The notes below the pieces were generated by a model that worked only from the letters and a program-made list of their open reading frames with translations, had not been told where the DNA came from and made no database searches. DNA of 32,611 bases from a virus: the IMG/VR virus record IMGVR_UViG_3300033388_005746, positions 1 through 32,611 of that record; one strand, written 5' to 3'. Each line of letters opens with the position of its first letter. The stretch's first letter is position 1. Positions 1 through 32,611 of the stretch are shown one piece after another. Position numbers and translations under genes: made by a program.

Positions 1-2
1 CG

Positions 3-905
3 GGAATCGTCGGATATATCATGTGTAACACTAACGATCCATATTGGAACTTACCTTCACAACAGCTTAAGAACCACATCGACAATAATTTCGCTCCTGG
101 ATATGCCTATCTCCAGGATACTGGTGCTGGAGCCGGATGGAAGCCGTGGGTAAATACATACCTCTGGTCATTTTTGATGACTGTTGTGGACCAAGTCGCC
201 GCAAAGGATAACGTCCCCTCTGCCGTCATATCGGCATCCCCGACCATTGGTACATCACCCCTGACTGTCAATTTTACCGGTGAAAACAGCACTGACGATG
301 ATGGCGATTTCCTCACCTATTACTGGGAATTTGGCAACGGTGATACAAGCACTGATACAAATCCGGCGAATATCACCTACCCTACAGACGGAACCTTCAC
401 CGCAAGATTAACGGTGACCGACATTAAAGGGTTGACGAACTTCGCCGAAATCACGATCAATCCAGGTGGAACCAATACTCTACCGCAAATCACTGCCGCT
501 GCCTCTGCCGATCTAACGGAACTGACTGATTTGGCCGGTACAATCGTGCGTGTTGGTGCTACAGATGGAAATAACGATGAGCTAGTATATGAGTGGACTG
601 TACACACAGGTCCAGGGACGGTTACCTTTGAAACACTCGCCGCCGACCGCGAAGCCTTCGAGTTCGAAATAGGGGATTCCTCCTACTATGAGTTCACCGA
701 CGGCGACAAAATCGCTCAGTTCACTGAACCTGGTGAATATGTTCTACGTGCCACTGTGAGCGACGGCAACGGCGGTGTGGTAAGCAGCGATGTACCGATC
801 ACCGTCGCCGCCCCAGCGATTACTCCTGCGAGCAGCCAGTATATGACCCACTTCTATGTCGACGGTTACCTGCGCAGATTGCCGACAGTGAGGGCTTTAT
901 CCTAA
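3..905 (+). CDS. PKD-domain secreted protein, 5' partial, reading frame broken at 3' end
   Basis: The frame is open to the left edge (GIVGYI precedes the first ATG at 21), so the gene starts upstream and the ATG at 21 is probably internal. About 60 residues resembling the C-terminal end of an alpha/beta hydrolase come first (GAGAGWKPW near residues 36-44 counted from ATG 21). A PKD domain follows at about 67-147, with the typical YYWEFGNGDTS and GTFTARLTVTD motifs. A second Ig/PKD-like domain spans about 153-265 and ends in EYVLRATVSDGNGG. The frame then runs out of phase into an esterase encoded from about 872. PKD domains are common spacers in extracellular bacterial hydrolases. Base composition is far richer than the phage genes (37 G+C of 60 in the line at 781), so this is likely bacterial in origin. 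Confidence 0.6.
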   Translation, partial: GIVGYIMCNTNDPYWNLPSQQLKNHIDNNFAPGYAYLQDTGAGAGWKPWVNTYLWSFLMTVVDQVAAKDNVPSAVISASPTIGTSPLTVNFTGENSTDDDGDFLTYYWEFGNGDTSTDTNPANITYPTDGTFTARLTVTDIKGLTNFAEITINPGGTNTLPQITAAASADLTELTDLAGTIVRVGATDGNNDELVYEWTVHTGPGTVTFETLAADREAFEFEIGDSSYYEFTDGDKIAQFTEPGEYVLRATVSDGNGGVVSSDVPITVAAPAITPASSQYMTHFYVDGYLRRLPTVRALS

Positions 906-1435
906 TCTACCCAGAATGTTTATTTTGGCCTGAAAACTGGTACTGGAACGTTGATTGGTATAAGAACTGGCTGGTTGAGGAAAAGAATATTGCAGAAAAT
1001 ACTGACGTTAAGTACTTTGATGCAATGGTTGCATGGTCTAAAGCCAACTATAACATCAAAGATAGCCAAATATTCACCACAGGGGGTTCCTTTGGTGCTT
1101 TCTTTAGTCTATTCCTTGCAGTAGCCAGGCCCAACACAATTGCAGCATTCGGTGGTAGTTCCGGTGGGATGGCCGGCCCAGATTGGCCGAACCCAGCCTC
1201 CACCACTCCACTGGCTTTCCCAGTTGAACTGCCTTCATCGGATGATTTCCAACTTAAGGGAATCGTACTCCACTCTGAAGACGACAGCACTGTACCTTAT
1301 TCCCAGGCGCCTGCCATGTATGCTGAGATGTTGGCCAAAGGTCACATCTCCGAGCTAATCACATACGATGGATATGGGCACGGTTGGAATAATACTCATA
1401 ATGAGACTCAGTGGAACTTCTTCATGGAGAACTAA
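872..1435 (+). pseudogene. Secreted esterase (PHB depolymerase/feruloyl esterase type), broken
   Basis: Read in the frame two bases away from the upstream PKD gene, protein homology begins at about 872 with AQIADSEGFILIYPE, a segment typical of PHB-depolymerase-family esterases. It continues past the internal ATG at 1025 to the stop at 1433. The nucleophile elbow GGSFG has its Ser codon at 1088. A candidate acid lies in HSEDDSTVP, and the catalytic His is in GYGHGW (His codon 1379). The N-terminal strand with the oxyanion-hole HG motif, normally some 30 residues before ADSEGF, is absent. The gene therefore seems to have lost both frame and sequence around 860-872 and is probably inactive. It appears to be the catalytic end of the PKD protein just upstream. 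It could instead be a sequencing or assembly fault, but a single indel would not restore the missing segment. Confidence 0.6.
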
Positions 1436-1731
1436 AATTTATGTTGCAAGATTTTACGAACCCACTTTATTTAGCAAGGAAGGATAACGATTTTGATACA
1501 GAAGCAGTATATATAGAATAACTATAGGTAACGTAGAGTCATAAATGTGTCACCTAACGCTCGATGTACAGTAGCTAAATGTTGTTCATATCATCCATGT
1601 AAAGGTTATTGTAAAAATGGGAAGAATTTCCTACAAAAAATGAGAAAATGTCCAAGGGATTTATGGACATTGTAATATTATTATAAGATCATAAACATAG
1701 AAATACTATATTATAAAAAGGGAATAAAATA
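1436..1731. other. Junction region between G+C-rich block and phage genes
   Basis: About 300 bases with no convincing gene. Base composition drops here to the phage level, so the boundary between bacterial-looking and phage-looking DNA lies at roughly 1436-1500. A 26-codon ORF starts at ATG 1441 and ends at 1521. It has no clear ribosome-binding site and could be the remnant C-terminus of a phage gene. A Cys-rich ORF (1547-1675) is listed separately. No tRNA, integrase, inverted repeat or att-like duplication was seen at the boundary. The stretch just before 1732 holds AAAAGGG, a usable ribosome-binding site for the next gene. Confidence 0.4.
1547..1675 (+). CDS. Possible 42-aa Cys-rich miniprotein (GTG start)
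   Basis: The frame opens after a stop at 1529 and has no ATG before the Cys-rich part, so GTG at 1547 is the only reasonable start; its ribosome-binding site is weak. The product has six Cys (NARCTVAKCCSYHPC, then GYC and RKC), many Lys/Arg, and ends DLWTL. The Cys spacing looks like a metal-binding or disulfide-rich miniprotein. It sits right after the composition boundary, so it may also be the tail of a truncated phage gene. No family recognised. Confidence 0.25.
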   Translation: MSPNARCTVAKCCSYHPCKGYCKNGKNFLQKMRKCPRDLWTL

Positions 1732-2251
1732 ATGGCAATTTCAGGTATAACAATAGATCAATTATTATCAGCAGATTTTATTAAAGATGATGATATCCTT
1801 CAAATATTAGATAATGTTCGAGGTGGTTATTACAATAAAAATATCAGATGCTGTTGATCAAAATTCTTCTGATATAGTTGTGTTATCTTCAGCTATTGAT
1901 ACAAATACATCAAATATTTATGAACTTTCTGCAACACCAGCAGATATCAATACACAAACAGTATCTGCATATACATTACAAATAAGTGACTCAAGTAAAA
2001 CAGTCCATATGATATATCCTACATCAAATGTTGTAATTATACCTTCAGAGTCGTTTTTAACAGGTACTGAAATAGCAATTGCTCAAATTGATGCAGGTGT
2101 TACAAGTATTTCGGCAGCACCTAATGTATATTTAAATAATGTATCAGGTGGAAGTATAACATTTTTTGAACAATTCGGTTTAGTTACTGTCCGTAATATA
2201 AGTGCAGATTATTGGACAGCATTTGGATCAACTTCAGGTATTCCCACTTAA
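1732..2251 (+). CDS. Phage fibre-like structural protein, frame broken by a homopolymer
   Basis: The ATG at 1732 follows AAAAGGG and reads MAISGITIDQLLSADFIKDD until it hits a stop at about 1855. The next frame, open to 2251, carries the rest. Removing one A from the A5 run at 1837-1841 joins them smoothly (YYNK to ISDAVDQNSSD), so the intact protein would be about 172 aa. The C-terminal half is beta-rich, with a pattern I know from the ends of phage fibre and decoration proteins (FLTGTEIAIAQIDAG, then YWTAFGS). The N-terminal half has the repetitive Ser/Asp/Asn character of a coiled or collar region. It lies just before the portal gene. The disruption may be a sequencing indel or a true mutation. 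A separate 145-aa ORF from ATG 1814 is possible but less likely. Confidence 0.55.
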
Positions 2252-2290
2252 TCCTTAAGTGTAATAATACAATAAAATAAATTTATAGTA

Positions 2291-2298
2291 TATAAATA
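2291..2298 (+). promoter_or_regulatory. T4-type late promoter (TATAAATA) before portal gene
   Basis: Exact TATAAATA, 60 bases before the portal ATG, in a 107-base intergenic gap. In T4 this octamer, centred near -10, is the whole late-promoter core read by the gp55 sigma-like factor. Here it recurs ahead of several virion genes. Confidence 0.65.
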
Positions 2299-2358
2299 TA
2301 GAAAATATTGATATTTTAATTAATATACTAATAGAAAACATATAAGGATTTAAATAAT

Positions 2359-4176
2359 ATGGCAGATAAAAGCAACCTTAAAGATACACTTAATAAATTT
2401 CTTACATTCTTTAAACCGGGTGAAGTAGATGTAGTTAATGATAAATTTGTAGATTTTGTTGATGTACCATCAGATAACCCTGATGTAGAAGTATATAGTG
2501 TTATTGATACCGCTATGGAAGAAGAGCAATATAAGAATATGGGTTACGATTCATCAAATTCTTATAAAAATTTAGTTTATGGTAAAATACCATATGATAA
2601 ACCTAAACGTGTAAGATATTATCGTACTATGTCATTTTTTCCTGAAGTCGGTATGGCTATTGATGAAATTTGTGACGGTACAATTAATTATGATGAAAAT
2701 GGTAGAATAATTAATATCAATACAAAAGATGATAATTTAACTGATGATCAAAATGATGCACTGACAAAGGAATTTGAGGAATTTGTTTCAATTTATGATC
2801 TTGAAAATGAAGGTTGGGAATATTTTAGAGATATTGTTATTGATGGTGAAGTATGTTTTGAGAATTTAATGGATAAAGATAAACCTGAATTAGGTATTGT
2901 TGGAGTTAAACGTATTCCTACTGAATCTTTTGAATATCTCATTGATGTTAATATGAATATTGTTGGTATACTTGTTAATGCTCAACTTATTTACGCTAAA
3001 CATGCAGATATTAATCAAATTGATGTTAAAAATAGTATTAATTCAGTTAATGGATTACAGAATGTAGATCTTCGTAATCAATTTGGTCAACGTGGTAAAA
3101 GTTCAATTATACCATTTCCTATCAATCAAATTACTTTAGCGAATACTGGACAATACAGTATTGATAAAACTATTGTTTATCCTGTATTAGAATTAGCTAG
3201 ACGTGCATATAGACAACTTTCATTAATTGAAGATGCTATTATTATTTATCGTTTAATAAGAGCACCTGAACGATTAGTCTTTAATGTTGATACTGGTGGT
3301 CTTCCTCCTGCTAAAGCAGAAGAAATGGTTTTAAAACTTATGAAACGTTATCAAACTAAAAAAGTTTATGATCCAACTTCAGGTACTGTAGTAAATGATT
3401 ATGACCCTCATCAGATGTTAGAGTCGTATTGGTTCCCTAAAATTGAGGGATCTGCTGGTACTACTGTTAATAGTCTACAATCAGGACAAAGTTTAGGTAA
3501 TTTAGAGGATTTAAATTATTTCTTAAAGAAGCTTTATAATTCTTTAAAAATTCCTTATAATCGTTTTTCTGATACTCCAATACCAGTAGAAAAGTCTGAT
3601 ACTATATCATATGAAGAATATCGTTTTTCTAAGTTTATAAATCGTCTTCAAGATCAATTCGCTAAAGGTATCTTTAGTTCATTTGTAACTCACTTAAAGC
3701 TTAATGGAATTTGGGAAAAGTTTAAACTCAATAAACGATCATTTACAATTAATTTTGTTCGTCCAACATCCTTTGATCTATTTGAACAACAGAGATTACT
3801 TAATCTTAGAATGGATAACTTCAATAGAGCAACAGAACATGAAATGTTTTCTAAGGATCAAGCAGCTAAGAAATATCTTGGTATGTCTGATGGTGATTTG
3901 GAAGCTAACTATAAAGCATTAGAAGCCGAGATGATTAGAGTTGCATATCTTAATAGAAAGGTCGATAGTGTAGCTGAGTATGGTACACCATATGGTTCTG
4001 ATATACAGGCTGTTGTTTCAGGGGGTGAAGATGAAGGATTTGAAGGTGATGATATAGGTGGTGACATAGGCGGTGATGTAGGTGGTGCTGAACCTGAAGT
4101 AAGTGCTGAACCTGTTAATGCTGAAACACCAGAAACTACACCTGAAACTGCACCAGAACCTGAAGGCGAGTTTTAA
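2359..4176 (+). CDS. 20: Portal vertex protein (T4 gp20-like)
   Basis: A 605-aa protein with the hallmarks of T4-type portals. An N-terminal segment carries RVRYYRTMSFFPEVG-type sequence around residues 88-105. A central IYRLIRAPERLVFNVD block lies at about 297-312, and KVYDPTSG follows near 335-342. TISYEEYRFSKFINRL occurs at about 415-430, where T4 gp20 also has a conserved FSKFI segment. The dodecameric portal sits at one prohead vertex, starts head assembly and is the channel for DNA packaging. The C-terminal 50 residues are low-complexity: Gly/Asp repeats followed by Pro/Glu/Thr. It is somewhat longer than T4 gp20 (about 524 aa), mostly because of that tail. It starts the head module; protease, scaffold and capsid genes follow in the T4 order. 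An exact late promoter and an AAGGA site precede it. Confidence 0.9.
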   Translation: MADKSNLKDTLNKFLTFFKPGEVDVVNDKFVDFVDVPSDNPDVEVYSVIDTAMEEEQYKNMGYDSSNSYKNLVYGKIPYDKPKRVRYYRTMSFFPEVGMAIDEICDGTINYDENGRIININTKDDNLTDDQNDALTKEFEEFVSIYDLENEGWEYFRDIVIDGEVCFENLMDKDKPELGIVGVKRIPTESFEYLIDVNMNIVGILVNAQLIYAKHADINQIDVKNSINSVNGLQNVDLRNQFGQRGKSSIIPFPINQITLANTGQYSIDKTIVYPVLELARRAYRQLSLIEDAIIIYRLIRAPERLVFNVDTGGLPPAKAEEMVLKLMKRYQTKKVYDPTSGTVVNDYDPHQMLESYWFPKIEGSAGTTVNSLQSGQSLGNLEDLNYFLKKLYNSLKIPYNRFSDTPIPVEKSDTISYEEYRFSKFINRLQDQFAKGIFSSFVTHLKLNGIWEKFKLNKRSFTINFVRPTSFDLFEQQRLLNLRMDNFNRATEHEMFSKDQAAKKYLGMSDGDLEANYKALEAEMIRVAYLNRKVDSVAEYGTPYGSDIQAVVSGGEDEGFEGDDIGGDIGGDVGGAEPEVSAEPVNAETPETTPETAPEPEGEF

Positions 4177-4200
4177 TAAAAACTTAAATAAGTTTTAAGT

Positions 4201-4233
4201 AAGCGATGATTTTAATAAATCATCGCTTTTTTT
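4201..4233 (+). terminator. Rho-independent terminator after portal gene
   Basis: A perfect 12-bp stem (4201-4212 with 4217-4228) with a 4-base TAAT loop, followed by T's through 4233. It sits 25 bases after the portal stop, and the next late promoter begins 11 bases later, so portal and protease are separate transcription units. Confidence 0.85.
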
Positions 4234-4243
4234 ATGTCTTTTT

Positions 4244-4251
4244 TATAAATA
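4244..4251 (+). promoter_or_regulatory. T4-type late promoter before prohead protease
   Basis: Exact TATAAATA directly after the portal terminator and 52 bases before the protease ATG. Confidence 0.65.
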
Positions 4252-4303
4252 CATTTAAACGTATTGGTTATACATACGTTATTAATTAAGAAAGGACTTA
4301 AAT

Positions 4304-4966
4304 ATGAATAACTACCTTAAATTAATCTGCGAAAAAGATTTCCATGATTTAGATATCTTAATTGAACAGGATAATAAAAATACCAAAAAATCAGTAAAGA
4401 TTAGAGGTCCATTTATTGTAGCAGGTGAAGAAAATGCTAATAAACGTATTTACCTTGAACCAGTAATGGAAAGTGCTGTTACAGAATTTCAAAGGGATTT
4501 CATTTCACAAAATCGCGCTGTTGGTGAACTTAATCATCCTACTACTATTGATGTGGATTATAATAATGCTTGTCATAAGATTTTAAGTCTTACAAAGGAA
4601 GGTAATCTTTGGATTGGTGAAAGTGAAGTCATTACTGGTCACCCAAAAGGTGATATACTCACAAGTTTATTGGAACATGACATTAAAGTCGGTATGAGCA
4701 CACGTGGTGTTGGTAATATTAACGAAGCTAAAGAAGTTGATGAATATAAGTTGATCACAGTTGATGTCGTTCATGAACCTAGTGGTCCCGGTTGCTTTAT
4801 GGAAGGTATTTTGGAAGCTAAAAATTATATGATTAATGAACATGGTGATATCATGGAAATTGCATATGATAAACTTGAAAAAAGTTTAAATAAACTTCCT
4901 AGATATTCTGATGAGAAATCTTTACAGATTTCAGATGCAATCAAAAACTTTTTTATGGATTTTTAA
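4304..4966 (+). CDS. 21: Prohead core protease (T4 gp21-like)
   Basis: A 220-aa serine protease of the T4 prohead protease family. Visible catalytic landmarks are His78 in GELNHP, Ser132 in GMSTRGVG, and an Asp in VDVVHEPSGPG (about 154). These match the His/Ser/Asp arrangement of herpesvirus-assemblin-like phage maturation proteases. In T4 the protein is packed inside the prohead core. After assembly it cleaves the scaffold, core proteins and the N-terminus of the capsid protein, then itself. Length is close to T4 gp21 (about 212 aa). The start at 4304 follows AAAGGA with good spacing. It lies between portal and scaffold, as in T4. Confidence 0.9.
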   Translation: MNNYLKLICEKDFHDLDILIEQDNKNTKKSVKIRGPFIVAGEENANKRIYLEPVMESAVTEFQRDFISQNRAVGELNHPTTIDVDYNNACHKILSLTKEGNLWIGESEVITGHPKGDILTSLLEHDIKVGMSTRGVGNINEAKEVDEYKLITVDVVHEPSGPGCFMEGILEAKNYMINEHGDIMEIAYDKLEKSLNKLPRYSDEKSLQISDAIKNFFMDF

Positions 4967-4982
4967 AAAGAGGATTAGAGAA

Positions 4983-5132
4983 ATGGATGAAATTAAAGAT
5001 CTCATTAATCTCATTTGTAAAGATGAGTTATATGATGCTAGAAACAAGTTAGATGTAATTATTAAACAAAATATTGATGATTATAAGGGTGATATAAGTA
5101 AAAAAGTTGATATTTTCAAGAAAGAAAGTTAA
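4983..5132 (+). CDS. Small prohead core protein (gp68-like candidate)
   Basis: A 49-aa acidic/basic helical protein (MDEIKDLINLICKDELYDA...). ATG 4983 follows AGAGGATTAGAG and lies 16 bases after the protease stop; a longer frame from 4911 would overlap the protease gene and lacks a ribosome-binding site. T4 relatives place small prohead core proteins (gp67, gp68) beside the portal and protease genes. The repeated Leu/Ile spacing and the DARNKLDVIIKQ segment recall gp68-type proteins. Position and character support a core role, but the sequence is too short to be sure. Confidence 0.5.
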   Translation: MDEIKDLINLICKDELYDARNKLDVIIKQNIDDYKGDISKKVDIFKKES

Positions 5133-5148
5133 TTTTTTTATAAAATTT

Positions 5149-5156
5149 TATAAATA
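5149..5156 (+). promoter_or_regulatory. T4-type late promoter before scaffold
   Basis: Exact TATAAATA 64 bases before the scaffold ATG. It probably drives the scaffold and capsid genes together, since no terminator separates them. Confidence 0.65.
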
Positions 5157-5167
5157 AATATAAAAGG

Positions 5168-5190
5168 TACAGATTCAGTTATGATCTGTA
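5168..5190 (+). other. Hairpin in the scaffold mRNA leader
   Basis: A 7-bp perfect inverted repeat (TACAGAT at 5168-5174, ATCTGTA at 5184-5190) with a 9-base loop. It lies between the late promoter and the scaffold ribosome-binding site, so it would sit near the 5' end of the late transcript. It lacks a U tract and is not a terminator. A role in mRNA stability is possible but unproven. Confidence 0.4.
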
Positions 5191-5220
5191 TGTAAATTTC
5201 GAATAAAACGGAGACAAAAA

Positions 5221-6276
5221 ATGAAAGATAAATTAGTAAAACTCCTTAAACAGATTGATGCTGAAATTTCAGAAGATCATATCGCAGAATTAGTTTCTGT
5301 TTTTGAAACAAAACTTACAGAAGCAAAAGAAGCAGGTTATTCTGATGGTATTGGTAAAGTTTCTGAAATTGATGCAGATTATTCTAAAAAATTAGAAGAA
5401 GCTGTTGATAAGGTAAAAACTGATTATGAAACACAACTTAATGAAATGGATGACGACCATGCTAGTAAACTTCAAGAATTAGTAGAAGCTATTGATGAAG
5501 ATCATTCCACTAAACTTGAAACTTTAGTAGAAGCTATTGATGAAGATCATTCAGCTAAACTTGAAACTTTAGTAGAAACTATTGATAAAGATCATACATC
5601 TAAACTTGAAACTTTAGTAGAAGCTATTGATGAAGATCATACATCTAAACTTGAACATATCGTTGAAAGTTATGAAGAACATTATGAAAATCTTATTACT
5701 GAAAAGGTTCAAGGATTTATCAGTACTTATATCAAAGAATCTATTCCTGAAGAAAAGGCAATTGAACAAGCACGTCTACAAAAGCTTCAAGAATCCGTTT
5801 CTAAAATCCGTGAGATTTTATTCTTCAGTGATGAATATGTTAACACAGAAATCAAAGAAGCTATCAAAGAAGCAAAAAATAAAATTGATGGCGAAAAGGG
5901 TAAGGTTAACCGTTTAATGGTCGAAAATATGGATCTTAAACAAACAATTATGAAAAAGGAAGCAATGCAATTGCTTGAGCAAAAAACAGAAAGCATGAAA
6001 CCAGCGTTAGCTGCGTATGTCAAAGAATACTTTGACAAAGTATATGATGCTAAGGAAATTGATGCAAAATTAAATGAAGCTGTCGAAGCTTTCACTAATC
6101 ATGAAGATAGTGAAAAACAAAAAGTGGTCGAAGAAAAAGAAAGAGGTATACAACCTATTATCGACATTCCTCAAGAAGAGGAAATGACTATTAACGAAAG
6201 TGATGAAAATGATGACGATATCATGGACATCTATGTTAATAAATACAAACGTTCAAACTCTAAAGAAAGAAATTAA
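5221..6276 (+). CDS. 22: Prohead core scaffolding protein (T4 gp22-like)
   Basis: A 351-aa, almost wholly helical, highly charged protein between the protease and capsid genes, where T4 has gp22 (269 aa). An N-terminal Leu/Ile-rich segment (MKDKLVKLLKQIDAEI) leads into a coiled coil that contains five tandem 15-residue repeats at residues 75-149. A second helical domain with EQKTESMKPALAAYVKEYF follows, and the C-terminus is acidic. Scaffold proteins form the internal core that shapes the prohead and are later cut up by the prohead protease. The extra length against T4 is largely the repeat block. The gene ends 13 bases before the capsid gene and should be co-transcribed with it. An ACGGAG ribosome-binding site precedes the ATG. 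Confidence 0.85.
   Translation: MKDKLVKLLKQIDAEISEDHIAELVSVFETKLTEAKEAGYSDGIGKVSEIDADYSKKLEEAVDKVKTDYETQLNEMDDDHASKLQELVEAIDEDHSTKLETLVEAIDEDHSAKLETLVETIDKDHTSKLETLVEAIDEDHTSKLEHIVESYEEHYENLITEKVQGFISTYIKESIPEEKAIEQARLQKLQESVSKIREILFFSDEYVNTEIKEAIKEAKNKIDGEKGKVNRLMVENMDLKQTIMKKEAMQLLEQKTESMKPALAAYVKEYFDKVYDAKEIDAKLNEAVEAFTNHEDSEKQKVVEEKERGIQPIIDIPQEEEMTINESDENDDDIMDIYVNKYKRSNSKERN
5443..5667 (+). repeat. Five tandem 45-bp repeats inside the scaffold gene
   Basis: Five in-frame 45-base units (5443, 5488, 5533, 5578, 5623) encode a 15-residue unit of the form AIDEDHSxKLETLVE. The middle copies are nearly identical in DNA, with diverged outer copies, as expected for expansion by slippage or recombination. 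A 15-residue period suits a regular coiled coil. Confidence 0.9.
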
Positions 6277-6289
6277 GGAGAAATTTAAT

Positions 6290-7720
6290 ATGTTTCAACA
6301 TCTTAGTCCCGATTATCAGGAGACCGTTGTAAAACGTTGGGATAAATTGCTCAACGAAGGTGATGCTATCACTTCTGACTCTGCTCGCGTTGCAACTGCT
6401 CTCGTTCTTGAAAACACAGAACGCGCTTTCCGTGAATCGTACTCTGGCGCTATTAGTTCTGTAGGTGGTCTTGGTGCACAACACGGTGCAACTCCCGGTG
6501 GTTCCCCTGGTGGTGGTGGTGCACTAGGTACAACTAATACATACGGTGCAGGTGACTCCCGTCTTCCTACCATCGTTATCCCAACAGTTCGCCGTATTTT
6601 CCCTGAGCTTATCGCTCATGATATCGTTGGTGTTCAGCCAATGAACGGTCCTGTTGGTTTTGCATTCGCAATGCGCTTCCAATATGGTGCTAATGCGGGT
6701 GGTGGTACAGTAACTGATCATCAAGGCGATGAAATGGGTTACAATACAGTTCATTCTGATCATGTCGGTGCGTCCGGTTTGGTTGAATTGGACGATTCGG
6801 CTAACTTCGGTCAAACAGTACCGGGTGTTGGTGCAACTACTCAAGCTAATGATTATTGGCAAAGATTTGCTGGCGGTACTGCTGGTACATATAATGGTAT
6901 GGGTGCGAACCTTAACCAATCCGAGTGGTGGAAAATCGGTGAAGATATGCCAATGTCTCAATTCCGTCTTGAAAAGGGTATTGTTGAGGCTAAGTCTCGT
7001 AAGCTTGCTACACATTGGAGCTTAGAACTTGGTGAAGATATGAGTACCATGCATGGTATTGATGTTGACGCTGAAATGGTAGACGTTATGTCCTACGAAA
7101 TTAAAGCAGAAATTGATCGTCAGCTTATTGGTGAAATGATCAAAGCTGCTATCGTTGGTGATGCTACTAGTCCTGGTAAATATCTTTCTGACTGGACTCC
7201 AGTTAGTGCAGATGGTCGTAACCAGTTAGAGCGTATTGGTACTATCTATACTCAGGTATTGCTCAAATCACAGCAAATTGCAATTAATACCCGTCGTGGT
7301 CCTGCAACATTTGCGATTACTACTCCAAACGTAACTGCGTTCCTTGAACGTCTTGGTCAGTTTGCTCTTGACAACTCAGCCGTGAAGGTGAGTGGTGAGA
7401 ATGTTGGTGTAGCTAAAGTTGGTAGCATGCGTAACGGTGGTATCACTGTTTATCGTGATACTCTCGCACAAGGTGATTACATCCTTCTCGGTTTCAAGGG
7501 TAAGTCCAACTATGATTCCGGTGTAATCTACTGTCCATATATTCCATTGCAGGTTAATCGTGCAGTTGGTAATCAAGACTTCAGTCCAAGAATTGGTCTC
7601 CGTACTCGTTACGGTGTACTCGCTCAACTCTTCGGTTCGGCGAACTACTACCAAATGATTGGTGTTTCTGGTCTTACAGGTATTCTTAATGCTGATGGTG
7701 GTCGCGTCTTCAGTTTTTGA
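6290..7720 (+). CDS. 23: Major capsid protein (T4 gp23-like)
   Basis: A 476-aa T4-type major capsid protein. It has an N-terminal helical region (RVATALVLENTERAFRESY), a Gly-rich stretch at about 60-85, then the HK97-fold body with LPTIVIPTVRRIFPELIAHDIVGVQPM and a C-terminal RTRYGVLAQLFGSANYYQM. The start at 6290 is chosen because AAGGAG lies 10 bases upstream and the protein begins MFQHLSPDYQ; the longer frame from 6200 overlaps the scaffold gene. T4 gp23 is 521 aa and loses its N-terminus to gp21. LNE/G near residues 22-25 fits the (L/I)xE cleavage rule as one candidate site. The gene is much richer in C-ending codons than its neighbours (30 G+C of 60 in the line at 6541), as expected for the most highly expressed protein. 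Confidence 0.93.
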   Translation: MFQHLSPDYQETVVKRWDKLLNEGDAITSDSARVATALVLENTERAFRESYSGAISSVGGLGAQHGATPGGSPGGGGALGTTNTYGAGDSRLPTIVIPTVRRIFPELIAHDIVGVQPMNGPVGFAFAMRFQYGANAGGGTVTDHQGDEMGYNTVHSDHVGASGLVELDDSANFGQTVPGVGATTQANDYWQRFAGGTAGTYNGMGANLNQSEWWKIGEDMPMSQFRLEKGIVEAKSRKLATHWSLELGEDMSTMHGIDVDAEMVDVMSYEIKAEIDRQLIGEMIKAAIVGDATSPGKYLSDWTPVSADGRNQLERIGTIYTQVLLKSQQIAINTRRGPATFAITTPNVTAFLERLGQFALDNSAVKVSGENVGVAKVGSMRNGGITVYRDTLAQGDYILLGFKGKSNYDSGVIYCPYIPLQVNRAVGNQDFSPRIGLRTRYGVLAQLFGSANYYQMIGVSGLTGILNADGGRVFSF

Positions 7721-7755
7721 GGATAATTAGTATAATTAGTATAAATTACTAATTA

Positions 7756-7799
7756 TTAAGGAGTTACATAATCTGTAACTCCTTAAATTTAATATTTTT
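7756..7799 (+). terminator. Terminator after major capsid gene
   Basis: A perfect 12-bp stem (TTAAGGAGTTAC at 7756-7767 with 7775-7786) with a 7-base loop, followed by a T-rich tail ending in five T's at 7795-7799. Just before it lie two tandem copies of ATAATTAGT (7723-7740) and a 9-bp inverted repeat (7733-7741 with 7747-7755), so a second hairpin precedes the terminator. It would stop most capsid transcripts before the nuclease gene. Confidence 0.75.
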
Positions 7800-7820
7800 A
7801 ATAGAGGAAGAGCTTTCATT

Positions 7821-8771
7821 ATGGATAAAAAAGAAGTTGAGTTTGTTGAATGTCCTTATTGTGAAAAAACATATAAAACAAAAACAAGACTAAATATACA
7901 TTTACAGAGAATTCATAGTTTTACAAAAGAAGATGCTAAAAAATATTGTAAAGGTTTAAATGTTATCACATCTTCAGAAATAGCGTCAAGCAAAAACATT
8001 AAAAAAACATGTTTAAGTCGTTACGGTACAACGAACGGTGGTTGTTCTAAAGAAGCTTTAGAAAAGATAAAACAAACAAATCTAGAACGTTATGGTGTTG
8101 CGTATACTTGGCAAGATAATAACACAAAAAAGAAAATAAAACAAACAAATCTAGAACGTTATGGGACAGAAAATCCTATGCAAAATGACGAGATTTTTAA
8201 AAAACGAGAAGACACGTGTAAAGAAAAGTATGGATTTAAACAACATTTAAAATCCCCAATAATCCAACAAAAAATTTCTGATACTTGTATGGACAAATAT
8301 GGTGTTACTAGATATTGCGCTACAGATGAAGGTAAACAAAAACAAAAGGAAACTAATTTCAAAAAATATGGAATGTGGTATACTCAAACTGATGAACACG
8401 ACAAATATAATTATCAATGGAAAGATTATATATTTCCTTCCGGTAAGTCAATTAGATGTCAAGGATATGAGCCATTAGCTTTGAATGTTCTTTTAAATTC
8501 TTATGTAGAAAGGGAAATAATTACTTCTACTATTGAAATCAGAGAAAAGGTTGGAGATTTTTGGTATGATTTTGATAATAAAAAATCCCGATATTATCCC
8601 GATATTTTTATACCTAAAGAGAATTTAATAATAGAGGTTAAAAGTATCTATACATACTCGCAACAGAAAAAGAAAAATATTAAGAAAAAGGAAAGCTGTA
8701 TAAATAAGGGGTTCAAATTTGAATTTTGGGTATTTAATCCTAAAGATGAGTTAGTTGATATTATATTTTGA
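7821..8771 (+). CDS. Free-standing homing-type endonuclease (zinc finger, YG repeats, PD-(D/E)XK)
   Basis: A 316-aa mobile nuclease. It starts with a C2H2 zinc finger (C11, C14, H27, H32). Six consecutive 23-residue units follow, each centred on a (R/K)YG motif, with Tyr at 68, 91, 114, 137, 160 and 183. This repeat type is known from phage homing endonucleases and probably contacts DNA. The C-terminus looks like a PD-(D/E)XK fold related to Vsr-like homing nucleases: GYE at 215-217, PD at 260-261, and E272-V-K274. It sits between capsid and neck genes, which is typical for a homing gene invading a late region. It would cut genomes that lack it at the matching site. Its own ribosome-binding site (AGAGGAAGAG) and distinct A-rich composition fit an inserted cassette. 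Confidence 0.75.
   Translation: MDKKEVEFVECPYCEKTYKTKTRLNIHLQRIHSFTKEDAKKYCKGLNVITSSEIASSKNIKKTCLSRYGTTNGGCSKEALEKIKQTNLERYGVAYTWQDNNTKKKIKQTNLERYGTENPMQNDEIFKKREDTCKEKYGFKQHLKSPIIQQKISDTCMDKYGVTRYCATDEGKQKQKETNFKKYGMWYTQTDEHDKYNYQWKDYIFPSGKSIRCQGYEPLALNVLLNSYVEREIITSTIEIREKVGDFWYDFDNKKSRYYPDIFIPKENLIIEVKSIYTYSQQKKKNIKKKESCINKGFKFEFWVFNPKDELVDIIF
8067..8164 (+). repeat. 29-bp direct repeat inside the nuclease gene
   Basis: Identical 29-base copies at 8067-8095 and 8136-8164, 69 bases apart, encode the KQTNLERYG part of two adjacent 23-residue units. The DNA identity points to recent unit duplication. Confidence 0.9.
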
Positions 8772-8857
8772 GTTTTTATTATATTGAGATTTATGGTACT
8801 GTAACTTTGCGTATGTTTTATCTATTAAAAATTCATAAATAGGTAAAAAGGATTATT

Positions 8858-9610
8858 ATGAGCAATTACCTTAATTTTCAATTGCAAAGTGAAGATGATG
8901 TTAAAAATTGGATTATGATTCAATTGGGATATCCATTAGTACATGTAGAAATTACTGATGAACAATTAACATCTAATATTAATGATGCTATAGAAGAATT
9001 TACTAAATATGTAACTGAAGAAAGGGAATATATTGGATTAGATTTAGAAGATTATCAAACTAGTGGTTTTACTCTACCTAGTAATGTTACATCGGTATTT
9101 GCTTTAGAAGAAAGTAATATTTATGGTAGCACTACTGGCGGTGTGAATACTTTGTTTTCTGTCCAGAACACGATGTGGAACGCAGGTATGTTACCTATAC
9201 CTTCTAGTGGTAATAAGGGTTCATGGATTGATTATGAATTAGCAATGTCTTATGTAGATTTAATGCAACGTATGACAGCAGCTAAATTTTATTATGAATA
9301 TAATGAAAGAAGTCAATTGTTAGTATTGACACCTAATCCTTCAGATAAAAATATGAAAGGTATTATTTGTGTAGGTGCGAATATTATTAGAACTGATGAT
9401 CAACATTTTGGTGAAAGTTGGGTTAAACGTTTTGCTTTAGCATTATCAAAAATAATGGTTGGTAATGTAAGAACAAAATATCAAGGTACACAACTTCTTG
9501 GTGGTGGTTTAATAGATAATACATTAAAAGTTGAAGGTTTAAATGAAAAGGTTAGTTTATTACAAGAAGTAAAACAAACATTCCGTTTTGTTACGTTCTT
9601 TGTAGGATAA
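8858..9610 (+). CDS. 13: Neck protein (T4 gp13-like)
   Basis: A 250-aa protein with the pattern I associate with T4-type gp13 neck/head-completion proteins: an N-terminal IQLGYPLVHVEITDEQL segment (about 22-38), a helix with DAIEEFTKYV, and a C-terminal SWVKRFALALSKIMVGN (about 189-205) followed by QLLGGGLIDN. gp13 and gp14 form the neck that seals the packaged head and joins it to the tail. T4 gp13 is 309 aa. A gp14 partner is not evident next to it. AAAAAGG precedes the ATG. A one-mismatch late-promoter octamer lies only 17 bases upstream, probably too close to matter. Confidence 0.6.
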   Translation: MSNYLNFQLQSEDDVKNWIMIQLGYPLVHVEITDEQLTSNINDAIEEFTKYVTEEREYIGLDLEDYQTSGFTLPSNVTSVFALEESNIYGSTTGGVNTLFSVQNTMWNAGMLPIPSSGNKGSWIDYELAMSYVDLMQRMTAAKFYYEYNERSQLLVLTPNPSDKNMKGIICVGANIIRTDDQHFGESWVKRFALALSKIMVGNVRTKYQGTQLLGGGLIDNTLKVEGLNEKVSLLQEVKQTFRFVTFFVG

Positions 9611-9621
9611 GGAGATATAAT

Positions 9622-10161
9622 ATGAATTTTAATAAAATATACTATAATAAAATAGATTTATTTAAAGAGGCGAAAAAAGAGGAAGAAAATAATCCTCCAA
9701 ATGATTATAAAGTACCTCAAGAAGATGGAGATATTGAAAATAAAAAACAAGCTGAAAGGGAAGTAGATAAAGCAGTAGATAAAAAACAAGAAAAAGACAA
9801 TACCAAAGATATAGACAAGAAAATAGAAATCCTCGATGATAAGATGATAGATATGATAACTGGTGAAGTTGAAATGACATTATCTTCTATTTTTAAAGAA
9901 AAAGAGTATAGAATTAACATTAAATATTTACCTGATGGCAAATTCTCTGGATATGTTTCATATAATGATGAAGAAGACGCTAAAAGGGCTTATGAGAATA
10001 CTAATACTGTTGGTGAATTATTGAATTATATTAATATTCATGCAGAAAGTGATTCAAGTATTTATCCTGCTTTAAAGATACTTAAAAAAGAGTTGATAGC
10101 AATTAAACGTGATTACACACCTGAAGAAATTGCTGAATTAGCTTTAGAATTCCCAATTTAA
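9622..10161 (+). CDS. Unknown charged phage protein
   Basis: A 179-aa protein that I do not recognise. Residues 15-75 are extremely Lys/Glu/Asp-rich with little hydrophobic content (VDKAVDKKQEKDN), probably disordered or a charged helix. From about 77 a compact domain appears: IDMITGEVEMTLSSIF, then YRINIKYLPDGKFSGYVSY with a ferredoxin-like strand pattern, and a helical end (YTPEEIAELALEF). It sits 11 bases after the neck gene and 10 before a tail-tube-fold gene, all in one run, so a virion or assembly role is likely. AAGGAG precedes the ATG. Confidence 0.6.
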   Translation: MNFNKIYYNKIDLFKEAKKEEENNPPNDYKVPQEDGDIENKKQAEREVDKAVDKKQEKDNTKDIDKKIEILDDKMIDMITGEVEMTLSSIFKEKEYRINIKYLPDGKFSGYVSYNDEEDAKRAYENTNTVGELLNYINIHAESDSSIYPALKILKKELIAIKRDYTPEEIAELALEFPI

Positions 10162-10171
10162 AGGATTTAAA

Positions 10172-10693
10172 ATGCCTATTCCTGCTGATGCATATAATTT
10201 AAGTACAGGTACGAAATGGAAAATGTCTATCCCTTTCAAAGAGATAGATGAAGATGCAAATGTAGATAATCTAACATTAAATGTAACTGATATGACGTTA
10301 CCTGAGTTGGAAATTGTTCCAGCACATATGTCTATTAGGGGTAGAAGATTTAGTTTACCGACAGGTGTTAAAGAAGAAGATAAGTTAATAACAGTAGGTT
10401 ATATGTTATCTTCTAATTGGCATCAATATCGTTTTTTATATAAATGGTATGAAAAGGTAACAAATATTTATAATGGTACGGGGGAGTCATTAGATAATTC
10501 ATTAGTGGATATTTATGTAAAGGTTATATCTGAATATAAAAATACTATGTTTGACATAATTTTTAAGGGATGTTGGTTATCAAAATTGGGAAAAATTAAT
10601 TTAAATTACCAGACTGGTGTTAATGAAATTAATCATTCTTTTTCTTTTTATTACCAATTAATCGAATTTAAACAATTTGATTCAGTCGAATAA
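10172..10693 (+). CDS. Tail-tube-fold virion protein (gp19-related candidate)
   Basis: A 173-aa protein rich in beta strands. Its C-terminal pattern FKGCWLSKLGKINLNYQTG then INHSFSFYYQLIEF is typical of phage tail-tube and tube-associated proteins, where a strand meets the neighbouring subunit. The N-terminal half contains MTLPELEIVPAHMSIRGRRF, also tube-like. Another tube protein is encoded at 13872 and fits gp19 better, so this one may be a tube terminator, an initiator or an alternative tube protein. It lies in the neck cluster, so a tail-completion role at the head-tail joint is plausible. AAAGGA precedes the ATG. Confidence 0.5.
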   Translation: MPIPADAYNLSTGTKWKMSIPFKEIDEDANVDNLTLNVTDMTLPELEIVPAHMSIRGRRFSLPTGVKEEDKLITVGYMLSSNWHQYRFLYKWYEKVTNIYNGTGESLDNSLVDIYVKVISEYKNTMFDIIFKGCWLSKLGKINLNYQTGVNEINHSFSFYYQLIEFKQFDSVE

Positions 10694-10714
10694 AGCTAAT
10701 TTATTCGTTGAATT

Positions 10715-10722
10715 TATAAATA
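10715..10722 (+). promoter_or_regulatory. T4-type late promoter before small-gene cluster
   Basis: Exact TATAAATA 47 bases before the ATG at 10770. It may let the following small and replication-type genes be read late. Confidence 0.6.
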
Positions 10723-10769
10723 CTATAAACAATAAATAATTTCTTTTATAGAAATAAGGAGTAAATGAA

Positions 10770-11159
10770 ATGCATAGCAGAAACAATGACTTTATGAGAG
10801 CATATATGGAATCTCTTACAGATCGTGAAGCAGAAGCAAATTCTGTGGAAAAAAAGGATACAGTTGAAAATACTCGTGGAGAGCGTTTCATAGTAGAAGC
10901 GGTTTCTAAGAATTTTGATGATATTAAAGAATATGATAAAACAGGTGAAGCTACATCTTATCGTAAATATTCAAAACACGTAAACGAAAACACTCTTTGG
11001 GTTGCAGTTAAAGATGGAGCGAATGATATTTATGTATATCCTTATAATGATGAAGGTGTATGTAAAATTTATGAAACTGATCAAACTCTCAACGCTACCT
11101 ATAAACGTCATAATTCAATTATGGATATCTATAGTGAAATAACAAAGACAGAGGAATAA
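10770..11159 (+). CDS. Unknown 129-aa phage protein
   Basis: Not recognised. The first 45 residues are charged and probably flexible or helical (MRAYMESLTDREAEANSVEK). A small alpha/beta domain follows, with NTLWVAVKDGANDIYVYPYNDEG around 73-95 and a C-terminal helix. It has no membrane segment, signal peptide or Cys cluster. AAGGAG precedes the ATG, and the next gene starts one base after its stop, so the two are translationally linked. Confidence 0.6.
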   Translation: MHSRNNDFMRAYMESLTDREAEANSVEKKDTVENTRGERFIVEAVSKNFDDIKEYDKTGEATSYRKYSKHVNENTLWVAVKDGANDIYVYPYNDEGVCKIYETDQTLNATYKRHNSIMDIYSEITKTEE

Positions 11160-11160
11160 T

Positions 11161-11382
11161 ATGAAATACGAGAAGTGTTGTGAGTCGTGTAAATTTTTTG
11201 AGCCTAGGAATAAATTTTGTAGACGTTTTCCTCCTACGCCTATTGTAAAGGACACTGAAAATCGTTATAACTCTCATACAGGCGAAAAAGGAAAGAGAGA
11301 TTTCATTATATCTAAGTATCCAGTAATTGCTATGCCAGATTTAGATTGGTGTGGTGAATTTGAATCTTCAAATGTAATGTAA
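11161..11382 (+). CDS. Small four-to-five-Cys putative metal-binding protein
   Basis: A 73-aa protein that begins MKYEKCCESCKFFEP and has CRRFPPTP at 20-27 and DWCGEF near 62-67. Two Cys pairs close to the start (C6/C7, C10), plus C20 and C64, make a likely zinc or iron-sulfur site that closes the chain from end to end. Function unknown; I know small proteins of this CxxCxFF...CRRFPP...WCGEF pattern only as uncharacterised. The ATG lies one base after the upstream stop, with GAGGAAT as the ribosome-binding site inside the preceding gene. Confidence 0.6.
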   Translation: MKYEKCCESCKFFEPRNKFCRRFPPTPIVKDTENRYNSHTGEKGKRDFIISKYPVIAMPDLDWCGEFESSNVM

Positions 11383-11426
11383 TTAACCAGTATTTGAGAA
11401 AGTAAAAGTGAAAGAGAGAGATTATA

Positions 11427-12317
11427 ATGGCGATAAAACAGAATTTTAGTCCTCGTGGCTATTTAATATTAGATACGTCCTATTTCAATCATTATATGAT
11501 TGGTAGGGCGTTTAATCATTATGAAAAACATTTTGATGTTCCGAGTGATAAAAAAGAACTTTGGGAAATAGACTTTTCCGCAGTTCCTGAGTTTTTATCT
11601 ATATTGGCAAAAACCTATTTAGATGGATTGAATTTTATATTACGTTCATATAATATAAAAATGGGTAATATTATTTTCGCTACAGATTGTCATATTAAAA
11701 ATTGTTGGCGAATGGATATCTTCCCTGAGTATAAAATAGATAGATTAATTAAAAAGAGTGCTAAGGAAGGATTAAATAAAAGTCCTTTACATAAATTTAT
11801 AGGTAATATATTACTACCAAAAATCCTTAGGAAAAGAAACTATGGATTTGTATTAAATAATGATTACTCTGAAGGTGATGATATCATAGCAATATCTAAA
11901 AAGTATCTTCGACAAAAATATCCTGAAATGGAAATTGTTGTCTTAACTAATGATTCAGATATGTTACAACTTCATGATAATAAAACACATCTTTACAATT
12001 TTGAACACTATGATATAATGAAACGATCTATTGGATCTATTAAGAAGGATTTAATGTATAAAATCATCTTAGGAGATACATCTGATAGTATACCTTCATG
12101 TTTTCAAAAAGTGAAAGGTGATAAGGTACTATGTAGAGGGTGTGGTAAGAAAACAGCTAAAAAATTAGTTGATGATGTAGAACTCCTAAAAGAAAAATTT
12201 AAACAGTATCCAGATGCTGTAAAGGTTTATAAACGGAATAAAAGCATTATCGATCTTGACCTTATCCCTGAAGAAATTGTTAGAGATGTCTTGAAAATCC
12301 TTGTAGAACGTATATAA
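11427..12317 (+). CDS. rnh: 5'-3' exonuclease/flap nuclease (T4 RNase H-like)
   Basis: A 296-aa FEN-family nuclease. The metal-binding acidic residues are in place: D16 (LILDTSYF), D87 (FATD), E149/D151/D152 (EGDDIIA), D176 and D178 (TNDSDML), then D217/D220 in LGDTSDSIP, the helix-three-turn-helix region. WRMDIFPEYK at 94-103 is the usual substrate-contact stretch. The end DLIPEEIVRDVL aligns with the DYIPDNIASNIV end region of T4 RNase H. In T4 the enzyme removes RNA primers from lagging-strand fragments. This copy is about 30 residues shorter at the C-terminus than T4, where the tail has been linked to gp32 contact. A CxxC (C236, C239) sits in the H3TH region. It is unusual to find it amid late genes. 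Confidence 0.88.
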   Translation: MAIKQNFSPRGYLILDTSYFNHYMIGRAFNHYEKHFDVPSDKKELWEIDFSAVPEFLSILAKTYLDGLNFILRSYNIKMGNIIFATDCHIKNCWRMDIFPEYKIDRLIKKSAKEGLNKSPLHKFIGNILLPKILRKRNYGFVLNNDYSEGDDIIAISKKYLRQKYPEMEIVVLTNDSDMLQLHDNKTHLYNFEHYDIMKRSIGSIKKDLMYKIILGDTSDSIPSCFQKVKGDKVLCRGCGKKTAKKLVDDVELLKEKFKQYPDAVKVYKRNKSIIDLDLIPEEIVRDVLKILVERI

Positions 12318-12343
12318 TATTCTAACTAATAAATAGGATTTTT

Positions 12344-12937
12344 ATGTTAAAGTATATTCAAATTGTAAATTATATTGATATTTGTTCCACAGCATTTGTA
12401 CGATTTCTAAATGATATCCCTCATAACTATGATGAGGACAATGAATCTTTAGTAATTAATCTATCTAATCCGAAATATAAGGACATTCTTAAATATCATT
12501 TAGATAATGAAATTAAAGCTGTTTCGAATACTTACGGAAAAAAGACGATTTTTATTCACACATGTACTTTAAAAAACAATTGGAAGGGTTATAATATAAC
12601 TATAGACGAGACATGTTCATACAATAAATATGAAATTATTGATGATAGTCTTTTAATTGATGTGAATCTTTTAACTAAAATATTAGAGAGGAAATGGAAT
12701 GACATAAATAAAAAGAAGAATGTGATAACTATTTCAGACCAAAATATTGATGTAAATGATGTAGATAGACTCTTAATAGAGTTTATTGGGAATGAGTTCG
12801 TGACAAAATATAAATCAGATTATATAATAATTAACGATATTAATGCTAATTATTATGGAATCAAAACAGAGGACATGCCAGAAGATCTGGTAGACTCTAT
12901 TAAAAATAAACTAATAAACTATAACCTTTTAATTTAA
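12344..12937 (+). CDS. Unknown 197-aa phage protein
   Basis: Not recognised. It is a Lys/Asn/Ile-rich cytoplasmic-type protein with an N-terminal helix containing ICSTAFVRFLNDIP, beta strands such as KKTIFIHTC, and a helical C-terminal part (EDLVDSIKNKLINY). It has no signal peptide, membrane helix or known motif. It lies between the RNase H-like and Hint-like genes and 6 bases before the latter, so it belongs to the same operon. TAGGAT is a weak ribosome-binding site. Confidence 0.6.
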   Translation: MLKYIQIVNYIDICSTAFVRFLNDIPHNYDEDNESLVINLSNPKYKDILKYHLDNEIKAVSNTYGKKTIFIHTCTLKNNWKGYNITIDETCSYNKYEIIDDSLLIDVNLLTKILERKWNDINKKKNVITISDQNIDVNDVDRLLIEFIGNEFVTKYKSDYIIINDINANYYGIKTEDMPEDLVDSIKNKLINYNLLI

Positions 12938-12943
12938 AGGAAA

Positions 12944-13462
12944 ATGAATATGATTACTGATAGTGTTGTAATGGTAAAGATTAATGATGAAATTAAGAAT
13001 GTGAGCATTAGTGAACTTAAATCCTATATGGATAATCTAAGGGGATCTGATTTCATTCCTATGATTTTCGCTATGCCCTATAAACAAGAAGGCAGAGTTA
13101 AGGATTTTACCAATATTAAGTACATTAACGAAAAAGATACTAAACATGTGAATCTTTATAAGGTAGAAATCGAGAAACCTAATGGTGCTAGAAGTACATT
13201 TATTTCAGATAAAGATACCATGATTATGGCTCATAGTGTTTTTAAATTTTTCAAAATCAATGAATTCGAAAGAGTAGAGTATGATGATGTAAGTGATACT
13301 CGAAATAAAATTAAAAATATGACGTATTTTGATGATATTACTGGAATGAAATGTAAAGTTTGTTCAGTTACTCTTATTTCTAACGAGGAAAAGCCTTCCA
13401 AAATGTATTATTTGAAGACTAGAGCTAATAATGTATTTTGTAATGGTGTACTAATTAAATAA
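12944..13462 (+). CDS. Hint-domain-like protein (degenerate intein/Hedgehog fold)
   Basis: About 170 aa matching the pattern of a complete intein/Hint fold. ITDSVVMVKINDEIKNVSI at 4-22 resembles the first Hint block. STFISDKD near 84-91 lies where the second block has TxxH. KMYYLKTRANNVFCNGVLIK at 153-172 matches the terminal blocks (YxLxVxxxxxFxANGxLVHN). The key residues are missing: no Cys or Ser at position 1 (Met instead), no TxxH, and no final HN. AAAGG spacing favours the ATG at 12950, which would put Met exactly where Cys1 should be. It would therefore be a stand-alone, non-splicing domain of unknown use. The next gene starts in its stop codon (TAATG). Confidence 0.5.
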   Translation: MNMITDSVVMVKINDEIKNVSISELKSYMDNLRGSDFIPMIFAMPYKQEGRVKDFTNIKYINEKDTKHVNLYKVEIEKPNGARSTFISDKDTMIMAHSVFKFFKINEFERVEYDDVSDTRNKIKNMTYFDDITGMKCKVCSVTLISNEEKPSKMYYLKTRANNVFCNGVLIK

Positions 13463-13746
13463 TGACTCTGTTTGATTGTTTAAATGATATTATAAGGGAA
13501 AAAACAGGTACTCTCCATAAACAACCTGAATTTAAGAAGGTTTGGAGTACTTATATGATACTTAGATATTTAAGTATGGATAGTGATTTTATGGCAATTG
13601 CTGCCGAAATGAATCACTATCAAGAGATTTTAACTAGTGAACAAATGTATTTATTCTTAGTTAAAGTGGTCCCTTATAGATATAAATCATATATTACATA
13701 TATTAAACCTAAAACTAAACCTAAAAAGAAAGCTAAAAAGAAATAA
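13462..13746 (+). CDS. Clamp-loader small subunit-like protein (gp62-type candidate)
   Basis: A 94-aa basic helical protein. MTLFDCLNDIIREKT, YMILRYLSMDSDFMAIAAEMN and EQMYLFLVKVVPYRYKSYITY follow the pattern of short gp62-like clamp-loader small subunits of T4-type phages, which have an N-terminal FDFLNDI, a central LS...NEMN and a basic end. gp62 pairs with gp44 to load the sliding clamp gp45. T4 gp62 is twice as long (187 aa), and shorter versions occur in distant relatives. The Lys-rich tail (KPKTKPKKKAKKK) may contact DNA. It overlaps the Hint-like gene by one base (TAATG) and has no strong ribosome-binding site, so it depends on coupling. It is the last gene before a terminator. Confidence 0.5.
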   Translation: MTLFDCLNDIIREKTGTLHKQPEFKKVWSTYMILRYLSMDSDFMAIAAEMNHYQEILTSEQMYLFLVKVVPYRYKSYITYIKPKTKPKKKAKKK

Positions 13747-13771
13747 ATTATTTAGTTTTATTTCATATAGT

Positions 13772-13808
13772 AAATGGCCTATAGTTTGATGCTATAGGCC
13801 ATTTTTTT
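13772..13808 (+). terminator. Rho-independent terminator ending the small-gene cluster
   Basis: A perfect 13-bp stem (13772-13784 with 13792-13804, core GGCCTATAG/CTATAGGCC), a 7-base loop and seven T's (13802-13808). It separates the small-gene cluster from the tail module. Confidence 0.9.
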
Positions 13809-13820
13809 ATTCTCTGATAT

Positions 13821-13828
13821 TATAAATA
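13821..13828 (+). promoter_or_regulatory. T4-type late promoter before tail tube
   Basis: Exact TATAAATA 13 bases after the terminator and 43 before the tail-tube ATG. Confidence 0.7.
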
Positions 13829-13871
13829 TTATTAAGAAAAGATTTGTATTTATAATTTAAGGAGAAAATCA

Positions 13872-14444
13872 ATGGCTTTTCCAAAATCAATGGCTGAATA
13901 TTACTCCACTCTAAGAACAAAAGGCGTTAAGCTAACTCAGCAGTATCAAATGAATATCATTAATACTGGTATTACAGAAGTGGACAATATGCTTGCTGAA
14001 CTTACTATGTGGGCTAAAAGTGCTACTGCTCCCGGTAGAACTCAAAATTTTGCACCTATTCATTATTTAGCATATGAATTTAGTGTGCCGTCTAATTTCG
14101 ATATGACTAAAACGATTACACTTGATATCAATTGTGATGCTGCGTTAACTATTCGTGATGCTCTTCTTTTTTGGGCAGGTGTTATTAGTGATGCTGATAT
14201 TGAAGGTGGTTCTGTAGGTGGTGGTATTAAGAATATCTCACCAGCAGTTGGCAAACTTTATTTATTTAATGATCTAATGGATACTGTAACACATGAATAT
14301 GAGTTAGTGGGTCTTTATCCTACAAATATTGGTGATATTGCTTTCTCTAATGTAGAATCTAATATCGCTACATTTACCGCTGAATTTAGATATCAATACT
14401 GGAAGACTGTTAAGACTGTTAATACTAATTTAGATATCTCATAA
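13872..14444 (+). CDS. 19: Tail tube protein (T4 gp19-like)
   Basis: A 190-aa protein of the length and pattern of T4-type tail-tube proteins (T4 gp19 is 163 aa). It shows APGRTQNF and HYLAYEFSVPSNFDM at about 55-79, TIRDALLFWAGVI at about 94-106, KLYLFNDLMDTVTHEYELVGLYPTNIG, and the end TAEFRYQYWKT. YELVGLYP plus a terminal YQYW strand is the signature of this family. Stacked hexamers form the inner tube through which DNA passes. A strong AAGGAG site and its own late promoter fit high expression. No sheath gene (gp18) is visible, so it must lie outside the window. Confidence 0.8.
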   Translation: MAFPKSMAEYYSTLRTKGVKLTQQYQMNIINTGITEVDNMLAELTMWAKSATAPGRTQNFAPIHYLAYEFSVPSNFDMTKTITLDINCDAALTIRDALLFWAGVISDADIEGGSVGGGIKNISPAVGKLYLFNDLMDTVTHEYELVGLYPTNIGDIAFSNVESNIATFTAEFRYQYWKTVKTVNTNLDIS

Positions 14445-14460
14445 TTGAGGAGATTATCGA

Positions 14461-15549
14461 ATGGGCATTTTAAGTAATATAGTTGACGGAACTGGTGGAC
14501 TTATCAACAATAAGATTAATAATCTTATTGATGGTACGTCAGATGGTCTTGAAGGCTGGGCTCGTGAATATATGCAGGGTGATATTGAAAGTCGTACTAT
14601 TGATGTTGCGAGGGATGCTCTTAATAATAAGTTAGAAAGTCTTAAAAATGATGCATTAGGTGCAGTTAATCAAGCTGTTAGTACTGGTATACAGACAGCT
14701 AAAGCAGCAGCACTTGATTCTGTTTTTGGTAGTAAATCTGGATCTGAATTCCCTGAAACTACAGATTATACTAGTTATATAGATGAACGAAAAACATCTA
14801 AAGGTGATAAAAAGGACGGTGCATATAATGGTCCAAATTTAGATGAATTTTATGGTGCGTTTAGTAGTATTCAACGTGGTGATAGAAGATTTTCTATGTT
14901 GCAAAAATATATGTTTCAGGTTGATATTATAATTACTACGACTTCAACTGATTCTAAATTTGAACAAATTTATACTAAAAGAGTTGACAAAGATGGTTCG
15001 AGAGCTTTTAAACTTCTAGTATCTTCTATAGAAATACCTAACATAATTGTAGATAAACCAGAAGACCTTTTAACAGAATTTGGTCATGTATCTTTACCGT
15101 CCGGCACATTAATCCCTGATAGTAATGAATTTTCCTTAAATATATTAAATACAGAAGATTCTTTAATGGAAGGATTTTTTGTAGAATGGTTAGGTGAAGT
15201 GTGTGCAGATAGATACATATATGAAGATTTTCCATTCCATAAAGCTTCAATTAAGATTACTTTTTATCAAAGCAATAGTCTTTATAAGGCATTTGCATAT
15301 GAATTTAAAGATTGTTTCCCTGTACAGGTGGAAACACAAAATCCTTCTCATAAATTTGATTTTAATGAAACAAGAGAAGTAAAAATGGCTTTTGATTATA
15401 TGTTGTTACATAAATACACTGAAACAGCTTCAATTGCTGAAGCGGGTAATTTACTTGTACCAAATGCATTCCTTAATCAGTTTATTAATCCTATTGATGG
15501 ATCAATAGCTAATACTGTAAAAAGTGGTGCGAAAAATTTCCTTATCTAA
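14461..15549 (+). CDS. Tube-like/baseplate-associated structural protein
   Basis: A 362-aa protein. The first ~90 residues are helical and Ala/Asn/Asp-rich, with a glycine-rich start (MGILSNIVDGTGG). A beta-rich part with tail-tube-like features follows: MLQKYMFQVDIIITT, AFKLLVSSIEIPN, then YEFKDCFPVQVETQNPSH and REVKMAFDYML, which resemble the strands of gp19-fold proteins. A longer tube-fold protein next to gp19 suggests a tube initiator, cap or decorated tube protein. Two other genes (18177, 19365) fit gp48/gp54 better. It lies 16 bases after the tube gene, with GAGGAG as its ribosome-binding site. Confidence 0.55.
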   Translation: MGILSNIVDGTGGLINNKINNLIDGTSDGLEGWAREYMQGDIESRTIDVARDALNNKLESLKNDALGAVNQAVSTGIQTAKAAALDSVFGSKSGSEFPETTDYTSYIDERKTSKGDKKDGAYNGPNLDEFYGAFSSIQRGDRRFSMLQKYMFQVDIIITTTSTDSKFEQIYTKRVDKDGSRAFKLLVSSIEIPNIIVDKPEDLLTEFGHVSLPSGTLIPDSNEFSLNILNTEDSLMEGFFVEWLGEVCADRYIYEDFPFHKASIKITFYQSNSLYKAFAYEFKDCFPVQVETQNPSHKFDFNETREVKMAFDYMLLHKYTETASIAEAGNLLVPNAFLNQFINPIDGSIANTVKSGAKNFLI

Positions 15550-15551
15550 AA

Positions 15552-15559
15552 TATAAATA
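15552..15559 (+). promoter_or_regulatory. T4-type late promoter before tail chaperone gene
   Basis: Exact TATAAATA beginning three bases after the previous stop and ending 26 bases before the ATG at 15586. Confidence 0.6.
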
Positions 15560-15585
15560 TGAATGAACTTATAGGAGTATGAGAT

Positions 15586-16419
15586 ATGAAGATAGATGAA
15601 GTATTAAAGGTTCTTGATGAAAGTAATGGTGCATATGCCATTCCTGTTTATATACCTTCCTTGAAACGAGAAGTTTCTTTTAATCCATTTACCATAGGTA
15701 AAATAAAAACAATATCAAAATTGTTAATTAGTGGTGATGATGATGATGATCTTTTTATTGTTTTAGTTAGTACTATATTAGATTTATGTAGAGATCAAAA
15801 TGCATTAAATTTGAACGAATTAACTGAAATGGATTTAACATATATTTTGATGATACTTAAAATTCAAAATGGTTTAAAGGATGATGTCTTTAAAATTGAA
15901 TGTAGTGAAAAAGATTGTGATTATACATTTAATTATAATGTAGATTTTGGAACTATTGTAGATAAATTCAAAAAAGTCATAGACAACACTACTAAGGATT
16001 TCAAAAAGGGTGCTATGGATATATCTGTAGAATTTGGAATGCCAAGTTTAGAGTTAATTATAAAATATAAAGGTTTCATCGAAATGACAAAAAAGTCTTT
16101 AAAAGAAAAAACAGAGGATTTTTCTGATGAAGATTTATTAAAGATTGAATATTATATGATTAAATATAGTAATTTATTGTTTATTAAAAATATTACTATT
16201 AATGGTGAATTAGTTGATAATTTCGATAAAGCATCTATAAAGCAAAGAAACGATATTATTGATAAACTCCCACCTAATATTATAAATTATATCCAAGATG
16301 AGATTATTTCTACTAATAAATTTGATGTACCTAAATTAATAGATAATACGATTAAATGTAATAAATGTGAATCTGATATTCATATCAGCATGGATTATCA
16401 GGATTTTTTTTTAACATAA
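15586..16419 (+). CDS. 26: Baseplate hub/tail assembly chaperone (T4 gp26-like)
   Basis: A 277-aa protein of the T4 baseplate type (gp26-like). It has an N-terminal IPVYIPSLKREVSFNPFTIGKIKT segment (about 19-42) and then a helical body. Two Cys pairs, C106/C111 (IECSEKDC) and C258/C261 (IKCNKC), probably form one zinc site. T4 gp26 (208 aa) is needed for hub assembly; in this position it also matches the tail assembly chaperone that precedes the tape-measure gene in other long-tailed phages. Its last codons run through nine T's into a stop at 16417. A -1 slip there would add 57 residues (see the next entries). It starts after TAGGAG with its own late promoter. Confidence 0.7.
   Translation: MKIDEVLKVLDESNGAYAIPVYIPSLKREVSFNPFTIGKIKTISKLLISGDDDDDLFIVLVSTILDLCRDQNALNLNELTEMDLTYILMILKIQNGLKDDVFKIECSEKDCDYTFNYNVDFGTIVDKFKKVIDNTTKDFKKGAMDISVEFGMPSLELIIKYKGFIEMTKKSLKEKTEDFSDEDLLKIEYYMIKYSNLLFIKNITINGELVDNFDKASIKQRNDIIDKLPPNIINYIQDEIISTNKFDVPKLIDNTIKCNKCESDIHISMDYQDFFLT
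16407..16413 (+). promoter_or_regulatory. Candidate -1 ribosomal frameshift site T TTT TTA
   Basis: In the zero frame the codons are GAT TTT TTT TTA ACA TAA, so T TTT TTA is a correctly phased X XXY YYZ heptamer, the same sequence as the HIV-1 gag-pol site. The -1 frame is open from 16377 to 16586. No obvious downstream hairpin was found by eye. Confidence 0.55.
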
Positions 16420-16586
16420 AGAAAACACTCCTAGAAGAAAATGGATTTATAATGAATGAGGAAGTTAAACTTATTCAATATAGAAATTTTTCATTAGGTG
16501 ATATAAATACTCTTCCTTATTTAGATTTTTCATTTTATTATGATAGACTTCGAATTGAAATGAATTCAGAAGATGAAGAAGAATAA
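16413..16586 (+). CDS. C-terminal extension of tail chaperone, reached by -1 frameshift (or a small gp51-like gene)
   Basis: Fifty-seven codons in the -1 frame, starting NIKKTLLEENGFIMNEEVKLIQ and rich in aromatic residues (SFYYDRLRIEMN), ending in Asp/Glu. Read through the slip it gives a 333-aa protein. This matches the G/GT arrangement of tail assembly chaperones, placed directly before the tape-measure gene. Alternatively an ATG at 16452 could start a separate 44-aa protein, but no good ribosome-binding site precedes it. Without the frameshift or this start, about 170 bases would be an unused coding-like gap. Confidence 0.55.
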   Translation, partial: NIKKTLLEENGFIMNEEVKLIQYRNFSLGDINTLPYLDFSFYYDRLRIEMNSEDEEE

Positions 16587-16610
16587 GAATAATTTTGTTT
16601 ATCTGTTTAT

Positions 16611-16618
16611 TATAAATA
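16611..16618 (+). promoter_or_regulatory. T4-type late promoter before tape measure gene
   Basis: Exact TATAAATA 24 bases before the ATG at 16643 and 25 after the end of the chaperone extension. Confidence 0.6.
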
Positions 16619-16642
16619 TCTTTAAAGAAGATTTATATAATT

Positions 16643-18166
16643 ATGCCAAATCAAAATAACACTAATAATTCTAATAATTCCAATAATTTCATGTATGGTA
16701 CCGAAATCACTTCAGAAGAAATGAAAAATATTAGTATGCCTAAACAGGTTCAAGAATCTCTTATGGGGTTAGATGATGTAATTAAACAAGCATCTACACA
16801 AAATAAAGAAGTATATAAAGGTTTAGAAGCAGCATTAGGAAGTAAAGGCGCAAGTAAAGACGCAAGTAAAGACAAATTAGGAATGGCTGATTTTGTTAGA
16901 AAAGAAAAATCTAGAATTAAAAGGGAAATTGAACACAGAGAGAAGATGTTAAGTTCTTTAGGTGCATTAAATGCATCCTTTGCATCCTTTGGTACTTTAT
17001 CTGGATTAAGTAAATCATTAAAAAAACATGATTATAATGTAGGTAAAACTTTATTAGATACAGTTGGAAATGGACTTGGTACAATAGGTGGATCTTTACT
17101 AACTACATTTGGAAAGGGACTAGGTAAAACAGTAACTACATTAGGAACTGGACTAAGTAAAACAGTAACTAAATTAGGAACTGGACTAGCTAATGTAGTA
17201 AAAAATCCAGTATTTCTTAAAGGTTTAGCAGTTGCTGGAACAGCAGCTGCCGGGTATATGATTGGTCGTTCGATATTTGATAAGTGGATCGCACCTAGAA
17301 TGGATGAAATGTATGATAGATGGTGGAAAGAACGTGTAGAAGTAGAAAAGATTGGAGCACTAAGAGCATTTAAAAGAAAAAAAGAAGTTAGAAAAAAGGT
17401 CACAACTGGGGAATTGACAAAATCTGAAGCTACTAAAAAATTAGGTCAAGAAAGTGTGATACAATCAATGATCGATGATTTAATTAATGCTAAGTTTATA
17501 AAAGAAGATGAACGCTCTAAGTATGAAAAATTATCTCTTCGAGCTCTTCATAGTAAATACTCTGAATTATCGTCAAAAGTTGAGACAGTAAGTACTGGTA
17601 TGTATGGTAGTGTTCAGCGAAAAAGAATAAGAACACTTGGTGCACCGGGAACTGAAATAACAGATACAAAAATTAGAAGATATAATGACCGTATTAAAGC
17701 ATTGGACATAATGGTAAAAAATAGAGAAACAGTGGAAAAGGTAAAAAGGGAGAAAAAAGAAAAGTTCGAAGCTATGTTTAAACGTCCAGATATGTCTGTT
17801 GAAGGTAGAATAGCTTATGCTAAAAGATTCGGAAAAACGTTTAAAGAAGTAACTAATCATGAATCACCTGAAGCTTATGTAAAATTTATGAAGCTACAAG
17901 AGAAAAGATATGAGGTGATGGAAAAGAATAGAAAACTTATTGAAAAGAAAGAGAAATTAAAAGAAACTGATAAAGAAGAATTATCTATGATAGCTAAACA
18001 ACTGGTCGAAAATAATAAAATTATGAAGAAATTAGCAAGTGAATTAAGTAAGAAAGGAACACAAGCAACGAATAATGTTAATACTCAAAGTGTTAATACT
18101 ACTAATAATTTTAATGGTAGAGATCAAAAAAGTCTCGGAAAAGCAGTATCGGGTCAACCAGCATAA
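16643..18166 (+). CDS. Tape measure protein candidate (T4 gp29 position)
   Basis: A 507-aa, mostly helical, Lys/Glu-rich protein. It has an Asn-rich start (QNNTNNSNNSNN), a helical segment, then a Gly/Leu/Thr repeat region at about 130-190 (TLGTGLSKTVTKLGTGL) that runs into a hydrophobic stretch at about 188-212 (AVAGTAAAGYMIG). A long charged coiled-coil part follows, and it ends Asn/Thr/Gln-rich. A central hydrophobic patch in a long helical protein just after the tail chaperone gene is typical of tape-measure proteins. T4 gp29 (590 aa) also precedes gp48 and gp54, as here. Length is in range for a T4-size tail. Start context is weak: AAAGAAG lies about 15 bases upstream. Confidence 0.6.
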   Translation: MPNQNNTNNSNNSNNFMYGTEITSEEMKNISMPKQVQESLMGLDDVIKQASTQNKEVYKGLEAALGSKGASKDASKDKLGMADFVRKEKSRIKREIEHREKMLSSLGALNASFASFGTLSGLSKSLKKHDYNVGKTLLDTVGNGLGTIGGSLLTTFGKGLGKTVTTLGTGLSKTVTKLGTGLANVVKNPVFLKGLAVAGTAAAGYMIGRSIFDKWIAPRMDEMYDRWWKERVEVEKIGALRAFKRKKEVRKKVTTGELTKSEATKKLGQESVIQSMIDDLINAKFIKEDERSKYEKLSLRALHSKYSELSSKVETVSTGMYGSVQRKRIRTLGAPGTEITDTKIRRYNDRIKALDIMVKNRETVEKVKREKKEKFEAMFKRPDMSVEGRIAYAKRFGKTFKEVTNHESPEAYVKFMKLQEKRYEVMEKNRKLIEKKEKLKETDKEELSMIAKQLVENNKIMKKLASELSKKGTQATNNVNTQSVNTTNNFNGRDQKSLGKAVSGQPA

Positions 18167-18176
18167 TAGGTGAAAT

Positions 18177-19355
18177 ATGGCATTAAAAGGTACAAAACAT
18201 TTAAGAATATCAAAAGATCAAACTTGGGATAATAGAAAAGAATGGAAAATTACAGATATTAATATCGGTAATAAACTTCATACTATACAAGAAGAAGGTT
18301 CATTTGTTAATAGAACCAATATACCAATTATTAATATTTTTGAGTTTCAACCAACTTTTTATAGAAATATTCAACAATATATAAAAAAAGTTAAACGTCA
18401 ATTTAAAAGATCTTTTGATCATTTTCAAAATATGTATAACAATATCGTTAAAAATCAAAAGAAAATTGCAGAGGCTATTACTAATACAACTACAGCCAAT
18501 TTAGGATCAACAGTAGATAAGTTAGGTGAAAGTTTTCAAGTAAATTATAATGAGTATACTAATGATATATTTATTGAACCAATAAAAGATGTTAAGGGTG
18601 CCTTTGATGGTAAATACATTAGAACGTATCAAATACCTTATAATAATGATATGTTTATTGATGCAAATGGTAAATCCGGTTGGGATACCTTAGCAGCAAG
18701 TGGTATTAATTTAGGTGATAATGTATTGAGTACTATATTTAAGAGTGTTGCTTCACTTGTAGAAACTCCATCATACCCGACATGGAAATCTAAAGATAGT
18801 GAAAATGGTTTTTATGCATTTTCAACAAAATTTAATTTAATCAATAATAATATTGATACACTTGTAAAGAATTTCACTTTTTTATCCCAATTATTTCAAG
18901 GTACTATGTGGATGCAGATAGATTCAATCAAAGTTCCACCAAATATTTATTCAATTGAAATTCCCGGTCAATTATTTATTCAATATTGTGCATTAAGTAT
19001 TAATGTTAAAAGTGTTGGTAATAAAAGAAGAATAAATAATACTGAAGCAATGAAAAGAAAATTTGATGTTACTGGATATAAAGTTTTTAAAGAGAGTCGA
19101 GAAGATATTTATTTCCCCGATGCTTGGGAAGTTGATTTAACTTTTAAATCTTTATTACCAACTAGTTTTAATACATTTATGAATTATTATCAAAATGGTA
19201 TGGGTGATGGAGAACCTTTTAAACAAACAATAGCTGCCGGTGATGCTATGGTAAACGGTCTTGATGTTCAAGAAGGCGCAGTATTAAATAATGATGATGT
19301 TGATAGAACGCCTATGAGTTTTGGTAATATGGGTGGCGGTATGTATAATGCTTAA
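18177..19355 (+). CDS. Baseplate tube cap/initiator-type protein (gp48/gp54-like paralogue 1)
   Basis: A 392-aa protein closely related to the next gene. Shared blocks in order: KHLRI near the start, a helical segment after INIFEFQPTFYRN, YIRTYQIPYNNDMF, FNLINNNIDTLVKNFTFL, PPNIYSIEIPGQLFIQY, GNKRR, and PDAWEVDLTFKSLLPTSFN. The last blocks resemble the tube-like C-terminal domain of T4 gp48/gp54, which cap the baseplate and start tube polymerisation. Tape measure, gp48 and gp54 are adjacent in T4 in this order. The end is Gly/Met/Asn-rich. TAGGTG precedes the ATG, 10 bases after the previous stop. Confidence 0.6.
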   Translation: MALKGTKHLRISKDQTWDNRKEWKITDINIGNKLHTIQEEGSFVNRTNIPIINIFEFQPTFYRNIQQYIKKVKRQFKRSFDHFQNMYNNIVKNQKKIAEAITNTTTANLGSTVDKLGESFQVNYNEYTNDIFIEPIKDVKGAFDGKYIRTYQIPYNNDMFIDANGKSGWDTLAASGINLGDNVLSTIFKSVASLVETPSYPTWKSKDSENGFYAFSTKFNLINNNIDTLVKNFTFLSQLFQGTMWMQIDSIKVPPNIYSIEIPGQLFIQYCALSINVKSVGNKRRINNTEAMKRKFDVTGYKVFKESREDIYFPDAWEVDLTFKSLLPTSFNTFMNYYQNGMGDGEPFKQTIAAGDAMVNGLDVQEGAVLNNDDVDRTPMSFGNMGGGMYNA

Positions 19356-19364
19356 GGAATTGAA

Positions 19365-20504
19365 ATGGCAACTGATAAACAAAAACATATAAGAATAGTT
19401 AGACCTGATAATACCTATAACAATAAAGATTTTAGATTTAGATTAGGTGATATAAATTTAGGTACAGAAGAACAAAGTAGATTAATTAATGAGCATGATA
19501 ATTTCATGAACAGTGATCTTGAAACTTCTTTACATAAAAGAACAAGTATTCAATATATTAATGTTACAGAATTTGAACCTGATATGTTTTTTAGAATGAC
19601 ACAACATCTTAAATTAATCATAAGTACTTTAGATCTTACGAATACTGCTGTACAGAAAGCTTTAGGTGCAGCGGAAAACTTCCTTGAAACGTTTTTTAAG
19701 AACAAGGGAAAATATAATAAAAAGAAAGCACCTGATGATTCTACTACTTCATTAGCTTTAAATTATTTTTTAGATGAAGATAATGATAACACATATGCAG
19801 ATCAAGTATTAACAAGACCTTTAAAAATTTATAGAAGTTTTTTTAATGGTAAATACGTTAGATCTTATCAAATACCTCAAAACGATGATCTCTTTTTCAG
19901 TACAGATGGTACTAGTGGTTGGAATACTAATAGTGATAGTATGGAGTTGGGTTTCACTGGTTATATGGAAACTATCTGGAAAACATTAAATAATGCTAAT
20001 ATTGTTAGCTTACCACCAATTCCAAGATGGAATCATAAATCAGCGGATACTGATTTTTTTGGTGTTGATACTACATTTAATTTAGTAAATAATAATCTTG
20101 AGAATCTAACTAAAAATTTCAAATTTTTGATTAATTTGGTACAAGGTCCATTTTGGATACAAAACAATACGAGACAATATCCACCTAATGTGTATTCTGT
20201 AGAAATTCCAGGCACTGTATTTATTCAATATGCAGCTATGGGAGTAAATGTTAGTACAAAGGGTAATAAAAGAAGACCTCCTTTAAAATTCTTTCAAAAT
20301 TTAACACCGAATATTTTTGGTGCTAATTTCACAGAGTACATGGACAAACATGATATTTTACTTCCAGATGCTTGGGAAGTAACAGTTTCGTTTAAATCAC
20401 TTGTTCCAAATAATTTCAATAATTATTTAAACTATTTGTTAAATCCATCTCAATCTGAAGTGATAACGGGTAATACCTTTGAAGATGGAATTTTAAAATC
20501 ATAA
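19365..20504 (+). CDS. Baseplate tube cap/initiator-type protein (gp48/gp54-like paralogue 2)
   Basis: A 379-aa paralogue of the previous gene, with matching blocks KHIRIVRPDNTYNNKDFR, YVRSYQIPQNDDLFF, FNLVNNNLENLTKNFKFL, PPNVYSVEIPGTVFIQY, GNKRR and PDAWEVTVSFKSLVPNNFN. The central helical part (about 95-150) differs most between the two. The pair is probably the gp48/gp54 set; which is which cannot be told by eye. It lies 9 bases after its partner, with AAGGAAT as its ribosome-binding site. Confidence 0.6.
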   Translation: MATDKQKHIRIVRPDNTYNNKDFRFRLGDINLGTEEQSRLINEHDNFMNSDLETSLHKRTSIQYINVTEFEPDMFFRMTQHLKLIISTLDLTNTAVQKALGAAENFLETFFKNKGKYNKKKAPDDSTTSLALNYFLDEDNDNTYADQVLTRPLKIYRSFFNGKYVRSYQIPQNDDLFFSTDGTSGWNTNSDSMELGFTGYMETIWKTLNNANIVSLPPIPRWNHKSADTDFFGVDTTFNLVNNNLENLTKNFKFLINLVQGPFWIQNNTRQYPPNVYSVEIPGTVFIQYAAMGVNVSTKGNKRRPPLKFFQNLTPNIFGANFTEYMDKHDILLPDAWEVTVSFKSLVPNNFNNYLNYLLNPSQSEVITGNTFEDGILKS

Positions 20505-20523
20505 ATATGAAAAAGGTATAATT

Positions 20524-20886
20524 ATGAAAAATAATGATTATGAAGATGTAAATACTATTCAACTTACTGATTTGGCGAATATATTTAATGTTTATGAAGA
20601 TGCAAATTTAGGTAATTTTCAATTATCTTATTCTATAAATAGAACATTTAACATTATAGGATTGGATAATATAAATAGGAAATATTATGATAATTATATA
20701 ATTAAAGAACTTGATACGTGGTTATCAATTTCTTATCAAATTTATAATACAACTAGATTATGGTGGCTTGTTTGTAAAATGAATAATGTTACAGATCCAA
20801 CACAATCACCTGTTGTAGGAGATCAAATCAAATTATTAAAGAAAACATATATTGATAATATATTAGAAACTATAGAGAACGAGTAA
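20524..20886 (+). CDS. 53: Baseplate wedge protein (T4 gp53-like)
   Basis: A 120-aa protein. The end is LysM-like, as in gp53: DTWLSISYQIYNTTRLWWLVCKMNNVTDP at about 63-91, then GDQIKLLKKTYI. In the gp53 family this module clips wedge parts to the hub and completes wedges that can join the baseplate. T4 gp53 is longer (196 aa), so this may be a minimal version. AAAAGG precedes the ATG, and the next gene starts directly after its stop. A one-mismatch late octamer (CATAAATA, 20500) lies upstream. Confidence 0.7.
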   Translation: MKNNDYEDVNTIQLTDLANIFNVYEDANLGNFQLSYSINRTFNIIGLDNINRKYYDNYIIKELDTWLSISYQIYNTTRLWWLVCKMNNVTDPTQSPVVGDQIKLLKKTYIDNILETIENE

Positions 20887-22188
20887 ATGGCAGTTATTAA
20901 TCAAAATAGTGGAACCGAAAATTTAGAAGCATTTGGTGTAACTTATAATAATCAATCTTATAGACAGATTATTGGAGCGTTTAGGGTTAGTGAAAAGACT
21001 AAACCTGCACAAAAAGATATTAAATATGATATTTATTTTGCTAATGATTCTGTTATCTCGTTAGATATTACATCAGATGTTGATTATCCTATATTAGTTG
21101 GAGAAATGATATATGAAGATTCATCGTTAGATCAAATACCTAATTTAATACCTGATGGATATACTTTTATTAATATTATAATTCAGAGGGTAGAAAACTT
21201 TCAAGTTATTGAATCATTTACACATGCTTTTATTTTAGAAGATATAGAAATTGTTAATAAGGAAACCAATACTTTTAGATTAACATTGAAAAGTGTATAT
21301 TGGTATATGTTTAATAACTTCTTAGCATATTCATCTATAGATGAAAATAAAGATTACGCTACAATGTTAAAAGAGGTTTTAAATAAAAACATATTTATTA
21401 CTGTAGATTCATCTTATAGAAAAAGTATTAAAAAAGGTGATTTTATAACACCATCGAACACATCTCTTTTTGAAACTGTTGAGGATTTATTGCAAAATTC
21501 GTTAGATAAAGAAAATGGTATCTATTTTTTACAATATAATCATATGGAAGATAAATTTTACATAAGAGATATAAAAACACAATATAAAGAATATGATGAA
21601 TCAGAAAAATCCTTTAATTTATTTGCATTAGTTGGTACAGATAGTGAAGTTAATTCAAGAATGGTTCAAATACGAAATTTCACTAATAAAAAAGAAATAA
21701 CTATGACTGATTATACGAATAGTGTTAAGGATTTCAAAACTTGGACATTTGATTATTTAAAGGGTGGTTATGTTACTAAAGAATATAAGTTAAATAATAT
21801 TAAAGATTATTTCCCTAAGTCTTCACGTAATGATTTCAATGTGGATTTTAAAAGTGTACCTAATGCGATACCTAATGATGTTCGTAATGATCATAGTGAG
21901 CGATTAGGTATAACATTTGAAAATAAAATGCCATATACTAAAATTTTTATGTTGAACAATGTTATAAATTTTTTAGTTGACGGTTTTTTATTGAGAAAGG
22001 CTGGAGATGTATCTTTAATTGACGTAGCTAAAGATGACCCTTATAAATATAAATATTTTGGATTATGGTTTATTGGTAGAATTAAACATCGTTTTTCAAC
22101 TAGAAATAAAGTTTATGAAAATGAGATTTGGGGTTGTAGAATTGAAAATATGAAAAAAACTGATAAAAATAAGAAAATCGAGGGTTAG
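20887..22188 (+). CDS. 27: Baseplate hub protein (T4 gp27-like)
   Basis: A 433-aa beta-rich protein. FINIIIQRVENFQVIESFTHAFILEDI and the end GLWFIGRIKHRFSTRNKVYENEIWGCRIEN are typical of gp27/gpD-type tail hubs, whose barrel domains form a trimeric ring around the spike. It lies directly before the spike gene (one base between stop and ATG), as expected for partners made in equal amounts. The ATG follows the gp53 stop with GAGAACGAG as a poor ribosome-binding site, which suggests translational coupling. T4 gp27 is 391 aa. Confidence 0.65.
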   Translation: MAVINQNSGTENLEAFGVTYNNQSYRQIIGAFRVSEKTKPAQKDIKYDIYFANDSVISLDITSDVDYPILVGEMIYEDSSLDQIPNLIPDGYTFINIIIQRVENFQVIESFTHAFILEDIEIVNKETNTFRLTLKSVYWYMFNNFLAYSSIDENKDYATMLKEVLNKNIFITVDSSYRKSIKKGDFITPSNTSLFETVEDLLQNSLDKENGIYFLQYNHMEDKFYIRDIKTQYKEYDESEKSFNLFALVGTDSEVNSRMVQIRNFTNKKEITMTDYTNSVKDFKTWTFDYLKGGYVTKEYKLNNIKDYFPKSSRNDFNVDFKSVPNAIPNDVRNDHSERLGITFENKMPYTKIFMLNNVINFLVDGFLLRKAGDVSLIDVAKDDPYKYKYFGLWFIGRIKHRFSTRNKVYENEIWGCRIENMKKTDKNKKIEG

Positions 22189-22189
22189 T

Positions 22190-23026
22190 ATGAATTATTA
22201 TGGTATGTATAGAGGTGAAGTTGTTTTTAATAAATATAGTGATAGTAAACAAGATGATGACCCAAGTAAACAAGATGCTAGATTAAAGGGACGTTGTAAG
22301 ATTTGGGTGCCTGGAGTATATCCTGAAGAATATTATAAAAAGACTAATTATCTTCCTTGGGCTGAACCTTCTTATCCTTTTTTTGGCGGTGCTGTAGGAA
22401 CTGGTATAAATAGTGTACCTGCTGTAGGTGCATTTGTTTGGGTATTTTTTGAAGAAGGTGATGAAACATTTCCTGTATTTTTCGGAGCAATGCAAGGTGG
22501 AGACAATTGGGTTTCTGAGCATGTTAAACAGCATGTAATTAAAACAGAGAATGTAGAAATACGTATAGATGATAATCCTGCAAAGTCTCAAACAATGAAA
22601 GAAATACCTATTGTTGCTGGTGGAAGTGGAACGCTTAGTGCATCGGTGCAACTTAAAGTTACTGGTAATGTTAATATACTTATCGAAGGTGATGCAAATG
22701 TTAAAGTTACTGGAAAAACCTATGTAGAATATGGTAGTGATGTTAAAGAGAAAATTACAGGTAATTATGTAAGAGAAATTACAGGTGAGTTAACAGAATC
22801 TGCTTCAAAATTTAATTATACTGGTGAAACAGAGATTACTGGTGAAACCAAGATTACTGGTGCTACAGAGATTATAGGTGATACAGATGTTACAGGTACA
22901 GTTGATGCGACAGTTGATGTGATCGGTGGTGGTATTAGTCTTAAGGGTCATACACATACATTAACTACATCTGAAGGTGCACCTGACAGTGAACATAAAG
23001 GTAATACTGCTGCTCCAACACCATAA
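22190..23026 (+). CDS. Tail spike/hub needle (gp5/gpV-like, no lysozyme domain)
   Basis: A 278-aa puncturing-spike protein. Residues about 8-110 look like the OB-fold collar (GRCKIWVPGV, PAVGAFVWVFFEEGD, PVFFGAM). Residues about 150-245 are hexapeptide-type beta-helix repeats (EITGETKITGATEI). The tip GGGISLKGHTHT has H254-x-H256, the iron-binding apex seen in P2 gpV-type spikes. T4 gp5 has a lysozyme domain between collar and helix; here only about 40 residues separate them, so the spike has no muramidase. It forms a trimer on the gp27-like hub and pierces the outer membrane. Confidence 0.82.
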   Translation: MNYYGMYRGEVVFNKYSDSKQDDDPSKQDARLKGRCKIWVPGVYPEEYYKKTNYLPWAEPSYPFFGGAVGTGINSVPAVGAFVWVFFEEGDETFPVFFGAMQGGDNWVSEHVKQHVIKTENVEIRIDDNPAKSQTMKEIPIVAGGSGTLSASVQLKVTGNVNILIEGDANVKVTGKTYVEYGSDVKEKITGNYVREITGELTESASKFNYTGETEITGETKITGATEIIGDTDVTGTVDATVDVIGGGISLKGHTHTLTTSEGAPDSEHKGNTAAPTP

Positions 23027-23070
23027 TCTTAATATATAATTATATTCGTGAAATTATTGTTCTTTGAGAT

Positions 23071-23078
23071 TATAAATA
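23071..23078 (+). promoter_or_regulatory. T4-type late promoter before gp25-like gene
   Basis: Exact TATAAATA 23 bases before ATG 23102. It lies inside a longer frame opening with GTG at 23048, which argues that 23102 is the true start. Confidence 0.65.
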
Positions 23079-23101
23079 TATCAAAAAAGCGAGGATTATT
23101 A

Positions 23102-23539
23102 ATGGCATCATTAGAATTTAATGTAGGATTCCTAGAACATGAACGAGACGAACTAGGATTTAAATCAAAAGATCTTGCTGTTGCAGTTGAAATAAATAAA
23201 AACAATTATGATATTAGAGATATGAAAGATTTAGATTCTGTGAAGGATAGCCTACATAATATATTTAGTTGGATTAAAGGTGAGAGGATTTTAAATCCTT
23301 TATTCGGTAATCCAATTATTGAATATATTTATGAAACAATTACACCTGAAACTGCTAACAAGATTAGTTCAGCGATTGGTGGTGCAATAGAAACATGGGA
23401 TGGTAGAATAAGAGTAAAATTAATAGATGTCCAACCTGATGCAGATAATAATCAATATGACATCAAAGTGTATTATGACGTTCCTTTTCTTAGCTTGCAT
23501 GGATTGGAATATAATAAAATAGTAACTATTGAGGAATAA
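23102..23539 (+). CDS. 25: Baseplate wedge protein (T4 gp25-like)
   Basis: A 145-aa protein of the GPW/gp25 family: SVKDSLHNIFSWIKGERILNPLFGNPI at about 42-68, then a helix with IGGAIETWDGRIRVKL and a closing strand YDIKVYYDVPF. GER.LNP.FG is the family signature. gp25 bundles with gp6 and gp53 in each wedge and is thought to trigger sheath contraction. ATG 23102 has GAGGATT upstream and follows the late promoter closely; the GTG at 23048 has neither. T4 gp25 is 132 aa. It is followed, 5 bases on, by the gp6-like gene. Confidence 0.88.
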   Translation: MASLEFNVGFLEHERDELGFKSKDLAVAVEINKNNYDIRDMKDLDSVKDSLHNIFSWIKGERILNPLFGNPIIEYIYETITPETANKISSAIGGAIETWDGRIRVKLIDVQPDADNNQYDIKVYYDVPFLSLHGLEYNKIVTIEE

Positions 23540-23544
23540 AAATA

Positions 23545-25452
23545 ATGGCGAATTTTAATGGCGATTTTCTTAAATTTGATGCATATTCAATAAAAAATGC
23601 AATAACACAAAAACTTTCAGATGATACAAATTTTACAGATCAAATTTTTGAATCATCAAATCTAACTGCACTTATTGATGTATTTTCAGTTGCTTTCGAA
23701 TATATGATGTATTATGTAAATCATGGTGCATCCGAAGCTATGTTTAATGATACACGTTTATATGAAAATATTAACCGTATTGTTAAAATGCTTGGTTATA
23801 ATCCACTTGGACATTTTTCAAGTAAAACAACAATTTCATTTCAAAATGCTGAAGGATTTGAGACCTCAGCAATTTTTGGAGATGCGCAAAAGGTGATGTC
23901 AAAATATAGTTACATGGATACTGGATCAACTGATACCAGAGGTAATACAATTTACTATTCACCTATTCGTAATGTTCAAGTTAATGATATCAACTATTCT
24001 TCTGATAGTAATACATTTGATGCAGTTAATGGACGTTGGAAACTTTATGAGCGTACATTTATTTCAAATGGTGATCCATTTGAAGAATATAGCTTAGATG
24101 CTATTCCACTTGAAGCGGAAGATGCAGATGACACCATTTATTTAGCACATCCATACATAGATGTTTATGTCAAAACAACTGATCCTGCAACAGGTACTGT
24201 TAAATATGATATATATGAACCTGTTCCAGAAGGAAATATCTTTAGTAACAATACCAGTATATTAAAACCAGATACACAAAAATTTGAATTAAGAATAGAT
24301 GAAACGAAATTTTATACAATTAAGTTTGGTGACGGTATACACGGTAAACGTTTAAAGAAAGGTGATGAAATCTTTATAGTCTATTTAGATGGTAATGGTG
24401 AAGATGGTAAAATTGGTGTAGAAACTATTAATGATGATGGTGCTTTAGTTCAAGGTATTGCTGGTGCTACAGATGCTTTATTTTACGCTTTCCAAAATGC
24501 TACAGCAGATAGTTTCATTACACAAAATGAATTAAATAAACTTCTCTTTAAAAACATAACAGAATCGAGTCCTTTCACTATGTTGGAAGATGTAGAAGAT
24601 ATAAAAGAAAAAGCACCGAATTGGTTTCGTTCAGGTGGACATTTAGTTACACGTGATGATTATCGTAATTTTGTACTTTCTATCTTCTCTGAGGATTTTT
24701 ATTCTGCTAAAGTAATGAATAATTATGAATATATGGCAAGATTCTTTAAATGGTTAAAAGATTATGATGCATTAAGTATTCAAGTTCGTAACTTTGGATA
24801 TAACTATGTAGATTCATGTGATTTTAATAATGTTTATATTTGGGTCAAAGCTAAATATAGTGATTACAATAAACAATATATTTTAGATAACATGAATTCA
24901 AGAAAAACATTAACAGCTGAACCTGATTTATATGATGCAATCGATAGAATATTTGTTCCATGTTTAAATTTTAATGATTCTGATAGTCTTCCAGTTGGAT
25001 ATGATAACTTAAAATACGATATTAATGATTGGGATACAGATTTTGAAAATTGGATTGAGATTCATAAAGATATTGATTCATTTGTTTCAGTAGAAAAAAT
25101 TCGTTCAGTTGCATTGACTTCATTGAAAAAATTCTTTAATCCATTATATAATAAGATAGGAGATAATATTAATATAGATGAATTATATACAATATTATCT
25201 TCAATAAATGGAGTTAAACAAGTGAGAACAGCATATAAACCTGTAGACGGTAGTGTTAATGATATTCAATATTATAATGGCTTATCGTTTGCGACATGGA
25301 CACCATTAATTATTGGTGGTAAAGATATGGAACTTGTAAACGGAAAATTCCAATTAGAGGATTTCCAATTTCCAGTATTATTATCCGATAATTTAGAAAG
25401 TAGAATTAAAGTAGTTTCTGAATCGTATAATCAAACATCAGTAGAATTTTAA
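23545..25452 (+). CDS. 6: Baseplate wedge protein (T4 gp6-like)
   Basis: A 635-aa protein, close to T4 gp6 (660 aa). The start SIKNAITQKLSDDTNFTDQIFESSNLTALIDVFSVAFEYMMYYVNH resembles the N-terminal helices of gp6. YTIKFGDGIHGKRLKKGDEIFIVYL (about 255-280) matches the strand-rich gpJ-like core, and WFRSGGHLVTRDDYRNFVLS lies at about 358-377. In T4 two gp6 copies per wedge form the inner ring around the hub and drive baseplate opening. It follows gp25 by 5 bases with a weak ribosome-binding site (GAGGAATAAA), so coupling is likely. Confidence 0.85.
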   Translation: MANFNGDFLKFDAYSIKNAITQKLSDDTNFTDQIFESSNLTALIDVFSVAFEYMMYYVNHGASEAMFNDTRLYENINRIVKMLGYNPLGHFSSKTTISFQNAEGFETSAIFGDAQKVMSKYSYMDTGSTDTRGNTIYYSPIRNVQVNDINYSSDSNTFDAVNGRWKLYERTFISNGDPFEEYSLDAIPLEAEDADDTIYLAHPYIDVYVKTTDPATGTVKYDIYEPVPEGNIFSNNTSILKPDTQKFELRIDETKFYTIKFGDGIHGKRLKKGDEIFIVYLDGNGEDGKIGVETINDDGALVQGIAGATDALFYAFQNATADSFITQNELNKLLFKNITESSPFTMLEDVEDIKEKAPNWFRSGGHLVTRDDYRNFVLSIFSEDFYSAKVMNNYEYMARFFKWLKDYDALSIQVRNFGYNYVDSCDFNNVYIWVKAKYSDYNKQYILDNMNSRKTLTAEPDLYDAIDRIFVPCLNFNDSDSLPVGYDNLKYDINDWDTDFENWIEIHKDIDSFVSVEKIRSVALTSLKKFFNPLYNKIGDNINIDELYTILSSINGVKQVRTAYKPVDGSVNDIQYYNGLSFATWTPLIIGGKDMELVNGKFQLEDFQFPVLLSDNLESRIKVVSESYNQTSVEF

Positions 25453-25467
25453 GGAATACATAAATAA

Positions 25468-28400
25468 ATGAGTTTTAATACATTACAACCTGATGAAATT
25501 GTTCAAAGATATAATTCTGATTACTCAATTACTGAAAAGTTAAATGATTATATTCGTAATTATGATTGGCAGGCTGGCTTTAATGACGTTATTAGAAATA
25601 ATTTACCTCGTGATGATAACGGAAAGGTTATTTTAAATAATTGTCCAGAAAATGCTGCACTATGGTTAATGTTATCTGCGTCTTTTGAAGATGTAGGTTC
25701 TGAAGTTTATGAAAAGATAGATAGTTTCGTTAAAAGATCTGTTGATGTGGAAACGTGTAATTATGATTCGTTATATTCTATCAGTGATTTATTGGGGTTT
25801 AATTCAAATAAACTTTTAGTTAATTATCCATTAGAAATTAAATCTCTTCTTGAGATTTTTTCAATAGGTAAAAGACGAGTTTCTACTAGTGGTGAAATAT
25901 TACTTGATAAGGATATCGAGTTTTTAAGTGGTGATATTACAACAACTGCTTCAGGTACAATGTCTGGTTATGATTTGAGTGCTGAAACATTTGTTCAAGC
26001 TACATCTACTATTGAGCCAGATTGGACACCTACACAACAAACTAGTATAATATCTATTAGTGGTAATACTCCATATGAAGATTTTGAAAGTTATACATCA
26101 TTTATTGAAGATCAATTTTACAATGTATTTGAGGACAATATTACTGTTGAAAATTTCTTACAAGAATATTATGATAAAATTTACGTTTCTAAAACTAATA
26201 CTTCTGAAAATATATTAGATACTGAAGAAGATGAAACTTCAATTAAAGAGTTAAAATTAAAATTATACTTACCTGAAAGTTTTTCAGCAAAGGATGAAGC
26301 TGATAGTATCATAGCTGGTCGTAAAAGAAAATATGATTTTACTACGGATGAAAGAACATTAATTGAAGCTGAAATTGAAAGACGTTCAGTGTATGAAAAG
26401 TTTGGTAATTCGCCAGAAAATACTGAGTTTAGACGTTTTAAATATGAAAAGGAACGTAAATTCAGAGAATATGTTAAATTCATAGAAGATGTTTCTATAC
26501 TTGCTAGAGAAACTACAATTGATACTGATTATAGTTTAGATTTAATGGAAATCTCATTAGATGATTATAAATTCTTTGATTATTATTTTGATATCCCGCC
26601 TCAATCTGGTGGTGTTCCTGTATCTGGTGATATGATTGAATATGCTGTTCATTTTTTAAGAAATGTTTGTCTTAATGTTTTCTATAAACGTGAAGACATT
26701 AAAACTACTGCTCAAAAATTTAAGCATATTGGAACAAACGAAGTTATCGAACTCCTAATTAGTGATTATCTTTATAAGAATTTTTCAAGTAGAGATAAAT
26801 GGAACTTTTATGAATTTCCTGAATTGTCAGCATTTAGTCCAACATTTTCAGGTATTTTATTAGGTGGTACTACAGATTATTTATCTGGAGCACTTTATAA
26901 TAAAGTTAGAGTTATTGAATATGTTGATGAAACAGAATATTACAATATAGAAACCGTAGCGACTTCTGGTGATTCTGATGTAAATGTACGTTACTGGGAA
27001 GATACAACTACTAGGGATGCTTCAGACGCTACAAGTGGTGACATCTATAATTTCTATAAGAATTTAGGTGTAGAAGGATCTTATGATGATATTTTAGATT
27101 TACTCAATGCTGTGTATGATGCTGGCGCAACTTCTGCAACTTTAGCAACACTTACTGCTGATACAATCGATGATAGTCTTAGTGGCTATGTATCAGGGAA
27201 TATGTCAGGTATGTATCTTAAGTATTTTGGTAATACCAGTGGTGATATCCCGTGGGTAAATGATAAAAATCAAATCCATCCAAGTGTTGCATTACATCCT
27301 TATCTTTGGTCATTACAAGAAGAAGATACAGTAGGATTTATACTTGACCCTGTTTATAGTTTCAATACAACAGTATCAAGTGACTTAATATCTGATTTAG
27401 ATAGAAGAATAGATGAAAATGGTTCAATAATTAATCTTTGGCAGTCAGATGCAGTTACGATGGGATCATATGAAGATGGTTATCAATTTAGTCCTAATTT
27501 TGATAGATTTTATGCTGAAAATGAAAAAATTGATTATGATGGTCCATTTATTTTTGAAGCTTTAAGTGCTTATCTTGATTATGTAACAAGTGGCTTAACT
27601 ACTGATAATATTAGTGCATTTTATTTAGATTGGTATAGTCACCTAAATTTAAATGAAACTTTTGAAACTAAAATTAAATGGCAACTTGAAAACCATGAAG
27701 CTGATATTTTACGTATGGCAGATAAACAAATTTTCCAATTTGGTATAGATAAATTTGGTAGTCAATATACGTTATTTAAAGATGATAACGAATATCAAAC
27801 AGCTGGGGAAATTTGGGTGAAATATAAAAATCATCCACTATCATTCCCATTAGCTAATAATTTAAGTGGTGAAAGAGAATATCAATTAGATATTTCTAGT
27901 TTTTATGATGATGCTGAAGATTTTTTAAATGCTTCTACACAGACATATGAATTTGAACTGGTTACATTAGGTTCAAAAAATATTCTTTGGGCTCATACAG
28001 CAGGACCAGATACAAGTAATCCTATTAATAGTAGAAGTGGTGTAGTGTATTATATGACACTTAATCTCCCATATGAGGATAACATTACATATTATGCTAA
28101 TAGATTGGAAGGTAATAACTGGTCATCTGATATATCATCTAATAGTGGTGAATTTGTAGGTGTTTATACTGCTAGAGGATTTGAAGGAGATTCTTTTGTA
28201 ATTGCATCAAGAAGTGGATATACTTCATCTGAAGTTATTACACCTGATGCTTTAGGTTTATATAGTTTACAATTTAATTTTCAAGTATATGATGATTTAC
28301 ATGGTATAACACCGTATGCTAAAACAATAACCACTAAATATCCATTATATACTGATGCTGATAATCAATTTAATAGAATTAAATTAAATAAATTCAGAGA

Positions 28401-29151
28401 AACACTTTCTGTTACCTATGAGTCTTCAAATGTTACTTTTTCTGGAAATGAACCATGGATTTTTAATGGTACTGGCAATAACGGTAAATTTAATGCTGAG
28501 TATAATACAGCTAAACAAATATATCATAATGGTTTTACTGTAATTGATTGGGCATTAAATGACGGTGATACTGTTCCTACTTCATACGTAGTACGATATT
28601 ATAATGGGTATAATGATGTAGGTCGCCAAAGTATAGAAGCTTGGGAAGGGTATATAGGCTCGGAACATCCGATTGTGTCTAGTGAACCTGTTGGCGATCT
28701 AAGTACAGCTTTAACTGTATATAATGTGAATGCAGATAAATATATTGGATTAGAATTTTTAGGTATGTCTGATCCATCAACTTCTGCGAGATTTGATGTC
28801 GATGAAATGGATTTTTTCTGTTTTAATACTAATGATGAATATTTTGGTATGTGGGCATCTAATGTATACCCAACATGGGAAGAGGCGACATTCCCTTGGA
28901 CTGCAACATATGGAGATGAATTAAGTGGTATAGACTTTACGAAATGGGTTCCTATGGAATTAGATGGAATCTCAGGTGATTATGTTACTTGGGAAAGTAA
29001 AGTTTCGTTGTATAGATTATTTACAACTCCCGGTGAAGAATGGACATTTGGATCACTTGGAAGTGATGATATCTTTTATTCAGTAACAGTTACATATAAT
29101 GGCAGAGGATGTCAAAAATTCGATATACAGAAAACACCTATAACAGTTTAA
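25468..29151 (+). CDS. Baseplate wedge protein (T4 gp7-like)
   Basis: A 1227-aa protein, the longest here. The N-terminal part (DEIVQRYNSDYSITEKLNDYIRNYDWQAGF) and NAALWLMLSASFEDVGSEVYEKI fit large wedge proteins encoded after gp6. The middle is helical and charged (RKRKYDFTTDERTL), and the last 400 residues are beta-rich, like carbohydrate-type or fibre-connecting modules. T4 gp7 (1032 aa) links the inner ring to the fibre-bearing periphery. Assignment rests mainly on size and gene order. The added C-terminal beta domains may bind other fibres. TAAGGAATACAT supplies the ribosome-binding site 16 bases after gp6. Confidence 0.65.
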   Translation: MSFNTLQPDEIVQRYNSDYSITEKLNDYIRNYDWQAGFNDVIRNNLPRDDNGKVILNNCPENAALWLMLSASFEDVGSEVYEKIDSFVKRSVDVETCNYDSLYSISDLLGFNSNKLLVNYPLEIKSLLEIFSIGKRRVSTSGEILLDKDIEFLSGDITTTASGTMSGYDLSAETFVQATSTIEPDWTPTQQTSIISISGNTPYEDFESYTSFIEDQFYNVFEDNITVENFLQEYYDKIYVSKTNTSENILDTEEDETSIKELKLKLYLPESFSAKDEADSIIAGRKRKYDFTTDERTLIEAEIERRSVYEKFGNSPENTEFRRFKYEKERKFREYVKFIEDVSILARETTIDTDYSLDLMEISLDDYKFFDYYFDIPPQSGGVPVSGDMIEYAVHFLRNVCLNVFYKREDIKTTAQKFKHIGTNEVIELLISDYLYKNFSSRDKWNFYEFPELSAFSPTFSGILLGGTTDYLSGALYNKVRVIEYVDETEYYNIETVATSGDSDVNVRYWEDTTTRDASDATSGDIYNFYKNLGVEGSYDDILDLLNAVYDAGATSATLATLTADTIDDSLSGYVSGNMSGMYLKYFGNTSGDIPWVNDKNQIHPSVALHPYLWSLQEEDTVGFILDPVYSFNTTVSSDLISDLDRRIDENGSIINLWQSDAVTMGSYEDGYQFSPNFDRFYAENEKIDYDGPFIFEALSAYLDYVTSGLTTDNISAFYLDWYSHLNLNETFETKIKWQLENHEADILRMADKQIFQFGIDKFGSQYTLFKDDNEYQTAGEIWVKYKNHPLSFPLANNLSGEREYQLDISSFYDDAEDFLNASTQTYEFELVTLGSKNILWAHTAGPDTSNPINSRSGVVYYMTLNLPYEDNITYYANRLEGNNWSSDISSNSGEFVGVYTARGFEGDSFVIASRSGYTSSEVITPDALGLYSLQFNFQVYDDLHGITPYAKTITTKYPLYTDADNQFNRIKLNKFRETLSVTYESSNVTFSGNEPWIFNGTGNNGKFNAEYNTAKQIYHNGFTVIDWALNDGDTVPTSYVVRYYNGYNDVGRQSIEAWEGYIGSEHPIVSSEPVGDLSTALTVYNVNADKYIGLEFLGMSDPSTSARFDVDEMDFFCFNTNDEYFGMWASNVYPTWEEATFPWTATYGDELSGIDFTKWVPMELDGISGDYVTWESKVSLYRLFTTPGEEWTFGSLGSDDIFYSVTVTYNGRGCQKFDIQKTPITV

Positions 29152-29184
29152 TAAATATAAAAAAGTAATGGAGATATATTAATA

Positions 29185-30051
29185 ATGGCATTTACAGAGA
29201 ATTTACAAACATTAACCCCTATACTTTCTACGGATCATTTAATTGTATCTCGTGGAGATATTGTTGACAATTTTAATGAATTAAATACCTATGGTACTAA
29301 TAGTAAAGCAGGTTTAATGCAAATTGCAACATCTGGTGAAATGAATACTGCTGACGGTTTTGGTGCAATTACAGCAGCTACTTTAAAGGATAGTGAATTT
29401 CAAAATCCTTTTAGATATAATAATAGTTTTGTTAGTGTTGTTAGTTTAAGTGGTGATAATACTGCTCTTGCATCTGTTGAATATGTAGATAGTATTGTAG
29501 CAGGAGCAGCCGTTGATTTACCTGCTTATAAAGCAGGTGTTTTAGACCCTGCTTATCTTAAAAGAAATCAATCTGACGCACCTGTATCTGATAATGATTT
29601 TGATTTAGGTGCTGATGGATATCGTTGGACGACTATATGGGCATACACTTTTGACGGTACAGCAACACAAACTGAATATGCTGACGTAGCTGAAAAATAC
29701 ACATGTAAAGATGACGTAGAAACTGGCGATGTTATTGTTATTTCTATTGAGGGAGATTGTGATACTGAAATGTCAACTACTGAGTGTGATCATAGAGTAA
29801 TTGGTGTAATTTCTGAAAAACCTGGTTATTTAATGAATAAAAATTTAGATGGACCATCTGTTGGTCTTTTAGGTACACTACCTGTTAAAGTTACTGGAAC
29901 ATGTCTTAAGGGTGATCTATTAGTTACATCTGATATAAAGGGTGTTGCTCGTGCTGCAAAATCACCTGATGAGTATGCATTTAAACTAGGTTATGCTATT
30001 GAAGGTAAAGATACTAAAGAAATCGCCCTTGTAAAATCCATTATCAAATAG
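29185..30051 (+). CDS. Tail fibre/baseplate fibre protein with G2-peptidase-like C-terminal domain
   Basis: A 288-aa protein. The N-terminal part (LSTDHLIVSRGDIVDNFNEL) resembles fibre attachment regions. Next comes the common fibre block NQSDAPVSDNDFDLGADGYRWTTIWAYTF (about 130-158). TEYADVAEKYTCKDDVETGDVI starts the final domain (about 165-288), with VIGVISEKPGYLMN and LPVKVTGTCLKGDLLVTS. This end resembles the G2-peptidase-type/trimer-finishing domains of phage fibres. Short fibres of this kind bind receptors or close fibres at the baseplate. It is the last structural gene before the terminator. AATGGAG lies about 16 bases before the ATG. Confidence 0.7.
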   Translation: MAFTENLQTLTPILSTDHLIVSRGDIVDNFNELNTYGTNSKAGLMQIATSGEMNTADGFGAITAATLKDSEFQNPFRYNNSFVSVVSLSGDNTALASVEYVDSIVAGAAVDLPAYKAGVLDPAYLKRNQSDAPVSDNDFDLGADGYRWTTIWAYTFDGTATQTEYADVAEKYTCKDDVETGDVIVISIEGDCDTEMSTTECDHRVIGVISEKPGYLMNKNLDGPSVGLLGTLPVKVTGTCLKGDLLVTSDIKGVARAAKSPDEYAFKLGYAIEGKDTKEIALVKSIIK

Positions 30052-30079
30052 TTGAAATAATTCCCGCCTTGGTTATAAT
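30052..30079 (+). promoter_or_regulatory. Sigma70-type promoter TTGAAA-N16-TATAAT before radical SAM operon
   Basis: TTGAAA (30052-30057) and a perfect TATAAT (30074-30079), 16 bases apart. Expected start is about 30086. The -10 lies in the loop of the terminator below, so transcripts from it would lack the terminator's 5' arm. Confidence 0.6.
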
Positions 30080-30100
30080 ATATAATAAAGGCGGTTTTTT
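30064..30100 (+). terminator. Terminator of the tail module, overlapping the next gene's ribosome-binding site
   Basis: A 7-bp G+C-rich stem (CCGCCTT at 30064-30070, AAGGCGG at 30088-30094), a 17-base loop and six T's directly before the ATG at 30101. The 3' arm AAGGCGG is also the ribosome-binding site of the following gene, six bases from its start. Confidence 0.75.
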
Positions 30101-31159
30101 ATGTCCCTAGAAGTACAATTAGTTCTAACTGAAAAATGTAATTTTAAGTGTGATTATTGTTACCTATCTCTTAAAAAGACTAGGATGACAGTAGATAAAT
30201 TTAAAGATTTTTATTATAATCAACTTAAAGAATGTATGGAACTACACAGATGTGATACATACCACATTGTGTTCTTTGGTGGTGAACCATTACTAGAAAT
30301 GAAACTTATTGATGAAATCCATGATATCGTTTATTTGAAGGATTATTGTAAAGGAATTTGTGATGGATTTAAGGTAGTAACGAACGGTTCTTTATTGACT
30401 GAAGAAATTTGTAAGGAGTTCATCACTAAAGATATTAAAATAAGTGTTTCGTATGATGGTCTATGGCAAGATGAAAATCGTGAAGGACAACTATCAGAAA
30501 ATAGTATATTACGTAACCCTATTTTACTTCAAAAATATGTAGATAAAGTCCATTGCATGGTAAAGCCTGAAAACATCTCATCAATTGTTGAGAATTTCAA
30601 CTATTTCATAGATCTAAATCTAACTCCTAATTTTACGCTAGTTGAAGATAATATATGGTCAGATAAGGATGTTGAAATATTTGAAAAACAAATAGAATTA
30701 TTAGTTAAAAGAAATATTGAAACGGTTAAAGAAGGAAAAAATATTATTGCAGGATTTTTTACTCAATGGATAACAAAAATCATTAAGCCAACTGTTAGCA
30801 CTTGTTCTATTGGTAAATCAGTATCATTATTCCCTGACGGTAAAATATATCCATGTGCTAGATATGGTAATCAAGATCAACATATATTATATGACAAAGA
30901 TTTTAAGAGGTTTAATATTCATGAAGTCGGGAGATTAGGTAATAAAGCTAATTGGGGTTGTGGAAATTGTGAAATAATAGCATATTGTAATACTGGTTGT
31001 CCAGCAGTTCAAGAAGAATTTGGAGGTCTAATACCACAATTATGTGATTTTTATAAAATACTCTTTAAAAATACGAATGAATTTATTAAAGTAGTTGGAG
31101 GAACGTATTTAATACGTTTACATATTGAAAATATAATGAAAGATATAGGAGTTACTTAA
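30101..31159 (+). CDS. Radical SAM enzyme with SPASM-type C-terminal iron-sulfur domain
   Basis: A 352-aa radical SAM protein. C13, C17 and C20 (CNFKCDYC) hold the SAM-binding [4Fe-4S] cluster, FFGGEPLLE at 58-66 is the usual GGEP motif, and VVTNGSLL follows at 92-99. The C-terminal region has C235, C252 (FPDGKIYPCARYG), C287, C290, C296, C300 and C315, which is a SPASM arrangement for auxiliary clusters. SPASM enzymes typically modify peptides or proteins (sulfatase maturases, peptide thioether or epimerisation enzymes). The substrate is not visible. It opens a coupled operon with the next genes; its stop overlaps the following ATG (TAATG). It has a private promoter and a ribosome-binding site in the terminator arm. 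Confidence 0.9.
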   Translation: MSLEVQLVLTEKCNFKCDYCYLSLKKTRMTVDKFKDFYYNQLKECMELHRCDTYHIVFFGGEPLLEMKLIDEIHDIVYLKDYCKGICDGFKVVTNGSLLTEEICKEFITKDIKISVSYDGLWQDENREGQLSENSILRNPILLQKYVDKVHCMVKPENISSIVENFNYFIDLNLTPNFTLVEDNIWSDKDVEIFEKQIELLVKRNIETVKEGKNIIAGFFTQWITKIIKPTVSTCSIGKSVSLFPDGKIYPCARYGNQDQHILYDKDFKRFNIHEVGRLGNKANWGCGNCEIIAYCNTGCPAVQEEFGGLIPQLCDFYKILFKNTNEFIKVVGGTYLIRLHIENIMKDIGVT

Positions 31160-31386
31160 TGAATATAGTACAGAAAATAAATAGAAGTTATAATGCATCA
31201 AGAGCATTATTATCGTTATATCAAAATGTAGCATTTGATAAAGATGCTGAACAAATTCTTAACTTAGCTAAACTGTATGCAGATAAGGCTAAAGGATTTA
31301 AACAAGATTTAGATGAAGTTGAACCGGATTTCAATGATGAAGTTATGGATTTAGTAGATGAAATCAAAACTGAGGAAAAAGAATAA
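31159..31386 (+). CDS. Small acidic helical protein in radical SAM operon
   Basis: A 75-aa protein. The N-terminal half is amphipathic helix (RSYNASRALLSLYQNVAF, then ILNLAKLYADKAKGF) and the C-terminal third is strongly acidic (EVEPDFNDEVMDLVDEIKTEEKE). It has no Cys, no leader-like GG motif and no signal peptide. It overlaps both neighbours by one base (TAATG at each end), so it is translated in step with them and may be a partner, carrier or substrate of the enzymes. No family recognised. Confidence 0.65.
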   Translation: MNIVQKINRSYNASRALLSLYQNVAFDKDAEQILNLAKLYADKAKGFKQDLDEVEPDFNDEVMDLVDEIKTEEKE

Positions 31387-32378
31387 TGGCTAAATTTCTT
31401 ATATTAGGTGGTGCAGGATTTATTGGAAGTAATTTCGCAAAATATGTACTTGATAAAGGACATGAAGTTATTATCGTTGATAATTTTTCTACTGGAAATG
31501 AAGAAAATATTCAGGATTTTATGGAGAATGATAAAGTAGATATTTATCGGTTCAGATTAAAGAGATGTACTGAAGGGTATGATTGTTATTATTTAAAAAA
31601 GGGAAGAGGAAGAGGTAAAAGACAGATATATGAATTAATGGAAATTTCTGATTATATTATTCATCTTGCAGCATCTGTTGGTGTATCTTATGTCGAAGAT
31701 AATGCACAATCTACTATCTTGAATAATATGGAGATGGAACAAATGGTTTTTGGTTTTAATGAAAAATATCAAAAACCAATCTTCTTTGCTAGTACTTCTG
31801 AAGTATACGGTGAAGGTTTATCTACACAATCATCATTCAAAGAAACTGATTCTCTAATGATTAAACCACCTGTTGAAACAAGGTGGGGTTATGCGTGTTC
31901 CAAATTAATGGGAGAATTTTTACTACATTCTTATACTCAACCATTTGTTATTGGTCGATTTTTTAATGTGACTAGTAGGAATCAGGTTAGTAATTATGGA
32001 ATGGTTTTACCTTCTTTTGTCGAACAAGCACTTGAAAAGAAACCTCTAACGATTTATAATAGAGGTCTAGCAACACGTTGTTATTGTCATATCGATGACG
32101 CAGTAGAAGCTATGTATAAACTTATGACTACACAACGATGTTATCGACAAATCTTTAATATAGGTAATCCTGATGAAGTAAATGTACTACAATTAGCTAA
32201 TAGAGTTAATAGTCTTACAAGAAATGGAAATAATATTATTTTTGATGATGAATCTAGATGTAGTACAGATATTATGAGAAGAGTTCCATGCATTGATAAA
32301 ATAAAGGGCTATATTGATTGGAAACCTTTGAAGAATTTAGATCACATTATCGTAGATATGATTATGCATAAAGGATAA
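31386..32378 (+). CDS. NAD-dependent epimerase/dehydratase (extended SDR, nucleotide-sugar type)
   Basis: A 330-aa extended short-chain dehydrogenase. It has GGAGFIG at 8-14 for NAD binding, D32 after the second strand, HLAA at 93-96, a Ser-rich strand STSEVYG at 136-142, and the catalytic Y169-x-x-x-K173 (YACSK). GRFFNV at 190-195 and a substrate part with TRCYCHIDDAVEA follow. This architecture is that of UDP-glucose 4-epimerases, dTDP-glucose dehydratases and relatives; the exact sugar cannot be told. Residues about 55-80 are an odd basic, Cys-containing insert (RLKRCTEGYDC...GRGRGKR) where relatives usually have a short GDxxD turn. It is joined to its neighbours by TAATG and lies 4 bases before the second radical SAM gene. 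Confidence 0.85.
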   Translation: MAKFLILGGAGFIGSNFAKYVLDKGHEVIIVDNFSTGNEENIQDFMENDKVDIYRFRLKRCTEGYDCYYLKKGRGRGKRQIYELMEISDYIIHLAASVGVSYVEDNAQSTILNNMEMEQMVFGFNEKYQKPIFFASTSEVYGEGLSTQSSFKETDSLMIKPPVETRWGYACSKLMGEFLLHSYTQPFVIGRFFNVTSRNQVSNYGMVLPSFVEQALEKKPLTIYNRGLATRCYCHIDDAVEAMYKLMTTQRCYRQIFNIGNPDEVNVLQLANRVNSLTRNGNNIIFDDESRCSTDIMRRVPCIDKIKGYIDWKPLKNLDHIIVDMIMHKG

Positions 32379-32382
32379 TTAA

Positions 32383-32611
32383 ATGAATAGAAATCTTAAC
32401 ATAGAATTTAAAGTAACCAATGATTGCAATCTTCGATGTAAATATTGTTTTGAACATGGTTCATTTAATAGTAAACAAATAGAGAATTTTGAAATTGTTA
32501 GATTACTCGAACGAGTAGAACTATTAATAAAATCTGAAGAATTTAAAGAACGTTTTGATTCTTTCTCATTTACATTATGGGGTGGTGAACCATCTTTGAA
32601 TTATAGAGTAT
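32383..32611 (+). CDS. Second radical SAM enzyme, 3' partial
   Basis: Only 76 residues are in the window. C15, C19 and C22 (DCNLRCKYCFE) form the SAM-cluster motif and TLWGGEPSLNYR (64-75) the GGEP motif, both at the spacing of the first enzyme. It is not a duplicate: the sequence between them differs. AAGGATAATTAA precedes the ATG, four bases after the epimerase stop. Whether it has a SPASM end is unknown because the window stops. Confidence 0.88.
   Translation, partial: MNRNLNIEFKVTNDCNLRCKYCFEHGSFNSKQIENFEIVRLLERVELLIKSEEFKERFDSFSFTLWGGEPSLNYRV

Follow-up and report, generated by a model that had tools for sequence, protein, structure and literature searches.

PapB, a radical SAM (rSAM) enzyme, forms Cys-Asp thioethers in C-X3-D motifs and tolerates Cys-Xn-Asp spacings with n = 0-6 (PMC9413430). 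The locus described here resembles PapB/PapA in combining radical SAM and SPASM domains with a Cys-rich repetitive candidate substrate that holds Asp/Asn at fixed spacing (PMC9413430). It differs in having two or three different rSAM enzymes that score far below the PapB family cut-off, and in a putative substrate that is fibre-like, bears an S74 chaperone, and shows C-X2-N/D spacing, where PapA is a short peptide with C-X3-D/E. CteB stands apart through its substrate, a small bacterial SCIFF peptide. The CXXX-repeat rSAM family TIGR04115 has a parallel in the CHSN/CHSD tetrads of one Cys-rich phage protein (locus L082), although the model describes no phage fibre context.

In phages, CP220 and CPt10 were reported by Timms et al. 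to encode 11-12 rSAM proteins; a 21-bp repeat inside one coding sequence was noted separately, and the available part of that paper does not connect the rSAM genes with it (PMC2853527). The available part of a pelagimyophage study describes rSAM genes as added cassettes in the host-recognition/tail-fibre region and names no substrate there; this placement recalls the present locus, a likeness by description only (PMC7029224). A T4-like ocean genome carries 12 rSAM genes, with no substrate noted (PMC5332604). The literature searched, mostly outside subscription journals and bioRxiv, contained no report of rSAM maturation of a phage fibre.

Here, we analyse a 32,611-base stretch of viral DNA (the window), whose terminal genes likely open a phage cassette for the post-translational maturation of a Cys-rich protein of the virion fibres. 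The overall process is probably a RiPP-like, and probably thioether-forming, maturation of the virion fibre tip. If true, this would be the first radical-SAM maturation system directed at a virus particle; to our knowledge, no earlier one is known. It would also account for the several rSAM genes in many T4-like phages, ascribed to host metabolism in Campylobacter phages, provide natural Cys fibres with a high degree of cross-linking along with new peptide-cyclising enzymes, and bear on host recognition, where phage biology is least predictable.

Architecture of the rSAM operon

The window is a single virus record, IMGVR_UViG_3300033388_005746, and its end falls inside the fourth operon gene. 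The relevant features are as follows:

29185..30051, + strand: fibre-type protein, 288 aa (PHROG 19602 tail fibre, 68.5 bits; Peptidase_G2 sub-threshold)
30052..30100, + strand: intergenic control region (sigma-70-like promoter, hairpin, and TTTTTT)
30101..31159, + strand: rSAM1, radical SAM/SPASM maturase, 352 aa (from motifs, family model, and AlphaFold model)
31159..31386, + strand: small three-helix protein, 75 aa (from position, size, and predicted helices)
31386..32378, + strand: extended SDR, 330 aa, nucleotide-sugar epimerase/dehydratase/decarboxylase type (Pfam Epimerase, 133.7 bits)
32383..32611, + strand: rSAM2, N-terminal 76 aa, truncated by the contig end (from Pfam and rSAM2 model scores)

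Coordinates, Pfam matches, and predicted helices agree with the original prediction that two rSAM genes flank a 75-aa helical protein and an epimerase-type SDR. The successive junctions from rSAM1 to rSAM2 read TAATG, TAATG, and a 4-base gap, upholding the translational coupling that it proposed. Its placement of the operon directly after fibre and baseplate genes of a T4-type phage is likewise borne out by PHROG matches. The upstream genes lie within a T4-type structural cluster, characterised by gp20/gp21/gp23-like head genes and baseplate genes, with matches to portal (340.8 bits), head protease (163 bits), major head protein (272.7 bits), and baseplate wedge (107.1 bits). The adjacent fibre-type protein resembles the upstream fibres of related cassettes (43% to L007 9466-9990, 36% to L008, and 40% to L011 by BLAST), and its C-terminal region is found again upstream of rSAM1 in such cassettes.

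Between the fibre gene and rSAM1, an 11/12 match to a sigma-70 promoter (30052-30079) overlaps a strong hairpin (30064-30094, z -3.3), which is followed by TTTTTT up to the rSAM1 ATG. Given this hairpin and promoter-like match, the rSAM1-led operon may be its own transcription unit, and the 3' arm of the hairpin, AAGGCGG, could double as the rSAM1 ribosome-binding site.

rSAM1 and rSAM2 resemble peptide maturases

Both enzymes belong to the Radical SAM superfamily, scoring 33.8 bits (rSAM1) and 29.8 bits (the rSAM2 fragment) against a Pfam cut-off of 29.5 bits (Radical_SAM, PF04055). The cluster motif CxxxCxxC of rSAM1 comprises C13/C17/C20. The SPASM end originally ascribed to this enzyme is present in full: tested against the pattern CX9-15GX4C - CX2CX5CX3C - C, rSAM1 displays a complete seven-Cys motif (C235-X11-G247-X4-C252, C287-X2-C290-X5-C296-X3-C300, and C315), and all seven Cys are invariant across 26 homologues.

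Family models for rSAM1, rSAM2, and rSAM3, from which the window proteins were excluded (the rSAM1 model comprises 53 proteins), separate the two enzymes. The window rSAM1 scores 260.7 bits with the rSAM1 model vs 62 with rSAM2 and 54 with rSAM3, and the rSAM2 fragment scores 71.3 bits over 76 aa with the rSAM2 model vs 37 with rSAM1 and 40 with rSAM3. A maximum-likelihood tree places the window rSAM1, on a long branch, with those of loci L059 and L065 (support 98/92), in both of which the gene order is rSAM1, small protein, rSAM2, and Cys-rich protein.

The AlphaFold model of rSAM1 (pLDDT 84.7) is closest among PDB structures to CteB (5why; E 2.4e-13, TM 0.75 by query, 18% identity), followed by anSMEcpe and then ChlB. 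The top NCBIfam model is the PapB ranthipeptide maturase (NF047865; 113.7 bits, below the equivalog cut-off of 340), which is also the top model, always far under its cut-off, for the rSAM1, rSAM2, and rSAM3 proteins tested from other loci. The second-best model of the window rSAM1 is the CXXX-repeat rSAM family (79.5 bits vs a cut-off of 350). These comparisons point to the maturases of Cys-containing peptides, PapB ranthipeptide maturase among them, as the closest named families.

The window probably carries part of a conserved phage cassette

Scans of the viral collection with single sequences of rSAM1, the small protein, and the SDR retrieved no close relatives, and tblastn of a 1227-aa baseplate-region protein and the L057 Cys protein against named phages returned no matches. 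The best full-length rSAM1 relatives in named phages belong to Campylobacter phages (~30% identity). The rSAM1 family was reached by alignments only: an alignment-based scan of viral contigs yielded L007-L019, whose neighbourhood runs from a window-type fibre C-terminus through rSAM1 and a small helical protein to rSAM2, often with a third rSAM before it, and on to a protein of tandem CTCDCNY repeats.

Across the compared sequences, the conserved order is fibre gene, rSAM1, small helical protein, rSAM2 (often with rSAM3), and Cys-rich fibre-like protein, and the cassette is present in dozens of uncultured phages as well as in Campylobacter phages. Two types can be distinguished. Type A pairs C[TV]C[DNQ]CNY heptads with rSAM1, rSAM2, and in most cases rSAM3; in type B, rSAM1 is followed by a 62-92 aa protein, by rSAM2, and by a shorter array (for example, DCICNSDCSCNLVCSCHNDCGCNY) that precedes S74. 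The window order (fibre, rSAM1, small protein, SDR, rSAM2) is that of type B with the SDR inserted. The Firehammerviruses (CP220/CPt10/CP21) share the same rSAM1 and rSAM2 families and the CTCDCNY repeats; unlike in the cassettes above, their genes are dispersed, with rSAM1 and rSAM2 not adjacent in CP220, and the CP220 Cys-repeat protein is without an S74 ending.

The strongly conserved rSAM1-rSAM2 neighbourhood in environmental phages runs counter to a picture of homologues scattered singly, named beforehand as grounds for abandoning the original prediction. The emphasis of that prediction on the four-gene rSAM-small-SDR-rSAM arrangement did not survive: this order is absent from all other loci compared, and we rejected it as a conserved unit.

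The SDR is instead a variable passenger; judged by gene content, it is exchangeable sugar-nucleotide cargo, and sugar-nucleotide enzymes are recurrent companions of the cassette. The window SDR (PHROG 540) has GxxGxxG at residues 8-14 and a YxxxK motif reading YACSK, and its nearest PDB chain by sequence is the UDP-glucuronate decarboxylase UXS1. None of the named SDR equivalogs scores over its cut-off, the best being PRK11908 (94.7 bits vs 294). A UDP-glucose dehydrogenase or SDR lies near the cassette in 12/25 loci compared. The dehydrogenase stands directly upstream of rSAM1 in eight type-B loci and 2.3 kb upstream of it in CP220, L043 has an SDR downstream, and L009 has a PIG-L deacetylase together with an SDR to which the window SDR is 38% identical.

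The 75-aa protein stands where related cassettes have proteins of 62-177 aa, in the slot separating rSAM1 from rSAM2/rSAM3. It has no significant Pfam match, is predicted to form three confident helices (pLDDT 83.8), and gives only generic, uninformative helical matches in Foldseek. Membership in a sequence family with its positional counterparts was considered and dropped, as the score of 5.4 bits is equalled by 35/2000 shuffles. The protein probably serves the rSAM enzymes as partner or adaptor.

A Cys-rich fibre-like protein is linked to the rSAM genes

Of the 23 distinct loci in which rSAM1 precedes rSAM2, 22 have a Cys-dense gene (at least 6 Cys per 25-aa stretch) directly after rSAM2; the same density is reached by 3/419 other ORFs of these loci, one of the three being a second Cys protein. 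The sole exception, L010, carries rSAM1-small-rSAM2 without a Cys-rich neighbour. An earlier criterion of at least 8 Cys was too loose, passing 63/269 background ORFs, probably owing to Cys borne by other rSAM and sugar genes, and was replaced by local density. Among the possibilities raised in the original prediction, a putative modification of a phage protein is upheld.

Searches from the substrate side agree. When viral records were searched with a DNA pattern covering two CTC[DN]CNY heptads, 38 matched, 34 of which carry a full-length or nearly full-length rSAM1 (415-585 bits); a DNA pattern for the type-B array retrieved 28, with rSAM1-family matches in 21/21 records where the motif lies within an ORF (weakest, 71 bits) vs 0/7 where it falls outside called ORFs. 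Since many loci are related and several records are near-duplicates (eight with one identical Cys protein), neither these counts nor those of the neighbouring genes are independent. Two of the four heptad exceptions, 16 and 23 kb long, are fragments without a match, and in a third, L051, rSAM3 adjoins the Cys gene. One of 84,980 prokaryote species genomes contains the heptad pattern, on a 3-kb contig with rSAM3, rSAM2, a Cys protein, and a split S74. The linkage extends over rSAM1 proteins only ~25-30% identical to that of the window. From these sequence comparisons, we place high confidence in the genetic linkage of the rSAM genes with the Cys-rich protein.

A density scan at the same threshold detected no Cys-dense ORF in the rest of the 32,611-base window. 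Because the window rSAM1 shares a tree group with those of L059 and L065, loci that each encode a Cys-rich protein, we infer that the window phage has such a gene just past the contig end. The partner was invisible to the original prediction, since the contig ends before that gene.

The Cys array directly precedes an S74 chaperone

The Cys-rich proteins consist of highly variable N-terminal parts and dense CxCxCNY-type repeats, with the S74 self-cleaving chaperone directly after. In most loci, SDxRLK, the S74 start (PF13884), lies immediately C-terminal to the array, and the Pfam match runs from profile position 1. A C-terminal chaperone beginning with SDxRLK is shared with S74 endosialidase-type fibres, from which the present proteins differ in having a Cys array immediately before the chaperone; in L008, L009, and L065 the chaperone is also split over two ORFs, its first strand forming the end of the Cys protein and the remainder the next ORF. 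S74 domains self-cleave, so the Cys array would form the end of the mature chain.

Asn or Asp occupies Cys+3 in 63% of cases in type A arrays and 67% in type B arrays, and the +1 position of type A arrays is Asn or Asp equally often. The C-X2-N/D spacing is a suggestive hint of a thioether acceptor that is partly a by-product of the repeat structure; because the repeats fix many spacings, it is no proof of one.

Proposed maturation of the fibre tip

In the proposed mechanism, rSAM1 and rSAM2 would act on the Cys array of the fibre-like protein, a step in which we have moderate confidence given the gene linkage. Cys-thioether cross-links would be the most likely chemistry; by analogy with the nearest maturases, the chances that these are the actual product are about even. 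S74 would then trimerise and cut itself away immediately behind the array, so that the fibre would end in a stiff, cross-linked tip. The SDR would provide a nucleotide sugar for fibre glycosylation or another surface function, outside the core chemistry. The broader proposition, that widespread tailed phages build receptor-facing fibre tips as ribosomal, rSAM-cross-linked Cys polymers whose finished tip is freed by S74, is in our judgement finely balanced between right and wrong.

The enzymes might instead act on the same array to give another product, such as formylglycine (anSME-like), C-C cyclophanes, epimerised residues, or sugars on Cys, an option that we regard as possible though doubtful. 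anSMEcpe, the second-best structure match, oxidises Cys or Ser within a protein substrate; cyclophane maturases appear among the weaker NCBIfam matches; and sugar-nucleotide genes lie beside about half of the loci. Set against this, the substrates retain many regularly spaced Cys, a better fit to cross-linking than to thiol removal, and both the top NCBIfam model and the top structure are thioether maturases.

It is unlikely that the array binds metal or Fe-S clusters and that the function of the rSAM enzymes lies elsewhere. In T4, iron at the tip of the long fibre is coordinated by HxH motifs, and the CxCxC and N-terminal CxxH motifs of the Cys-rich proteins look like metal ligands, but such a role would leave the near-perfect cassette linkage seen from the substrate side unexplained, and we know of no rSAM/SPASM enzyme that builds metal sites in other proteins.

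Very unlikely, too, is a sugar pathway, likewise raised in the original prediction, in which the operon makes a modified nucleotide sugar and the rSAM enzymes act on the sugar. The SDR within the operon and the sugar-nucleotide genes near other cassettes speak for it, whereas half of the loci are without sugar genes and the Cys-rich neighbour is missing in L010 alone among the 23 with rSAM1 before rSAM2; the best models are peptide maturases, and DesII, a sugar-active rSAM enzyme, ranks far down the rSAM1 structure-match list.

Hardly credible is a host-fitness role, in which rSAM enzymes serve as auxiliary metabolism aiding infected cells at low oxygen, as proposed for the CP220 proteins in the available part of Timms et al. 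(PMC2853527), for it does not explain the linkage to a single virion-type protein family across diverse contigs. In CP220, we read the 21-bp repeat as encoding the CTCDCNY heptads that gp140 contains; an rSAM2-family gene lies close by.

Cysteine-rich fibre proteins and their S74 chaperone

Among the loci compared (L numbers), the cysteine-rich fibre-like (Cys) proteins of the radical SAM (rSAM) cassettes vary in number, N-terminal sequence and chaperone arrangement.

L030 4721-7285, L037 7386-9443: three or four Cys-array fibre genes in succession
L007 13832-14976: CxxHxxxxxC-type repeats, N-terminal in the Cys protein; similar N-termini in L008, L011, L051 and L083
L008 12514-13418, L009 14066-15041, L065 12299-13101: S74 over two ORFs

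The successive genes of L030 and L037 carry near-identical C-terminal arrays behind differing N-terminal parts, and this serial arrangement looks like a means of varying fibres. The CxxHxxxxxC-type region is possibly a second region that is modified or binds metal. In L008, L009 and L065, the Cys protein terminates in SDxxLKxxIxYM/F and the ORF that follows supplies the rest of S74, the self-cleaving intramolecular chaperone domain; it would be unusual for such a chaperone to be split or to act in trans.

Companion genes and other Cys-rich proteins

L083 13107-13733: conserved ~200-aa gene (PHROG 25260), also in L008, L009, L011, L059, L065, L096, L107 and CP220
L081 6194-6523, L085 11137-11469: proteins resembling, by eye only, IscA-type Fe-S carriers, with a C-terminal CGCG
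L017/L018 8680-9981, L019 8178-9572, L129 8271: proteins very rich in Cys (80-107 residues)
CP220 L006 107-532 and L003 19848-20219, CP21 L014 17840-19277: further Cys-rich Campylobacter phage proteins (19-27% Cys)

In most cassettes, the PHROG 25260 gene is positioned at the Cys fibre gene or shortly behind it; its CP220 counterpart comes after the baseplate hub gene. Genes for the putative IscA-type carriers sit immediately 3' of rSAM1, fitting a cassette that needs Fe-S. The very Cys-rich proteins are devoid of CxCxCN heptads and directly adjoin more distant rSAM genes, pairings that likely constitute additional cassette types.

Other elements of the window

30052-30100: hairpin (z -3.3) with a T-run stopping exactly at the rSAM1 ATG
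13872-15549: two tail-tube-type proteins, side by side (both PHROG 45; 57 and 33 bits)
7821-8771: homing-endonuclease-type gene (PHROG 3339, 72 bits)

The hairpin at the fibre gene-rSAM1 junction is overlapped by a sigma-70-like promoter match (11/12), and the element may serve as the fibre-gene terminator, open a separate operon, or do both. The homing-endonuclease-type gene is an insertion adjoining the major capsid gene.
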